Of a stretch of DNA of 64,000 nucleotides, positions 1 through 64,000 are shown in pieces. The first letter of the stretch is position 1. Each line of letters begins with the position of its first letter. The stretch covers positions 620,001 to 684,000 of the forward strand of contig NZ_JACIDJ010000002.1 in assembly GCF_014196305.1 (NCBI RefSeq). The letters are read 5' to 3'. Source of the DNA: Roseococcus suduntuyensis. GTDB taxonomy: Bacteria; Pseudomonadota; Alphaproteobacteria; Acetobacterales; Acetobacteraceae. The position numbers and the translations under genes were made by a program. The notes beneath the pieces are model-generated. The model was not told the DNA's origin and made no database searches. It saw only the letters and a program-made list of their open reading frames with translations.

Positions 1-72
1 CGGCCGGAGCGTGTGGACGGCATCGCGGATGCGGTGACGCTGGCGCGGATGGCGGCCGTGGCCGGGGCGTGA
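1..72 (+). CDS. 3' end of an unidentified CDS (truncated by window edge)
   Basis: An open frame runs from the first base to a TGA at 70-72 and gives the last 23 residues of a protein, ending LARMAAVAGA. Its stop overlaps the GTG start of the next gene in a GTGA junction, as is usual in this region, so it is probably the tail of a real upstream gene. Too little is present to name a family. Confidence 0.5.
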   Translation, partial: RPERVDGIADAVTLARMAAVAGA

Positions 73-581
73 CGCCCGAGGCGCTGGCCCGCCGCGTGGC
101 GGCGCATCCCCGCATGGCGCATCTGCTGCGCCTCGCGGCCCTGCACGGGCCGCCGGGTGGCTGGCTCGGCGCGGGCTTCCTTCGCAATGCCGCCTGGGAC
201 TGGCTGCATGGGCGTGAGGTCGACCCGGATGCGGCCGATCTCGACCTCGTCTTCCACGCGCCTGGCCTTGATGCCGCGCCCTTCGCCGCGCGCCTGGCCG
301 CGGCTGAACCCCGTGCGCGCTGGGAGGTGGTGAACCAGGCCGGATTGATGCCCGCCCACGACCTGACGGGCACCATCGCCCTCTGGCCCGAGACCGCCAC
401 CTGCGTGGCCGCGCGCTGGGAGGATGGCCAGGTGGCGCTGCTGGCGCCGCACGGGTGGGAGGACCTGTTTGCGCTTCGCCTGCGTCCCACCCCGGCCTTC
501 GCCGAACGCCGTGCGGTGGTCGAGGCACGGGCCGCCGCACGGGGCTGGTTCGCGCGCTGGCCAGGGTTGTGCTGGGCTTGA
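69..581 (+). CDS. Nucleotidyltransferase family protein (DUF925-like)
   Basis: 170 residues from a GTG start that overlaps the preceding stop (GTGA). The motif GWLGAGFLRNAAWDWLHG at about residues 35-52, followed by an acidic DLDLVFH segment near residue 59, matches small bacterial proteins assigned to the nucleotidyltransferase fold (PF06042/DUF925), where the acidic residues would bind metal. Substrate and role are unknown. It is coupled to the gene upstream. The rnpB RNA gene begins 37 bases after its stop, so any RNase P promoter lies in or just after this coding end. Family call by motif only. Confidence 0.7.
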   Translation: MTPEALARRVAAHPRMAHLLRLAALHGPPGGWLGAGFLRNAAWDWLHGREVDPDAADLDLVFHAPGLDAAPFAARLAAAEPRARWEVVNQAGLMPAHDLTGTIALWPETATCVAARWEDGQVALLAPHGWEDLFALRLRPTPAFAERRAVVEARAAARGWFARWPGLCWA

Positions 582-606
582 CCCCACCCGCCCCCGGGCG
601 CAACAG
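578..606 (+). promoter_or_regulatory. Candidate rnpB promoter
   Basis: A TTGACC -35-like hexamer (578-583) overlaps the stop of the upstream gene. The hexamer 17 bases later (CAACAG, 601-606) is a poor -10. The predicted start would fall about 7 bases before the first paired base of rnpB at 619. Position supports the call more than sequence does. Confidence 0.3.
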
Positions 607-618
607 AAGCGCGGTGCC

Positions 619-1003
619 GGGGGGCCGGGCGACCGCTGGCGGGCGAGAGATCGCGCGCTGGAGGAAAGTCCGGGCTCCACGGAAAGACGGTGCCGGCTAA
701 CGGCCGGCGGGGGCGAGAGCCCTCAGGGAAAGTGCCACAGAGAACAGACCGCCACGCCCGAGAAATCCGGCGCGGCAAGGGTGAAACGGTGGGGCAAGAG
801 CCCACCGCGCTTCCAGCAATGGCGGCGGCACGGCAAACCCCACCGGGAGCAAGGCCGAATAGGGAGGGCCGCGGTAACGCAGGGGTTTTTCGCCCCGCCC
901 TCCGGGTTGGCCGCGCGAAGCGGGTGGTGACACCCGCTCCAGAGGAATGGTCGCACAGGCGCGCAAGCGCTGGACAGAACCCGGCTTACAGGCCCTCCGG
1001 CAC
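619..1003 (+). ncRNA. rnpB: RNase P RNA component, bacterial class A
   Basis: Catalytic RNA of RNase P, which removes 5' leaders from tRNA precursors. Conserved blocks appear in order: GAGGAAAGTCCGGGCTCCA near 661-679, AGGGTGAAACGGTG near 778-791, AAGAGCCCACCGC near 797-809, CCCACCGGGAGCAAG near 839-853, and the 3' ACAGAACCCGGCTTACAG at 974-991. The outer P1 helix pairs GGGGGGCC (619-626) with GGCCCTCC (991-998), which sets both ends to within a few bases. Several short frames cross it, but none has coding character. Confidence 0.95.
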
Positions 1004-1027
1004 CACAACACCCCCTTCCTGAGCCGA

Positions 1028-1047
1028 GTGTGGCCGCGCTGCCACAC
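1028..1047 (+). terminator. Hairpin after rnpB, possible terminator
   Basis: GTGTGGC (1028-1034) pairs perfectly with GCCACAC (1041-1047) across a 6-base loop, about 25 bases after the end of RNase P RNA. There is no run of T, so it is either a weak terminator or a boundary for 3' processing. Confidence 0.3.
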
Positions 1048-1122
1048 CCCCACGCGAAACCCACAGCGGGCTACAACCCGATTGTCACGCTTAAGTTCAA
1101 GCGACTGATTTTGATATGTTTC

Positions 1123-1159
1123 TTTAAAGGCTGCGTCGGTGCTGTCCCATAATATCCCT
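1123..1159 (+). promoter_or_regulatory. Candidate mraZ promoter with overlapping MraZ-type operator
   Basis: The stretch 1075-1195 is clearly AT-richer than its surroundings. A -10-like CATAAT (1148-1153) has a TTAAAG hexamer (1124-1129) 18 bases upstream. On the minus strand AGGGA and TGGGA lie at 10-bp period (plus strand TCCCA 1145-1149, TCCCT 1155-1159). E. coli MraZ binds direct TGGGA repeats separated by 5 bases, so this pair fits an autoregulatory operator covering the -10. The remaining bases to the mraZ start at 1364 would be a long GC-rich 5' leader in which nothing else was recognised. Confidence 0.4.
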
Positions 1160-1363
1160 TGATTAGGGGCATCCACCCAGATACAACACACCCAGCCCAG
1201 ACGGGGTGAGCAAGCTCGGGGGGGCGAGCCATCACCGAAAGGGTTTGGTCGGGCGAGCCGGCGGGGTCGGGGGGCCTCGTCGGCCGCTGTTCCTCCCCAA
1301 AGCCGGGGCGGGGCGGCGTCGCCGAACCCCCCAGGGCGCAACGGGGGGTCACCGACGGTCGCG

Positions 1364-1795
1364 ATGGTCGAATTCGTCGGATCCCTCGATGGCACGCTGG
1401 ACAAGAAGGGGCGCTGCTCCGTTCCCGCCACGTTCCGCAGCCAGCTCAACAACCAGCCTCTCTATCTCCGGCCTTCCGTGCGCGGCACCTTCCTCGAAGC
1501 CTGGCCCTCCATGGATTTCGCGGCCACCGATGCGCCGCGCCTCGGCCCGCTCGACATCCCGAGCGAGGAGGAGGATGACCGCCTCTATGCCCTCATCGCC
1601 GTGGTCGTGCCCGTCCAGCCGGACGCGGAAGGGCGCATCATCGTCCCGCCGCACTTGATCCGTCACGCGGAACTCGGCAACGAATTGTATTTCGTGGGCC
1701 GCCGCAGCTTCTTCGAGATCTGGTCGCGCCAGGCCTTCGAGGCGCGCCTGGCCCGCGCGCTGGCCGCCACCCGCCCGATGCCGAGGGCGTCATGA
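1364..1795 (+). CDS. mraZ: Transcriptional regulator MraZ
   Basis: 143 residues, the usual MraZ length, with two AbrB/SpoVT-like half-domains: the first contains [16 protein letters not shown] (residues 10-25), the second [12 protein letters not shown] from about residue 87. MraZ forms a ring-shaped DNA-binding oligomer and represses the dcw promoter in E. coli. It is the first gene of the division and cell-wall cluster and overlaps rsmH by an ATGA. The start codon has only a weak ribosome binding site (GGGGG about 15 bases upstream), but the conserved MVEFVGS opening fixes it. Confidence 0.95.
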
Positions 1796-2733
1796 CGCAT
1801 ATCCCCGTCATGCTCGCCGAAGTGCTGCACACGCTGGCCCCCCGCGCCGGCGAGGTGATCCTGGACGGCACCTTCGGCGGCGGCGGCTATGCGGCCGCCT
1901 TCCTCGACGCCGCCCCCTGCACCCTCTGGGCCATGGACCGCGACCCCGACGCCATCGCGCGCGGCGCCGCTCTCGCCGCGCGGCATCCCGGGCGGCTGCA
2001 CCTCATCGAAGGCCGATTCGGCGACATGGTGGCGCATCTCGCCGCGCGCGGTGTCACCGCGCTCGATGGCGCGGTGCTCGATCTCGGCGTCTCCTCCTTC
2101 CAGCTCGATACGCCCGATCGCGGATTCTCCTTCCGCACGGACGGGCCGCTCGACATGCGCATGGGCCGCGACGGGCCTTCCGCCGCCGACCTCGTGAACA
2201 CGCTGGACGAGCGCGAGCTGGCCGAGCTGATCTGGGAATTCGGCGAGGAACGCCATTCGCGCCGCGTGGCCCGCGCCATCCTGCGCGCGCGCGGCGAAGC
2301 GCCCTTCACCACCACCGCGCAGCTCGCCGAAGTGATCCGCCGCGCCGTCCCGCGCGACCCCTCGGGCCTCGATGGCGCGACGCGCAGCTTCCAGGCGCTG
2401 CGCATCCGCGTGAATGACGAGCTGGGGGAGGTCACGCGCGGGCTGGAAGCTGCGATGAGTCTTCTCTCACCCGGTGGGCGAATCGTTGTGGTGTCTTTTC
2501 ACTCGCTGGAAGATCGCATCGTGAAGCGCGCCTTCCAGAAAGCCGCCGGCCGCATGCCCGCCGCCTCCCGCCACGATCCAGGCGCGCTGCTCTCCGCCCC
2601 CGCGCCCACCGGCTTCGAGCTGCTGACGCCGCGCTCGCTCCGTCCTTCCGCCGCCGAGATCGCCGCCAACCCACGTTCCCGCAGCGCGCATCTGCGCGCG
2701 CTGCGCCGCAAGCCCGAGGCTGTGCCATGCTGA
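1792..2733 (+). CDS. rsmH: 16S rRNA (cytosine(1402)-N4)-methyltransferase
   Basis: 313 residues. RsmH transfers a methyl group from S-adenosylmethionine to N4 of C1402 in the 16S rRNA decoding centre. The SAM loop [10 protein letters not shown] lies at about residues 24-33, and the family signature [11 protein letters not shown] near residue 235. Its start overlaps the mraZ stop (ATGA) and its end overlaps ftsL by 7 bases. This is the standard second position in the cluster. Confidence 0.97.
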
Positions 2734-3602
2734 TCCGACCCCTCGCCTTCCTGGGCTGCCTCGCCTTCCTGGGCACGGGCTTCCACGTCTATTCCATCAA
2801 GGCCGAGGTGGACGCGGTGGAGGCGGAGCTGCGCCGCACGCTCCAGGCCACCGAGGCCGAGCGCGTGCAGACACGCACCCTCTCGGCCGAATGGGCGCGA
2901 CTGACCGACCAGGACCGGCTGCAGGCGCTGGCCTCGGCGCACCTGCCGGACCTGGTGCCCACCACGCCGCAGCAATTCCTGCGCGTGGCCGATGCCGGGC
3001 GGCGCCTGCCCGCGCCCGCGGATTTCGCGGGCGGCCCCAGCGCCTTCCGCACGCGCACCGATGTGGCGGCCGGGCCGGGCGAGGTGCTGGTTTTCTCCGC
3101 GCGCACCATGGTCGCTGACGCGCGGCCCGCCGCGACGTTTGCCGATGCGCGGCCTGCCGCGACGTTCTCGGATGCGCGGCCTGCCGCGACCTTCTCGGAC
3201 GCGCGGCCCGCCGTCGTGTCGGACGCGCCGGTCACGCCGGTGGCGATTCCGACGGCCGTCTCCGGGCCCGCACCGCAGCCCGTGGCGGCGGCGCCGGTCG
3301 TGGCCGCCTTGGCCGTCCCCACCCCCGTCATTGCCCCCACCCCTCGCGCCACCCCCGTGGCCGCGCGCCCGCCCGAACCCCGCCGCGCGCCGGAACCCCG
3401 CCCCGCCCCGCGCCTGGCCGAGGCCCCGGTTCGCCCGGCCCCGGCCCCGCGTGACGTCGCCGCCGCACGCCCCGCCGCCGACCCCGCGCTGCGCACGGCC
3501 ATGCATGTCCGCGCCGCGCCCATGGCGCCGCCCATGCCGCAGGCGGGCTCCATGCTGGGCGGCGGCGTCTCCCTGCCGCCCCCCGTGCCCTTCGGCCGAT
3601 GA
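2727..3602 (+). CDS. ftsL: Cell division protein FtsL with a long Pro/Ala-rich tail
   Basis: FtsL is a small bitopic divisome protein that joins FtsQ and FtsB and activates FtsWI. Residues 2-20 form one hydrophobic segment, and residues 24-60 ([14 protein letters not shown] onward) look like the periplasmic coiled coil. That completes a normal FtsL of about 100-120 residues, but this protein has 291: the rest is a low-complexity tail of Pro, Ala and Arg with four copies of a nine-residue repeat around residues 130-162. It overlaps rsmH by 7 bases and ftsI by 4. The tail is in frame through to the ftsI start, so a frameshift is unlikely. Identity rests mainly on gene order and topology. Confidence 0.85.
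3114..3212 (+). repeat. 27-bp tandem repeat inside ftsL
   Basis: Three full 27-bp units (3114-3140, 3141-3167, 3168-3194) and a partial fourth encode the nine-residue unit ADARPAATF, with A/S variation at the first position. Units differ at only a few bases, so the array looks recent or is kept uniform by slippage or recombination. The period is a multiple of three, so copy-number change keeps the frame. Confidence 0.9.
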
Positions 3603-5512
3603 ACCTGCCCCCCGCGCCCCCGCCGCTGCCCCCCGAGGCCTCGCCCGTCCGGTCCACGCCGCGCGCGGCACTCCGTCGTCCGCCACCGCGCCAGCCTGAC
3701 CACCATCGCCAGATGCGCACGCGGCTGGGCTTCGCCACCTTCGGCTTCGCGGTGCTGTTCGGCGCGGTCGCGGTCACGCTGGCGGACCGCACGGTGATCA
3801 ACCCGGCTTCGTCGGCCATCGCGCAGCCGCGCCCCCTCCCGCGCGCCGAGCCGCCGGTGACGCGCGCCGAGATCGTGGACCGCAACAACGAGGTGCTGGC
3901 GGTGACGGTGCGCGGACGCGCGCTCTACGCCCGCCCCGCCCATATCCAGGACCCCGAGGCGGTGGCGGCGCTGCTGCACCCCATCCTGCCGCATCTGGAC
4001 CGCGAACGGCTGGTGGCGCGCCTCTCGCCGCCCTACGTCTTCGCCTACATTGATCGCTTCATCACGCCGCGCCAGGAAGAGGCGATCAACGCGCTCGGCA
4101 TCGTGGGCCTGAACTTCGAGACGGCCGAGCGCCGCACCTATCCCCGCGGGCGCGACGCCGCCCACGTGCTGGGCCTGGTGGACGTGGACAACCAGGGCCT
4201 CTTCGGCGCCGAACGCTGGTTCGACGAACGCCTGCGCGTGGACCGCAACGCGCTGCGCCTCTCGCTCGACATCCGCGTCCAGCGCGAACTGCGCGAGACG
4301 CTGGCCCACACCGTCGAACGCTTCAGCGGCATCGGCGGCGTGGCCATGCTGATGGACGTGAACACGGGCGAGATGCTGGGCATGGCCTCCCTGCCCGATT
4401 TCAGCGGCGCGGACCCGGCCGGCTCGCCCCCCGGCAACCGCTTCCACCGCGCGGTGGAGGGCGTCTATGAGCCCGGCTCCACCATGAAGCTGCTGACGGC
4501 GGCCATGGCGCTGGAACTGGGCACGGTGCAGATGCATTCGGGCTTCGACGCCTCGCGCCCCATCCGCTTCGGCCGGCATTCCATCAGCGATTTCCGGGGC
4601 AAGAACCGCTGGCTCGCCCTGCCCGAGATCATCGCCTATTCGTCCAACATCGCCTCCGCGCACATGGCGATGACGGTGGGCACGGGGCGGCACCGGGAGT
4701 TCCTGGCGCGCTTCGGCATCGCGCGGCACCAGCGCCTGGGCATCGAGCTGCCGGAATCGGCGGCCATCCTGCTGCCCGGCGAGCGCGACTGGCGCGACAT
4801 CCACACCATGACCATCGGCTTCGGCCATGGCGTGTCCATCACGCCGCTGCACGTCATCAACAGCGCCGCCACGCTGGCCAATGGCGGGCTGTTCCGCACG
4901 CCCACCATCCTGGCGCAGCCCGACGGGGCGGAGCGCGAGGGCACGCGCGTGATCAGCGAGCGCACCTCGCACCAGATGCGCCGGCTGATGCGGATCGCGG
5001 TGACGGAGGGCTCGGCCCGCGGCGCCAATGCGCCCGGCTATTTCGTGGGCGGCAAGACGGGCACGGCGCTGAAGCCCAACCCCGGCGGGCGCGGCTATTC
5101 GACCGACCGGCGCGTCTCCGCCTTCGTGGGCGTCTTCCCGATGCACGCCCCGCGCTACGCCGTCTATCTCATGGTGGACGAGCCGCGGCCGCGCGCCGAC
5201 ACCGGCCCCTTCGCGACCGCGGGCGTGGTCGCCGCCCCCGCCGCGCGCCGCGTGATCGAGCGTGTGGCCCCCATCCTGGGCCTGGTGCCCGAGACGGAGC
5301 GCCTGGCCGAGATCGAGCAATCGCTGCATGTGCCGCTGCAGCCCGGCCGGCCGCGCGCCCCCGCCGCGGCGCCCATGGCGGCACCGCGCCAGCCGGCCGC
5401 GCGCCCCGCGCCCGCCATCGCGCCCAGCCTGCCCGAGGTGGCGCCCATCCGGCGCACCAGTTTGCCCCAGGGCGCCATCCAGACGGCCGAGGGCCGCCAT
5501 GCGGCTCCATGA
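3599..5512 (+). CDS. ftsI: Division-specific peptidoglycan transpeptidase FtsI (PBP3)
   Basis: 637 residues; class B penicillin-binding protein that cross-links septal peptidoglycan with FtsW. A Pro-rich cytoplasmic stretch of about 40 residues precedes a single transmembrane segment near 43-63. The pedestal domain begins at RAEIVDRNNEVLA. The transpeptidase motifs are GSTMKLL with the nucleophile Ser near 294 (SxxK), SSN near 348 and KTGTA near 486. A Pro/Ala-rich tail of about 60 residues follows the catalytic domain. The start overlaps the ftsL stop (ATGA). A later Met (MRTRLG, near residue 39) is a weaker alternative start. It runs 14 bases into murE. Confidence 0.97.
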   Translation: MNLPPAPPPLPPEASPVRSTPRAALRRPPPRQPDHHRQMRTRLGFATFGFAVLFGAVAVTLADRTVINPASSAIAQPRPLPRAEPPVTRAEIVDRNNEVLAVTVRGRALYARPAHIQDPEAVAALLHPILPHLDRERLVARLSPPYVFAYIDRFITPRQEEAINALGIVGLNFETAERRTYPRGRDAAHVLGLVDVDNQGLFGAERWFDERLRVDRNALRLSLDIRVQRELRETLAHTVERFSGIGGVAMLMDVNTGEMLGMASLPDFSGADPAGSPPGNRFHRAVEGVYEPGSTMKLLTAAMALELGTVQMHSGFDASRPIRFGRHSISDFRGKNRWLALPEIIAYSSNIASAHMAMTVGTGRHREFLARFGIARHQRLGIELPESAAILLPGERDWRDIHTMTIGFGHGVSITPLHVINSAATLANGGLFRTPTILAQPDGAEREGTRVISERTSHQMRRLMRIAVTEGSARGANAPGYFVGGKTGTALKPNPGGRGYSTDRRVSAFVGVFPMHAPRYAVYLMVDEPRPRADTGPFATAGVVAAPAARRVIERVAPILGLVPETERLAEIEQSLHVPLQPGRPRAPAAAPMAAPRQPAARPAPAIAPSLPEVAPIRRTSLPQGAIQTAEGRHAAP

Positions 5513-6959
5513 CCTGCTGGCCCGCGCGGGTCTGACCGCCGAAGGCCCCGACGCCGAGATCATGGGGCTGACGGCCGACAGCCGCGCGGTGCGGCCGGGC
5601 TTTCTTTTCGCCGCCCTGCCCGGTGTTCGCGCCGATGGCGCGCGCTTCATCGCCGATGCGCGCACACGCGGCGCGGTGGCCGTGCTGGCGGGGCCGGGCG
5701 TGGCGGCGGAACCGGGCCTGGCCTGGATCACGGCCGCCGACCCGCGCCTCGCGCTGGCGCGCCTCGCCGCGGCCTTCCATGGCGCGCAGCCCGCGCATGT
5801 GGTCGCCGTCACGGGCACCAATGGCAAGACCAGCACGGTGGATTTCACCCGGCAGTTGCTGGCGGCGGAGGGGATGGCCGCGGCCTCGCTCGGCACGCTC
5901 GGCCTGCGCGCACCCGGACTGCCGGAGGAGGAGAGCCTCACCACCCCCGACCCCGTGGCGCTGCACGCGACATTGGCGAAGCTGCACGCGGCCGGCGTGA
6001 CGCACCTGGCCATGGAGGCGAGCTCGCACGGGCTGGACCAGCGGCGGCTCGATGGCGTGGCGCTGGCGGGTGCCGGCTTCACCAACCTGACGCGCGACCA
6101 CCTGGACTATCACGGCGGCATGGCCGCATACCGCGCGGCCAAGCTGCGGCTGTTCGACACGCTTCTGCCCGCCGGCGCGCCCGCCGTGCTGCACGCGGGC
6201 ATGGAGGCCGAGACGCTGGCCGCGCTGCGCGCTCTCGTGGCGGCACGGGGGCTGCGCGGCATTGAGGTGGGCGAGGGCGCGGGCGAGGTGTCGCTGCTCT
6301 CCCACACGCCGCTGCCGCGGGGGCAGCGCCTCACCCTCGATGTCGCGGGCGTGCGGGGCGAGGTGGAAATCCCCCTCCCCGGCCGCTTCCAGGCGGACAA
6401 CCTGCTGGTGGCGGTGGGCCTCGCGCTCGGCCTCGGCGTGGCGCCCGACCGGCTGCTGGCCGCGCTGCCGGGCCTTTCGGGCGTGCGCGGGCGGATGGAG
6501 CTGGCGGCCACCCTGCCCAACGGCGCCGCCATCTATGTGGACTACGCCCACACGCCCGACGCGCTGGCCCGGCTGCTGGCGGCACTCAGGCCCCATGTCG
6601 CGCCGGGGGCGCGGCTGCATGTGCTGTTCGGCGCCGGCGGCGACCGGGACCCGGGCAAGCGGCCCCTGATGGGTGCGGCCGCCGCCCAGGGCGCCGACTG
6701 GGTCTGGGTGACGGATGACAACCCGCGCTCCGAAGACCCCGCCGCCATCCGCGCCGCCGTGCGCCTCGGCGCGCCGGGGGCGGTGGATGCGGGGGGACGC
6801 GAGGACGCCATCGCCGCCGCCCTTTCGGCCCTCGGCCCCGGCGACGTGCTGGCCGTGGCCGGCAAGGGGCATGAGCGGGGGCAGAGCATCGCGGGCGTGA
6901 CCCACCCCTTCGACGATGTGGAGGTGGTGCGCCGCCTCGCAGGACGGGTGGCGGCATGA
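5499..6959 (+). CDS. murE: UDP-MurNAc-L-Ala-D-Glu:meso-diaminopimelate ligase
   Basis: 486 residues; cytoplasmic ATP-dependent Mur ligase that adds the third stem-peptide residue. The P-loop GTNGKTSTVDF lies near residues 105-115 and the central signature HGLDQRRLDG near 176. DNPRSEDP near 407 carries the DNPR motif that marks specificity for meso-diaminopimelate rather than lysine, as expected for a Gram-negative. The start ATG lies inside the ftsI end (14-base overlap). Longer in-frame starts would run deep into ftsI and were not used. It ends in an ATGA overlap with murF. Confidence 0.97.
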   Translation: MRLHDLLARAGLTAEGPDAEIMGLTADSRAVRPGFLFAALPGVRADGARFIADARTRGAVAVLAGPGVAAEPGLAWITAADPRLALARLAAAFHGAQPAHVVAVTGTNGKTSTVDFTRQLLAAEGMAAASLGTLGLRAPGLPEEESLTTPDPVALHATLAKLHAAGVTHLAMEASSHGLDQRRLDGVALAGAGFTNLTRDHLDYHGGMAAYRAAKLRLFDTLLPAGAPAVLHAGMEAETLAALRALVAARGLRGIEVGEGAGEVSLLSHTPLPRGQRLTLDVAGVRGEVEIPLPGRFQADNLLVAVGLALGLGVAPDRLLAALPGLSGVRGRMELAATLPNGAAIYVDYAHTPDALARLLAALRPHVAPGARLHVLFGAGGDRDPGKRPLMGAAAAQGADWVWVTDDNPRSEDPAAIRAAVRLGAPGAVDAGGREDAIAAALSALGPGDVLAVAGKGHERGQSIAGVTHPFDDVEVVRRLAGRVAA

Positions 6960-8320
6960 GCGCGCTCTGGACCGCCGAGGAATTGCGCGCGGCGACCGGC
7001 GGCGCCTGCGCCGAAGGGCTCGCCGTGACCGGCATCACCATCGACACCCGCGCGACCGGGGCGGGCGACCTCTTCGTGGCGCTGCGCGCCGCGCGCGACG
7101 GGCATGACTTCGTGGCCGAGGCCTTCCTGCGCGGCGCGGCCGCCATGGTGGACCGCGACATTTCGGGCGGCCCCACCCTGCGCGTGGCCGACACGCTGGC
7201 CGGGCTGACGGCGCTGGGCGCGGCCGGGCGGGCGCGCAGCAAGGCGCGCGTGATCGCCGTGACGGGCTCGGTCGGCAAGACCACCACCAAGGACATGCTG
7301 GCGCGGGCCTGCGCGGGGCTCGGCCCCACCCATGCGGCGGCGGCCAGCCACAACAACCATTGGGGCGTGCCGCTGACGCTGGCCCGCCTGCCGCGCGACG
7401 CCGCCTGGGCCATCATCGAGATCGGCATGAACAACCCGGGCGAGATCGCGCCGCTGGCGCGCCTCGCCGCGCCGCATGTGGCCGTCATCACCACCATCGG
7501 CACGGCGCATATCGGCAACATGGGCAGCGTGGAGGCCATCGCGGACGAGAAGGCCGCGATCATGTCGGGCCTGGGCGCGGGCGGGATCGCGGTGCTGCCG
7601 CAGGACAGCCCGCACTTCCCCCGCCTCGCGGCCCATGCCGCCGGGTTCGGCGCGCGGGTCATCGGCTTCGGCGAGGGCCCGGAATGCGCCGCCCGCCTGC
7701 TCGCCTTCCGGGGCGAGGCCATGGGCAGCGTCTCCGAATGCGACCTGCTGGGGCGGCATGTGGAAATCCGCCTCGCCCAGCCGGGCCGGCACATGGCGCT
7801 GAACGCGCTGGCGGCACTCACGGCCGTGCAGGCGGCGGGCGGCGATGCGGGGCTGGCCGCCGCCGCGCTGGACGGCTTCGGCGCCGCGGCCGGGCGGGGT
7901 GCCATGCGGCATATCCCCACCCCCGATGGCGGGACGGCCCTGCTGCTGGACGAGAGCTACAACGCCTCCGACACCGCCGTGCGCGCGGCCCTCGCGGTCC
8001 TCGCCGGGCAGAAGGCCCGCCGGCGCATCGCGGTGCTGGGCGACATGCTGGAAATGGGCCAATTCGGCCGGGACCTGCATGCCGGGCTGGCCAGCGATGC
8101 GGCGGACGCGGCCGACCTCGTGTTTGCCTGCGGGCCGATGATGGGGCATCTCTTCGCCGCCCTGCCCCCCGCGCGCCGGGGGGCGCACATGCCGGACGCG
8201 GCCAGCCTTGCCCCCGTGGTGGCGGCGGCGCTGCGCGAGGGCGATGCGGTGCTGGTGAAAGGTTCCCTCGGCATGCGGATGGCCGAGATCATCCGCGCCC
8301 TGACCGAGAGGACTGCCTGA
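6956..8320 (+). CDS. murF: UDP-MurNAc-tripeptide:D-Ala-D-Ala ligase
   Basis: 454 residues; adds the D-Ala-D-Ala dipeptide made by Ddl to complete the UDP-MurNAc pentapeptide. The N-terminal substrate domain has [18 protein letters not shown], the P-loop is [12 protein letters not shown] near 103-114, and the C-terminal ligase domain has [11 protein letters not shown] near 334. Length is typical. It overlaps murE by ATGA and shares one base with mraY (TGATG). Confidence 0.97.
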
Positions 8321-9408
8321 TGCTGCCCATTCTGCTCGCCCCGCTCGCGGACGAGTTCATCATGTTCAACCTGGTGCGCTACCTGACCTTCCGCGCGGGG
8401 GCCGCCTGCATGACGGCGCTGGTGCTCTGCCTCGCCTTCGGCAAGCCCATCATCGCCTGGCTGCGGACCTTCCAGCCGGCCGGCCAGCCCATCCGCGAGG
8501 ACGGGCCGCAAAGCCATCTGCTGACCAAGAAGGGCACGCCCACCATGGGCGGCGTGCTGATCCTCTTCTCGCTCACCATCGCGGTGCTGCTCTGGGCCGA
8601 TCTGCGCAACGGCTTCGTCTGGCCGGTGCTGCTGGTCACGCTGGGCTATGGCGCGCTGGGCTTCGCCGATGACTGGATGAAGGTGACCAAGCGCAACACC
8701 AAGGGCGTGTCGGGGCGGATGAAGCTGCTGGTGCAGGGCGGCATCGCGCTGGTGGCTTCCATCTGGCTGAGCCTGCTGCTGCCGCCGGGGCTGTCCAGCA
8801 ACATGGCGGTGCCCTTCTTCAAGGACATCCTGGTGCCGCTGGGCATCCTGTTCCCGCTGATCGCCGCTTTCGTGATGGTGGGGGCCTCCAACGCGGTGAA
8901 CCTGACGGACGGGCTGGACGGGCTGGCCATCGTGCCGGTGATGATCGCGGCGGCGGTCTTCGCGCTGATCGCCTACCTGGTCGGCAACCGCATCTTCGCC
9001 GACTACCTGCAGCTGCATGGCGTGCCGGGGGCGGGGGAGCTCGCGGTGTTCTGCTCGGCGCTGATCGGCGCCTCGCTGGGATTCCTGTGGTTCAACGCGC
9101 CGCCGGCGGCGGTGTTCATGGGCGACACGGGTTCGCTCGCGCTGGGCGGCGCGCTGGGCTCCATCGCGGTGGCGACCAAGCATGAGATGGTGCTGGCCAT
9201 CGTGGGCGGGCTGTTCGTGGTGGAGACGCTCTCCGTCATCATCCAGGTGTTCTGGTTCAAGCGGACGGGGCGGCGGGTGTTTCTGATGGCGCCGCTGCAC
9301 CACCATTTCGAGAAGAAGGGCTGGGCCGAGCCCACCATCGTGATCCGCTTCTGGATCATCGCGATGGTGCTGGGGCTGGTCGGCCTCTCCACCTTGAAAA
9401 TCCGATGA
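8320..9408 (+). CDS. mraY: Phospho-MurNAc-pentapeptide transferase (lipid I synthase)
   Basis: 362 residues; polytopic inner-membrane enzyme that transfers phospho-MurNAc-pentapeptide to undecaprenyl phosphate, giving lipid I. About ten hydrophobic segments are visible. Family motifs are DDWMK near 117, [10 protein letters not shown] near 194, [12 protein letters not shown] near 267 and HHHFEKKGW near 327; the Asp and His residues bind Mg and the nucleotide. The start ATG at 8320 shares one base with the murF stop. An intergenic space of 16 bases separates it from murD. Confidence 0.97.
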
Positions 9409-9424
9409 GGGGGAAGATCCGCTG

Positions 9425-10783
9425 ATGGCGTCCTTCGCCCCCTTCGCCGGGATGCGCGTGGCCGTGGTGGGGCTCGGCCGCGCCGGGCTGCCGGCCGCGC
9501 GGCGACTGGCCGAATGGGGCGCGGAGGTGACGGCGTGGGATGACCGCGAGGGGGCGCGGGCGGAGGCCGTCGGGCTGCGGGTCGCGGACCCCGCCGCAGG
9601 CTTCGATTTCGACGCGCTGCTGCTCTCGCCGGGCATTCCGCACCTGCTGCCGCAGCCCCACCCGGCGGCGGTCGCCGCGCGCGCGGCGGGCCGGCCCGTG
9701 CTGAGCGATGTGGAGTTCCTCTATCGCGCCGTGCGCGCCAGCGGTTCGCGCGCGCGCTTCGCGGGCATCACCGGCACCAATGGCAAGAGCACGACCACGG
9801 CGCTGCTGGGCCACCTGCTGGAACGCGCCGGCATGGCCTGCGCCGTGGGCGGCAATCTGGGCCCGGCGGCGCTGGACATGCCGCTGCTGGGCGATGACGG
9901 CGTGTATGTGCTGGAGATGTCCTCCTACATGCTGGAGCGAATCGAAACGCTTCGATTCAACTGCGCCGCGATGCTGAACCTCAGCCCCGACCATCTGGAC
10001 CGGCATGGCGACATGGCGGGCTACTTCGCCGCCAAGGCGCGTATCTTCGCGCGGCAGGAGGCGGGCGACGTGGCGGTGCTGGGCCAGGGCGACGACCACA
10101 CGCGCGGGCTGGCCCAGGGGCTGGCCGGGCGCGTCGTGCCGCTCGGCCCCGGTGGCGTCTGGTGGGAGGGTTCCCTGCTGCGCGACGGCGCCGGCGTCAT
10201 CGCGGACCTCGCCGCCTGCCCCACCTTGCCCGGCGCGCACAACGCGCAGAATGCGGCGGCCGCCTGCGGCATGGCGCTGGCACTCGGCGTGTCGCGCGCC
10301 ACGCTGGCCGAGGGGCTTTCCACCTATCCCGGCCTGCCGCACCGGCAGGAGGTGGTGCGGCGCATCGGCCCCGTCGCCTTCGTGAATGACAGCAAGGCCA
10401 CCAATGCCGACAGCACGGCCTGGGCGCTCTCCTCCTATCCGCGCGTGGTCTGGATCGCGGGCGGGATGGGCAAGGCGGGCGGCATCGAGCCCCTTTCCCC
10501 CCTGTTCGACCGCGTGGCCGAGGCCTTCCTGATCGGCCGCGACGCCGCCGAATTCGCCACCACCCTGGCCGCGCATGGCGTGCGGCACCGGCTTTGCGGC
10601 ACGCTGGAGGCGGCGGTGCCGCTGGCCGCGCAGGCCGCCATGTCGGGTGCGGCGGAGGTGGTGCTGCTCTCGCCCGCCGCCGCCTCCTGGGACCAGTTCA
10701 CGGGCTTCGACGCGCGGGGCGATGCCTTCCGCGCCATGGTCGCCGCCCTCGATGCCCCCTTGCCGGAAAGTATGCCCGCATGA
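9425..10783 (+). CDS. murD: UDP-MurNAc-L-Ala:D-glutamate ligase
   Basis: 452 residues; adds D-glutamate to UDP-MurNAc-L-Ala in the cytoplasm. An N-terminal Rossmann-like domain (VAVVGLGRAGLPAA) binds the UDP part. The P-loop is GITGTNGKSTTTALL near 114-128, followed by a central segment NLSPDHLDRHGDM near 185 and the C-terminal ligase domain with FVNDSKATNAD near 319. A ribosome binding site (GGGGGAAGATCC) precedes the ATG. It overlaps ftsW by ATGA. Confidence 0.97.
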   Translation: MASFAPFAGMRVAVVGLGRAGLPAARRLAEWGAEVTAWDDREGARAEAVGLRVADPAAGFDFDALLLSPGIPHLLPQPHPAAVAARAAGRPVLSDVEFLYRAVRASGSRARFAGITGTNGKSTTTALLGHLLERAGMACAVGGNLGPAALDMPLLGDDGVYVLEMSSYMLERIETLRFNCAAMLNLSPDHLDRHGDMAGYFAAKARIFARQEAGDVAVLGQGDDHTRGLAQGLAGRVVPLGPGGVWWEGSLLRDGAGVIADLAACPTLPGAHNAQNAAAACGMALALGVSRATLAEGLSTYPGLPHRQEVVRRIGPVAFVNDSKATNADSTAWALSSYPRVVWIAGGMGKAGGIEPLSPLFDRVAEAFLIGRDAAEFATTLAAHGVRHRLCGTLEAAVPLAAQAAMSGAAEVVLLSPAAASWDQFTGFDARGDAFRAMVAALDAPLPESMPA

Positions 10784-11943
10784 GCCTCGTCCGCGTGGAC
10801 CATTCGACGGTGGGGCGCTGGTGGGCCAGCCTGGACCGCTGGACACTCGCCGCGCTGCTGGCGCTGGTGGGCATCGGCTATGTGATGATGCTCTCGGCCT
10901 CGCCGGCGGTGGCCGAGCGGATCGGGGCCTCTTCCCGCCACATGTTCCTCACGCGCCAGGTGGTTTATTCGATGATCGCCGTCATCGTGATGGTGGGCGT
11001 CTCCATGCTGCCGGTGAAGTGGGTGCTGCGCGCGGCCATGCTGGGCGCGCTGGGGGCGCTGGCGCTGACGGCAGCGACGCTGGTCATCGGCACCGAGATC
11101 AAGGGCGCGCGGCGCTGGATCTCCTTCCCCGGCGGTTCGCTGCAGCCCACCGAATTCCTGAAGCCCTGCCTGGCCGTGGCCGTGGCCTGGCTGCTGGCGG
11201 AAGGCAAGCGCGAGGGGCGTTTCCCCGGCCTGCTCATCGCCATCGCGCTGATCGGCGGCGTCTCCTGGCTGATGAAGCAGCAGCCCGATATCGGCATGCT
11301 GGCCGTCATCGTGGCGGTGTTCCTCGCGCAGGTCTTCGTCTCGGGCATCAACCTGATGTGGGTGGTGGCCGGCGCGGGCGCGGTGGTGGGGATGGCGGTG
11401 CTGGCCTTCACCCTGCATGGCCATGTGCGCTCCCGCATCCAACGCTTCCTCAACCCGGAATCGGGCGACAATTTCCAGATCCGCATGTCGCTGGAGGCCT
11501 TCGGCAATGGCGGCATGTTCGGCCGCGGCCCCGGCGAGGGCCGCGTGAAGGACGTGCTGCCCGACGCCCATGCGGATTTCGTCTTCCCCGTGGCGGCGGA
11601 GGAATTCGGCCTCATCACCTGCCTGCTGATCCTGGGCCTGTTCGCCTTCATCGTGCTGCGCGGCCTCTGGCGCCTGATGGACGAGCGGGACGTGTTCGTG
11701 AGCCTGGCGGCCACGGGCCTGCTGGTGCAGTTCGGGCTGCAGGCCTTCATCAACATGGGAAGCTCGCTGCACCTGATCCCGACCAAGGGGATGACCTTGC
11801 CCTTCGTGAGCTATGGCGGTTCCTCGGTGGTGGCGCTGGCGCTCGGCATGGGCTTCCTGCTGGCGCTGACGCGGCGGCGCCCCGCGCGGGGCGAGGAAGC
11901 CAACCCCTTCACGGCGGGGCTTCGCGCCCCCTTCCCCACGTGA
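10780..11943 (+). CDS. ftsW: Septal peptidoglycan polymerase FtsW (SEDS family)
   Basis: 387 residues; membrane glycosyltransferase that polymerises lipid II at the septum together with FtsI. About ten hydrophobic segments are present. SEDS hallmarks are KGARRWISFPGGSLQPTE near 107, GDNFQIRMSLEAFGNGG near 228, and the large periplasmic loop PDAHADFVFPVAAEEFG near 262 with its conserved Asp. The start at 10780 overlaps murD by ATGA; longer in-frame starts would lie inside murD. murG begins 2 bases after the stop. Confidence 0.96.
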   Translation: MSLVRVDHSTVGRWWASLDRWTLAALLALVGIGYVMMLSASPAVAERIGASSRHMFLTRQVVYSMIAVIVMVGVSMLPVKWVLRAAMLGALGALALTAATLVIGTEIKGARRWISFPGGSLQPTEFLKPCLAVAVAWLLAEGKREGRFPGLLIAIALIGGVSWLMKQQPDIGMLAVIVAVFLAQVFVSGINLMWVVAGAGAVVGMAVLAFTLHGHVRSRIQRFLNPESGDNFQIRMSLEAFGNGGMFGRGPGEGRVKDVLPDAHADFVFPVAAEEFGLITCLLILGLFAFIVLRGLWRLMDERDVFVSLAATGLLVQFGLQAFINMGSSLHLIPTKGMTLPFVSYGGSSVVALALGMGFLLALTRRRPARGEEANPFTAGLRAPFPT

Positions 11944-11945
11944 CC

Positions 11946-13076
11946 ATGCGCGGACCCGCCATCCGCCCCATCGCCATCGCCGCCGGCGGCACGGGGGGGC
12001 ACCTGTTCCCGGCCGAGGCGCTGGCCGCCGAACTCATGGCGCGCGGGCAGCGGGTTGTGCTGTTCACCGATGCGCGCTCCGCCGCGTTTGACAGCCCGGC
12101 CTTCGCCTCGGCGGAACGCTTCGTGCTGAAGGGCGCGGGCATCGCGGGGCGGGGTGTCGTGAAGGGGCTGCGCGGCGCGGCCCAACTCGCCGCCGGCACG
12201 CTGACGGCGCGGCGGTTGCTGAAGCAGCTGGACGCGGCGGCGGTGGTGGGCTTTGGTGGCTACCCCTCCATCCCGCCCGCGCTGGCCGCGCTGACGCTCG
12301 GGCGCCGCCGCCCCGCCTTGGTGCTGCACGAGCAGAATGGCGTGCTGGGCCGCGCCAACCGGGCATTGGCGAAGCGGGCGGATTTGCTGGCGCTCGCTTA
12401 TGCCCGCACGGCGCGGGTGCCCGCGGGTGCGCGCACGCAACATGTGGGCAACCCGGTGCGGCCCGCCCTGGCCGCGCTGGTGGGCCAGCCCTACCCGCCG
12501 ACGACGGGCGCGCTGCGGCTGCTGGTCATCGGCGGTTCGCTGGGGGCGCGGGTGTTCTCGGACCTGATCCCGCCCGCCATCGCCGCCCTGCCGGATTCGC
12601 TGCGGGCGCGGCTGCTGGTGGCCCAGCAGGTGCGCGTGGAGGACCAGGAGCGCGTGCGCGCGGCCTATGCCGACACGGGCATTCCGGTGGAGCTCTCGCC
12701 CTTTTTCCCCGACATCGCGGTGCGGCTTTCGGGGGCACATCTCGTCATCGCGCGGGCCGGCGCCTCCACGGTGGCGGAACTCGCCTGCGCGGGGCGGCCT
12801 TCGCTGTTGATTCCGCTGCCCTCCGCCATTGACGACCACCAGCGGGCCAATGCGGCCGCGCTGGCCGAAAGCGGGGCCGCGCAGGTGCTGCTCCAGCCCG
12901 GGCTGACACCGGAGGTTCTGGGGGCTGCGCTGGCGGCCTGGCTCGACGCGCCGGAAAGGCTTGCCGAAGCGGCCCGACATGCGGCAAGCCTCGCCCGACC
13001 CCAGGCGGCGCGGGAATTGGCCGACGCCGTGCTCGACTGCGCCGCGCGCACCACCTCTGTCCAGGAGCCTCGCTGA
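11946..13076 (+). CDS. murG: Lipid II synthase (GlcNAc transferase) MurG
   Basis: 376 residues; peripheral GT28 glycosyltransferase that adds GlcNAc to lipid I on the cytoplasmic face of the membrane. The N-terminal glycine loop [16 protein letters not shown] lies near residues 12-27, [12 protein letters not shown] near 128, and the donor-binding region [18 protein letters not shown] near 269. The ATG at 11946 is the first after the ftsW stop. The stop forms a TGATG junction not with murC itself but with a mini-ORF that repeats the murC start. Confidence 0.97.
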
Positions 13077-13159
13077 TGCGCGCGCTGCCACTCTCGATCG
13101 GGACCATCCATTTTGTTGGAATCGCCCCCCGCGGAGCGGGCCAAGGAAAGGGCCGCTGA
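13076..13159 (+). CDS. 27-residue mini-ORF duplicating the MurC N-terminus
   Basis: This frame opens in a TGATG overlap with the murG stop and closes in a TGATG overlap with the murC start. Its first 16 residues, [16 protein letters not shown], are identical to MurC residues 1-16, but seven of the 16 codons differ from murC at the third base and none differs in amino acid. It then diverges into [11 protein letters not shown] and stops. AGGAG lies 8 bases before its ATG, and AAGGAAAG precedes the murC ATG. It may be a translational-coupling leader or a remnant of a start lost in a recombination event. Expression is not shown by the sequence. Confidence 0.6.
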
Positions 13160-14601
13160 TGCGCGCGCTCCCTCTCTCCATCGGGACCATCCACTTCGTC
13201 GGCATCGGCGGTATCGGCATGTCCGGCATCGCCGAGGTGCTGCACAATCTCGGCTATTCCGTGCAGGGCAGCGACATCGCGGAGGGCTACAACGTGGCCC
13301 GCCTGCGCGAGGCCGGCATTCCCGTCATGGTGGGCCATGCGGCCGAGAACCTGGGTGCGGCGCAGGTCGTCGTCGTCTCCACCGCCGTGAAGCGGGACAA
13401 CCCCGAGGTCCAGGCCGCGCGCGCCCGCCTGCTGCCCGTGGTGCGCCGCGCCGAGATGCTGGCGGAGCTGATGCGCCTCAAATGGGGCATCGCCGTCGGG
13501 GGCACCCATGGCAAGACGACGACGACGAGCCTCGTCGCCGCGGTGCTGGAGGCCGCGCGCCTCGACCCCACCGTCATCAATGGCGGCATCATCAACGCCT
13601 ATGGCACCAACACCCGCATGGGCACCGGCGAATGGATGGTGGTCGAGGCCGATGAGAGCGATGGCAGCTTCCTGCGCCTGCCCTCCACCGTCGCCATCGT
13701 CACCAACATGGACGCCGAGCACCTGGACCACTGGGGCACCGAGGAGGCGATGCGCGAGGGCTACGCGCAGTTCGTCGGCAACATCCCCTTCTACGGCTTC
13801 GCGGTGCTCTGCGTGGACCACCCGGCGGTGCAGGCCATGATCCCACGCCTGGATCGGCGCCTCGTCACCTACGGCTTCTCGCCCCAGGCCGATGTGCGGG
13901 CCGAGAAGCTGCTGACCGACCGCATGGGCGCGACCTTCGAGGTCTCCGTGCAGGACCGCGTGAGCAAGCGCGTCCGCACCATGAAGCCCTTCCGCCTGCC
14001 CATGCTGGGGCAGCACAATGTGCAGAACGCGCTGGCCGCCATCGCGGTCGGCGTCGAGATGGACGTGCCGGAGAACGTGATCCGCGAGGCTCTGGCCGGC
14101 TTCAAGGGCGTGAAGCGCCGCTTCACCCGCGTGGGCGAGACGGGTGGCGTCACCATCATTGACGACTACGGCCACCACCCGGTCGAGATCGCGGCCGTGC
14201 TCAAGGCCGCGCGGCAGGCGGGGGCGCGGGATGTCATCGCCGTTGTGCAGCCGCACCGCTATTCGCGGCTGCAACAGCTCTTCACCGAATTCTGCACCTG
14301 CATGAACGACGCCGGCACCGTGATCGTGGCCGATGTCTATGCGGCGGGCGAAGCGCCCATCGAGGGCATGGACAAGGATGGGCTGGTGGAGGGGCTGCGC
14401 GCGCGCGGCCATCGCAGCGTGGTGCCGCTGGCCGCCCCGGACCACCTGCCGGAGATGATCCACGCCATCGCCCGCCCCGGCGACTATGTCGTGTGCCTGG
14501 GGGCCGGCAGCATCACCAACTGGGCGCATGCGCTGCCGCAGCAACTGGGCGAGTTGCAGGCCAAGGCGGGCGCGCGTGTCGCGCCGCTGCGCCGTGCTTG
14601 A
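13159..14601 (+). CDS. murC: UDP-N-acetylmuramate:L-alanine ligase
   Basis: 480 residues; first amino-acid ligase of stem-peptide synthesis, joining L-alanine to UDP-MurNAc. It has the N-terminal glycine-rich loop [17 protein letters not shown] (residues 12-28), the P-loop [11 protein letters not shown] near 115-125, the central ESDGSF block near 171 and [12 protein letters not shown] near 332 in the C-terminal domain. The ATG at 13159 was chosen because a full-length protein follows; the ATG 83 bases upstream starts the duplicate mini-ORF and stops before reaching it. murB follows after 4 bases. Confidence 0.97.
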
Positions 14602-14605
14602 CGCC

Positions 14606-15478
14606 ATGCCCAAGCTGCGCGGCCGTCTCGACTTCGACGCGCCGCTGGCCCCCTTCACCTGGTTCCGCGTGGGCGGGCCGGCGGAGCGGCTGGCACGCCC
14701 GGCCGATGCCGAGGACCTGCTGGCGCTGCTGGCCGAGGAGGCGGGGCCGGTGACGGTGCTGGGCGCGGCGTCCAACCTCATCATCCGCGATGGCGGCATT
14801 CGGGGCCTGGTGCTGCGCCTGCCCGCGCGCGGGTTCGGCGCCGTCGAGGTGCAGTCCGATGGCGTGGTGGCGGGCGCGGCCGCGCTGGATGCGACCATCG
14901 CCGAGCACGCGGCGGCGGCGGGGCTGTCGGGGCTGGAATTCCTCTGCGGCATTCCGGGCAGCCTGGGCGGCGCGGTGGCGATGAATGCCGGCGCCTATGG
15001 GCGCGAAATACGTGACGTGTTGGACTGGGCAGAGATTGCCACGCCCAACGGGCTGCTGCGGCTGGATGCGGCGGGGCTGCGCCTGGACTACCGGCATGCG
15101 GAACTGCCCGCGCGCGGCGTGGTGGTGCGCGCCCGGCTGCGCGCCGAACCCGGCGATGCTTCCGCCATCGCCGCCCGCATGGCGGACATCCGCGCGGCGC
15201 GCGAGGCCACGCAGCCCGTGCGCGCGCGCACCGGCGGCAGCACCTTCCGCAACCCGGAAGGCCACAAGGCCTGGGCGCTGATTGACGCCGCCGGTTGCCG
15301 GGGCCTCACGCTGGGCGGCGCGCAGGTGAGCGAGAAGCACTGCAACTTCCTGCTCAACACCGGCGGCGCCACGGCGGCGGAGCTTGAGGCGCTGGGCGAG
15401 GCGGTGCGCGCGCGGGTGCTGGCGCATTCGGGCATCGCGCTGGAATGGGAAATCAAGCGGCTGGGAGAGGTTGCATGA
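14606..15478 (+). CDS. murB: UDP-N-acetylenolpyruvoylglucosamine reductase
   Basis: 290 residues; FAD- and NADPH-dependent enzyme that reduces the enolpyruvyl ether to give UDP-MurNAc. FAD-binding segments are FTWFRVGGPAERL near 16-28, LGAASNLIIRDGG near 52 and GIPGSLGGAVAMNAGAYG near 115. TGGSTFRNPEGHKAW near 210 carries the serine expected as proton donor. The ATG at 14606 was chosen; an in-frame GTG at 14594 inside the murC end would add four residues. The stop overlaps the first ATG of the tandem leader units upstream of ddl. Confidence 0.95.
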   Translation: MPKLRGRLDFDAPLAPFTWFRVGGPAERLARPADAEDLLALLAEEAGPVTVLGAASNLIIRDGGIRGLVLRLPARGFGAVEVQSDGVVAGAAALDATIAEHAAAAGLSGLEFLCGIPGSLGGAVAMNAGAYGREIRDVLDWAEIATPNGLLRLDAAGLRLDYRHAELPARGVVVRARLRAEPGDASAIAARMADIRAAREATQPVRARTGGSTFRNPEGHKAWALIDAAGCRGLTLGGAQVSEKHCNFLLNTGGATAAELEALGEAVRARVLAHSGIALEWEIKRLGEVA

Positions 15479-15534
15479 TGGCCACCGATTCACGGCTCCG
15501 GGCCAAGGCCCTCCGCCGATCGGGGGCGGCATGA
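15475..15534 (+). CDS. Leader mini-ORF 1 upstream of ddl (19 aa)
   Basis: Encodes MMATDSRLRAKALRRSGAA, a short basic peptide. Its ATG overlaps the murB stop (ATGATG) and its TGA overlaps the start of the second mini-ORF (ATGA). GGGAGAGG about 5 bases upstream is a plausible ribosome binding site. No homolog is recognised. The likely job, if translated, is to pass ribosomes from murB towards ddl. Confidence 0.45.
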   Translation: MMATDSRLRAKALRRSGAA

Positions 15535-15586
15535 TGGCCACCGATTCACGGCTCCGGGCCGCGGCCCTCCGCCGATCGGGGGCGGC
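15475..15586 (+). repeat. Two tandem 56-bp units between murB and ddl
   Basis: Units 15475-15530 and 15531-15586 are identical except for AA versus GC at one dinucleotide (54 of 56 bases). Each begins ATGATGGCC, ends GATCGGGGGCGGC, and is followed directly by ATGA. The first unit starts on the murB stop and the second ends on the ddl start. Each unit carries its own start, a G-rich sequence before the next start, and a stop that overlaps that start. Because 56 is not a multiple of three, the encoded peptides use successive frames. Confidence 0.95.
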
Positions 15587-15590
15587 ATGA
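15531..15590 (+). CDS. Leader mini-ORF 2 upstream of ddl (19 aa)
   Basis: Encodes MMATDSRLRAAALRRSGAA, differing from mini-ORF 1 only at residue 11 (A for K). Its start overlaps the stop of mini-ORF 1 and its stop overlaps the ddl start, both as ATGA. GGGGGCGG lies just before both this start and the ddl start. It is part of the same tandem duplication. Confidence 0.45.
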   Translation: MMATDSRLRAAALRRSGAA

Positions 15591-16507
15591 CCAAGGTGGC
15601 CGTTCTCCATGGCGGCGTCTCGGCCGAGCGCGAGGTGAGCCTCGCCACCGGCCGCCAGGTGATCCCGGCGCTGGAGGCGGCGGGCTTCACCGTCCTGCCC
15701 ATCGAGGTGACCGAGGATCTCGGCGCCCTCATCGCCACGCTGCGTGCCGAGCGGCCGGACGCCGTGTTCAACGCGTTGCATGGCCGCTTCGGCGAAGATG
15801 GCTGCGTCCAGGGTGTGCTGGACTGGCTCGGTTTGCCCTACACGCATTCGGGCGTGCGCGCCTCCTCCGTCGCCATGGACAAGGGCGCGGCCAAGGCCGT
15901 GTTCCAGGCGCATGGGCTGCCGGTGGCGCAGCACCGCATCGTCTCCCCGGAGGAGCTGGAGCAGGAAGACCCCCTGCCCCGCCCCTATGTGGTGAAGCCG
16001 GTGGATGAGGGCAGCTCGGTCGGCGTCACCATCCTGCGCACGGGCGACAACCGCCGCGCGGAGGTCGCGCGGAGCTGGCGCTTCGGCAGCCGCATCATGG
16101 CCGAAAGCTACGTCCCCGGCCGCGAGATCACGGTGGCCATCATGGGCGACCGGCCGCTGGGTGTGACCGAGATCGCGACCGGCCACGCCTTCTACGACTA
16201 CGAGGCCAAGTATGCGGAAGGCGGCAGCCGCCACCTCCTGCCCGCGCCCATCCATGCCGACATCGCGGCCGAGGCGATGCGCGTGGCCCTGGCCGCCCAC
16301 CAGGCGCTGGGCTGCCGCGGCGTCTCCCGCGCGGATTTCCGCTATGACGACACGGCGGGCGAACCCGGGCGCCTCGTGCTGCTGGAGGTGAACACCCAGC
16401 CGGGCATGACGCCCACCTCGCTGCTGCCCGAACAGGCGGCGCACCAGGGCATTCCCTTCCCCGAGCTCTGCGCCTGGATGGTGCGGGAGGCGCGGCATGG
16501 CGCGTGA
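15587..16507 (+). CDS. ddl: D-alanine--D-alanine ligase
   Basis: 306 residues; ATP-grasp enzyme that makes the D-Ala-D-Ala dipeptide used by MurF. It has VAVLHGGVSAEREVSLATG at residues 4-22, NALHGRFGEDGCVQG near 62 (family HGxxGEDG motif), the ATP-binding VVKPVDEGSSVGV near 136 and the metal-binding LLEVNTQPGMTPTSL near 265. Length is typical of DdlB. Its ATG is the terminal ATGA of the two-unit leader array. It overlaps ftsQ by 11 bases. Confidence 0.97.
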   Translation: MTKVAVLHGGVSAEREVSLATGRQVIPALEAAGFTVLPIEVTEDLGALIATLRAERPDAVFNALHGRFGEDGCVQGVLDWLGLPYTHSGVRASSVAMDKGAAKAVFQAHGLPVAQHRIVSPEELEQEDPLPRPYVVKPVDEGSSVGVTILRTGDNRRAEVARSWRFGSRIMAESYVPGREITVAIMGDRPLGVTEIATGHAFYDYEAKYAEGGSRHLLPAPIHADIAAEAMRVALAAHQALGCRGVSRADFRYDDTAGEPGRLVLLEVNTQPGMTPTSLLPEQAAHQGIPFPELCAWMVREARHGA

Positions 16508-17387
16508 GCCGCGCAAGAAGGTCGCCGTCCGCGCCCGCGCCGCCGCACCCCCGCCGCGCCGGCCTTCCGCCGCCGCGCTGTGGTTTCGCCGGCAGCGGCG
16601 CATCTTGCGCGGCATGGGTTTTGGTTTGCTGGGGCTGGGCGCGCTCGCGGGCCTGGCCTGGGGTGTGGCGCGGATGGACCCCGAGGCGCGGGCGCGGGAT
16701 ACGGCGCTGGCGCTGGTGAATCTGGGGCGCGACCATGGCCTCGTCGTGCAGGAAATCCGCGTCGAGGGGCGGGAATTCACCCCGCGCGAGGCGCTGCTGA
16801 CCGCCATCGGCACCGTGCCCGGCGATGCCATCCTGGATTTCGACCCGGATGCCGCGCGCACGCGACTGATGGAGATCGCCTGGGTGCGGGGCGCGCATGT
16901 GGAACGCCGCCTGCCCGGCACCATCCTGGTGCGGCTGGAGGAACGCCAGGCCTTCGCCATCTGGCAGCAGGACGGGCGCTATTCCGTCATTGACCGCAGC
17001 GGCAACGAGATGGCGAGCGAGCGCTTCGAGGCCTTCGGCCCCCTGCCCTTCGTGGTGGGCGCCGGCGCCAACACCGCCGCCGCCTCCATCGTGGACGTGC
17101 TGCGCCGGCACCCCGCCATCGCGGACCGGGTGGAGGCCGCGGTGCGCGTCTCCGAACGGCGCTGGAATCTGCGCCTGCACAATGGCGCCGACGTGCTGCT
17201 GCCCGAGGGGCATGAGGAAGCGGCGGTGGAACGCCTCGCCACGCTGCAGGCGCAGGACCGGCTGCTCGACCGGCCGCTCGCGGTGGTGGACATGCGCCTG
17301 CCCGACCGCCTGGTGGTCCGCATGCCGCCCGAGGCCCCCGCCACGCCGCCCGCCACCCCCGCGCAAGCCCGGAGACAACGTGGATGA
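16497..17387 (+). CDS. ftsQ: Cell division protein FtsQ
   Basis: 296 residues; bitopic divisome protein that recruits FtsL and FtsB. A basic, Pro-rich cytoplasmic region of about 37 residues is followed by one transmembrane segment near 39-58 (MGFGLLGLGALAGLAWGVA), then a POTRA domain beginning VQEIRVEGREFTPREALL near 83. The FtsQ beta domain follows, with LEERQAFAIWQ. It overlaps ddl by 11 bases and ftsA by ATGA. Confidence 0.94.
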   Translation: MAREPRKKVAVRARAAAPPPRRPSAAALWFRRQRRILRGMGFGLLGLGALAGLAWGVARMDPEARARDTALALVNLGRDHGLVVQEIRVEGREFTPREALLTAIGTVPGDAILDFDPDAARTRLMEIAWVRGAHVERRLPGTILVRLEERQAFAIWQQDGRYSVIDRSGNEMASERFEAFGPLPFVVGAGANTAAASIVDVLRRHPAIADRVEAAVRVSERRWNLRLHNGADVLLPEGHEEAAVERLATLQAQDRLLDRPLAVVDMRLPDRLVVRMPPEAPATPPATPAQARRQRG

Positions 17388-18685
17388 ACGAGATCATTCG
17401 CCACGCCGCCGCCGACACCCCGCCCGCGCGCGGCCTGCGCCTGGGCCGGGCGCGCGCCGGCGCCTTCGGGGTGCTGGACATCGGCACCACCAAGATCGTC
17501 TGCATCATCGCGCGCATCGAGAGCGACGGCACGCCGCGCGCGCTGGGCTTCGGCTGGCAGAAGGCGCGCGGCATCAAGGCCGGCTCCGTCGTGGACATGG
17601 AGGAGGCCGAGCGCAGCATCCGCGCCGCCGTGGCCGGCGCCGAGCAGATGGCCGACACGCGGCTGCAGGGCGTCATCGTCAACCTTTCCTGCGGGCAGCC
17701 GGGCGGGCGCATCCATCACATCGACTGGCCCATCGGCGGGCGGGCGGTGACGGAGGCCGACCTGCGCTCCATTCTCCAAGAAGGCGTGCGCCGGACCCAT
17801 GCCGATGGGCGCGAGGTGGTGCACTGCTTCCCCGCCGGCTTCATGGTGGACGAGACGGGCGGCGTGGAAGACCCGCGCGCCATGGTGTGCGAACGCCTGC
17901 AGGCGCGGCTGCATGTGGTGGACGCGGCCAGCCACGCGCTGTTCAACCTGGGCCAGACGCTGCACCGCTGCGAACTGGAGGCGGAGGAGATGATCGCCTC
18001 GCCCTTCGCGGCCGGGCTTGCGACGCTGGTGGATGATGAGCGCGAGTTGGGCGCCATCTGCGTGGACATGGGCGGCGGCACCACCAGCCTCGCCTGCTTC
18101 GCGGAAGGCCGGCTGCTGCACACGGCGCAGCTTCCCGTGGGCGGCTGGCAGGTGACCAATGATCTGGCGCGCGTGCTGTCCACGCCGATCAGCCACGCGG
18201 AGCGGCTGAAGACCATGCATGGCAGCGTCCTCGAATCCGACGAGGACCGGGGCGAGCTTCTGCCCGTGCCGATGGTGGGCGAGGAGGAGGACCAGATCGC
18301 GCGCATCCCGCGCGAGATGATCGTGAAGATCATGCGCCCGCGCCTGGAGGAAAGCTTCGAACTGCTGCGCGACCGGCTGGAGGCCTCGGGCCTGCCCATG
18401 GAGATGCGCCGCCGCGTGGTGCTGACGGGCGGTGCCAGCCAGGTGATCGGCGTGCGCGAACTGGCCGCCCGCGTGCTGGGCAAGCCGGTGACGGTGCGCC
18501 TCGGCCGCCCGCGAATCGTGCGCGGGCTGCCGGAGACGGCGGCGGGGCCGGCCTTCGCCAGCTGCATCGGGCTGCTGGCCTGGGCCGCGGGCGAGGGGCG
18601 CCCGCTGCTCGACATCACGCCGGGTCCGGCGGCGCCGAAGGGGATGGTGTCGCGTGCCTTCGCCTGGCTGCGCGAAAGATTGTGA
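17384..18685 (+). CDS. ftsA: Cell division protein FtsA
   Basis: 433 residues; actin-like ATPase that tethers FtsZ to the inner membrane. The phosphate-1 loop is [17 protein letters not shown] near 27-43, the phosphate-2 loop is [14 protein letters not shown] near 226, and [14 protein letters not shown] near 345 forms the adenosine loop. The C-terminal AFAWLRERL is the amphipathic membrane-binding helix. The start overlaps ftsQ (ATGA). It is separated from ftsZ by 112 bases with a hairpin and a mini-ORF. Confidence 0.97.
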
Positions 18686-18692
18686 AAACGCG

Positions 18693-18711
18693 AATCCACC
18701 GCCTGTGGATT
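18693..18711 (+). promoter_or_regulatory. Inverted repeat between ftsA and ftsZ, DnaA-box-like
   Basis: AATCCAC (18693-18699) and GTGGATT (18705-18711) form a perfect 7-base inverted repeat with a 5-base loop. The right arm extends to TGTGGATTA, one base off the reverse complement of the DnaA-box consensus TTWTNCACA. It could be an operator or a 5'-UTR hairpin of an internal ftsZ transcript. This gap is AT-richer than the surrounding genes. Confidence 0.35.
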
Positions 18712-18726
18712 ATGTGGAACACGGGG

Positions 18727-18801
18727 ATGAGTGCGGCGGGAGGGGGAGACGCGACTCGCCGCACGCGTCTAGACTCGAGGGGAGGAGATCCGAGGCCATG
18801 A
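18727..18801 (+). CDS. Candidate 24-residue mini-ORF ending in the ftsZ start
   Basis: An ATG at 18727 opens 24 codons ([20 protein letters not shown] and four more residues) that stop at a TGA overlapping the ftsZ ATG as ATGA. The ftsZ ribosome binding site GGGGAGGAG lies inside it. It has no recognised relative and could be chance, but it repeats the layout seen upstream of murC and ddl. Confidence 0.25.
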
Positions 18802-20303
18802 CGTTGAACCTGACTCTGCCAGTGACGCAGCACACCGATTTCTCGCCCCGGATCGCCGTCATCGGCATCGGCGGCGGCGGCACCAATGCCGTGAACAACA
18901 TGATCAACCTGGGCCTCGAGGGGGTTGATTTCATTGTCGCCAACACCGACGCCCAGTCGCTGGTGAACAGCCGCGCGGAACGCCGCGTGCAGCTCGGCCC
19001 GCACCTGACGCAGGGGCTGGGCGCGGGTGCCAAGCCCGAGATCGGCCGCGCCGCCGCCGAGGAAGCGATGGACGAGCTGGCCCGCCACCTGGAAGGCTGC
19101 CACATGGTCTTCGTCACCGCCGGCATGGGCGGCGGCACGGGCACGGGGGCGGCGCCCGTCGTGGCGCGCATGGCGCGCGAGCGCGGCATCCTGACCGTGG
19201 GCGTCGTGACGCGCCCCTTCGACTTCGAAGGGCCCAAGCGCAAGCGCGCCGCCGACCTCGGCCTCGATGAGCTGCAGCAGTTCGTGGACACGCTGATCGT
19301 GGTGCCCAACCAGAACCTGTTCAGGCTGGCCAATGAGCGCACGACCTTCCAGGACGCCTTCCGCATGGCGGACAACGTCCTCTACATGGGCGTGCGCGGC
19401 GTCACCGACCTGATGGTGGCCCCCGGCCTCGTGAACCTCGACTTCGCCGACATCCGCACCGTCATGGCCGAGATGGGCAAGGCGATGATGGGCACGGGCG
19501 AGGCCGAGGGCGAGGACCGCGCGGTGAAGGCCGCCGAGGCCGCCATCAGCAACCCGCTGCTGGAGGACACCTCCATGCGCGGCGCGCGCGGCGTGCTGAT
19601 CAACATCACGGGCGGCCTCGACATGACGCTGTTCGAGGTGGACGAGGCGGCGACGCGCATCCGTCGCGAGGTGGACGAGGATGCGAACATCATCTTCGGC
19701 TCCTCCGTTGATGAGACGATGAACGGGCGCGTGCGCGTCTCGGTCGTCGCCACCGGCATCGATGTGGCGAGTGCGGCTTCGACGGGCGCGCCGCGCCTGG
19801 CCGTCGTCGCCCCCGCGCCGGTCGAGGCGCCGGCGCCGCGCGCGGCCCAAGGGGCGGCGCAGGGGCCGTTTGGCGCCCCCGTCCCGCCGCAGCCCGCCCG
19901 CCGGCCGGTGCAGGCCACGGGTGCGGGCCTGCTGCGCCAGGCGGCCGCGCCGGCGGTGGCCGTGACACCCGTCCCGGCGGCGCAGGAGGAGGAGATGCCG
20001 GCCCCGCAGCCCGTGCCGACCCCTGCCCCGCAGATGGCACCGCCCGTCATGGCGGCCCCCGCGCAGATGGAAGGCCCGGCGCCGCAGCATGGCGGCGAAT
20101 CGGGTTGGCGCAGCCTGTTCCGCAACGCGACGGGCGCCATTCGCCAGCCGCGCGCGCCGGAAGCCACCGCCCCGCGCCGCGCCGAGCCGGGCCTCGGCCT
20201 TCCCCAGCCCGCGCCGCAGCGCACGGCGCCCGCGGCCTCGCCCACGGGTCCGGATGAGAAGAACCTCGACATCCCGACCTTTCTGCGCCGCATGAGCAAC
20301 TGA
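18798..20303 (+). CDS. ftsZ: Cell division GTPase FtsZ
   Basis: 501 residues; tubulin-like GTPase that forms the division ring. [14 protein letters not shown] near 24-37 is the N-terminal nucleotide loop, [13 protein letters not shown] near 112-124 the tubulin signature, and [21 protein letters not shown], split by the T7 loop, lies near 251. A variable linker of roughly 165 residues rich in Pro, Ala and Gln follows the core, then the conserved C-terminal peptide [11 protein letters not shown], which binds FtsA. The ATG at 18798 follows a strong GGGGAGGAG site; longer in-frame starts have no such site. A terminator follows. Confidence 0.97.
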
Positions 20304-20328
20304 TCCGGAACAGCTTTGTGCCGAATGA

Positions 20329-20357
20329 CCCCGCGGCTGAAAGGCCGCGGGGTTTTT
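20329..20357 (+). terminator. Rho-independent terminator after ftsZ
   Basis: A perfect 9-bp stem (CCCCGCGGC 20329-20337, GCCGCGGGG 20344-20352) with a 6-base loop is followed by TTTTT (20353-20357). It marks the end of the dcw transcript and separates lpxC. Confidence 0.9.
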
Positions 20358-20711
20358 CATGTCCAGGTCAAGCAAACCGCACCGCCAGGACTTTGCCGCG
20401 ACGCAATGAAGCGCGTGCGGGAATTGCCGTCAGCGCAAATATGGCGAGAAAAGGGCGCGCCCTTTCAGGGTTTTAGCGGGAAACATCGGGAAACAACGCT
20501 TGACTGGCCTGCACGGCCCAGCCCTGGCATGCAGGGTGTCGAAACCTTGCCGACGGCCCGATTGTGGCCGCATGAACTGGGCAGGGTCCGGTGCCTCCCC
20601 CTCCGGGCGGGGCGCGGTTCTGGGGAGGGCCGTAATCCGGAATGCCGCGCCACTGGCGCGGGCTTTGTGTGTCACGGGCGGTTTGGCCCAGCTTTGGGGA
20701 TTTTGCTCAGC
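20358..20711 (+). promoter_or_regulatory. lpxC upstream region with palindrome and GGG repeats
   Basis: No gene is supported in these 354 bases. They hold a perfect 16-bp palindrome AAAGGGCGCGCCCTTT (20450-20465), then three GGG-core elements at exact 10-bp period (AGGGT 20467, CGGGA 20477, CGGGA 20487), then a -35-like TTGACT (20500-20505) without a convincing -10. The repeats resemble the TGGGA-N5-TGGGA pattern bound by MraZ in E. coli. The last 200 bases before lpxC show no clear element. Confidence 0.4.
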
Positions 20712-21653
20712 ATGGATGGATTCGCGCAGCTTCCGGGTGGTCGCCGCCGTCGCCTCGCGCAGGGGATTTCCTGCCGCGGCGTGGGCCTCCACAGCGGGTT
20801 GACGCTGACGCTCTCCCTCCTGCCCGCCCCCAGCGGCGCCGGCATCAGCTTCCGTCGCACCGACCTCGGCGTCACCATCCCCGCCCGCGCCGACCATGTG
20901 GTGGACACGCGGCTCTGCACCGCCATCGGGATGGAGGGCCAGCCGCAAGCCCGCGTCGGCACCATCGAGCATGTGATGGCGGCGCTGGCCGCCGCCGGCA
21001 TCGACGACGCGCTGGTCGAGGTGGACGGGCCGGAGGTGCCCATCCTCGACGGTTCGGCGGAGCCCTTCATCTTCCTCATCAACTGCGCCGGCGCGGCCGA
21101 GCAATATGGCCAGCGGCATTCGCTGCAGGTGCTCAAGGCCGTGCGCGTCGAGGATGAGACGGGCGCCTGGGCCGAGCTTTCGCCGCTCGATGACTTCGCC
21201 TTCGAGGCCGAGCTGGAAATCGCCTTCCCCGGCACCGCCATCGGCACCCAGTCGCTCGCCCTGCGCGTCTCCACGGCCAGCTTCCGCGCGGAACTCGCCA
21301 ATGCCCGCACCTTCACCCTCGCCGAGGATGTGGCGCGGCTGCGCGCGGCGGGCCTCGCGCGCGGCGGCAGCCTCGCCAATGCCGTGGTGGTGGACGGGCC
21401 GCTGGTGGTGAACCCGGGCGGGCTGCGCAGCCCCGATGAATTCGTGCGCCACAAGCTGCTGGACGTGGTGGGCGACCTGGCGCTGGCCGGCCACCCCATC
21501 GCGGGGCGCTTCCGCGGCGCGCGCTCGGGCCATGCGCTGAACAACCGGCTGGTGCGCGCCCTGCTGGCGGACCCCACGGCCACGCGCCTCGTCACCGGCC
21601 ATGCGCTGGAGGCGGTGGAAGCCCCCGCCCTGCTCGCCGCCACCGCGGCCTGA
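20712..21653 (+). CDS. lpxC: UDP-3-O-acyl-N-acetylglucosamine deacetylase
   Basis: 313 residues; zinc amidase that performs the committed step of lipid A synthesis. The opening GISCRGVGLHSGLTLTLSL is typical. Zinc ligands are the His of EHVMAAL near 87 and the His and Asp of HKLLDVVGD near 247-251; the catalytic His is expected in RSGHALNNRL near 274. The ATG at 20712 gives the normal length; in-frame codons further upstream would run back to the ftsZ terminator. It lies downstream of the dcw cluster as in many proteobacteria, but behind its own regulatory region. Confidence 0.96.
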   Translation: MDGFAQLPGGRRRRLAQGISCRGVGLHSGLTLTLSLLPAPSGAGISFRRTDLGVTIPARADHVVDTRLCTAIGMEGQPQARVGTIEHVMAALAAAGIDDALVEVDGPEVPILDGSAEPFIFLINCAGAAEQYGQRHSLQVLKAVRVEDETGAWAELSPLDDFAFEAELEIAFPGTAIGTQSLALRVSTASFRAELANARTFTLAEDVARLRAAGLARGGSLANAVVVDGPLVVNPGGLRSPDEFVRHKLLDVVGDLALAGHPIAGRFRGARSGHALNNRLVRALLADPTATRLVTGHALEAVEAPALLAATAA

Positions 21654-21674
21654 TTTCCCACTTCCTGGCCCCCC

Positions 21675-21705
21675 TTGCCGGCGTTCGGCGGGCGCGTGGT
21701 ATAAG
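21675..21705 (+). promoter_or_regulatory. Candidate sigma-70 promoter of bamD
   Basis: TTGCCG (21675-21680) and GTATAA (21699-21704) are separated by 18 bases in the gap between lpxC and bamD. The start of transcription would fall about 20 bases before the bamD ATG. It is the best promoter-like sequence in this gap. Confidence 0.4.
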
Positions 21706-21732
21706 CCCGCCATCCGGAGTAGAACGCCCCAC

Positions 21733-22584
21733 ATGCGACAGACCCTTCCCCGCCTCGCCCTCCTGTGCAGCCTCCTGCCGCTCGCGGCCTGCGGGGGTGC
21801 TACGGGCTGGGACGGGCGCCTGGGCTCCCTGTTCGACAGCAGCCCCACCGCCGCCCTCCAGGACCGCTCGCCCGAGGCGCTCTACGCCGCCGGCATCCAG
21901 GCCCTGCAGGAACAACGCTACGCCCAGGCCGGCCAGATCTTCGACGCGCTGGAGCGCGAACATCCCTTCTCCACCTGGGCCACCAACGCGAAGCTGATGT
22001 CGGCCTATGCCGACTACATGCGCAACCGCTACACCGAGGCCATCGGCACGCTGGACCGCTTCATCCAGCTGCACCCGGCGCACCGCGACATCGCCTACGC
22101 GCACTACCTGCGCGCGCTCTCGCTCTACGAGCAGATCAACGACGCGCAGCGCGACCAGCGCTCGACCGAGCTCGCCATGGCCGCGCTGCAGGATGTGGTG
22201 AACCGCTTCCCCGAGACCGCCTATGCCCGCGACGCCCGCCTCAAGATGGACCTGGCGCGCGACCACCTGGCCGGGCGCGAGATGAACATCGGCCGCTTCT
22301 ACCAGCGCCAGCGCCTGCTCAACGCCGCCATCGGCCGCTACCGCCGCGTGGTGGAGCAATACCAGACCACCAACCATGTGCCCGAGGCGCTGCACCGGCT
22401 GACGGAGATCTACCTCTCCCTCGGCCTGCGGGAGGAGGCGGCGCGCACCGCCTCCGTGCTGGGCTACAACTTCCCGGGCAGCCCCTGGTACCAGGACAGC
22501 TACGCGCTGCTGACGCCGGGGGCCGCGCCGTCGGACGCCGCGCGGCCGGGGCTGCTGCGGCGGGCCTGGGGCAACATCTTCTAG
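21733..22584 (+). CDS. bamD: Outer membrane assembly lipoprotein BamD
   Basis: 283 residues. BamD is the essential lipoprotein partner of BamA in outer-membrane protein assembly. The signal peptide ends in the lipobox LAAC with Cys at residue 20. Tetratricopeptide-like repeats follow, with ALYAAGIQALQEQRYAQAGQ near 49, YTEAIGTLDRFIQLHP near 101 and NRFPETAYARDARLKMD near 157. The start was chosen at the first Met giving a proper lipoprotein signal; frames further upstream overlap lpxC. recN follows after 9 bases. Confidence 0.95.
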   Translation: MRQTLPRLALLCSLLPLAACGGATGWDGRLGSLFDSSPTAALQDRSPEALYAAGIQALQEQRYAQAGQIFDALEREHPFSTWATNAKLMSAYADYMRNRYTEAIGTLDRFIQLHPAHRDIAYAHYLRALSLYEQINDAQRDQRSTELAMAALQDVVNRFPETAYARDARLKMDLARDHLAGREMNIGRFYQRQRLLNAAIGRYRRVVEQYQTTNHVPEALHRLTEIYLSLGLREEAARTASVLGYNFPGSPWYQDSYALLTPGAAPSDAARPGLLRRAWGNIF

Positions 22585-22593
22585 CGGGGCGCC

Positions 22594-24272
22594 ATGCTCG
22601 CCTCGCTCGCCATCCACGACGTGGTGCTGATCGAGCGGCTGGACCTCTCCTTCGGCCCCGGCCTCTCGGTGCTGACCGGCGAGACGGGCGCGGGCAAGTC
22701 CATCCTGCTGGACAGCCTGGGCCTCGCGCTGGGCATGCGCGCCGAGGCAGGGCTGGTGCGCGTGGGGCAATCGCAAGCGAGCGTCGCCGCCGTCTTCACC
22801 CCGCCGCCCCACCACCCCGCCCATGCGCTGCTGGCCGAGCTGGGCCTGGAGGCAGAGGATGCGCTGGTGCTGCGCCGCGTGGTGCAGGCCGATGGACGCT
22901 CCCGCGCCTTCGTGAACGACCATCCGGTGGGGGTGGCGGCGTTGAAGCGCCTCGCCGCCACGCTGGTCGAGGTGCAGGGGCAGCATGACCAGGTGGGCCT
23001 CGCCGACCCCGCAACCCATGGCGCGCTGCTCGATGCCTTTGGCGGCCTCGATGCCCCGCGCGGCGAGGCCGCGGCCGCCTTCCGCGCCTGGCGTGCGGCG
23101 GATGCCGCGCTGCGCGAGGCGGAGGAGGCGGTGGCGGCCGCCCTGCGCGACGAGGAATGGCTGCGCCACGCCGTCGAGGAATTGGCGAAGCTCGCCCCGG
23201 GAGAGGGCGAGGAGGAGACGCTCGCCCAGGAACGCCAGCACCTCCAGGCCGCCGAACGTCGCACCGAGGCGCTGGCCGGGGCGCTGGCCGAACTCCAGCC
23301 GCGCGACCGGCGCAGCGCCAACCCGGCGGCCGCGCTGCGCAACGCCGCGCGTGCTTTGGAACGCCTGCCACCCGGCGCGGTGGGGCCGGGGCAAGACGCG
23401 GTGCTGGCGGCCCTTGGGGCCGCACAGGACGCGCTGGCGGAGGCCGAGCAGCTTCTGGAACGCCTGGCCCAGGACGCCCTGCCCGACCCGCGCCGGCTGG
23501 AGGCGCTGGACGACCGGCTCTACGCGCTGCGTTCGGCGGCGCGGAAGCATGGCGTGCCGGTGGTGGAATTGCCGGCGCTGCTGGACACGCTGCGCGGGCG
23601 GCTCTCCGCGCTCGATGCCGGGACGGATCGCGTCAGCGCGCTGAGCCTGGCCGCGCGGGCGGCGCGCGAGACCTATGTGGCGGCGGCCACCGCGCTGACG
23701 GCGCTGCGGCGCGAGGCGGCGGCGGCGCTGGAAGCCGCGCTGGCGCAGGAATTGCCGCCCTTGAAGCTCGACCGCGCGCGGGTGGTGGTGGAGGTGGCGG
23801 CGCGCGAGGAAGCGGCCTGGGGCGCCGATGGCGCCGATCGCGTCACGCTGCTGGTGGCGACCAACCCAGGACAGACGCCGGGGGCGTTGGTGAAGATCGC
23901 CTCGGGCGGGGAATTGTCGCGGCTGATGCTGGCCTTGAAGGTCGTGCTGGCGCGGGGCTCACCGGTGCCGACGCTCGTTTTCGACGAGGTGGATGCGGGC
24001 ATCGGCGGCGCCACGGCGGCCGCGGTGGGCGAACGGTTGCAGCGCGTGGCCGAGCGGCTGCAGGTGCTGGTGGTGACGCATTCGCCCCAGGTGGCGGCGC
24101 GCGGGGCGCGGCATCTGCAGGTGGCGAAGTCGGTCGCCGGCGGGCGGGCGGAGACGCGCGTGACGCCGCTGGACGCCGAGGAACGCCGCGAGGAAATCGC
24201 ACGGATGCTGGCGGGCGAGGTGGTGACGGAGGCCGCGCGCGCGGCGGCGGAAAGCCTGCTGCGGGGGGCGGC

Positions 24273-24276
<4 letters not shown>
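22594..24276 (+). CDS. recN: DNA repair protein RecN
   Basis: 560 residues; SMC-like ATPase that acts at double-strand breaks. The N-terminal Walker A GETGAGKSILLDSLG lies near 29-43, central regions rich in Ala, Glu and Leu form the coiled coil, and the C-terminal half has the ABC signature SGGELSRLMLALK near 437 and Walker B LVFDEVDAGIGG near 461, followed by VVTHSPQVAARG. Length is typical. It overlaps the GNAT gene by GTGA. Confidence 0.96.
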
Positions 24277-26854
<2,578 letters not shown>

Positions 26855-26996
26855 GGCCGGCCCGCGCACGCCGGGGCGGGATACCGGGCCTGAAGCGCGC
26901 CGGGCGCGGACGCGCCCGCCATGACGCACAGGTTGCGGATTTGGCCGCCTCCCCGCCGCGTGACAGGATGGCGCCCTTCCAGAGGGAGAAACCGCG

Positions 26997-27437
26997 ATGA
27001 CCGACAGCATCAAGCCGCTCGCCACCGCCCGCGCCACCGCCCAGGGCGGCCGCAATGGCCGCACCGCCACCGAGGACGGGCTGGTGGCCGTGGACCTCTC
27101 CGTGCCCAAGGACATGGGCGGCCCCGGCCGCGAGGGCACGACCACGCCCGAGCACCTCTTCGCCGCCGGCTATGCCGCTTGCTTCGCCGGCGCGCTGGAT
27201 TTCATCGGCCGCCAGCACAAGAAGGACGCCAGCAAGGCCGAGGTGACGGCCGAGGTCTCGGTGGGCCCGCGCGAGGGCGGGGGCTTCGGCCTCGCCGTCG
27301 TGCTGCATGTGAACGACCCGGGTCTGCCCCAGGCCGAATTGGCGGCGCTGGCGCAGGAGGCGCATGAGAAGATCTGCCCCTACAGCCACGCCACCCGCGG
27401 CAACGTGGATGTGCAGATCAAGGCCACGGGCGGCTGA
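26997..27437 (+). CDS. Organic hydroperoxide resistance protein (Ohr/OsmC family)
   Basis: 146 residues; cytoplasmic thiol peroxidase that reduces organic hydroperoxides. The two reactive cysteines occur in FAAGYAACFAGALDFIG near 57-73 and EKICPYSHATRGNVDV near 125-140, the Ohr arrangement. GGRNGRTATEDGLVAVDLS near 18-36 is also typical. A good ribosome site (AGAGGGAG) precedes the ATG. Upstream, a GC-rich inverted repeat (CGGGCG 26901-26906, CGCCCG 26913-26918) may separate it from ligA. Its stop abuts the stop of the convergent aminopeptidase gene. No OhrR regulator is seen nearby. Confidence 0.88.
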   Translation: MTDSIKPLATARATAQGGRNGRTATEDGLVAVDLSVPKDMGGPGREGTTTPEHLFAAGYAACFAGALDFIGRQHKKDASKAEVTAEVSVGPREGGGFGLAVVLHVNDPGLPQAELAALAQEAHEKICPYSHATRGNVDVQIKATGG

Positions 27438-29207
27438 TCAGAGGGGGGCGCACTCCGCCTCCAGCCAGGCCCGGCTGGATGTGTCCAGCCCCGGCCCCAC
27501 CTCGCGCCACACCCGCGCGTGGTATGCATCCACCCATTCCCGCTCGAAGCGCGTCAGCGCTGCCGCGTCCAGCAGGGCGCGGCAATAGGGCGCGAGCGTC
27601 AGCGTCTCGAATTCGAGGAAGGGGCGGGCCTGGTCGGGCTGGGGCTCGGCGGGGCGGGCCAGCAGCAGGTTCTCGATGCGGATGCCGTAATGGCCGGGCA
27701 AATAGTAGCCGGGCTCGTTGGACAGGATCATGCCCGGACGGATGGGCACCACGCGGGCCGCGCGGCTGAAGGCGGCCGGACCCTCATGCACCGAGAGGAA
27801 GCTGCCCACGCCATGCCCGGTGCCGTGGTCGTAGTCGAGGCCCATGTCCCAGAGCGGCCGGCGCGCGATGGCATCCAGGTGCGGCCCCGCCACCCCTTCC
27901 GGAAAGCGCAGCGTGCCGAGCGCGATGTGGCCGCGCAACACCGCCGTGTAGCGCGCCCGCAGCGCGGCCGGCGCGGCGTCCGGCCCGGTCCAGATTGTGC
28001 GGGTGATGTCGGTGGTGCCGTCCGGGAACTGCGCGCCGCTGTCGATCAGGTAGCACTCGTTGGGGCGGATGGGCCGGTCGGTCTCGGGGGTGACGCGGTA
28101 GTGGACGATGGCGCCATTCTCGCCGGCGCCCGAGATGGCGGGGAAGCTCTCGGCCACGAAACCCGGCAGCAGGCGGCGCTGGTCCAGCAGGTGGGCGGCG
28201 GCGGACATCTCGGTCAGGCCGCCCCGCGGCGCATGCTCGGCGAACCAGGCCAGGAAGCGCGCCACGGCGCCGGCATCGCGCAGCTGCGCGGCGCGGGCGC
28301 CTTCCTGCTCCACGGGGTTCTTCATGGCGCGGGGCAGGCGGCAAGGGTCCTCGCCCGTCGTCACCTTGGCGCCGGCCTCGCGCAGGGTCGCGGCGAACCA
28401 GGCGGGGGTGGCCTCGGCATCGAGGCGCACGGTGCGGCCGGACAGGGCGCGCAGCGCGCCCGGCAGCGCCGTGCGGGGCGCGATGCTGACGGCATTGCCC
28501 AGATGGGCGCGCGTCGTTTCCGGCACCCGCTCCGGCGCGTTCAGGAACAGCGCCACCGAGGCATCGTCGTGCAGCACCGCGAAGGCCAGCGGCAGGGGCG
28601 TGTGCGCCAGGTCCGCCCCGCGGATGTTCAGCAGCCAGGCGACGGAATGGGCATCGGCCAGCACGCAGGCCTGTTCGCCGGCCGCGCGCAGGGCGGCGGC
28701 GGCGGCCTCGCGCTTGGCGGCGCCCGTGACCCCGGCCTGGGCCAGGGCATGCGGCAGCACGGGGGTTGCGGGGGGCGCGGGCCGGTCGGTCCAGAGCGCA
28801 TCAATGGGGTTGGGCGAGAGGGGCACGAGCGTCACGCCCGCGAAACGCTGCAAGGCGGCCTCGCTGTGCAACCAGGGGTCGTAGCCGATGGCCAGGCCCT
28901 GGGCGTGCTCACGCAGCCATTCGGCGGGCGGTTCCTCGGTGATGTGGCGGCGTTCCCACAGCGCGGCATCGGTCTCGGCGGCGAGCTGGGTGGTGTAGCG
29001 GCCATCGGTGAAGACGGCGGCGCGGCCCGGCAACACCACGGCCATGCCCGCGCTGCCGGTGAAGCCGGTCAGCCAGGCCAGGCGTTCGCCGGCGCGGGGG
29101 ACGTATTCGCCCAGATGCTCGTCGCCGCGCGGGACAAGGAAGCCCGCGACACCCTGGGCGGCCAAAGCCTCACGCAGGGCGGAGAGGCGGTGCAACTTTT
29201 CGTTCAT
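27438..29207 (-). CDS. Xaa-Pro aminopeptidase (aminopeptidase P, M24B)
   Basis: 589 residues from the Met of MNEKLHRLSALREAL, preceded by GAGG at good spacing; an in-frame start 36 bases upstream lacks one. Two creatinase-like N-terminal domains precede a pita-bread metallopeptidase domain. Metal ligands are visible as the two Asp of YLIDSGAQFPDGTTDITRT, the His of GTGHGVGSFLSVHEG, and the two Glu of LSNEPGYY and GIRIENLLL. The enzyme removes N-terminal residues before proline using two metal ions, probably Mn, in the cytoplasm. Length matches long-form bacterial and eukaryotic aminopeptidase P. It diverges from the DUF1127 gene. Confidence 0.92.
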   Translation of the reverse strand: MNEKLHRLSALREALAAQGVAGFLVPRGDEHLGEYVPRAGERLAWLTGFTGSAGMAVVLPGRAAVFTDGRYTTQLAAETDAALWERRHITEEPPAEWLREHAQGLAIGYDPWLHSEAALQRFAGVTLVPLSPNPIDALWTDRPAPPATPVLPHALAQAGVTGAAKREAAAAALRAAGEQACVLADAHSVAWLLNIRGADLAHTPLPLAFAVLHDDASVALFLNAPERVPETTRAHLGNAVSIAPRTALPGALRALSGRTVRLDAEATPAWFAATLREAGAKVTTGEDPCRLPRAMKNPVEQEGARAAQLRDAGAVARFLAWFAEHAPRGGLTEMSAAAHLLDQRRLLPGFVAESFPAISGAGENGAIVHYRVTPETDRPIRPNECYLIDSGAQFPDGTTDITRTIWTGPDAAPAALRARYTAVLRGHIALGTLRFPEGVAGPHLDAIARRPLWDMGLDYDHGTGHGVGSFLSVHEGPAAFSRAARVVPIRPGMILSNEPGYYLPGHYGIRIENLLLARPAEPQPDQARPFLEFETLTLAPYCRALLDAAALTRFEREWVDAYHARVWREVGPGLDTSSRAWLEAECAPL

Positions 29208-29222
29208 TTCTGCCTCAGTTCC

Positions 29223-29267
29223 GTCATAATGACATAAGTCCACAGGATGTCATGCGCTGAGCGCATG
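29223..29267. promoter_or_regulatory. Divergent intergenic operators between pepP-like and DUF1127 genes
   Basis: GTCATAATGAC (29223-29233) is an odd-length perfect palindrome just upstream of the aminopeptidase start. CATGCGC-TGA-GCGCATG (29251-29267) is a 7-base inverted repeat with a 3-base spacer. Both lie in an AT-richer divergent gap, a usual place for repressor sites. A -10-like TATATC at 29312-29317 faces the DUF1127 gene but has no clear -35. Confidence 0.35.
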
Positions 29268-29390
29268 TGTGCAGTCGCAGCATAGCGCAACCACAAGACG
29301 CAAAGCCCCCCTATATCCTGCCTCACGAGAGCGGCGCCGCCGCCTTCAGAACCCGGGCGATGACCGCCCACAGATATTCGGATGGACCAC

Positions 29391-29726
29391 ATGGACTCCC
29401 GCATCACCCCGGCCGAAGCCGCGATGCTGATGCCTTACCCGCACCTCGACCGCCTGAACGCGGCCGAGCGCGCCGAGGTGCTGACCGCCCGTGCCCGCGC
29501 CCTGCGTGCCGCTGTCATCCTGGCAGCCATCACGGGCGCCTTCCAGGCCCTGGGCCGTGGCTTCGCCGCGATGCAGCGCCGCAACCGCACCGCCGAGGAG
29601 CTGAGCCAGCTCAGCGACCGCGCCCTTGCCGATATCGGCATCGCCCGCGGCAATATCTATGAGATCGCCGCCCGCCCCTTCCCGCAGGCGGCGAATGACG
29701 TGGCCGGGACCCGCCACGCGGCCTGA
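29391..29726 (+). CDS. DUF1127 domain protein
   Basis: 111 residues, or 114 if the in-frame ATG at 29382 is used; GGA about 8 bases upstream favours 29391. The C-terminal part, RRNRTAEELSQLSDRALADI followed by GIARGNIYEIA, is the DUF1127 motif: a short Arg-rich, predicted helical segment common in small alphaproteobacterial proteins. Some family members take part in stress or phosphate-related regulation, possibly by binding RNA. The preceding 60 residues include a hydrophobic Ala/Ile stretch. A terminator follows directly. Confidence 0.85.
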   Translation: MDSRITPAEAAMLMPYPHLDRLNAAERAEVLTARARALRAAVILAAITGAFQALGRGFAAMQRRNRTAEELSQLSDRALADIGIARGNIYEIAARPFPQAANDVAGTRHAA

Positions 29727-29750
29727 ACGGGCTGCACGGTCGCTTCCGCC

Positions 29751-29790
29751 CCGCGCCGGGTGCATAACTGCCCCGGCGCGGTTCTTTCTT
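29751..29790 (+). terminator. Rho-independent terminator after the DUF1127 gene
   Basis: A perfect 10-bp stem (CCGCGCCGGG 29751-29760, CCCGGCGCGG 29772-29781) with an 11-base loop is followed by TTCTTTCTT. It ends the DUF1127 transcript. Confidence 0.85.
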
Positions 29791-29824
29791 GTGCAAGGCT
29801 GACGCTTCCTCTCAGCTTTCGCTT

Positions 29825-31045
29825 ATGCAAAACGCCCCCGCCCGATCGGCCAAGACCATCCTCTGGGTGGCGATCATCGGGGCGGCGGCCACCTCCTCCC
29901 TCGCCATGGGCATCCGGCAGACCTACGGGCTGCTGCTGCTGCCCATGTCCGCCGAGCACGCCGTGGCCCCCTGGGCCTTCGGCCTGGCGGTCGCGCTGCA
30001 CAACCTCACCTGGGGCCTGGCCCAGCCCGTCTCGGGCAGCATGGCCGACAAGTATGGCTCCGGCCGCGTCATGGCGGTGGGCGGCGTCTTCTACCTGATC
30101 GGCTGCGGGCTGCCCGCGATCTTTCCCACCAATGCGATGGTGCTGCTGGGCATCGGCCTCTTCTCGGGCTTCGGCGTGGCCTGCGCGGGCACGGGGCTGG
30201 CGCTGGCCGCCATCGGCCGCCTCGCGCCGCCGGAGAAGCGGGGCGAGTATATCGGCATCGCCAGTGCCGGCGGGTCGCTGGGGCAGGCGGCCATGGTGCC
30301 CATCACCTTCGGCGCCATCGGCTGGCTGGGTTCGGCCGGCGCGCTGGCCATGCTGGCGGTGACCGCGCTGCTCATCATCCCCATCGCGCGCAACATCGAA
30401 TGGCGGCCCGCGCCCCGCGTGGGCGCGCCGGCCGCGGGGCTGATGGGGCTGCCGGGCCTCGCCAAGCGGGCGCTGGCCGACCGCGACTTCGCCCTGCTGA
30501 CGGGCGGTTTCTTCGCCTGCGGCTTCCAGCTCGCCTTCCTGACCACCCACCTGCCCTCGCACATCGCGCTCTGCGGCCTGGCCCCCAGCCTGGGCATGAC
30601 GGCGCTGATGCTGATCGGGCTGTTCAACATCCCGGGGTCCTGGTTCTGCGGCTGGCTGTCCTCGCGCATCAAGCCCGAGACGGGCTTGGGCTGGATCTAC
30701 CTGGTGCGGACGCTGGCCATCGCGGCCTTCGCCGTCTCCACGCCCACCGAATGGGGCACCATGGTCTTCGCGGCCGTGATGGGCTTCGTCTGGCTGGGCA
30801 CGGTGCCGCTGACCTCGGCCGCCATCGCGCGGCGCTTCGGAGTTGGCGATCTGGGCGCCCTCTATGGCGTGTGCTTCTTCAGCCACCAGATCGGCGGCTT
30901 CCTCGGCGCGGGCGCGGGCGCGCTGCTGCTGGGCGTGACCGGCAGTTACGACGCCTTCTGGCCGGTGATGATCGTGGTGGGGCTGGCGGCCAGCGTGTTG
31001 AACTGGATGACGAAGCCACCCGGCGCGCGCCCCCTGCCCGCCTGA
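29825..31045 (+). CDS. MFS transporter, OxlT/oxalate-formate-antiporter-like
   Basis: 406 residues with about twelve hydrophobic segments. GIRQTYGLLLLPMSAEHAV near 28 and the loop SGSMADKYGSGRVMAVGG near 70 are typical of the MFS group annotated as oxalate/formate or monocarboxylate carriers; LGTVPLTSAAIARRFGVGDLGALYG lies in the C-terminal half. The substrate is unknown. The Met at 29825 was chosen; an earlier in-frame TTG lies in the terminator T-run and is unlikely. No strong ribosome site is seen. Confidence 0.8.
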   Translation: MQNAPARSAKTILWVAIIGAAATSSLAMGIRQTYGLLLLPMSAEHAVAPWAFGLAVALHNLTWGLAQPVSGSMADKYGSGRVMAVGGVFYLIGCGLPAIFPTNAMVLLGIGLFSGFGVACAGTGLALAAIGRLAPPEKRGEYIGIASAGGSLGQAAMVPITFGAIGWLGSAGALAMLAVTALLIIPIARNIEWRPAPRVGAPAAGLMGLPGLAKRALADRDFALLTGGFFACGFQLAFLTTHLPSHIALCGLAPSLGMTALMLIGLFNIPGSWFCGWLSSRIKPETGLGWIYLVRTLAIAAFAVSTPTEWGTMVFAAVMGFVWLGTVPLTSAAIARRFGVGDLGALYGVCFFSHQIGGFLGAGAGALLLGVTGSYDAFWPVMIVVGLAASVLNWMTKPPGARPLPA

Positions 31046-31054
31046 CGGCACGCC

Positions 31055-31073
31055 CTGCCCATCGCCTGGGCAG
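31055..31073 (+). terminator. Hairpin after the MFS gene
   Basis: CTGCCCA (31055-31061) pairs with TGGGCAG (31067-31073) across 5 bases, 10 bases after the stop. It lacks a T-run. A second perfect hairpin, GGGGG-TCG-CCCCC (31118-31130), lies between it and the tctC start. Confidence 0.35.
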
Positions 31074-31169
31074 AACGGGGGTTGGGGCGGGGCTTCTACG
31101 GGAGTTTACGGGTGTGCGGGGGTCGCCCCCGGTGGTCCGCTGCGGGCAACCCGTCCGGAGGACCGTCCC

Positions 31170-32135
31170 ATGAACCGCCGCAGCCTGCTGCTCGCCGCCC
31201 CTGCCCTCGCGCTGCCCGCCACCACGCGCGCCCAGGGCGCGTTCCCCGACCGCCCCATCCGCGTCATCATCGGCTACCCGGCCGGCGGCGGCACCGATGT
31301 GGTGGGCCGCCCCATCATGACGCGCCTGTCCGAGCATCTGGGCGTGCCCGTGGTGGTGGAGAACCGCGCCGGCGCCAATGGCAACATCGCCATGGAGCAC
31401 ATGACGCGCGTGGAGCCGGACGGGCACACGCTGTTCATGGGGGATGCGGGCAATCTCGGCATCACCCATGCGCTCTACCCCAGCCTGCCCTTCGACACGC
31501 AGCGGGATTTCGTGGGGGTCGCGCAGCTCACCGCCGGGCCGGTCGTGCTGGTCATCGGCGGCGGCGTGCCGGCGCAGAACCTCGCTGAATGGACCGCCCT
31601 GCTGAAGTCGCGGCCCGAGGCCTTCAACTTCGGCTCGGCCGGGGTGGGGTCGGGGCCGCACCTCTTCTACGAAAGCTGGCGCCGCGCGGCGGGCGTGTCC
31701 ATGACGCATGTGCCCTATCGCGGCACGGGCCCCGCGCTGGTCGGGCTGCTGGCCGGCGATGTCCACATGATGATCGGCAATTACGGCGTGTTCCGCGGCG
31801 CGCATGAGGCCGGGCGCGTGAAGGTGCTGGCCATCTCCACCCCCACGCGCCACCCGAACCTGCCCGACATCCCCACGGTGCGGGAGGCCGGCACGGATTG
31901 GGGCGTGATCGGCTTCAACGGCATCATCGCCCCGCGCCGCATCGCGCCCGAGCGGCGGCAGAGGCTGGAGGACGGGTTCCGCCACGTCATGTCCCAGCCC
32001 GAAATGCGCGAGCAGATGCACGGCTTCGGCTCGCTGGTGGATTTCGCCCCGGGCGCGGAGCTCGACCGCCGCATGGCCGCCGAGCGCGAGAGCTGGACGC
32101 GCCTGGTGCGCGAGGCGAACATCCAACCCGAATAA
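31170..32135 (+). CDS. Tripartite tricarboxylate transporter substrate-binding protein (TctC/Bug family)
   Basis: 321 residues. An export signal MNRRSLLLAAPALALPATTRA with an Arg pair (possibly Tat-type) precedes FPDRPIRVIIGYPAGGGTDV, the Bug family opening in which the loop PAGGGTD binds carboxylates. VENRAGANGNIAMEHM and YRGTGPALVGLLAGDVHMM are further family motifs. Such periplasmic proteins deliver organic acids or amides to TctAB permeases. GGAGG precedes the ATG. It is followed after 15 bases by an amidohydrolase, suggesting that the ligand is that enzyme's substrate. No membrane subunits are adjacent. Confidence 0.92.
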   Translation: MNRRSLLLAAPALALPATTRAQGAFPDRPIRVIIGYPAGGGTDVVGRPIMTRLSEHLGVPVVVENRAGANGNIAMEHMTRVEPDGHTLFMGDAGNLGITHALYPSLPFDTQRDFVGVAQLTAGPVVLVIGGGVPAQNLAEWTALLKSRPEAFNFGSAGVGSGPHLFYESWRRAAGVSMTHVPYRGTGPALVGLLAGDVHMMIGNYGVFRGAHEAGRVKVLAISTPTRHPNLPDIPTVREAGTDWGVIGFNGIIAPRRIAPERRQRLEDGFRHVMSQPEMREQMHGFGSLVDFAPGAELDRRMAAERESWTRLVREANIQPE

Positions 32136-32150
32136 AGGGAGGGCGCGCGC

Positions 32151-33593
32151 ATGACGCTGCTGATCACCAACGCGACCATCGTCACCGGCGATGACGCGAA
32201 CACCGTCTGGCATGGCGGCGCCATCGCCATCGAGGGACGGCGCATCGTGGGGCTGGGGAAGGCGGCGGAAATGGCGGCGCGCTTCCCCGGCGCCGAGGTG
32301 CTGGATGCGCGCGGCCGCGCCATCTTCCCGGGCTTCGCCAACATCCACACCCATCTGGTGATGACCATGGCGCGCGGGGTCTTCGAGGACCTCTCGCCAC
32401 CGCACCAGCCGCCCTTCGACGGCGGGCTCTCGCCCATCCCGCTGCCGCCCATGACAGCGCATGAGCAGAAGGTGATGTGCCAACTGGGTGCCTTGGAAGC
32501 CATCCGCTCCGGCACCACGGCGGTGCTGGAGGATGCGGCGGGCATCGAGGGCTATGCCCAGGCCATGCTCGACACGGGGCTGCGGATGCTGCTGGCCGAG
32601 CGCGCCTGGGACCGCGCGGGCGCCTCCATCGGCGACCCTTCGGAGTTCCGCCGCGACCCGGCACTTGGCGCGCGTGGGGTGCAGCGTATCCGCGACCTGC
32701 ACGCGAAATGGCATGGCGCGGGAGAGGGCCGCATCACGGTGGGTGTCTCGGCCTGGGCGCCCGATGTGTGCTCGGAGGAATTGCTGCGCGAGCTGCGCGC
32801 GCTGCAGCAGGAGCTGGACACGGTCTGCACCATTCACCTCAACCAGATCTGGGGCGAGGTCGCGGCCATCAAGGCGCATCACAACATGCTGCCCAGCGAA
32901 TTCCTGGACAGCATCGGCTTCATCCATGACCGGATGATCGGCGCGCATTGCCGCTGCATGGCGCCCTTCGAGGAGAAGGTGCTGGGCAAGCACCGCGCGC
33001 ATGTGGCGTTCAACTCCGCCATCGCGGCGCGGCGGGGGCTTTCCCCGCGCGTGTGCGAGATGGAAGAGGCCGGCTGCAACATCGCCATGGGCACGGACAA
33101 CATGGCCGAGGACATGGTGGAGGTGATGCGCACCGGCCTCTTCATGGAGCGCATCCGCCGCCAGGACGGCCGCAACCCCACGCCCGAGGAGGCGCTGCGC
33201 TGGGCCACGCGCAATGGCTACAAGGCCATGGGCATCGCGGGCGGCGGCTGGCTGGCGGAGGGGAACCTGGCGGACCTCATCATGATCCGGGTGGACCGGG
33301 CGCATCTGGCGCCCTTCCTGCGGCCCGTCGCGGCCTTCGTCCACCAGGGCCAGGCGAGCGACGTCTCGGACGTGATGGTGGATGGCGCATGGGTGATGCG
33401 CGACGGCACGGTGCTGACCATGGACGAGGCGGCGATCATCGCGGAGGCGGAGGAGATCGCCTCCCGCGCCTGGTCGCGGCTCTTCGCGGAGAACCCGGGG
33501 ATCGAAATCCCCGATGGGTTCCGGCCGCTGCCCGCGCATGTGGCCGATGGCGCGGCGCGGGTGAACATGCAGCCGGTGTCGAAGAGCGGGTGA
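32151..33593 (+). CDS. Amidohydrolase family protein (AtzF/TrzA-SsnA-like metal hydrolase)
   Basis: 480 residues; TIM-barrel metal-dependent hydrolase with the composite beta-sandwich at its ends (LLITNATIVTGDD at the start). The N-terminal metal motif is GFANIHTHL near 65; further ligands appear as His in CTIHLNQ near 227 and IGAHCRC near 264, and Asp in IAMGTDNMAED near 313. This is the pattern of cytosine-deaminase-like enzymes acting on amides, ureas or aminotriazines. The substrate is not evident. AAAGGGAGGG precedes the start. It probably forms an operon with the upstream tctC gene. Confidence 0.85.
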   Translation: MTLLITNATIVTGDDANTVWHGGAIAIEGRRIVGLGKAAEMAARFPGAEVLDARGRAIFPGFANIHTHLVMTMARGVFEDLSPPHQPPFDGGLSPIPLPPMTAHEQKVMCQLGALEAIRSGTTAVLEDAAGIEGYAQAMLDTGLRMLLAERAWDRAGASIGDPSEFRRDPALGARGVQRIRDLHAKWHGAGEGRITVGVSAWAPDVCSEELLRELRALQQELDTVCTIHLNQIWGEVAAIKAHHNMLPSEFLDSIGFIHDRMIGAHCRCMAPFEEKVLGKHRAHVAFNSAIAARRGLSPRVCEMEEAGCNIAMGTDNMAEDMVEVMRTGLFMERIRRQDGRNPTPEEALRWATRNGYKAMGIAGGGWLAEGNLADLIMIRVDRAHLAPFLRPVAAFVHQGQASDVSDVMVDGAWVMRDGTVLTMDEAAIIAEAEEIASRAWSRLFAENPGIEIPDGFRPLPAHVADGAARVNMQPVSKSG

Positions 33594-33627
33594 GCCCGCC
33601 CTTCCCAGTGCCTCAGTAGAGGGGGCC

Positions 33628-34764
<1,137 letters not shown>

Positions 34765-34796
34765 CGGGCGTTTCCTTCGCGAATCACCGGCGCAAC

Positions 34797-35981
34797 TTAG
34801 CCAGCCGCGCGCCCCCGGTCCAACAGCGCCATCACGAAGCCCAGCAGCGCCAGCAGCCCCACCACCGCAAGCATCCAGACCGCGGGCGTGTAGCTCTCGC
34901 CCCATTGCCACGCGAGTGCCACCACCAGCGGCGCGAAGGCGCGCATGGGCGCGCTGGCCATGGCGAGCGCGCCGGTGACGGCGCCATAGCCCTCGCGCCC
35001 CAGGAATTCGGCGGGGGCGCCGGCGCGCACGATGGACATCAGCCCATCCGCCACCGCCCAGCCCATGGTGAAGACCAGGATCCAGCCGAAGGTGGAGGGC
35101 GCCAGCGCCAGCCACACCATCGCGGCTGGCATCAGCACCATGCAGATCAGCCCCACCACCGCCATGCGCGCGCGCGGGCCCAGCGCGAAGAGGCAACCCC
35201 GCGCCGCGACCTGGAAGGGCCCGTGCAGGGCGGCCAGCCAGATGACGCTGATCTCGTCCAGGCCGCGTTCGCGCAGCAGCGGCACCAGATGCGCGGCCAG
35301 CCCCACCCCCACGAAGGAATGCGCGGACAGCACCAGGGCAAGGCCCCAGAAGGCGGGGCGGCGCAGCGTGGCCCGCAGCGTGAAGGGCGCCGCCCCCGCG
35401 CGCGGCGGCGGCGGCCGCGCCCCCTGGAACTGCCACAGCGCCAGCAGCCCCGCGCAGCACTGGATGCCCGCCAGCACCCACAGCGCGCCGCGCCATCCGA
35501 AGGACTGGATCAGCGCCTCGGCGAGCGGGATGAAGATGGTGGCCGTGAAGCCCGTGATGAAGGTGATGCCGGTGATGACGCGCATGGGCTGCTTGGCCAG
35601 CGAGACCACCACCGCCATGGCCGGCGCCCACAGCGCCGTCGCCTGCACCAGCCCCATGGCCAGCCAGATGGCGTAGAAGGCCCAGAGGCTCTCCACCAGC
35701 GCCCAGGCCACCAGCACCAAGGCCCCCGCGATGCCGCCCAGGCCCAGCGGCAGCCGCCCGCCATTGCGGTCCACGAAACGGCCCACATGCACCGCCGCCA
35801 GGCCCGACAGCAGCAGCCCCAAAGTCAACGCCCCGCTGATGGAGGCGCGTGCCCAGCCGAGCTCGCGCTCCATGGGCTCGATGAACAGGGTGAAAGGCAC
35901 GAAGAGCGTGCCCCAGCCCAGCACCTGGTTGATGGCAATGCCGAAGATGAGGGCGCGGTCGCTGGTGCGGGCGATCGGCAT
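34797..35981 (-). CDS. MFS transporter
   Basis: 394 residues with about twelve hydrophobic segments. [20 protein letters not shown] near 17 and the loop [17 protein letters not shown] near 64 fit an MFS carrier of the monocarboxylate or unassigned type. Substrate unknown. It lies between a C39-like gene (9 bases upstream) and the formaldehyde dehydrogenase gene on the same strand, so the three may be cotranscribed. Confidence 0.8.
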
Positions 35982-35990
35982 GGGGCCTTT

Positions 35991-36581
35991 CTACGGCCCG
36001 ATCAGGATGCCGCGTTCCGCATGGTAGCGTTGGAAATCCTCGGCGCGAAGCCGGGCGTCGCGGCGCGTCGCCTCGTCATGGCCGGAGGGGTTGTGGAAGC
36101 GCAACCGCCCCTCCCCATCGGTCCCGAAGACCAGCACGAGGTGGCCGCCGCGCCGGGGCGGCGCCACCTCCGGCGTGCGGATCGTGGCGTGGACCGAGGC
36201 GATATAGAGCTGGCCCGGGGCCAGCGCCGGCATGGGTTCGTCCAGCACGATGCGGGCCGCGATGCCGCGTGACTGCAGCCAGGCGACGGCGCCGGCATAG
36301 ATCAGGCCGCGGATCTCGCCATCCGGTTCCTCGACATAGCCGCCCAGGGCCTGAACGGCGCGGCGCAGGTCATGAATGCGGTGATGCTCGCCCCGCACGG
36401 CCAAGGCCATGCGCAGGCATGCCATGCCACAGAGGTGGTGCGCCCAGCGCGCATATTCCGCCGGGCTTTCCGCGCCGGAGGCGGCCCAGAGCGGGTCCGT
36501 CGCCGCGTCCCGCCCCGCCAGGAACTCGGCCACCAGCGCGGCCGATTCCCATTGGGCGAAATAGGGGGGCGCGGCGTTCAT
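35991..36581 (-). CDS. C39-like (papain-fold) peptidase family protein
   Basis: 196 residues from the Met of [13 protein letters not shown]; an in-frame ATG 33 codons upstream would add sequence with no family look. A candidate catalytic Cys sits in [13 protein letters not shown] near 55, matching the C39_2 pattern CGPAxxAM; the His would be in GGHLVLVFG near 151 and the third residue in FHNPSGHD near 171. No signal peptide is seen, so it may act inside the cell. It lies 160 bases downstream of a peptide ABC importer operon on the same strand. Whether it is an active protease is not known. Confidence 0.65.
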
Positions 36582-36694
36582 TCGTGGGTCGGGCACGTCT
36601 TCATCGCCATCCGGCCGCAACGCGGCCGGCGCCGCCAGACCAGCCTGCCCCATGGCCCGCCATTGGCGCGGCGAAGCCAAGCGGCCAGAGGTGT

Positions 36695-36709
36695 CGTGCC
36701 GAAGGCACG
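36695..36709. repeat. Short inverted repeat in the dppF to C39-gene gap
   Basis: CGTGCC-GAA-GGCACG forms a perfect 6-base stem with a 3-base loop, flanked by GCGGC-rich sequence. It could be a weak terminator for the transporter operon or a single REP-like element; no second copy was noticed in the window. Confidence 0.3.
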
Positions 36710-36740
36710 CCTGCGGCGTGACGCCCGGCGCTTGAGGCCA

Positions 36741-37745
36741 TCAAGAATTCAGATGGCAGGCCGAGAAGTGCCCTGGCGCCACTTCCTTCAGCTTCGGCAC
36801 CTCCTGGCTGCAGCGCGGCATGGCGTGCGGGCAGCGGGGGTGGAAGTGGCAGCCCGTGGGCGGGTTCAGCGGCGAGGGGATTTCGCCCTTCACCGTGGTG
36901 AAGGCCCGCTTGCGCGCCTCGATCCGCGGCACGGAGTTGAGCAGCGAGACGGTGTAGGGGTGGTTGGCGCGGGCGAAGATTTCCTCCGCCGGCGCCTGCT
37001 CCACCACCCGGCCCAGATACATGATCACCACGCGGTCGCTGAGGTGTTCCACCACGCTGAGGTCATGGCTGATGAAGAGATAGGTGAGGTCCAGCTCCGA
37101 CCGCAGCTTCATGAACAGGTTTAGGATCTGCGCCTGGATGGAGACGTCGAGTGCCGCCACCGCCTCGTCGCAGACGATGAATTCCGGCTTCACGGCCAGC
37201 GCGCGCGCGATGCCGATGCGCTGGCGCTGCCCGCCCGAGAACTGGTGCGGGTAGCGGCGCTTGAAGGCGGGGTCGAGCCCCGCGCGGCGCATCTGCTCCT
37301 CGACATAGGCGCTGAAGCCGGCGCGCGTGGTCATGCCGTGCACCAGCGGCGCCTCGCCCACGATGTCCTCCACGCGCATGCGCGGGTTCAGCGAGGCATA
37401 GGGGTCCTGGAAGATCATCTGCGCGCGCAGCCGGGCCTCGCGCGAGGCGGGGCCGTCCAGCTTCGTCACATCCGTCCCGCGCCACAGCACCTGGCCGTTC
37501 GAGGGCGGCATGATGCCGGCGGCGATACGGCCCAGCGTGGACTTGCCGCAGCCGCTCTCTCCCACCAGGCCCACCACCTCGCCCTTGCGGATGCCGATGG
37601 TGACGTCGTCCACGGCATGCACCACCTCCTCACGGAGCGGCGCGCCGAGGAAGCGGGCGATCTTGCCGGCGAAGTCGAGCTTCTTCTCGAAGCGGCGCGA
37701 GATGCCGCGCAGCTCCAGCAGCGGGGTGTCGTTGGTGGCGCTCAT
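36741..37745 (-). CDS. Dipeptide/oligopeptide ABC transporter ATP-binding protein (DppF/OppF type)
   Basis: 334 residues. Walker A GESGCGKSTLGRIAAG near 61-76, the ABC signature FSGGQRQRIGIARAL near 168, Walker B EFIVCDEAVAALD near 188, and the C-terminal oligopeptide extension with Cys-rich GCHFHPRCPHAMPRC. One of two cytoplasmic ATPases that power the importer. It is the last gene of the operon and overlaps the partner ATPase by ATGA. Confidence 0.93.
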   Translation of the reverse strand: MSATNDTPLLELRGISRRFEKKLDFAGKIARFLGAPLREEVVHAVDDVTIGIRKGEVVGLVGESGCGKSTLGRIAAGIMPPSNGQVLWRGTDVTKLDGPASREARLRAQMIFQDPYASLNPRMRVEDIVGEAPLVHGMTTRAGFSAYVEEQMRRAGLDPAFKRRYPHQFSGGQRQRIGIARALAVKPEFIVCDEAVAALDVSIQAQILNLFMKLRSELDLTYLFISHDLSVVEHLSDRVVIMYLGRVVEQAPAEEIFARANHPYTVSLLNSVPRIEARKRAFTTVKGEIPSPLNPPTGCHFHPRCPHAMPRCSQEVPKLKEVAPGHFSACHLNS

Positions 37746-38719
37746 GCCCCCGCCCCTTCCAGATGCGGGTGGAAACAGCGGGCGCGGCGGCCCGGCCGCA
37801 GTTCGAGCAGGTCCGGCATGGCGAGGCAGGCCTCGTCCGCGCGCGGGCAGCGGCTGCGGAAGGCGCAGCCGGCCGGCAGCTTGAGCAGCGAGGGCGTCAT
37901 GCCCGGGATTTGCCGCAGCGGCTCACCGCGGCGGTTGCGGCTGGGGACGGAGCCGATGAGGCCCACCGTGTAGGGGTGGAAGGGCGCGTCCAGCACGGCA
38001 CCCACCTCGCCGCCCTCGACGACGCGGCCGGCATACATGACCGCGATCTCGTCCGCGAGGCCGGCGACCACCGAGAGGTCATGCGTGATCCAGATCAGGC
38101 TGGTGCCGGTGGTGGCGGCGAGCTTCTGCACCTCGGCCAGGATTTGCCCCTGGATGGTGACGTCCAGCGCCGTGGTGGGTTCGTCCGCGATGATGAGCTC
38201 GGGCCGGTGCAGCAGCGCGATGGCGATGGCGACGCGCTGGCGCATGCCGCCCGAGAACTGGTGCGGGTAGGATTTCAGGCGCTCATCCGGGCTCGGGATG
38301 CCCACCATGCCGAGCGCGTCGCGCGAGCGCTGGCGGGCCTCTTCGCGGCTGACCTTCTCATGCGCCAGGACCGTCTCGATCATCTGCGTGTCCACCCGGA
38401 GCACCGGGTTCAACGTCATCATCGGGTCCTGGAAGATCATGGCGATGCGGTTGCCGCGCAGGTGGCGGAGTTCCTCCTCGCTGGCGGTGGCGAGGTTGCG
38501 GCCGTGGAAGAGGATTTCGCCTTCCACGACGCGCCCCGGCGGGTCCACCAGGCCGATGATGGAGAAGCCCGTCACGGTCTTGCCCGAGCCGGATTCACCG
38601 ACCAGCCCCAGCACCTGGCCGCGGCCCACGGTGAAGCTGACGCCGTCCACGGCCTTCACCACGCCCGCGCGCGTGAAGAAATGCGTGCGGAGGTTCCGCA
38701 CTTCGAGAGTGGTGGACAT
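37742..38719 (-). CDS. Dipeptide/oligopeptide ABC transporter ATP-binding protein (DppD/OppD type)
   Basis: 325 residues. Walker [17 protein letters not shown] near 40-55, signature [16 protein letters not shown] near 155, Walker [14 protein letters not shown] near 175, and the C-terminal extension [15 protein letters not shown] that helps pair it with DppF. It starts one base after dppC and overlaps dppF by ATGA. Confidence 0.93.
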
Positions 38720-38720
38720 G

Positions 38721-39632
38721 TTACTTCTTCAGCCTTGGATTCAGTACGTCGCGGAGGTGGTCGCCCATCAGGTTGATGCTGACGATCGTGACCAGAAGCG
38801 CGATGCCCGGGTAGAAGCTGATCCAGTAATTGCCGCTCAGCATGTATTCGAACCCGTTGGCGATGAGCAGGCCGAGCGAGGGCTCGGTGATGGGCACGCC
38901 GAGGCCGAGGAAGGAGAGCGTCGCCTCCAGCGCGATGGCGCGCGCGATCTGGATGGTGCCGATGACGATCAGCGGCGGCAGGCAGTTCGGGAACAGATGC
39001 CGGAACAGGATGCGGCTCGTGGGCAGCACCAGGCATTGCGCCGCCTCGATGTATTCGCGCCGCCGCTCCACCAGGGCCGAGCCGCGCACCGTGCGCGCGT
39101 AATAAGCCCATTCCACGATGACCAGCGCGATGACGACGTTCAGCACGCCCTTGCCCAGGAAGGCCAGGATCATCAGCGCGGCGAGGATGGTGGGGAAGCT
39201 GAGCTGCAGGTCCACCAGGCGCATGATGAAGCTGTCGGTCCGCCCGCCCGCATAGGCCGCCAGCAGCCCGAGCGAGGCGCCGACCAGGCAGGCGATCACG
39301 GCCGAGCCGATGCCCACGATCAGCGAGATGCGCAGCCCGTAGATGATGCCCGAGAGCATGTCGCGCCCCTGGTCGTCGGTGCCGAGCCAGTGGGTGATGC
39401 CCGAGCCGCCGACCTCGCCGGGCGGCAGGCGGCCGTCCATGATGTCGAGCTGCGCGAGGTCATAGGGGTTCTGCGGCGCGATCCAGGGCGCGAAGATGGC
39501 CAGCAGGGCGATGGTCACGAAGACCAGCAGCCCGCCGACGGCCACCTTGTTGGCCGCGAATTCGGAGACGAAGCGGCGGAAGGGGGTTTCCTCCTTCGCC
39601 GCGACCGGGGCGGGCGCCGTGGTGTCGCTCAT
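38721..39632 (-). CDS. Dipeptide/oligopeptide ABC transporter permease (DppC type)
   Basis: 303 residues with a cytoplasmic N-terminus and about six hydrophobic segments. The N-terminal TFRRFVSEFAANKVAVGG-like region and the cytoplasmic loop EAAQCLVLPTSRILFRHLFPN (EAA-type loop contacting the ATPases) identify the DppC/OppC family. It overlaps dppB by ATGA. Confidence 0.92.
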   Translation of the reverse strand: MSDTTAPAPVAAKEETPFRRFVSEFAANKVAVGGLLVFVTIALLAIFAPWIAPQNPYDLAQLDIMDGRLPPGEVGGSGITHWLGTDDQGRDMLSGIIYGLRISLIVGIGSAVIACLVGASLGLLAAYAGGRTDSFIMRLVDLQLSFPTILAALMILAFLGKGVLNVVIALVIVEWAYYARTVRGSALVERRREYIEAAQCLVLPTSRILFRHLFPNCLPPLIVIGTIQIARAIALEATLSFLGLGVPITEPSLGLLIANGFEYMLSGNYWISFYPGIALLVTIVSINLMGDHLRDVLNPRLKK

Positions 39633-40603
39633 GCCTTGGACTCCAGCCGCACCCGCGGGTCCAGCACCGAATAGAGGATGTCCACGATCAGGTTGATGGT
39701 GATGAACATGAGCACGATGACCATGAGGTAGGCGACGATCACCGGCCTATCGAGCACGTTGATGCTGTCGATGATGAGCTTGCCCATGCCCGGCCAGGCA
39801 AAGACCGTCTCCGTCACCACCGAGAAGGCGATGGTGGAACCGAGTTCCAGCCCCACCACGGTGACGACCGGGATCAGGATGTTCTTGAACACATGCACGA
39901 AGGTGACGCGCGTGGGCGAAAGCCCCTTGGCGCGGGCGAACTTCACATAATCCATCAGCATCGCCTCCCGCACGCCTGAGCGCGTGAGGCGGATGACGAG
40001 GCTGATCTTGAACAGGGCGAGGTTGAAGGCCGGCATGGCCAGGTGCATCCAGCCATTGGCCGTCAGGAAGGACCAGTGCAGGCCCAGGATCTGCACCGTC
40101 TCGCCCCGGCCCGAACTGGGCAGCCAGCCCAGCTGCACGGCGAAGACCATGATGAGCATCAGCCCCACCCAGAAGGTGGGCAGCGAGAAGCCCAGGATGC
40201 TGCCCGCCATGATGACGCGCGAACCCACGCTGTCCGGCTTCAGCCCGGCATAGAGGCCGAGCGGCAGGCCGATCAGCACCGAGAGGAACATGGCCCCGAA
40301 GGCCAGCTCCAGCGTCGCCGGCATGCGGTTGAGGATGAGCTGCAAGGCAGGCTCGTTGAACACGAAGCTGCGCCCCAGATCCCCCCGCAGCGCGTTCTGC
40401 AGGAAGACCAGGTATTGCTGCCACAGCGGCAGGTCGAGCCCGAGGGCGGCGATGGCGCGCTCACGCTCCATCTGGTCGGCGTCGGGCGAGATCAGGATCT
40501 CGACCGGGTCGCCGATGGCATAGACGCCCACGAAGACGATGACGCTCATGGCCAGAAGGACCATGAGCGACTGGAGAATCCGCCGCAGCAGGTAGACGGT
40601 CAT
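39629..40603 (-). CDS. Dipeptide/oligopeptide ABC transporter permease (DppB type)
   Basis: 324 residues with about six hydrophobic segments. The opening YLLRRILQSLMVLLAMSVIVF and LGLDLPLWQQYLVFLQNALRG are characteristic of DppB/GsiC proteins; the EAA loop is around FARAKGLSPTRVTFVHVFKN. It shares one base with the binding-protein stop (TAATG) and overlaps dppC by ATGA, so the operon is translated as one chain. Confidence 0.92.
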   Translation of the reverse strand: MTVYLLRRILQSLMVLLAMSVIVFVGVYAIGDPVEILISPDADQMERERAIAALGLDLPLWQQYLVFLQNALRGDLGRSFVFNEPALQLILNRMPATLELAFGAMFLSVLIGLPLGLYAGLKPDSVGSRVIMAGSILGFSLPTFWVGLMLIMVFAVQLGWLPSSGRGETVQILGLHWSFLTANGWMHLAMPAFNLALFKISLVIRLTRSGVREAMLMDYVKFARAKGLSPTRVTFVHVFKNILIPVVTVVGLELGSTIAFSVVTETVFAWPGMGKLIIDSINVLDRPVIVAYLMVIVLMFITINLIVDILYSVLDPRVRLESKA

Positions 40604-42183
40604 TAGCGGGGCCGGATGTCCTGGGCGCGCGTCAGCTCATCGGCGCGGGCCTCGTGTTGCAGCGTGTTCCGCATCGCCCAGATGTTGGTCTGGATGTGGA
40701 TGGGGATGATGCCCACGTCGTCGAGCGCGATGCGCTGCGCTTCCTGCAGGATGACCTCGCGGCGCGCGTCGTCGATCTCGACCAGCGCGGCCTCCAGGCG
40801 GCGGTCCACCTCGGGGTTGCTGTAGCGGCCGCGGTTGGACGCGCCCCAGCCGCGGTCACGGTTGGCGGTGGCCAGGATGTTGCGGACGGGGTGCGAACCC
40901 TCGGGGTTGGAGCCCCAGCCGATCAGGAAGGCCGAGAATTCCTGGCGCCCGGCGCGGCCCACGAAGGTGGTCCAGGGCTGCGCCTCGACCGTGGTCCGCA
41001 CGCCGATGCGCGTCCACATCTGGCCCACCGCCTGCACGATGCGGCCGTCATTCGGGTAGCGGTTGTTGGGGCCGTGCAGGGTGATGCGGAAGCCCTCGGG
41101 GAATCCCGCCTCGGCCAGCAGGGCACGGGCGCGCGCGGCGTCCGGCGCCGGCGGCGCGAAGTTCGGGATGTGCGAGAAGACGCCCGGCGGCAGGAACTGC
41201 GCCGACGGCGTGGCCGAGCCTTCCATGACGCGGTTCGCGATGGCCGGGCGGTCGATGGCGATGGACAGCGCCTGGCGCACCCGCAGGTCGCGCAGCGGGT
41301 TGCGCGCGATGGGCTGGCCATTGTTGTCGGTGACGAAGGGCGAGGCATCCTCGCGCATGTGGTCGAGGCCGAGGAAGATCAGCCGCAGACCCACCTTCTC
41401 GCTGACCGCGAGGCGGCGGTCGCCGCGGACGCGCGCGAGGTCGGGCGTGGGAACCTGGTCGATGAAGTCCACATCGCCCGAGAGCAGCGCGGCCGTGCGC
41501 GCGCCACCATTGGTGATCATGCGGTAGTTCACCGTGGCCCAGGCCGGGCGGGTGCCGAAATAGCTGTCATTGCGGGCGAATTCGATGCGGTCGCCCATGG
41601 TGTGGCTGACCACGCGGAAGGGCCCGGTGCCGATGGCGGCGACGCCGCTGTTGAACTGCTCCGTGGTCGCGTTCTCGTGCGTCTCGCGGTCCAGGATGAA
41701 GATGTTCGTCATGTCCTGCGGCAGCAGGGGCGAGGGGTTCTGCGTGGTGATGCGCAGCGTGTGGCTGTCCACCACCTCCACATTCGTGATCGGCCGCACG
41801 AAGGCCGCGAAGGAGGAGGGGCTGTTGGGCACGTTGGGCACGCGCCGGAAGGTGAAGGCCACGTCTTCCGCGGTGAAGGGGTTGCCGTTGTGGAAGGTGA
41901 CGCCGCGGCGCAGGCGGAATTCCCACACATTGGGCTCGATCGCGCGCCAGCTTTCCGCGAGGCCGGGCTGCATCCGCGCGTCGCCATCGGTGTTGATCAG
42001 CCGGTCGAAGATCATGCCGGCGGCGGCGTTGTTGGGGGAGAGCTGGTGGTAGTGCGGGTCGAGCGAGGTGACCGGGGCGCCCACCGCCATGTTCAGGTTC
42101 TGCGCTTGCGCCCCATGGGCCGCCAACGCCATCGCGGCGCCCATCACGGCGCCGGCGGCCAGCTTGCGGCCGCGCATCTTCAT
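40603..42183 (-). CDS. ABC transporter substrate-binding protein, SBP_bac_5 (DppA/OppA type)
   Basis: 526 residues; periplasmic receptor of the importer. A basic N-terminus MKMRGRKLAAG leads a signal peptide ending near AHGAQA. LDPHYHQLSPNNAAAGMIFD and LAESWRAIEPNVWEFRLRRG followed by VTFHNGNPFTAEDVAFT are the standard family 5 motifs. A second ATG two codons upstream (42189) has GAGG only 2 bases away, whereas 42183 has it at 8 bases, so 42183 is preferred. The ligand (di- or oligopeptide, glutathione or other) cannot be read from the sequence. First gene of the operon, divergent from the PBP1A gene. Confidence 0.92.
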   Translation of the reverse strand: MKMRGRKLAAGAVMGAAMALAAHGAQAQNLNMAVGAPVTSLDPHYHQLSPNNAAAGMIFDRLINTDGDARMQPGLAESWRAIEPNVWEFRLRRGVTFHNGNPFTAEDVAFTFRRVPNVPNSPSSFAAFVRPITNVEVVDSHTLRITTQNPSPLLPQDMTNIFILDRETHENATTEQFNSGVAAIGTGPFRVVSHTMGDRIEFARNDSYFGTRPAWATVNYRMITNGGARTAALLSGDVDFIDQVPTPDLARVRGDRRLAVSEKVGLRLIFLGLDHMREDASPFVTDNNGQPIARNPLRDLRVRQALSIAIDRPAIANRVMEGSATPSAQFLPPGVFSHIPNFAPPAPDAARARALLAEAGFPEGFRITLHGPNNRYPNDGRIVQAVGQMWTRIGVRTTVEAQPWTTFVGRAGRQEFSAFLIGWGSNPEGSHPVRNILATANRDRGWGASNRGRYSNPEVDRRLEAALVEIDDARREVILQEAQRIALDDVGIIPIHIQTNIWAMRNTLQHEARADELTRAQDIRPR

Positions 42184-42290
42184 TGCCATTGCCTCTTCCC
42201 CACTCAGTTCCAGGCGGCAGGGCTTAGCAGCATCGGCGCGGGGCTGGCCAGATACGTTTCGCCATATTGCAGCGCGATATTCCCCGCCCG

Positions 42291-42319
42291 CTGCAACCCA
42301 GGCCCCGCCATGCTATATA
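42291..42319 (+). promoter_or_regulatory. Candidate promoter for the PBP1A gene, possibly leaderless
   Basis: TATATA (42314-42319) has a weak -35 CTGCAA (42291-42296) 17 bases upstream. The ATG begins at 42326, 6 bases after the -10, which would place the transcription start at or next to the start codon. The only Shine-Dalgarno-like sequence is AGGTG at 42319-42323, too close to the ATG. Confidence 0.4.
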
Positions 42320-42325
42320 GGTGTC

Positions 42326-44914
42326 ATGACCGATAACGTTACGCCTCCGACCCGGCTCGCTGTGGAGTCAAAGCCGGCCGCCGGCCGCACGCGCACGCGC
42401 CAAGCTTCCCCGAAGGCGGCGCCCAAGGCAGCACCGCGCCGCCGCTTCCGGCTGTTCGGCGGCTTGCTGCGGACCCTCTTCGTCGTGGCGGTGGCCGGCT
42501 CGCTGGCGGGTGGTGTCGCGGCATATGGCGTGTATCGCCAGGTCGAGGCGGACCTGCCCGACTACCGCTGGCTCGCCGATTATTCCCCCCCGCAGATGAG
42601 CCGCATCTTCGCGACCGACAGCCGGCTGATGGCGGAGCTGGCAGCCGAGCGCCGGGTCTTCGTCCCCATCGAGGCGATTCCGCGGCAGCTCCAGCAGGCC
42701 TTCATCTCGGCCGAGGACCAGAATTTCGAGACGCATTTCGGCGTGGACCCCATGGCCCTGGCCCGCGCCGTGGTGATGAACGTGGAGAACTACCTGGGCG
42801 GGCGGCGGATGCTGGGCGCCTCCACCATCACCCAGCAGGTCGCGAAGAACATGCTGGTGGGTTCCGACCGCACCATCCTGCGCAAGGTGCGCGAGGCGCT
42901 GCTGGCCATCCGGCTGGAGAATGCGCTGCCCAAGTCGCGCATCCTGGAGATCTACCTCAACGAGATCTTCCTGGGCGCCCAGGCCTATGGCGTGGCCGCC
43001 GCCGCCCAGGCCTATTTCGACAAGGCGCTGGACGACCTGACGCTGAGCGAGATGGCCTTCCTGGCCGCGCTGCCCAAGGCGCCCAACAACTACAACCCGC
43101 TGCGCTTCCCCGAGCAGGCACGCATCCGCCGCGACTGGGTGCTGGGCCGCATGCTGGCCGATGGCGCCATCACGCAGGAACAGCACGACACCGCCCGCGC
43201 CGAGCCCATCCAGGCCCGCCCCACCCGCCGGCCGGAGGTGGTGCCGGTGGGCCAGCACTTCACCGAGGAGGTGCGGCGCGAGCTGCTGAGCCGCTTCGGC
43301 GCCGACCGCACCCAGGGCGGCGGCCTCGTGGTCCGCACCAGCCTCGACCCGGAATTGCAGGCCGCGACCGAGACGGCCCTTCGCACCCACCTGCTGGACT
43401 ATGACCGCAGGCGCGGCGGCTGGCGCGGCCCCGTGACCAACATCGCGCACGGCCCGACCGAATGGCTGCCCGCCCTGGAAGCGACCCCCCGCCCCCCCGG
43501 CATGGAGCGCGCCTGGCGCCACGCCGTGGTGCTGGAGGTGGCGGATCGCGAAGCCCGGTTGGGCTGGTTCGAACGCGCCCAGCCGCGCGCCCCGGCCGAG
43601 CCGCGCACGGGCCGGCTGTTCCTCGACGAACTTTCCTGGGCGCGTCCCGTCATCGCGGGCGCGGGCGGGCAGCCAGCGCGCCTCGGCCCCGCGCCGCGCC
43701 GCATGTCCGACGTGCTGAACCCCGGCGATGTCGTGATGGTGGAACTGGAGGAGGCGCGCCCCGCCCAGGGCCGCACCCCCGCCCGGCCCGAGCGCCTGGG
43801 CCTGCGTCAGGCGCCCGAGGTGGAAGGCGCCGTCGTGGCGCTGGACCCCAATACGGGCCGCGTGCTGGCCATGGCGGGCGGGTGGAGCTTTGAACGGTCC
43901 TGGTTCAACCGCGCGACGCAGGCGATGCGCCAGCCCGGCTCCTCCTTCAAGCCCTTCGTCTTCCTGCCGGCGCTGGAGGCGGGCATCCCGCCCAACCAGC
44001 GCTATCTCGACGCCGAGATCGAGGTGCCGACCGGTGCCGGCGTCTGGCGCCCCGGCAACGCCGATGGCCGTGTCATGGGCTACATGTCCATGCGCCGCGC
44101 CCTGGAACTCAGCCGCAACCTCGCCACCGTGCGCGTGGCGCAGGAGGTGGGGATTGACCGCGTGGCCGAGGTGGCCAACCGCTTCGGCGTGATCGAGAAC
44201 ATGCCGCACTTCCTGGCGATGAGCCTGGGTGCCGGCGAGACCACCGTGCTGCGCCAGGCTGCCGCTTACGCCAGCTTCGTCAATGGCGGCCGGCGCGTGG
44301 AGCCCAGCTTCATCGACAGCGTGCAGGACGCGCGCGGCCGCGTGCTGTGGCGCACCCAGGCGCGGGAATGCGTGGGCTGCGAGGCGGGGCCCGAATCCGG
44401 CCCGCCGCAGCTCTCCGACAACCGCCGCGCCATCGTGGACCCGATCGCGGCCTATCAGATCACCTCCATCCTGCAGGGCGCGGTGCAGCGCGGCACCGGC
44501 GGGCGGGCGGCCACGGGGCTGAACCGGCCCATCGCCGGCAAGACCGGCACCACCAATGATTTCCAGGACGCCTGGTTCGTCGGCTACACGCCCGACATCG
44601 TGATCGCGGTCTGGGTGGGCTATGACGAGCCGCGCACGCTGCGCCGCGCGGGCGAGGCGGGCGGCGATGTGGGCGGCGGGCGCCTGGCCGCCCCCATCTT
44701 CCGCGACGTGCTGGCCGCGGCCCTCGGCGACAGCCCGCCCGTGCCCTTCCGCGCGCCGCCGGGCGTCGCCTTGGTGCGGCTGCAGCACGACACGGGCCAG
44801 ACCATCATCGAGGCCTTCCGCCCCGGCACCGAGAACGCGGCGCGCGACCCCACCGAGGTCTCGGGCATCGGCGCGGCGGAGCGCGTGGACAGCGGGCTGG
44901 GCGGGTTGTATTGA
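42326..44914 (+). CDS. mrcA: Bifunctional penicillin-binding protein 1A
   Basis: 862 residues; class A enzyme that polymerises and cross-links peptidoglycan during growth. A Lys/Arg-rich cytoplasmic tail of about 45 residues precedes one transmembrane segment (LLRTLFVVAVAGSLAGGVAA). The GT51 domain holds the catalytic Glu in SAEDQNFETHFGVD near 130 and GASTITQQVAKNML. An OB-like insertion follows, then the transpeptidase domain with QPGSSFKPF (Ser near 539), SRN in LELSRNLATV, and AGKTGTTND near 737. The ATG at 42326 gives a normal N-terminus; longer frames overlap the divergent gene. It is followed 6 bases later by prfB. Confidence 0.95.
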   Translation: MTDNVTPPTRLAVESKPAAGRTRTRQASPKAAPKAAPRRRFRLFGGLLRTLFVVAVAGSLAGGVAAYGVYRQVEADLPDYRWLADYSPPQMSRIFATDSRLMAELAAERRVFVPIEAIPRQLQQAFISAEDQNFETHFGVDPMALARAVVMNVENYLGGRRMLGASTITQQVAKNMLVGSDRTILRKVREALLAIRLENALPKSRILEIYLNEIFLGAQAYGVAAAAQAYFDKALDDLTLSEMAFLAALPKAPNNYNPLRFPEQARIRRDWVLGRMLADGAITQEQHDTARAEPIQARPTRRPEVVPVGQHFTEEVRRELLSRFGADRTQGGGLVVRTSLDPELQAATETALRTHLLDYDRRRGGWRGPVTNIAHGPTEWLPALEATPRPPGMERAWRHAVVLEVADREARLGWFERAQPRAPAEPRTGRLFLDELSWARPVIAGAGGQPARLGPAPRRMSDVLNPGDVVMVELEEARPAQGRTPARPERLGLRQAPEVEGAVVALDPNTGRVLAMAGGWSFERSWFNRATQAMRQPGSSFKPFVFLPALEAGIPPNQRYLDAEIEVPTGAGVWRPGNADGRVMGYMSMRRALELSRNLATVRVAQEVGIDRVAEVANRFGVIENMPHFLAMSLGAGETTVLRQAAAYASFVNGGRRVEPSFIDSVQDARGRVLWRTQARECVGCEAGPESGPPQLSDNRRAIVDPIAAYQITSILQGAVQRGTGGRAATGLNRPIAGKTGTTNDFQDAWFVGYTPDIVIAVWVGYDEPRTLRRAGEAGGDVGGGRLAAPIFRDVLAAALGDSPPVPFRAPPGVALVRLQHDTGQTIIEAFRPGTENAARDPTEVSGIGAAERVDSGLGGLY

Positions 44915-44920
44915 TCCGCC

Positions 44921-46052
44921 ATGCGCGCTGATGCCACACAATTGCACGAGCAGATCACGGCCTCCGTGTCCCTGCTGAGGAGGCATCTTTGACTGGGATG
45001 CCGCAACCGCCCGCCTCGCCGAGCTGAACGCCCGGGCCGAGGACCCCGACCTTTGGAACAAGCCCGAAGCCGCGCAGGCCGTGATGCGCGAGCGCGGGCG
45101 CCTGGCCGACCAGGTGGAGGGCGTCCAGCGCCTCGAACAATCCGTCAGCGACGCGATGGAGCTGATCGAGATGGCCGAGGCGGAGAATGACACCGCCACC
45201 GCCGACACGCTGGTCGAGGACCTCAAGACCTTCGCCGCCGAGGCCAAGCGCCGCGAGATCGAGAGCCTGCTCTCCGGCGAGGCCGACCAGAATGATTGCT
45301 ATGTCGAGGTGAATGCCGGCGCCGGCGGCACCGAGGCGCAGGATTGGGCCGAGATGCTGATGCGCATGTACATGCGCTGGGCCGAGGCGCGCGGCTACAA
45401 GGTGTCCATCACCGAGCAGTCCGAGGGCGAGCAGGCCGGCATCAAGTCCGTGACGCTGCAGGTCACGGGCCCCAACGCCTATGGCTGGATGAAGACCGAG
45501 ACGGGGGTGCACCGGCTGGTGCGCATCTCGCCCTTCGACGCGGCGGCGCGGCGCCAGACCAGCTTCGCCAGCGTCTATGTCTATCCGGTGGTGGACGACA
45601 AGATCGAGATCGAGATCAACCCGGCCGACATCAAGACCGACACCTTCCGCGCCTCCGGCGCCGGCGGGCAGCACGTGAACAAGACGGACAGCGGCGTGCG
45701 CTTCACCCATTTGCCCACGGGCATCGTGGCGGCCTCGACCCAGGACCGCAGCCAGCACAAGAACCGCGTGATCGCGATGAACATGCTGAAGGCGCGGCTC
45801 TACGAGCTGGAACTCAAGAAGCGCGAAGCCATCAGCGACGCGGCCGAAGCGAGCAAGACCGATATCGGCTGGGGCCACCAGATCCGCAGCTACGTCTTGC
45901 AGCCGTACCAGATGGTGAAGGACCTCCGCACCGGCGTGGAAAAGGGCAACCCCGCCGCCGTGCTGGATGGCGAGCTGGATGAGTTCATGGCCGCCGCCCT
46001 GGCGCAGCGCGTCGGTGCGACGCGCAGCGAGGCGAGTGCCAACTCGCAATGA
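44921..46052 (+). CDS. prfB: Peptide chain release factor 2, with programmed +1 frameshift
   Basis: RF2 recognises UGA and UAA. The first 23 codons from ATG 44921 end in CTT TGA C; reading continues in the +1 frame from GAC at 44991 with [17 protein letters not shown], giving about 376 residues. The codon-recognition tripeptide SPF is seen in [12 protein letters not shown], and the catalytic GGQ in [16 protein letters not shown] near residue 249. The +1 frame also has a downstream Met at 45081, but starting there would delete domain 1, so the frameshifted start is used. It lies 6 bases after the PBP1A stop. Confidence 0.95.
44978..44993 (+). promoter_or_regulatory. prfB programmed frameshift site
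   Basis: AGGAGGCATCTTTGAC matches the classic RF2 recoding element: an internal Shine-Dalgarno (AGGAGG, 44978-44983), one CAT codon, then slippery CTT followed by the in-frame TGA (44990-44992) and C. When RF2 is scarce the TGA is read slowly and the ribosome slips +1, so RF2 regulates its own synthesis. Confidence 0.95.
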
Positions 46053-46077
46053 GGGCCGCGCCTTGAGCGGCGGGTCC

Positions 46078-46785
46078 ATGAAATGGCTGCGTGCCCCCGC
46101 CCGCCTGGCGGATGGGCTGCGCGTCTATGCCATCGGTGACGTGCATGGCTGCGCCGACAAGCTGCGCGCGCTGCACGCCGCCATCCGCGACGACCTCAAG
46201 GCACACCCCACGCGCGGCGCCACCCTCGTGCACCTGGGCGACTACATTGACCGCGGGCCGGACAGCGCGGGCGTGGTCGAGGCGGCAATGGGCTTCGACG
46301 CCTGCCCGGTGGTGAACCTGATGGGCAACCATGAGGCGACGCTGCTGGCGGCGCTGGACGGCGACGCGCCGGCGGCCACCGACTGGATCTATTATGGCGG
46401 GCGGGAGGCACTGACCTCCTGGGGCATGGCCCCGCACGCCCCGCGCGAGAGCTGGGCCACGGGCATTCCCGCCGCGCACATCGCCTTCCTGCGCGGGCTC
46501 GCGCTTCGGCACCGCATCGGCCCCTATTTCTTCGCCCATGCCGGCATCCGCCCCGGGGTGGCGCTGGAAGACCAGGCGCCCGACGACCTGATCCGCATCC
46601 GCGGCGCCTTCCTCAACAGCGAGGCCGACCACGGCGTCATCGTGGTGCATGGCCACACCCCCGTGCGCGAGCGCGAGGCCGATCTGCGCGAAAACCGCAT
46701 CAACCTCGACACCGGCGCCGTCTTCGGCGGGCCGCTGACCTGCGGCGTGTTCGAGGAAGACCGGGTGGGCCTACTCACTGCCTAG
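46078..46785 (+). CDS. PPP-family serine/threonine phosphatase / metallophosphoesterase
   Basis: 235 residues. The three PPP signature blocks are AIGDVHGCADKL near 18-29, HLGDYIDRGPDS near 52-63 and LMGNHEATLL near 82, which place Asp, His and Asn at a two-metal centre; FFAHAGIRPG and VVHGHTPV complete it. Substrate may be a phosphoprotein or a diadenosine polyphosphate. The ATG at 46078 was chosen; an in-frame TTG at 46063 is possible. The stop overlaps the stop of the convergent acyl-CoA synthetase gene within a CTAG. Confidence 0.88.
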   Translation: MKWLRAPARLADGLRVYAIGDVHGCADKLRALHAAIRDDLKAHPTRGATLVHLGDYIDRGPDSAGVVEAAMGFDACPVVNLMGNHEATLLAALDGDAPAATDWIYYGGREALTSWGMAPHAPRESWATGIPAAHIAFLRGLALRHRIGPYFFAHAGIRPGVALEDQAPDDLIRIRGAFLNSEADHGVIVVHGHTPVREREADLRENRINLDTGAVFGGPLTCGVFEEDRVGLLTA

Positions 46786-48395
46786 ACGGCTTGGCGCAGC
46801 ACATGCTTCTGGATCTTGCCCGTGCTGGTCTTGGGCAGTTCCTGGAACACCACGCGCTTGGGCACCTTGAAGCCGGGCAGAATGGTGCGGCAATGGGCGG
46901 TCAATTCCGCCTCGCTCGCCTCCATCCCCGGCTTGAGTTCGACGAAGGCGCAGGGCACCTCGCCCCATTTCTCGTCAGGCTGCGCCACCACGGCGGCCAC
47001 GGCCACGGATGGGTGCTTGTAGAGCGCGTCCTCCACCTCGATGCTGCTGATGTTCTCGCCGCCCGAGATGATGATGTCCTTCGAGCGGTCGCGCAGCTGG
47101 ATGTAGCCATCGGGGTACTTCACCGCGAGGTCGCCCGAATGGAACCAGCCGCCGGCGAAGGCCTTCTGCGTGGCGTCCGGATCCTTGAGGTAGCCCTTCA
47201 TCACCACATTGCCGCGGAACATCACCTCGCCCATCGTCGCGCCATCGGCGGGCACGGGCGTCATGGTCTCGGGGTCCATCACCTCCAGCCCCTCCAGCGG
47301 CACGTAGCGCACGCCCTGGCGGGCCATCAGGCGCGCCTGTTCCGGGGCGGGCAGCGCATCCCATTCACCGTGCCATTCATTCGTGACGGCGGGGCCATAG
47401 ACCTCGGTCAGCCCATAGACGTGCAGCACACCGAAACCCGCCTGCTTCATGGCGGCCAGCACCGCCTCGGGCGGGGGCGCGCCGGCGACGACGAAGGTGA
47501 CGGGGCCGGGCAGATGGCGTTGCTCCTTCTCGGGCGTCTGCAACAGCGCGCTCATCACGATGGGCGCGCCGCACATGTGGGTGACGCCCTCGCCCGCGAT
47601 CAGCGACCACATGACGGGCCCGCGCACGGCGCGCAGGCAGACATGGGTGCCGGCCATGGCGGTGATGGTCCAGGGGAAGCACCAGCCATTGCAGTGGAAC
47701 ATGGGCAGCGTCCAGAGATAGACCGGATGCCGCGCCATCCCCGCCGCCAGCACATTGCCCACCGCCAGCAGATGCGCGCCGCGGTGGTGATAGACCACGC
47801 CCTTCGGTTTTCCAGTTGTGCCGGAGGTGTAGTTCAACGCGATGGCGTCCCACTCATCCCGCGGCAGGGGCCAGGCGAAGCCCGGGTCGCCTTGGCGGAG
47901 GAATTCCTCGTAATCCTGCGCGCCCAGGGTTTCGTGGGAAGGCGCCTCGCGGTCCTCCACCTCGATGATCGTGGGCTTCACGCGGCATTGCGCGAGGGCC
48001 GCGCACACCACCGGCACCCATTCGCGGTCCAGGATCAGCGCGCGGGCTTCGCCATGGTCCAGGATGTAGGCGATGGTCGCGGCATCGAGCCGCGTGTTGA
48101 TGGTGTTCAGCACGCAGCCCGCCATGGCCACGCCGAAATGCGCCTCGACCATTTCCGGGATATTGGGCAGCAGCACCGCCACCGTGTCGCCGCGCCCGAG
48201 GCCCAGCTTCGTCAGCGCATGGGCCAGGCGCACGCAGCGTTCGCGCAATTCGCGATAGCTGCGGCGCGTGCCGCCATAGGCGACGGCCACATGGTCAGGG
48301 AAGGTCGTGGCCGTGCGTTCCAGGAACAGCAGCGGCGTCAGCGGCTGGTGGTTGGCGTCCTGGCGGGGAAGGGCGTCGTAGTCGGCGGCGGCCAT
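46782..48395 (-). CDS. AMP-dependent acyl-CoA synthetase
   Basis: 537 residues; ANL-superfamily enzyme that activates a carboxylic acid as acyl-AMP and transfers it to CoA. The P-loop LNYTSGTTGKPKGVVYHHRG lies near 176-195; GLTEVYGPAV, WFHSGDLAVKYPDGYIQLRD and RSKDIIISGGENISSIEVED are motifs A5 to A8; the catalytic Lys is in TSTGKIQKHVL at the end. It most resembles medium/long-chain or methylthiopropionate-type ligases (DmdB-like), but chain length cannot be read. The ATG at 48395 lies 2 bases after the enoyl-CoA hydratase stop; 48413 is an alternative start. Confidence 0.9.
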   Translation of the reverse strand: MAAADYDALPRQDANHQPLTPLLFLERTATTFPDHVAVAYGGTRRSYRELRERCVRLAHALTKLGLGRGDTVAVLLPNIPEMVEAHFGVAMAGCVLNTINTRLDAATIAYILDHGEARALILDREWVPVVCAALAQCRVKPTIIEVEDREAPSHETLGAQDYEEFLRQGDPGFAWPLPRDEWDAIALNYTSGTTGKPKGVVYHHRGAHLLAVGNVLAAGMARHPVYLWTLPMFHCNGWCFPWTITAMAGTHVCLRAVRGPVMWSLIAGEGVTHMCGAPIVMSALLQTPEKEQRHLPGPVTFVVAGAPPPEAVLAAMKQAGFGVLHVYGLTEVYGPAVTNEWHGEWDALPAPEQARLMARQGVRYVPLEGLEVMDPETMTPVPADGATMGEVMFRGNVVMKGYLKDPDATQKAFAGGWFHSGDLAVKYPDGYIQLRDRSKDIIISGGENISSIEVEDALYKHPSVAVAAVVAQPDEKWGEVPCAFVELKPGMEASEAELTAHCRTILPGFKVPKRVVFQELPKTSTGKIQKHVLRQAV

Positions 48396-48397
48396 GC

Positions 48398-49168
48398 TCA
48401 GCGATCCTGCCATGTGGGTTTGCGCTTTTCGAGGAAGGCGCCGATGCCCTCGGCGGCGTCGGCGGCCAGCATGTTGTCGACCATCACCTGCGAGGCGGTG
48501 GCGTAGGCCGCGTCCAGCGCGCATCCCTCCTGCGCGAGGAAGCCACGCTTGCCCATGCGGATGGTCAGCGCCGAGCGCGCGGCCACCTGCGCCGCCAGTT
48601 CCAGCGCCGCCGCCCGCGCGTCTTCCGCCACGCGGTTGACGAGGCCGAGCGCGCGCGCCTCCTCGGCACCCACCATGCGGCCGGTCAGCAGCATCTCCAT
48701 GGCCGCCTTGCGCGGCACGGCGCGCGAGAGCGCCACGGCGGGCGTCGAGCAGAACAGGCCGATATCCACGCCCGGCGTGCAGAAGCGCGCGGTGGGGCTG
48801 GCCACCGCCATGTCGCAGCTCGCGACTAGCTGGCAGCCGGCGGCCGTCGCCACCCCTTCCACGGCGCCAATCACCGGCACGGGGTGCTGCACCACCTGGC
48901 GCATCACCTGGCTGCACAGCGCCATGGTGCGCGCGAAGAACTCATGCCCGCCATCGGCGGCACCCCGCGCGGCGGTGAGTTCGCGCAGGTCATGCCCCGC
49001 GCAGAAGGCGGGGCCGTTGGCGGCGAGCACCACGCAGCGGGCATCCTCGGCCTCGCGCAGCGCATCGGCCAGGGCTTCGAGCATGGCGAGCGAGAGCGCG
49101 TTGCGCGCGGCCGGCCGGTCCAGCACCAGCAGCGCCACGCCGTCATTGCGCCGTTCGGTGGTGATCAT
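48398..49168 (-). CDS. Enoyl-CoA hydratase/isomerase family protein
   Basis: 256 residues; crotonase fold. The oxyanion-hole segments are AFCAGHDLRELTA near 54-66 and IGAVEGVATAAGCQLVASCD near 100-119; the position of the usual second catalytic Glu is occupied in TPGVDIGLFCSTP by a non-Glu residue, as in ECHDC3-like members, so the reaction may not be classical hydration. Middle gene of the operon: its start overlaps prpE by ATGA, and the synthetase begins just after its stop. Confidence 0.88.
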   Translation of the reverse strand: MITTERRNDGVALLVLDRPAARNALSLAMLEALADALREAEDARCVVLAANGPAFCAGHDLRELTAARGAADGGHEFFARTMALCSQVMRQVVQHPVPVIGAVEGVATAAGCQLVASCDMAVASPTARFCTPGVDIGLFCSTPAVALSRAVPRKAAMEMLLTGRMVGAEEARALGLVNRVAEDARAAALELAAQVAARSALTIRMGKRGFLAQEGCALDAAYATASQVMVDNMLAADAAEGIGAFLEKRKPTWQDR

Positions 49169-51042
49169 CGCGCCAGCACCTCCTGGATTTCCTGCAGGAT
49201 CACGGGGTCGTCAATCGTGGGCGGCACGGTGAATTCCTGCCCGTCGGCGATCTTGCGGATGGTGGCGCGCAATATCTTGCCCGAGCGCGTCTTGGGCAGG
49301 CGCGGCACCACGCGCGCGTCGCGGAAGGCGGCGACGGGGCCGATGCGTTCGCGCACCAGGGCCACGAGTTCGCGCGCTACCTGGTCCTCGGGCCGTGCGG
49401 CGCCGGATTTCAGCACGACGAGGCCCACGGGCACCTGGCCCTTCAGCCCGTCGGCCGCGCCCACCACAGCGCATTCCGCCACATCGGGGTGGGATGCCAG
49501 CACCTCCTCCATCGCGCCCGTGGAGAGGCGGTGGCCGGCCACGTTGATGATGTCGTCCGTGCGGCCCATCACCCAGACGAAGCCCTCCCCGTCCACCATC
49601 CCGGCGTCGGAGGTGTCGTAGAAGCCCGGGAAGGTGGAGAGATAGGCCTCGCGGTAGCGCGCCTCGGCGTTCCACAGCGTGGGGGCGCAGCCGGGCGGCA
49701 GGGGCAGCTTGATCACCAGCGCGCCCTCGGCGCCGGGCGGCACCTCGGCGCCGGACGCGTCCAGCACGCGCACCTCGAAGCCGGGCGTGGGCTTGCCGCC
49801 GGCGCCCGGGCGCGGATCGAACAGACCGAATTCCCGGAAGCCCGCGGTGATGGGCCAGCCCGTCTCGGTCTGCCACCAATGGTCCACCACGGGCTTGCCG
49901 AGCTTCGCCGCCGCCCATTCCGCCGTGGGCGGGTCGCAGCGTTCGCCGGCCAGATACAGCGCCTCCAGCCGCGACAGGTCGTGGTGGGCGAGGTGCGTCC
50001 CCTCCGGGTCCTCCTTCTTGATGGCGCGGATGGCGGTGGGCGCGGTGAAGAGCAGCTTCACCCCATGCTGCGCGCAGACGCGCCAGAAGGTGCCGGGGTC
50101 CGGCGTGCCCACGGGCTTTCCTTCGAACAGCACCGAAGTGCAGCCGGCCAGAAGCGGCGCATAGACGATGTAGGAATGCCCCACGACCCAGCCCACATCG
50201 GACGCCGCCCAGAAGACCTCGCCCGGCGCCATGCCATAGATCATGGACATGGAGCGGTGCAGCGCCACCGCATGGCCGCCATGGTCGCGCACGATGCCCT
50301 TGGGCTTCCCGGTCGTGCCGCTGGTGTAGAGGATGTAGAGCGGGTCCGTTGCCGCCACCTCCACGCAGGGGTGGGGCTCGCCCGCCGCTTCCTCCGCCGC
50401 GTAGTCGAAGTCGCGCCCGGGGGTGAGGTCGGCCCGCAGCTGCTCGCGTTGCAGCACCAGGCAGAAATCGGGCTTGTGCGCGGCCATGCCGATGGCGGCG
50501 TCCAGCAGCGGCTTGTAGGGCACGACGCGCCCCGGTTCGAGCCCGCAACTGGCCGAGATCACGGCACGCGGCGTGGCATCGGTGATGCGCGTGGCCAGTT
50601 CCGCCGCCGCGAAGCCGCCGAACACCACGGAATGGATGGCGCCCAGCCGCGCGCAGGCCAGCATGGCGATGGCCGCCTCGGGCACCATGGGCATGTAGAT
50701 CAGCACGCGATCGCCATGGCCCACGCCGCGCGCGGCCAAGGCACCCGCCAGCCGCGCCACGCGGGATTGCAGGGTGGCATAGGTGATGTGTTCCACACGC
50801 CCGGTCATCGGGCTGTCGTAGAGCAGCGCCGTGTGGCCACCCCGCCCCGCCGCCACATGCCGGTCCACCGCGTTGTGGCAGGTGTTGAGCCGCCCATCCG
50901 GGAACCAGCGCCCATAGAGGCCCGAGGACGCATCGAAGGCGCGGCGGGGCGGCACCGACCAGTCGAGGCCGGCGGCCGCCTCCAGCCACCACGCCTCCGG
51001 GTCCGCCCGCCATGCGGCATAGGCCGCGTCATAGCCGGACAT
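49165..51042 (-). CDS. prpE: Propionate--CoA ligase
   Basis: 625 residues, the usual PrpE length. It begins with the acetyl-CoA-synthetase-type N-terminal domain (YDAAYAAWRADPEAWW). HNAVDRHVAAGRGGHTAL and YDSPMTGRVEHITYATL are PrpE-like. The P-loop is YTSGTTGKPKGIVRDHGGH near 239, followed by DHWWQTETGWPI, MGRTDDIINVAGHRLST and the catalytic Lys in KTRSGKILRATIRKIADG. GGGAGGGAAG precedes the start. It leads a three-gene acyl-CoA operon. No methylcitrate-cycle genes are near, so the propionyl-CoA route is unknown here. Confidence 0.9.
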   Translation of the reverse strand: MSGYDAAYAAWRADPEAWWLEAAAGLDWSVPPRRAFDASSGLYGRWFPDGRLNTCHNAVDRHVAAGRGGHTALLYDSPMTGRVEHITYATLQSRVARLAGALAARGVGHGDRVLIYMPMVPEAAIAMLACARLGAIHSVVFGGFAAAELATRITDATPRAVISASCGLEPGRVVPYKPLLDAAIGMAAHKPDFCLVLQREQLRADLTPGRDFDYAAEEAAGEPHPCVEVAATDPLYILYTSGTTGKPKGIVRDHGGHAVALHRSMSMIYGMAPGEVFWAASDVGWVVGHSYIVYAPLLAGCTSVLFEGKPVGTPDPGTFWRVCAQHGVKLLFTAPTAIRAIKKEDPEGTHLAHHDLSRLEALYLAGERCDPPTAEWAAAKLGKPVVDHWWQTETGWPITAGFREFGLFDPRPGAGGKPTPGFEVRVLDASGAEVPPGAEGALVIKLPLPPGCAPTLWNAEARYREAYLSTFPGFYDTSDAGMVDGEGFVWVMGRTDDIINVAGHRLSTGAMEEVLASHPDVAECAVVGAADGLKGQVPVGLVVLKSGAARPEDQVARELVALVRERIGPVAAFRDARVVPRLPKTRSGKILRATIRKIADGQEFTVPPTIDDPVILQEIQEVLAR

Positions 51043-51129
51043 GTTCTTCCCTCCCGCCCTGTGCCGGGCGCGGGACAGGGTGGCGTTCCGGCCGTTGCTT
51101 CGCAAGCGCCGCGACAGCACCATGGCCCG

Positions 51130-51999
51130 ATGCGCTTCGCCTCCCTGCCCGGCAATCTGCGCGGCGCCATCCTGATGTCGCTGGGAACCGTGCTCTTCGC
51201 GGTGGAGGTGCTGTTCATCCGCTGGATGAACGACCGCGGCATTCCCACCACCACCCAGGTCTTCGCGCGGTCCATGGGGCAGTTGCTCTGGGTGCTGCCG
51301 CTGATCCTGGGGGCGGGGCTGGCGGTGTTCCGCACGCACAGGCTCGGGCTGCATCTGTTCCGGGGGCTGGCTTCGGCGCTGACCTGGGGGCTGTATTTCC
51401 TCAGCTTCGCCTTCCTCGACCTCGCCACCGCCACGGTGCTGTCCTTCACCAACGTGATGTTCACCACGCTGCTGGCGGGACCGATTTTGCGGGAGCGGGT
51501 GGACGCGGCGCGCTGGGCCGGCACGCTGCTGGGGCTGCTGGGGGTCGCCATCATGCTGCGGCCGGGCACGGACATCCCGCTGCTGGGTGCGCTGACGGCA
51601 CTGGGGGCGGCGCTGGCCTGGTGCGGCATCACGCTGTCCTCGCGCGCGCTGTCGCGCACCGAATCCACGCAGACGGTGGTGGCCTGGGTGGGCATCGTGA
51701 CGAGCCTCTGCACCCTGCCCTTCTTCCTCTGGGGCTGGGCGCCGATCGGGCTGGGGGACGCCGCGATCCTGCTGGTCTTCGCGCTGTTCACGCCCGGCAT
51801 CATCTGGTTCGTGACCGAGGCGCTGCGCGCGGGCGAGGCGAGTGCCGTGGCGCCGTTCCAGTATCTGCGCCTGGTGGTCATCATGGCGTTCGGCTGGGTG
51901 CTGTTCGCGGAAGTGCCCGATGGCTGGACCCTGCTGGGGGCGGCCGTGATCCTGACGGGCGCCGTCGTCATCACGGTGCGGGAGGCGCGGCGGGCATGA
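51130..51999 (+). CDS. DMT superfamily (EamA) transporter
   Basis: 289 residues with about ten hydrophobic segments in two EamA halves (GAILMSLGTVLFAVEVLFIR and GALTALGAALAWCGITLSSR). Probably a metabolite exporter; substrate unknown. ATG 51130 is the first start with a full first helix. It diverges from prpE across 87 bases and overlaps the next permease by ATGA. Confidence 0.85.
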   Translation: MRFASLPGNLRGAILMSLGTVLFAVEVLFIRWMNDRGIPTTTQVFARSMGQLLWVLPLILGAGLAVFRTHRLGLHLFRGLASALTWGLYFLSFAFLDLATATVLSFTNVMFTTLLAGPILRERVDAARWAGTLLGLLGVAIMLRPGTDIPLLGALTALGAALAWCGITLSSRALSRTESTQTVVAWVGIVTSLCTLPFFLWGWAPIGLGDAAILLVFALFTPGIIWFVTEALRAGEASAVAPFQYLRLVVIMAFGWVLFAEVPDGWTLLGAAVILTGAVVITVREARRA

Positions 52000-53387
52000 C
52001 ATTGCTGCTCCAGGCCGCGCCGCTGCTGGCGCTGCTGGCCCTGCTGGGCAGCGGGCGCGCGGGGCCGCTGCTGGCCTGCGGGGTGGCGCTGGCGCTGGCG
52101 CTGCCGGCCATCGCGGTCAGCCTGCCCGAGGGGGCGACGCTGGCCGGCTTCCTGCCGGCCGAAACGCTCCGCGCATTGTGGCTCGCCCTGCAGGTGGTCG
52201 CCATCATCACGGGCGGGCTTCTGTTCCAGGCCGCGGTGGCGCGCGATGCCGACACGGCGCCACGCCTGCCCACCCCCGCGCGCATCTTCGCCGCCACCCT
52301 GCCGCTGGGCTGTTTCCTGGAAAGTGTCACCGGCTTCGCCATCGGCGGCATCTTCGCGCTGGCCGCGCTGCGCGCCATGGGGATCGGCGGCGCGGTGGCG
52401 GTGGCGCTGTCGGTGCAGGCGCTGGTGCTGGTGCCCTGGGGCGGGCTTGGCCCCGGCACGCTGCTCGGCGCCACCATGACCGGGCTGCCGCCGCATGAGG
52501 TGGCGCGCATCTCCGCCATTCCGACGGCGCTGTGGATGCCCTGCCTCGCCCCCCTGCTCTGGGCCCTTCAGGCGAGGGCCGGCGTGGTGGTGCCCGCGCG
52601 CGAGAAGGCCATGCAGGCGCTGATGCTGGCGGTGCTGGGCGCGCTGATGCTGGGGCTGCACTGGGTGCTGCCCTTCGAGGTGATCGGCGTCGTCGCCACC
52701 GGCCTCGTGCTGCTTTGGGCGCTGTGGCGGGCCGATCCGCCGCGCGACCCGGGTGCCGCGCTGCGGTCGGCCGGCCCCTACCTGGTGCTGGCGGCCGCAC
52801 TCCTGGCGTCCCGCGCCATCCCGGGCGCGCCCGCCTGGCAGCCCTTCGCGGAACTGCCGGCCTTCCCGCTGACCCATGTGGGGCTGGTGCTCTGGGCCGT
52901 CGCGCTGCCGCTGCTGGCGCTGCGGCCGCGGCCGGTGTCGGGTTTCGCGGGGGCGCTGCGGCGTTCGGGGCGGCCCATCGCGGTGCTGCTGCTCTATGTG
53001 CTGCTGGGGCGGTGGCTGGCGGGCGGCGGCGTGGCGGCTGGGCTGGCCGAGGCCATGGCCGCGGCAGCGGGCGGGACGGCGCTATTCCTGGTGGCGCCGC
53101 TTGGCCTGCTGGCGGGCTTCGTCACGGGCAGCAATGTGGGCGGCAATGCCGCGCTGATGCCGGTTCAGCAGGCGCTGGGCGCCACGCTGGGCCTGCCCTC
53201 CCTGCTGGTGCCGGGGGTGCAGAACTTCGCCAGTGGCGCGGGGGCGGGGATGAGCATCGCCGTCGTCGCCATGCTCTGCGCCATCGCCGGCGGCGGCACG
53301 CGGCCCACGCAGGTGTGGCGCCTGGTGTGGCCCTCCATGCTGATGGTGCTGGCCCTTGGCACCGCGACCCTCTGGGTGTTGAGCTAG
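51996..53387 (+). CDS. L-lactate permease (LctP)-like transporter, short form
   Basis: 463 residues with about twelve hydrophobic segments. GCFLESVTGFAIGGIFALAA near 104 and GFVTGSNVGGNAALMPVQQA near 369, followed by QNFASGAGAGMSIAVVAMLC, are the two hallmark regions of the lactate permease family. Classical LctP has about 550 residues, so this is a shortened member and its substrate may differ. It starts inside the DMT gene stop (ATGA), so the two membrane proteins are coupled. Confidence 0.75.
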   Translation: MTLLLQAAPLLALLALLGSGRAGPLLACGVALALALPAIAVSLPEGATLAGFLPAETLRALWLALQVVAIITGGLLFQAAVARDADTAPRLPTPARIFAATLPLGCFLESVTGFAIGGIFALAALRAMGIGGAVAVALSVQALVLVPWGGLGPGTLLGATMTGLPPHEVARISAIPTALWMPCLAPLLWALQARAGVVVPAREKAMQALMLAVLGALMLGLHWVLPFEVIGVVATGLVLLWALWRADPPRDPGAALRSAGPYLVLAAALLASRAIPGAPAWQPFAELPAFPLTHVGLVLWAVALPLLALRPRPVSGFAGALRRSGRPIAVLLLYVLLGRWLAGGGVAAGLAEAMAAAAGGTALFLVAPLGLLAGFVTGSNVGGNAALMPVQQALGATLGLPSLLVPGVQNFASGAGAGMSIAVVAMLCAIAGGGTRPTQVWRLVWPSMLMVLALGTATLWVLS

Positions 53388-53391
53388 GCCC

Positions 53392-54027
53392 ATGCACGAC
53401 TGGTCCATCGCCGAACGCAAGCTGCTGCGGGTGCCCGCCATGCGCCCGCTGGTGAAGCGCATCGGCCCCTGCGCGCTGACGCCCCTGCCCCGCCCGCCTT
53501 ACGAGGCGCTGGTGCGGGCCATCGCGCACCAGCAGGTGCATGGCCGCGCGGCCGAGGCGATGCTGAACCGGTTGATCGCGCTGCACCCTGGCGAGGGCTT
53601 CCCGCCGCCCGACTTCGTGCTGGCCCTGCCGCTTGAGGCGCTGCGCGGCTGCGGCTTCTCCGGCGGCAAATGCGCGGCCATCCAGGACATCGCGGCCAAG
53701 AGCGTCTCGGGCCAGGTGCCGGCGCTGGACGAGGCGCTCTCCCTGCCCGACGAGGCGCTGGTGGAACGCCTGCTGCCCTTGCGCGGCGTGGGGCGCTGGA
53801 CGGTAGAGATGCTGCTGATCTTCACCCTCGGGCGGCCCGATGTCTGGCCGGTGGATGATTTCGGCGTGCGCGAGGGCTGGCGGCGGGTGACGGGCGCGGA
53901 GGCGCAACCCAAGCCGCGCGAATTGATGGAGTTGGGCGCGCCCTTCCGCCCCTGGCGCAGCGTGGCCGCCTGGTATCTCTGGCGCGCGGCCGATGAAGGC
54001 AAGAAGGTGAAGCCGCTGGCCGTGTAG
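53392..54027 (+). CDS. DNA-3-methyladenine glycosylase II family protein (AlkA-like)
   Basis: 211 residues; HhH-GPD base-excision glycosylase. The region LVRAIAHQQVHGRAAEAML near 40-58 begins the fold, and the helix-hairpin-helix plus catalytic Asp lie in LRGVGRWTVEMLLIFTLGR and VWPVDDFGVREG near 124-155. It lacks the N-terminal domain of E. coli AlkA, like many short AlkA proteins. It removes alkylated purines such as 3-methyladenine. It starts 4 bases after the permease stop and is convergent with tusA. Confidence 0.9.
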   Translation: MHDWSIAERKLLRVPAMRPLVKRIGPCALTPLPRPPYEALVRAIAHQQVHGRAAEAMLNRLIALHPGEGFPPPDFVLALPLEALRGCGFSGGKCAAIQDIAAKSVSGQVPALDEALSLPDEALVERLLPLRGVGRWTVEMLLIFTLGRPDVWPVDDFGVREGWRRVTGAEAQPKPRELMELGAPFRPWRSVAAWYLWRAADEGKKVKPLAV

Positions 54028-54034
54028 TGGCGCG

Positions 54035-54304
54035 TCAGTTCTTCCGGATCACCATTCGGCCCGCTATCCCCGATTCGTCGATTTCCAGTGCCAGCACGTC
54101 ATGGCCCAGTTCCCGCGCGCTGCGGGGCAGGTTCTCGGCCGGTTCAGCCCCCGCGAATCGGACTTCGAGCACCTGTCCCGCCGCCATCCGATCCAGACGC
54201 AGCCGGGTCCGGACAAAGGTCATGGGGCAACGATCGGCCGTGACGTCAAGACTTTCATGAATTTCGGCCAAATCGGTATTTTTTTGCCCATCATTGCTTG
54301 CCAC
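54035..54304 (-). CDS. TusA-family sulfurtransferase
   Basis: 89 residues from a GTG start. [19 protein letters not shown] near 18-37 carries the single reactive Cys; the usual CPxP is CPMT here, a variant also seen in other TusA-like proteins. [19 protein letters not shown] follows the family pattern. TusA proteins carry persulfide sulfur for tRNA thiolation, molybdenum cofactor or sulfur oxidation; which one applies is unknown. It diverges from mucR. Confidence 0.85.
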
Positions 54305-54319
54305 AAGTGATCTCCCTGC

Positions 54320-54347
54320 TTGTCCAGCAGCGGAAAACCTCTATATC
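54320..54347 (+). promoter_or_regulatory. Candidate mucR promoter
   Basis: TTGTCC (54320-54325) and TATATC (54342-54347) are 16 bases apart, placing transcription start about 20 bases before the mucR ATG. The whole divergent gap and the mucR 5' end are AT-rich for this genome. MucR/Ros proteins commonly repress their own genes at AT-rich sites. Confidence 0.5.
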
Positions 54348-54374
54348 ACGACGAAGTCAGAGGGTTATTCCGCC

Positions 54375-54806
54375 ATGGTTGAAAATGTTCAATCCGCCGA
54401 CCTGTTGGGTTTGACGGCTGAAATTGTATCCGCACATGTGTCCAACAATCCCGTTCCGGTTGCCGAATTGCCGGGTCTGATTGTGGAAGTTCACAAGACC
54501 TTGGCGTCTCTTGGCACCAGTGCGCCTCCCGTGGAAATGGAGAAGAAGGCCCCGGCCGTTCCCGTGAAGAAGTCCATCACGCCGGACTATCTGATCTGCC
54601 TCGAGGACGGCAAGAAGCTGAAGATGCTCAAGCGCCACCTGCAGACCTCCTACAACCTCTCGCCGGAACAGTACCGCGAGAAGTGGGGCCTGCCGCCGGA
54701 CTACCCGATGGTCGCGCCGAACTACGCGCGCCACCGTTCCTCGCTGGCCAAGAAGATCGGCCTTGGAACGCAGTCGCGCAAGGGCGAGGCGTCTGCTAAG
54801 GCCTGA
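54375..54806 (+). CDS. mucR: MucR/Ros-family zinc-finger-like transcriptional regulator
   Basis: 143 residues. The N-terminal half carries a short helix-rich oligomerisation region ([15 protein letters not shown]). The C-terminal half from [20 protein letters not shown] through [20 protein letters not shown] is the prokaryotic zinc-finger domain; the Cys and His residues are partly preserved, with Asp in the second ligand position as in many MucR. MucR is an H-NS-like global repressor of AT-rich promoters in alphaproteobacteria. The first 55 codons use many AT-ending codons, unlike the second half and the neighbours. ATG 54375 was chosen from the conserved [18 protein letters not shown] start. 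Confidence 0.92.
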
Positions 54807-54835
54807 GGCTTCCGCAACGACAGGAGCCTCCGGCC
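54800..54835 (+). terminator. Long hairpin over the mucR stop, attenuator or terminator
   Basis: GGCCTGAGGCT (54800-54810) pairs with AGCCTCCGGCC (54825-54835) at 10 of 11 positions, with a 14-base loop. It includes the mucR TGA and ends 12 bases before the fur start. There is no T-run, so it may reduce readthrough or control fur translation rather than end transcription. Confidence 0.45.
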
Positions 54836-54847
54836 ATCACCGCCGAC

Positions 54848-55294
54848 ATGTCCCGGATCGAGCGCATGTGCGTCGAGCGCGGCCTGAAGATGACAGGCCA
54901 GCGCAGGTTGATCGCGCGCGTGCTCTCGGAAAGCGAAGACCACCCCGACGTCGAGGAGCTGTACCGCCGCGCGGTGGCCCTCGATGCCCGGGTCTCCGTC
55001 GCCACCGTCTATCGCACCGTCCGGCTGCTTGAGGAAAAGGGCATCCTGGAGCGGCGCGATTTCGGCGGCGGCCGCGCCCGCTATGACCCCGCCGACCGCG
55101 GGCACCATCACCATCTGATTGACGTGGACACGGGCAACGTCATCGAGTTCGCTGATGCCGAGCACGACACCGTGGCCCGCGCCATCGCGACCCGGCTGGG
55201 CTTCGAGCTGGTGCAGATGCGCCTGGAGATCTTCGGCCGGCGCCTGCCCGCGCCGCCGCCCGCCACCCCCGCCCGCGCGCGGCGTCGCACATGA
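54848..55294 (+). CDS. fur: Fur-family transcriptional regulator
   Basis: 148 residues. The winged-helix region holds GLKMTGQRRLIARVLSES near 12-29 and ARVSVATVYRTVRLLEEKG near 47-65. The metal-binding domain opens with RGHHHHLIDVDTGNVIEF near 78-95; the CxxC of E. coli Fur is replaced by Asp and Thr, as in alphaproteobacterial Fur/Mur proteins, many of which respond to manganese or regulate iron together with Irr or RirA. Whether this one senses Fe or Mn is not known. Its stop overlaps the olsB start (ATGA). Confidence 0.9.
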   Translation: MSRIERMCVERGLKMTGQRRLIARVLSESEDHPDVEELYRRAVALDARVSVATVYRTVRLLEEKGILERRDFGGGRARYDPADRGHHHHLIDVDTGNVIEFADAEHDTVARAIATRLGFELVQMRLEIFGRRLPAPPPATPARARRRT

Positions 55295-56109
55295 TGGCCG
55301 AACCGATCGGGCAGGAATTCCACTTCGAGGAGCTGCGCTCCGGCCATCTCGGCGTGCGCGTGGCCTCCAGCGAATGGGAAATCCGCGCCGCCCAGGCGCT
55401 GCGCTTCCGCGTCTTCTATGGCGAGATGGGGGCCCAGGCCGATGCGGCGACCCAGGCGAGCGGCCTCGACGCCGACGCCTATGACGCGGTGGCCGACCAC
55501 CTGCTGGTGGTGGACCATGACCGCGGCGAGGGGCCGGAAAGCGTGGTGGGCACCTATCGCCTCATCCGCCGCGCCGCCGCCGGGCGAATCGGGCGCTTCT
55601 ACTCCGCCGATGAATACGACATCTCGCGGCTGGAGGCCTTCCCGGGCGAGGTGCTGGAACTCGGCCGGTCCTGCACCGATGTGGCCTATCGCACGCGCGG
55701 CACGCTGCAACTGCTCTGGGGCGGCATCGCGGCCTATGTCTTCCGGCACAAGATCACGCTGATGTTCGGCTGCGCGAGCCTGCCCGGCGTGGAACTCGAC
55801 GCGAATGCGGAGCGCCTTTCCTACCTGGCGCATCACCACATGGCGCCCGAGAACCTCCGCGCCCGCGCCCTGCCCCAGCGCTACATCCCCATGGAGCAGC
55901 TGCCCCAGGGCAGCTACGACGCCAAGCGGGCGCTGATGGACTTGCCGCCGCTCATCAAGGGTTATCTGCGCCTGGGTGGCTTCGTGGGCGAAGGCGCGGT
56001 GCTGGACCACCAGTTCAACACCACCGATGTCTGCGTGGTGGTGAAGACCGACCTGATCACGGACAAGTACTTCAAGCATTACGAGCGCCAGTCCGGCCCG
56101 AAGGGCTGA
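55291..56109 (+). CDS. olsB: L-ornithine N(alpha)-acyltransferase OlsB
   Basis: 272 residues; uses 3-hydroxyacyl-ACP to acylate ornithine in the first step of ornithine-lipid synthesis at the inner membrane. AQALRFRVFYGEMGAQADA near 36-54, VGTYRLIRRAAA near 89, LELGRSCTDVAYRTRGTLQL near 125 and LLWGGIAAYVFRHKITLMFG are typical of this GNAT-like family (PF13444). Two ATGs occur in tandem; the first overlaps the fur stop as ATGA. The partner olsA is not in the window. Coupling to fur is unusual. Confidence 0.9.
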   Translation: MMAEPIGQEFHFEELRSGHLGVRVASSEWEIRAAQALRFRVFYGEMGAQADAATQASGLDADAYDAVADHLLVVDHDRGEGPESVVGTYRLIRRAAAGRIGRFYSADEYDISRLEAFPGEVLELGRSCTDVAYRTRGTLQLLWGGIAAYVFRHKITLMFGCASLPGVELDANAERLSYLAHHHMAPENLRARALPQRYIPMEQLPQGSYDAKRALMDLPPLIKGYLRLGGFVGEGAVLDHQFNTTDVCVVVKTDLITDKYFKHYERQSGPKG

Positions 56110-56153
56110 GAGAACGTCTGGCGGCCCCCGTGCCGCGTGTTAACCTCCCGCTT

Positions 56154-57179
56154 ATGTTCCGCCATCGCCTTTTCCTGCCGGCCCTGCTGCTGCTCGCGGC
56201 CGGCGGGGCCTGGGCCTGGTTCAGCGCAGCGCCCCGCCTGGCGCTGGCCCCCGTCACCACCGGGCCGGCGCTGGAGGCCGTCTATGCCACCGGCTCGGTC
56301 GAGCCGGTGCAGATGGCCCGCGTGGGCCCCGCCACCCGTGGCCGCCTGACCGCCCTGCTGGTGGATGAGGGCCAGCGCGTCACCGACGGCCAGCCCATGG
56401 CGCGCCTCGATGACCGGCAGACCCGTGCCCTGGCCGAGGAGGCCGAGGCCCGCGCCCGCTTCGCCCAGGACGACCTGTCCCGCACCCGCGCCCTTGTCAC
56501 CCGCGACATCGCGGCCCGCGCCACGCTGGACCGCGCCGAGCGCGACGCCGAGGCCGCCCGCGCCACCGCCGAGGCCGCGCGCCAGCGCCTCGACGACCAT
56601 GTGGTGCGGGCGCCGGCCGGCGGCGTGGTGCTGCGCCGCGATGGCGAGGTGGGCGAGGTGGTGGACACCCCCACCACCCTCTTCTGGATCGGCGAGACGC
56701 GGCCCCTGCGGATCACCGCCGAGGTGGATGAGGAGGACATCGCCCGCGTCATGATCGGCCAGCCCGCCTTGCTGCGCGCCGATGCCTTCCCGGGCCAGGT
56801 GCTGCGCGGCGAGGTGGCGCAAATCACGCCGCGCGGCGACACCACGCGCAAGGCCTATCGCGTGCGGCTCGCCCTGCCGGAGGACACGCCGCTGATGGTG
56901 GGCATGACGGTCGAGGCCAACATCGTGCTGCGCGAGGAAAGCGAGGCCCTGCTGGTGCCTCCCGCCGCCGTGGCGCTGGACGCCGACAGCCCGCCCGGCC
57001 GCACAAGGCGTGGGCATGTCTGGCTGGTGCGCGAGGGGCGGCTGGAACGTCGCGCGGTGCTGCTGGGCGTGCAGGGCGCGCGGGCGGTGGAGGTGCTGGA
57101 AGGGCTCGCCCCCGGCGTTTCGGTGGTGGCCGAGGCCCGGCCCTCCTTCCGCGAGGGCCAGCGGGTCCGGGCGCCGTGA
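56154..57179 (+). CDS. HlyD-family membrane fusion protein (DevB/MacA-like)
   Basis: 341 residues from MFRHRLFLP; a GTG 24 bases upstream is an alternative. One N-terminal transmembrane helix leads a periplasmic part with a lipoyl half-motif (GRLTALLVDEGQRVTDGQP), a coiled-coil hairpin rich in Ala, Glu and Arg near 90-140, the second half-motif VVRAPAGGVVLRRDGEVGE and a beta-barrel region. It is the adaptor of an ABC exporter formed with the next two genes, which it joins by GTGA. Confidence 0.88.
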   Translation: MFRHRLFLPALLLLAAGGAWAWFSAAPRLALAPVTTGPALEAVYATGSVEPVQMARVGPATRGRLTALLVDEGQRVTDGQPMARLDDRQTRALAEEAEARARFAQDDLSRTRALVTRDIAARATLDRAERDAEAARATAEAARQRLDDHVVRAPAGGVVLRRDGEVGEVVDTPTTLFWIGETRPLRITAEVDEEDIARVMIGQPALLRADAFPGQVLRGEVAQITPRGDTTRKAYRVRLALPEDTPLMVGMTVEANIVLREESEALLVPPAAVALDADSPPGRTRRGHVWLVREGRLERRAVLLGVQGARAVEVLEGLAPGVSVVAEARPSFREGQRVRAP

Positions 57180-58420
57180 ACCTCATCCTGGACCTGGCGC
57201 GGGGCATGCTGCGGCGGCGGCGGCGGCAGACGCTGGTCTCGGTGCTGGGCGTGGCGCTGGGGGTCGCCTTCTTCATCGCCATCGCGGGGATGATGCGCGG
57301 CTTCCAGACCTATTTCGTGGCGCAGATCATCGACGTGGCGCCGCACATCACCATCAAGGACGAAACGCGCGAGCCGCCGGTGCAGGCCGCCATGCTGGCG
57401 AGCCCCGAGGGCGCCGTCTCCGTGCGGGGCGTGCGGCCGCAGGACAGCATCCGCGGCATCCGCGCCGCGGGCGAGAAGCTCGCCACGCTGGAGGCCATGC
57501 CGGGGGTCGCCGCGGCGCCCGTGCTGGGGGGCCAGGCGCTGCTGCGCTATGGCTCGCGCGACGTCTCGGCCACGCTGCTGGGCCTGGACCCGGAGCGGCA
57601 CCGGCGCGTCTCCAACATCGAGAAGGACATGTTCGCCGGGCGGCTGGAGGACCTGCGCGCCACGGCGAACGGCATCATCATCGGCGAGGCGCTGGCGCAG
57701 CGGCTGGGGGTGGGCATGGGCGACACCATCTCGGCCATCTCGCCGGCCGGGGTGGTGCTGTCCATGCGCGTCGCGGGGCTGTTCCGCACCGGCATCCAGA
57801 ATGTGGACCAGGGCCAGGGCTTCGTGCTGCTGACGGTGCAGCAGGTGTTGCAGAACCGGCCCAACACGGTGAACCAGATCCTGGTGCGGCTGGCGGACGT
57901 GACCCAGGCCGAACCCATGGCACGCCGCATCGAGGCGCGTTTCGGCAACCGCACCGAAAGCTGGGAGGAGCAGAACCGGAACATCCTGACGGTCTTCGTG
58001 ATCCAGAACGCCATCATGTATTCGGTGACGGGGGCCATCCTGCTGGTGGCGGCGTTTGGCATCTACAACATCATCTCGACCGTGGTGTTCGAGAAGACGC
58101 GCGACATCGCCATCCTGAAGTCGCTCGGCTTCGCGGAGGGCGACATCCAGCGGCTGTTCCTGGTGCAGGGGCTGGTGGTGGGGGTGCTGGGGGCGGTGCT
58201 GGGCTGCGCGCTGGGGGCGGCCATGATCGAGGGGCTGGCGCAGGTGCGCTTCGGCGTGGACACGCCGGCGGGGCAGGACCGCTTCGTGCTGTCGCGCGAC
58301 TGGCGCATCTACCTGATCGCCTCGGGCTTCGCGGTGGCGTCCTCGGCGGTGGCCGCACTCGTGCCGGCGCGGCGGGCCTCGCGGCTTGACCCCGTGCAGG
58401 TGGTGCGGGGGGCGGCGTGA
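57176..58420 (+). CDS. ABC exporter permease, FtsX/MacB type (DevC-like)
   Basis: 414 residues from a GTG. One N-terminal transmembrane helix (LVSVLGVALGVAFFIAIAGM) is followed by a large periplasmic domain (about residues 40-280) and three C-terminal helices, as in MacB_PCD/FtsX permeases; VVFEKTRDIAILKSLGFAEGD is the cytoplasmic coupling motif. It overlaps the adaptor and the ATPase by GTGA each. No outer-membrane channel gene is adjacent. Confidence 0.88.
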   Translation: MNLILDLARGMLRRRRRQTLVSVLGVALGVAFFIAIAGMMRGFQTYFVAQIIDVAPHITIKDETREPPVQAAMLASPEGAVSVRGVRPQDSIRGIRAAGEKLATLEAMPGVAAAPVLGGQALLRYGSRDVSATLLGLDPERHRRVSNIEKDMFAGRLEDLRATANGIIIGEALAQRLGVGMGDTISAISPAGVVLSMRVAGLFRTGIQNVDQGQGFVLLTVQQVLQNRPNTVNQILVRLADVTQAEPMARRIEARFGNRTESWEEQNRNILTVFVIQNAIMYSVTGAILLVAAFGIYNIISTVVFEKTRDIAILKSLGFAEGDIQRLFLVQGLVVGVLGAVLGCALGAAMIEGLAQVRFGVDTPAGQDRFVLSRDWRIYLIASGFAVASSAVAALVPARRASRLDPVQVVRGAA

Positions 58421-59100
58421 CCCCGCTGCTGGAGGCGCGGGGCATGACGCGGCGCCTCGTGGCCGAGGGTGTGACGCTGGTGCGCGACGTGAACCTCTCC
58501 TTCGGCCATGGGGAGTTCGTCGCCATCACGGGGCCCTCGGGCTCGGGCAAGTCGTCGCTGCTGTATCTGCTGGGGCTGCTGGACCGGCCCACCGAGGGCC
58601 AGGTGCTCCTGGAGGGCCAGGACACGGTGGGCCTCGCGCCGCCGGCCATGGCGGCGCTGCGCCTCAGGCACCTGGGCTTCGTGTTCCAGTTCCATTTCCT
58701 GCTGCCGGAGTTCACGGCGCTGGAGAACGTGCTGATCCCCATCCGCAAGCTGGGGGCGCTGGAGGGCGAGGCCGCGCGTCATTCCGCGCTGGCGCTGCTG
58801 GACGGGCTGGGCCTCGCCCCCGCCGCGGCCAAGCTGCCGGAGCAGTTGTCGGGTGGCATGCGCCAGCGCGTGGCCATCGCGCGCGCGCTGGCCAATAACC
58901 CGGTGCTGGTGCTGGCGGACGAACCCACGGGCAACCTCGACACGAAGAACGCCGCCGCCGTCTTCGACATCTTCGAGCGGATGACGCGGGCCGAAGGCCG
59001 CACCGTGCTGGTGGTGACCCATGACCCCGACCTGGCCGCGCGGGCCACGCGGCGGGTGCATCTGGTGGATGGGGCGGTGGTGTCGGACAGGCAGGTCTGA
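58417..59100 (+). CDS. ABC exporter ATP-binding protein (LolD/MacB-type, DevA-like)
   Basis: 227 residues from a GTG. Walker A TGPSGSGKSSLLYLLG near 38-53, signature [18 protein letters not shown] near 144, Walker B VLVLADEPTGNLD near 166, and the switch His in VVTHDPDLAARATR. Belongs to the LolD/MacB/DevA subgroup that powers mechanotransmission exporters. Last gene of the adaptor-permease-ATPase operon. Confidence 0.9.
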   Translation: MTPLLEARGMTRRLVAEGVTLVRDVNLSFGHGEFVAITGPSGSGKSSLLYLLGLLDRPTEGQVLLEGQDTVGLAPPAMAALRLRHLGFVFQFHFLLPEFTALENVLIPIRKLGALEGEAARHSALALLDGLGLAPAAAKLPEQLSGGMRQRVAIARALANNPVLVLADEPTGNLDTKNAAAVFDIFERMTRAEGRTVLVVTHDPDLAARATRRVHLVDGAVVSDRQV

Positions 59101-59462
59101 AACAGCCCCAGGAAGGCAAGCGTTAAGCCCTTATGCGCGCAGCGGGAAACAGCCCTGCGTGCGGAACGGAATCGGCCCGATAACCCTTGCATGGGGGCGA
59201 ATCAGGGCGTATGTCCCCCCTCACAAGACGCAGTACGCACGTGCCTCTGGCCCCAGGCCCACGGAGCTGAGCCAAAGTTAAGGCTTGCCACCGCGGCGCA
59301 AGGTTTACGCAACGACGTCAAGCGTTCTGGCAACCCCGTGTGTTGCCCCTGATGGGGGCCGCGCACGGTTTTCTTCTGGTCGCTGGTTCGTTCGACCGTT
59401 TCGTCAATCTGGGGCGGCCCCTTGGATGGGGGCGTTCCACATATTTAGTGGAGGATGGTGCG
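59101..59462 (+). promoter_or_regulatory. Structured leader upstream of ornithine decarboxylase, candidate speF-type RNA
   Basis: No protein gene is supported in these 362 bases. Several hairpins can form: CTTGC/GCAAG (59284-59302), GGCAAC/GTTGCC (59329-59334 with 59342-59347) that excludes GCCCC/GGGGC (59345-59349 with 59355-59359), GGTCG/CGACC (59378-59382 with 59393-59397), and TTCCAC/GTGGAG (59435-59440 with 59448-59453), which would cover the GGAGG ribosome site of the gene. A conserved speF leader motif is known before ornithine decarboxylase genes of alphaproteobacteria; this region has the right place, but the match was not computed. A 16-codon uORF at 59133-59183 is also possible. 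Confidence 0.5.
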
Positions 59463-60593
59463 ATGACCCCCAAGGTCGCTCGCTATCTCGCGGACATGCA
59501 GCCGGTCACGCCGTGCCTCGTGCTGGACGTGGACCGCGTGGAAGACAATTTCCGCCGACTTCAGGCGGCGCTTCCGCTCGCGCGCATCTATTATGCCGTG
59601 AAGGCGAACCCAGCCGCGCCCATCCTGGAGCGCCTGGTGGGGCTCGGCTCCTTCTTCGATGCCGCCTCCTTCCAGGAGGTGTCCATGTGCCTCGACGCCG
59701 GCTCCGCGCCGGGCGCGATCAGCTATGGCAACACCATCAAGAAGGAGCGCGACATCGCGGCGGCCTATGCGGCCGGCGTGCGGATGTTCGCCTTCGACAG
59801 CGAGGCGGAGCTGGAGAAGCTCGCCCGCGCCGCGCCGGGTGCCAGCGTCTATTGCCGCATCCTGGTGGGCAATGACGGCGCCGAATGGCCGCTCAGCCGC
59901 AAGTTCGGCTGCGAGGTCGAGATGGCGCGCGCGCTGATGATCCGCGCGGGCGAACTGGGTCTCGACGCCTTCGGCCTGTCCTTCCATGTGGGCAGCCAGC
60001 AGACGCAGACCGCGGCCTATGAGGCGGCCATCGCCAAGGTCGCCATGCTCTTCACCGACCTCGAGGAGGCCGGCGTGAAGGTGCGCATGGTGAACCTCGG
60101 CGGCGGCTACCCGGTGCGCTACAAGGCGGAAGTGCCCGAGATCGATGATTTCGGCGCGGCCATCATGGGCGCCATGGTCAAGCATTTCGGCAACTCCCTG
60201 CCCGAGATCGTGATCGAGCCGGGCCGCTTCCTGGTGGCCGATGCGGGCGTGGTGCAGGCCGAGGTGGTGCTCGTCTCGCGCAAGGGCGCGGAAGACCCGG
60301 TGCGCTGGGTCTATCTCGACATCGGCCGCTTCGGTGGCCTGGCCGAGACCGAGGGCGAGGCCATCAAGTATGCCTTCCGCACGCCGCATGATGGCGCGTC
60401 GGAGGGCCCGGTCACCATCGCGGGGCCGACCTGCGACAGCACGGACACGCTCTACGAGAAGAGCAATTACCGGCTGCCCATGGCGCTGCGCGACGGTGAC
60501 AAGGTGGAGATGCTGGCGACCGGCGCCTACGTCACCACCTATGCCAGCCAGAAGTTCAACGGCTTCACGCCGCTGGCCGAGCACTACATCTGA
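59463..60593 (+). CDS. Ornithine/lysine decarboxylase, alanine-racemase fold (group IV)
   Basis: 376 residues; PLP enzyme that makes putrescine (and perhaps cadaverine) in the cytoplasm. The PLP Lys is K47 in IYYAVKANPAAP; GLSFHVGSQQT near 174, NLGGGYPV near 204, EIVIEPGRFLVADAG near 248 and the catalytic Cys of GPTCDSTDTLYE near 324 (contributed across the dimer) complete the active site. GTGGAGG lies 8 bases before ATG 59463. The frame is open further upstream, but those starts lack such a site and fall in the leader RNA. Monocistronic, closed by a terminator. Confidence 0.93.
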   Translation: MTPKVARYLADMQPVTPCLVLDVDRVEDNFRRLQAALPLARIYYAVKANPAAPILERLVGLGSFFDAASFQEVSMCLDAGSAPGAISYGNTIKKERDIAAAYAAGVRMFAFDSEAELEKLARAAPGASVYCRILVGNDGAEWPLSRKFGCEVEMARALMIRAGELGLDAFGLSFHVGSQQTQTAAYEAAIAKVAMLFTDLEEAGVKVRMVNLGGGYPVRYKAEVPEIDDFGAAIMGAMVKHFGNSLPEIVIEPGRFLVADAGVVQAEVVLVSRKGAEDPVRWVYLDIGRFGGLAETEGEAIKYAFRTPHDGASEGPVTIAGPTCDSTDTLYEKSNYRLPMALRDGDKVEMLATGAYVTTYASQKFNGFTPLAEHYI

Positions 60594-60614
60594 CCCTCAG
60601 GGTCTGAGCCGCAT

Positions 60615-60645
60615 GGGGGGGAGGCGCATCGCGCCTCCCCCGTTT
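60615..60645 (+). terminator. Rho-independent terminator after ornithine decarboxylase
   Basis: GGGGGAGGCGC (60617-60627) pairs perfectly with GCGCCTCCCCC (60631-60641) around a 3-base loop, followed by a short GTTTC. Stem strength and position, 22 bases after the stop, support termination despite the short T-run. Confidence 0.8.
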
Positions 60646-60682
60646 CGCTTGCCGGGCCCCTGCGGCGGAGTGACGCTACGGC

Positions 60683-61432
60683 ATGCCGGATTCAGACGCG
60701 CTTCCCCTCGCCGCGGCCTTCTTCCTGATCGCGCTGGTCTATGCCTCGGTCGGCCAGGCCGGGGCCACGGGCTATATCGCGCTCATGGCCTGGCTGGGCT
60801 TCGCGCCGCTGGCCATGAAGACCGCGGCGCTGGCGCTGAACCTGCTGGTCGCCGCGATCGGCACCGCGCTGTTCCTGCGCGCGGGGCGGCTCTCCTGGCG
60901 CCACGTCTGGCCCTATGCGGCGCTGGGCTTTCCCTTCTCGCTGCTGGGGGGTGCGGTGCAATTGCCGCCCGGCCTGTATTTCCCCGTGGTGGGCCTGGTG
61001 CTGGTGGCCGCGGCGGCGCAGATGGCGCGGTCGGCATTGCGTGGCGCCGAGACGGCCGAGGCTGCGCCCCGCCACCCGACCTTCCTCGCCGCACTCGCCA
61101 CCGGCGCGGTGATCGGCTTCGTCTCGGGGACGACCGGCACCGGGGGCGGCGTGTTCCTCGCCCCCGTGATCCTCGCGATGAACTGGGCCACGGCGCGCCA
61201 GACCGCGGCCCTGACGGCCGTCTACAACCTCATGAATTCCGGCGCCGCGCTGCTGGGCGCCTTCGCCTGGTGGGGCGAGATGCCCCCTGCCCTGCCGCTC
61301 TGGCTGGTCGCGGTCGCGCTGGGGGGCGTGGCGGGGGCCGTGCTGGGCAGCCGCTATTTGCCCGACCGGGGGCTGCGCATCGTCCTGGCGCTGATCCTGC
61401 TGGTCTCGGGCGCCAGGCTGTTGCTGGGGTAG
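60683..61432 (+). CDS. TauE/SafE family permease
   Basis: 249 residues with about seven to eight hydrophobic segments in two repeats. GQAGATGYIALMAWLGFAPL near 24-43 and FVSGTTGTGGGVFLAPVILA near 147-166 are the paired TauE/SafE motifs. Family members export or import sulfite, sulfoacetate or other small anions; the substrate is unknown. It is convergent with the IalB gene, with one base between the stops. Confidence 0.88.
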   Translation: MPDSDALPLAAAFFLIALVYASVGQAGATGYIALMAWLGFAPLAMKTAALALNLLVAAIGTALFLRAGRLSWRHVWPYAALGFPFSLLGGAVQLPPGLYFPVVGLVLVAAAAQMARSALRGAETAEAAPRHPTFLAALATGAVIGFVSGTTGTGGGVFLAPVILAMNWATARQTAALTAVYNLMNSGAALLGAFAWWGEMPPALPLWLVAVALGGVAGAVLGSRYLPDRGLRIVLALILLVSGARLLLG

Positions 61433-61433
61433 C

Positions 61434-62021
61434 TCAGCCCTCCCGCCCCAGCGCGTCCAGCGCCGCGCCGAAGCCGCGCAGGCTCATGGTCAGGTGGATT
61501 TCCCGCCCCGCGCTGTCGCGGAAGGTGACGCGCCCCGGCGCATCGCCGCGCGCGCGCAGGCGGCGGAGCGCGGCGTCATTGGGCAGCTCGGCCTCGGCGA
61601 AGCAGCCGCCGCGCGCCACCGAGCACAGCTTGAAGGGCAGGCTCAACGCCTCGCCCGCGGCCGCGGCGGGGTCGGCCTGGAGGCGCGCCGCCTCCTCCAC
61701 CCGCACCTCCAGCGGCACCTGGAGAATGACGCGCATGGGCTCGGCACGGGCGGTACGGCCCATCACCATCTGCGCGACGGGCTGGTTGCGGGCATCGGTG
61801 AAGGTGAGCGCGATCTCGCACAGGCGCTGGGCGGGCTGGCCGGCGGGGCGGGTGGTTTCGCAGCGCAGCGTCCAGTCGCCATAGGCGGCGGAGGTGCGGT
61901 CGGGCGCCGCCGGCGGCGTGGCCGGGGGCGCCGCGGGCGCGGGCGCGGCCTGGCGTGATTGCGCCAGCGCCGTCATGGGCGCCGCCAGCAAGGCGAGGGT
62001 GAGTAGCAGCTTGACCTTCAT
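61434..62021 (-). CDS. Invasion-associated locus B (IalB)-family exported protein
   Basis: 195 residues. A signal peptide MKVKLLLTLALLAAPMTALA is followed by a Pro/Ala linker and a domain with YGDWTLRCETTRPAGQPAQ near 47-65, VMGRTARAEP, LPFKLCSVARGGCFAEAELP near 130-149. Paired cysteines suggest a disulfide-bonded periplasmic fold. The family is common in alphaproteobacteria and named after a Bartonella protein; its molecular job is unclear, so no virulence role is implied. The start at 62021 is the only Met giving a signal peptide. Confidence 0.85.
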   Translation of the reverse strand: MKVKLLLTLALLAAPMTALAQSRQAAPAPAAPPATPPAAPDRTSAAYGDWTLRCETTRPAGQPAQRLCEIALTFTDARNQPVAQMVMGRTARAEPMRVILQVPLEVRVEEAARLQADPAAAAGEALSLPFKLCSVARGGCFAEAELPNDAALRRLRARGDAPGRVTFRDSAGREIHLTMSLRGFGAALDALGREG

Positions 62022-62049
62022 GAAGGCTCCTGGTCGGTTGGTCCCATGG

Positions 62050-64000
62050 TCAGCGCAAAGGCCAGGGCAGGTCCAGATAGGCTTGCAGCACGCCGCCCGG
62101 AAACAGCAGGTTAAGGGAGGAGGCCAGCACCAGGATGAAGGTGCAGGCCGCACCTGTCAGCACCAGCACCTGCCACCAGGGGCAGCGCGCCACCACGCGC
62201 AGGAAGGCCAGGAAGAACAGCACCAGCGCCGCGAAGAAGCCGATGAGCCCGGTCAACGCCACGATGCCCAGGAACCAGCCCAGGAAGGGCCATGGGCCGT
62301 AATCCTTGGCCTGGGCCTCGGTGTCGAAATTGGCGCTGCCCGACGCCACCGCCCCGCGCGACTGCCAGAACAGCACCCACAGCGCGCAGGCCCCGCCCAC
62401 GCAGGCCACCGCCACGGGAAACATCAGGGCGAGGTAGGAGTTCTTCATCCCCTCCGCGAAGGTGAAGACGAACAGACCCAGCACCACCGCGGCGAAGGCG
62501 AGTTGCGGCCACATGCGGGAGGCGCGGCTGTCCTCGGCCGCGCCCTCGGTGTTGATGGCGCCCGAACCGCTGCTCTTGCGCAGACCCGCCCAGAGCGAGA
62601 GCAGCGTGAGGGCGAGGATGACCAGCACCAGCGGCCGCGTCAGGAAGTCCCAGCCCGAGAACTGCACCGCCTGGTAGAGGTAACGCTCCGCCCCCAATGA
62701 CAGCACGAAGCCGATGAGGAAGGCCGGGCGCGACCAGCCGAAGCGGCGCATGAAGACGCCGAGCACGCCGACGGCCAGCAGCGCCAGCAGATCGTAGTAG
62801 CTGCGCGTCGCCTGGAAGGCCGCGAAGCACAGCACCATCACCATGAAGGGCGCGATGAGCGTGTAGCGCACGAGCGTCAGCTTCGCGATGCCCGGCGCCA
62901 GCGCGATGCACAGCGCCGTGCCCAGCAGGTTCGCGATCGCGAGCGACCAGATGATGGTGTAGGTGATGCCAAGGTCACGCTCGGCCATCGCGGGGCCGGG
63001 CTGCAGCCCCAGCAGGATCATCCCCGCCAGGAAGATCGCCATGGAGCCCGAGCCCGGGATGCCGAACAGCAGCGTGGGCAGCAGCGCGCCGCCCTGCACC
63101 GCGTTGTTGGCGGATTCCGGGGCGATGACGCCGCGGATCTCGCCCTTGCCGTATTGGCTGCGGTCCTTCGAGGTCTGCATGGCGTGGCTGTAGGCGATCC
63201 AGTCCACCACGCTGCCGCCGATGCCGGGGATGGCGCCGATCAGCGCGCCGATGCCCGAGCAGCGCAGCACCAGGCCCGGGTTGCGGATCACGTCGCGCAC
63301 GCCCTGGAACCAGCCGCGCCCGAGGCTCTGCCCCTGCTTCGCGATGGCGCCGCCGCCGCGCAGCAGGTCGAACATCTCGGGCAGGGCGAAGATGCCCAGG
63401 CCCACGATGACGAGCGGCAAGCCATCGCTGAGATAGAGCGTGTCGAAATCCATCCGGTATTCGCCGGTGGCGGGTGCCGCGCCGATCATCCCGAAGGCCA
63501 GGCCCAGGCAGGCCGCCGCCACCCCCTTGGCGAGGTTGCCGCCCGACAGCGCCGCCACGGTGGATAATCCAAATAGTGTCAGCATGAACAATTCGGCCGA
63601 ACCGAAGGCCAGGATGATGGGCCGCGCCGCCAGCACCGCCGCCGTCAGCACGATGGCGCCGAACATCCCCCCCAGCATGGAGGCGAAGAAGGCCGCCGCC
63701 AGGGCGCGGGCCGCCTCGCCCTGCCGGGCGAGGGGGAAGCCGTCCAGCACCGTGGCCTGGCTGGCCGAGGAGCCGGGGATGCCCATCAGGATGGAGGAGA
63801 AGGTGTCGGCCGTCGGCACCACCGCCACCAGGCCGATCAGCATGGCCAGCGCGGAGGTCTGGTCCATGCCGTAGATGAAGGGCAGCAGCAGCGACAGCCC
63901 CGCGATGCCACCCAGCCCCGGCAGCACGCCGATGACGAGGCCCACCGTCACCCCCACCATCATGAAGGTCATGTGCTTGAGGGTGAGCAGGTCGAGCAAC
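62050..64000 (-). CDS. Tripartite tricarboxylate transporter TctA-TctB fusion permease (5' end cut by window)
   Basis: About 650 residues are visible. The first roughly 490 are TctA-like with VGLVIGVLPGLGGIAGLSLL near 19, IPGSSASQATVLDGFPLARQ near 73, IPGIGGSVVDWIAYSHAMQ near 255 and FGIPGSGSMAIFLAGMILLG near 310. After a polar linker (RKSSGSGAINTEGAAED near 475) four further hydrophobic segments match TctB, so the small and large membrane subunits are fused. The first codon in view is TTG at the window edge; the true start may lie a few codons beyond. The binding protein for this permease is not adjacent on the visible side. Confidence 0.88.
   Translation of the reverse strand, partial: LLDLLTLKHMTFMMVGVTVGLVIGVLPGLGGIAGLSLLLPFIYGMDQTSALAMLIGLVAVVPTADTFSSILMGIPGSSASQATVLDGFPLARQGEAARALAAAFFASMLGGMFGAIVLTAAVLAARPIILAFGSAELFMLTLFGLSTVAALSGGNLAKGVAAACLGLAFGMIGAAPATGEYRMDFDTLYLSDGLPLVIVGLGIFALPEMFDLLRGGGAIAKQGQSLGRGWFQGVRDVIRNPGLVLRCSGIGALIGAIPGIGGSVVDWIAYSHAMQTSKDRSQYGKGEIRGVIAPESANNAVQGGALLPTLLFGIPGSGSMAIFLAGMILLGLQPGPAMAERDLGITYTIIWSLAIANLLGTALCIALAPGIAKLTLVRYTLIAPFMVMVLCFAAFQATRSYYDLLALLAVGVLGVFMRRFGWSRPAFLIGFVLSLGAERYLYQAVQFSGWDFLTRPLVLVILALTLLSLWAGLRKSSGSGAINTEGAAEDSRASRMWPQLAFAAVVLGLFVFTFAEGMKNSYLALMFPVAVACVGGACALWVLFWQSRGAVASGSANFDTEAQAKDYGPWPFLGWFLGIVALTGLIGFFAALVLFFLAFLRVVARCPWWQVLVLTGAACTFILVLASSLNLLFPGGVLQAYLDLPWPLR

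Follow-up and report, generated by a model that had tools for sequence, protein, structure and literature searches.

The two 56-bp tandem units which separate murB from ddl in Roseococcus suduntuyensis probably represent the relay-competent form, tolerated between coupled genes, of a REP-like hairpin family; in this form, short relay open reading frames (ORFs) carried by the repeat would keep the translation of the flanking genes coupled. The units lie in the window, i.e. the whole 64,000-nucleotide stretch of DNA which was analysed, and the locus comprises the following features.

14486..15478, forward strand: murB, the upstream gene (sequence; Pfam MurB_C, 3.4e-33)
15476..15478, forward strand: murB stop codon TGA, inside the ATGA at 15475-15478 (the gene end reads ...GCATGA)
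15475..15530, forward strand: repeat unit 1, 56 bp (sequence, Tandem Repeats Finder and unit comparison)
15475..15534, forward strand: relay ORF 1, 19 aa, with its start in the murB stop (ATGA) and its stop in the start of ORF 2 (strict chain)
15487..15523, forward strand: hairpin core 1, GATTCACG...GATCGG (family pattern and family stem covariation)
15522..15526, forward strand: GGGGG, Shine-Dalgarno-like, in the 3' arm of the predicted outer stem, preceding the ATGA at 15531
15531..15586, forward strand: repeat unit 2, 56 bp, 54/56 identical to unit 1 (Tandem Repeats Finder and unit comparison)
15531..15590, forward strand: relay ORF 2, 19 aa, with its stop in the ddl start (strict chain)
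15543..15579, forward strand: hairpin core 2 (family pattern and family stem covariation)
15578..15582, forward strand: GGGGG, Shine-Dalgarno-like, preceding the ddl ATGA
15587..16507, forward strand: ddl, D-Ala-D-Ala ligase (Pfam Dala_Dala_lig_C, 8.3e-41)

Besides MurB and the D-Ala-D-Ala ligase, FtsQ and FtsA are backed by Pfam, and the best Ddl match among named relatives is that of R. thiosulfatophilus RB-3 (97%). Tandem Repeats Finder places the array at 15473-15590 with a period of 56 and 96% matches, and two differences were counted between the units, as an earlier note on this DNA had stated. The chain which it had described, from the murB stop through two 19-residue ORFs to the ddl start, was also recovered with an ATGA at every step: the ORFs translate as MMATDSRLRAKALRRSGAA and MMATDSRLRAAALRRSGAA, each followed by its stop, and the ddl ATG at 15587 overlaps the second of these stops via the ATGA at 15587-15590. 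The G-rich site which the note assigned to each unit is present as GGGGG, but it belongs to a predicted hairpin stem. Elsewhere in the window, a 27-bp tandem repeat (positions 3120-3213, 3.5 copies, 89% matches) appears by eye to be unrelated to the hairpin family.

In its own genome the segment 15440-15640 is matched 14 times, counting the segment itself, and the pattern GATTCACG-N10-40-GATCRG has 171 exact matches there (80 forward and 91 reverse, with part of their places listed) against none for the reversed control, which puts the ddl repeat beyond chance. In a survey of 120 genomes including the own one, at least 10 family matches were counted in 17 of the 20 genus mates, with a maximum of 91 in G003. 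Outside the genus (99 genomes), G035 has 107 matches, four genomes (G044, G055, G070 and G085) have 11 to 22, and the other 94 have at most eight; the reversed control of this survey, which employed a looser pattern, gave one match in each of four genomes. G070, which belongs to another genus, also carries a separate dispersed repeat of about 53 bp, starting with GATTCACGCGGCGGATCG and ending with GATCGG, in more than 10 near-identical copies.

Among 197 distinct units drawn from the fetched loci, the outer stem pair (-1,4) is C-G in 149 and T-A in 42, while the pair (-4,7) is G-C in 126 and C-G in 57, being paired in 190 units as against 111 after shuffling. Covariation of this kind marks the family as a hairpin whose bulge is conserved. 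When the two ddl units are folded as single sequences, the gain over shuffled sequences is small (z of -1.65 and -0.68); in the predicted fold, the AUG pairs with the CAU of the next AUGA and the GGGGG is buried. In a broad sense the family is REP-like, with many copies (171), palindromic structure (the covariation) and extragenic position (placement of 63 own-genome arrays at gene ends), and the two ddl units are most likely members of an Acetobacteraceae hairpin family of this kind, located just downstream of stop codons.

The REP sequences of the GTAG and CGTC super-families, as described in the available text of PMC3733652, are similarly short imperfect palindromes present in many extragenic copies near stop codons, and the accessible part of PMC12306157 reports that REPs within 15 nt of a stop affect translation in E. 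coli. Unlike those super-families, the present one has the core GATTCACG...GATCRG, is commonly arranged in head-to-tail arrays (own-genome catalogue) and occurs in a genome where no Y1 transposase was found. No GTAG tag stands beside the stem, the conserved flanks being GATTCACG and GATCRG. The portion of PMC3733652 consulted gives the CGTC super-family a CGTC/TGTC/CCTC tag, an 8-9 bp stem, a 4-5 nt loop and a CCA-like tail, and reports CGTC repeats as missing in Acetobacteraceae; compared by eye with this published description, the flanks differ. Mobilisation as a RAYT-dependent REP was rejected on the search for Y1_Tnp (PF01797), which gave no match in the own genome (G000) and was positive in five of 14 control genomes. 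A curated Rfam RNA family was discarded as well, with no Rfam matches for window positions 14400-16600 and 16 further loci.

The placement of the family was described on a catalogue of 63 own-genome arrays, which includes the listed core places and all places with the RTGA pattern, so that coupled arrays are over-represented: 26 lie between convergent and 15 between codirectional genes. Where the upstream gene is codirectional with the element, the distance from its stop to the core is 6-23 nt in 35 of 44 cases. The downstream gene is opposing in 42 arrays, and in 18 of them, e.g. L044, L249 and L258, its stop falls exactly 3 nt past the core; in the sequences inspected, this stop, a TAG on the other strand, seems to come from the element tail GATCRGACGCTA. 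The 15 codirectional arrays comprise nine strict relays with ATG or GTG starts, one (L047) which is strict with TTG only, and five with no chain.

The members outside relays are positioned at gene ends, in the place of a terminator or 3'-end hairpin, so that a copy left untranslated within an operon could have polar effects. The relay ORFs might accordingly act as a shield, with translation of the hairpin preventing Rho or a hairpin-induced stop from cutting downstream transcription. We regard this reading as unlikely, though still to be weighed: no TTTT occurs within 20 nt after, and no AAAA within 20 nt before, any of the 63 own-genome arrays, which are therefore not classic intrinsic terminators, a candidate which was rejected on the same count of TTTT.

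The preferred reading is a relay which would maintain coupling. Cores with an RTGA at most 16 nt downstream were searched in the own genome, where 16 matches were found against none in the reversed control, and in the 120 genomes. A first set was formed from all such places in the own genome and its 20 genus mates plus three in G035, giving 81 arrays, of which 60 were codirectional with enough flank according to a codon-usage score trained on five window genes. A chain was called strict when each next start stood at -1 (RTGA) or +2 (TGATG) of the preceding stop until the downstream gene was reached. Such chains were found in 55 of these 60 arrays, preselected for the downstream RTGA and including the window array, and in 51 when TTG starts were disallowed. 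Four arrays (L186, L198, L228 and L232) have no strict chain, and at L217 a gene runs through what is a chance match inside it. The relay ORF is separate in 54 of the 55 strict chains; in the remaining one, L200, the upstream gene continues through the single unit, and the locus counts as strict for this reason alone. On the opposite strand, too, the element has a start-stop overlap, as a GTGA is invariably present in the reverse complement of the conserved core (CGTGAATC).

How much weight the chain test can bear was assessed by altering the first unit's loop in silico in the 55 strict arrays. After deletion of one base, nine stay strict, 45 are broken and one is read through, whereas after insertion of one base 54 of 55 still score as strict, which we read as the relay ORF fusing in frame with the next gene. 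The chain test alone thus has a generous null, and weight was placed on a phase test instead. The selection of arrays by an RTGA within 16 nt is biased towards coupled junctions, but not towards any frame.

The upstream stop precedes the first exact unit by no more than 40 nt in 50 of the 60 loci. Of these, 35 have a single unit, and 33 of the 35 could be used for the test, as the unit has an overlapping start on its upstream side and an RTGA start on its downstream side. With 12-20 nt before the core and 35-57 nt from core to stop, the upstream and downstream phases fit each other in 31 of the 33, against a mean of 16.0 after shuffling, and none of 100000 shuffles reached 31. The two exceptions, L198 and L232, are in neither relay nor fusion phase. 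Common ancestry of units or cassettes inflates such agreement, and grouping of orthologous junctions (36 groups) removes this only partly; when each group was represented by one single-unit locus, the phases agreed in 20 of 21 (mean of 11.1 after shuffling; none of 100000 shuffles as high).

All three frames of the core GATTCACG are in use among the 33 loci, which suggests that keeping the coupling, not the peptide, is likely the point. That functional micropeptides of about 19 aa are made from the units is accordingly very improbable, even if most relay ORFs share one frame and a recurrent ADSRLR...ALRRSEAA-like sequence. Other loci read the same DNA in the RFT or PIH frame, several units fuse into one ORF at some loci, and the units at ddl differ from those at a second junction, hisG-hisD, by a stem-compensating change which, read by eye, leaves the codons synonymous. 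The peptide as main function was rejected on the use of three reading frames.

Tandem arrays obey a corresponding rule of period. Among 18 tandem relay arrays of the first set, with the orthologous pair L070/L219 counted twice and L047 dependent on TTG, the period is 0 mod 3 in 14, every one a single ORF, and 2 mod 3 in four (59, 56, 62 and 59). A period of 1 mod 3 is absent from these 18 and present in nine of 23 non-relay own-genome arrays (Fisher p 0.0025). With a period of 2 mod 3 the unit boundary must carry an RTGA, because the stop reaches one base further than the next start codon, and over both sets described here all seven self-chaining arrays have it, the other 15 of 22 being fused ORFs. 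The earlier note had presented coupling as maintained even though 56 is not divisible by three; the chain is kept, and 56, being 2 mod 3, is exactly what chaining from ATGA to ATGA needs, and by this arithmetic it is a required number, not an awkward one.

A second set was obtained with a narrower pattern, including the Shine-Dalgarno-like GGRGG, over 397 family genomes of 102 genera; it matched 22 genomes in six genera, with none for the reversed control. All 14 previously unused junctions outside the genus, from five other genera, are codirectional and strict relays. They are not fully independent, as one downstream gene is common to L304, L315 and the first-set locus L235, L307 is similar to L218, also of the first set (78%), and L308 shares its downstream gene with L316 (77%), leaving 10 junction groups which are new relative to the first set. 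The four two-unit arrays among them have periods of 59, 56 and 56, which are self-chaining, and 57, a fused ORF. The earlier note knew of no described system of the ddl type; the cassette is not restricted to ddl, with 55 and 14 strict chains in six genera. An assembly or alignment artefact, or a chance ATGA overlap with repeats, is hardly credible, notwithstanding the use of draft assemblies and of incomplete genomes such as G017 (57% complete). The same rule holds in genomes up to 100% complete and in six genera, and the reversed controls gave no matches for any but the looser pattern.

The relay units also differ in composition. A motif of the GGAGG/GGGGG type is found at the 3' end in 49 of 75 relay units and two of 124 others, and the stem pair (-4,7) is C-G in 54 of the 75 and four of the 124. 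Through this change the usual outer stem GCG/CGC becomes GCC/GGC, so that pairing is kept and a Shine-Dalgarno sequence is made. Masking of this sequence as a property specific to relays is unsupported, the predicted paired fraction of the region being 0.78 in relay and 0.75 in non-relay units, and its masking as a switch is only an inference from predicted structure.

This composition bears on the closest alternative, namely that the repeat spreads by itself and that within operons only relay-competent insertions survive purifying selection. It shares the relay mechanism with the preferred reading and differs from it on benefit, the relay avoiding damage without conferring any advantage. Such a neutral passenger is quite possible, if a little short of likely. 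In the own genome the majority of copies are not part of relays but closely follow stop codons or separate convergent genes, relays are distributed patchily among species, and the peptide is not conserved, with three frames in use. Yet the concentration of the Shine-Dalgarno-like motif and its stem change in relay units looks like adaptation of the unit, and the relay sub-class recurs in six genera.

Copy number was compared across relatives using one genome per species, some of them drafts in which units may be miscounted, with genes called by a small codon model. A readable Ddl was available for 18 of the 21 genomes of the genus. In the 300 nt preceding the ddl start, the own genome has two sense cores, and G014 and G017 have one and five on the opposite strand; the other 15 have none, including the two closest relatives, G003 and G004, whose Ddl is 97-98% identical and for which the units are evidently not needed. 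At 80 named loci, scored on the sense strand with L139 cut at a contig edge, no GATTCAC occurs within 190 nt upstream. In G014 (L170) the N-terminus of Ddl includes the opposite-strand unit as an in-frame fusion, and in G017 (L175) the five units form a strict chain of MurB, ATGA, 53 aa, ATGA, 17 aa, ATGA and Ddl. The unit-free junction of G003 (ATGAGCGCCACG, L168) resembles ATGAGCGCCACC, the upstream flank of the unit at L228 in the same genome, and is possibly an excision scar. The earlier note would have had its idea refuted by a fixed single unit or none in all relatives, together with an unchanged Ddl level. As to unit number, the class as a whole varies beyond this; at murB-ddl itself, however, the two closest relatives lack units and only G014 and G017 share the feature, with opposite-strand units.

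At the junction of hisG and hisD (both identified by Pfam), an alignment-anchored count over 19 genomes gave two sense cores in G000, one each in G003 and G004, and zero in the remaining 16. Of the empty junctions, those of G010 and G018 are ATGA overlaps and the others are built differently; in G009 (L274) a single core-like word stands on the opposite strand within 300 nt upstream of hisD. Counts of exact cores differ at other orthologous junctions as well: two and one (L052/L083 and L055/L233), three and one (L213/L200), three, one and one (L193/L225/L220), three and two (L070/L219), and two in L194 against one in each of four loci. L200 (G005), where the upstream gene reads through the single unit as a C-terminal fusion, is orthologous to a three-unit relay ORF in G006 (L213). 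The proposal that each unit is self-contained, and can be gained or lost without breaking the coupling, agrees with these differences between species, in which the chain is retained.

Differing unit numbers, e.g. zero, one or two at hisG-hisD, would also suit a rheostat, as proposed in the earlier note, in which each unit adds a lossy termination-reinitiation step and its gain or loss tunes the downstream protein. In the seven arrays which are true multi-step chains, a restart per unit could lower output stepwise. We consider this reading rather unlikely, as 15 of the 22 tandem relay arrays are read as a single fused ORF, where further units bring no additional restart and copy-number tuning is implausible, and the nine own-genome downstream genes share no single function, two of them being ABC transporter ATPases.

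The hisG-hisD junction is also the best other match of the ddl stretch (91% identity, query 34-151). The similarity spans GCATGATGG to GGCATGA and goes no further, and the stem-compensating, synonymous difference noted above is a double change which sets the two units at ddl apart from those at hisG-hisD; this fits copying of a whole cassette between the two junctions, in either direction. At L045, where an isochorismatase-like gene lies behind a luciferase-like one, a single unit is flanked by a 21-nt direct repeat, as would be left by target duplication.

For reinitiation in gene pairs of E. coli and Haloferax volcanii (H. volcanii), the available text of PMC10666635 reports a need for an overlap or a very short gap, with a loss of 80-90% across a 38-nt gap for two E. 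coli pairs and a complete loss for the third; reporters in the accessible part of PMC6728339 showed termination-reinitiation coupling at overlapping pairs. Given the effect of 38 nt, an untranslated insert of about 50-60 nt between coupled genes should break their coupling. A relay would be the simplest device to repair it, with the phase and period rules as the expected trace of selection. In a relay-class unit the start overlaps the upstream stop, the ORF passes through the hairpin, the stop overlaps the next start, and the 3' arm of the unit's own stem often carries the GGAGG or GGGGG. A ribosome finishing murB would restart on ORF 1, melt the hairpin, terminate at the ATGA and restart on ORF 2 and then on ddl. 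This handover would proceed by termination-reinitiation, by unmasking of the Shine-Dalgarno sequence or by both; coupling would survive a 112-bp insertion which otherwise would break it, and selection to keep coupling would enforce the frame.

The coupling itself resembles known systems. Pairs with termination-reinitiation at ATGA or TGATG overlaps (PMC6728339 and PMC10666635, in the text available) have the same 4- and 1-nt overlaps, here found at each step in 55/60 and 14/14 arrays, a Shine-Dalgarno sequence inside the upstream ORF and, presumably, the same ribosome handover. Unlike in such plain pairs, a hairpin repeat here stands between two copies of the coupling site, and ORFs encoded by the repeat span the gap; the accessible text of PMC10666635 contains none of the words "repeat", "insertion" or "hairpin". 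Rickettsia palindromic elements and enterobacterial RU elements (available part of PMC2759123) are likewise read as protein, but they fuse into a gene, whereas the units described here mostly form separate mini-ORFs with their own start and stop, the Ddl N-terminus of G014 and L200 being of the fusion type. The synthetic bicistronic design (PMC5995908, in part) likewise obtains coupled translation of a target gene from a short cistron placed ahead of it; unlike this design, the ddl-type relay is natural, repeat-borne, located between two genes and can be tandem. In a literature search over titles and abstract starts, with subscription papers mostly outside its coverage, no description of repeat-borne translational relays was found, and the best 20 of 467 papers containing the core letters are unrelated by title or abstract start.

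The family suggests how a repeat could be accommodated at the most closely packed operon junctions while the translational link stays intact, the period being strictly confined to 0 or 2 mod 3. More tentatively, and with some doubt on our part, the unit may be a portable, self-chaining relay which is copied between junctions and multiplied in place, rewiring translational links with an evolvable number of units. The rule of periods makes directly testable both the passage of ribosomes through a hairpin between coupled genes and a possible setting of protein ratios by the natural copy series (zero, one and two units at hisG-hisD; none, two, and one and five on the opposite strand at murB-ddl). 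Moreover, the relays would constitute a large natural set of ultrashort ORFs, which gene finders are expected to have missed.
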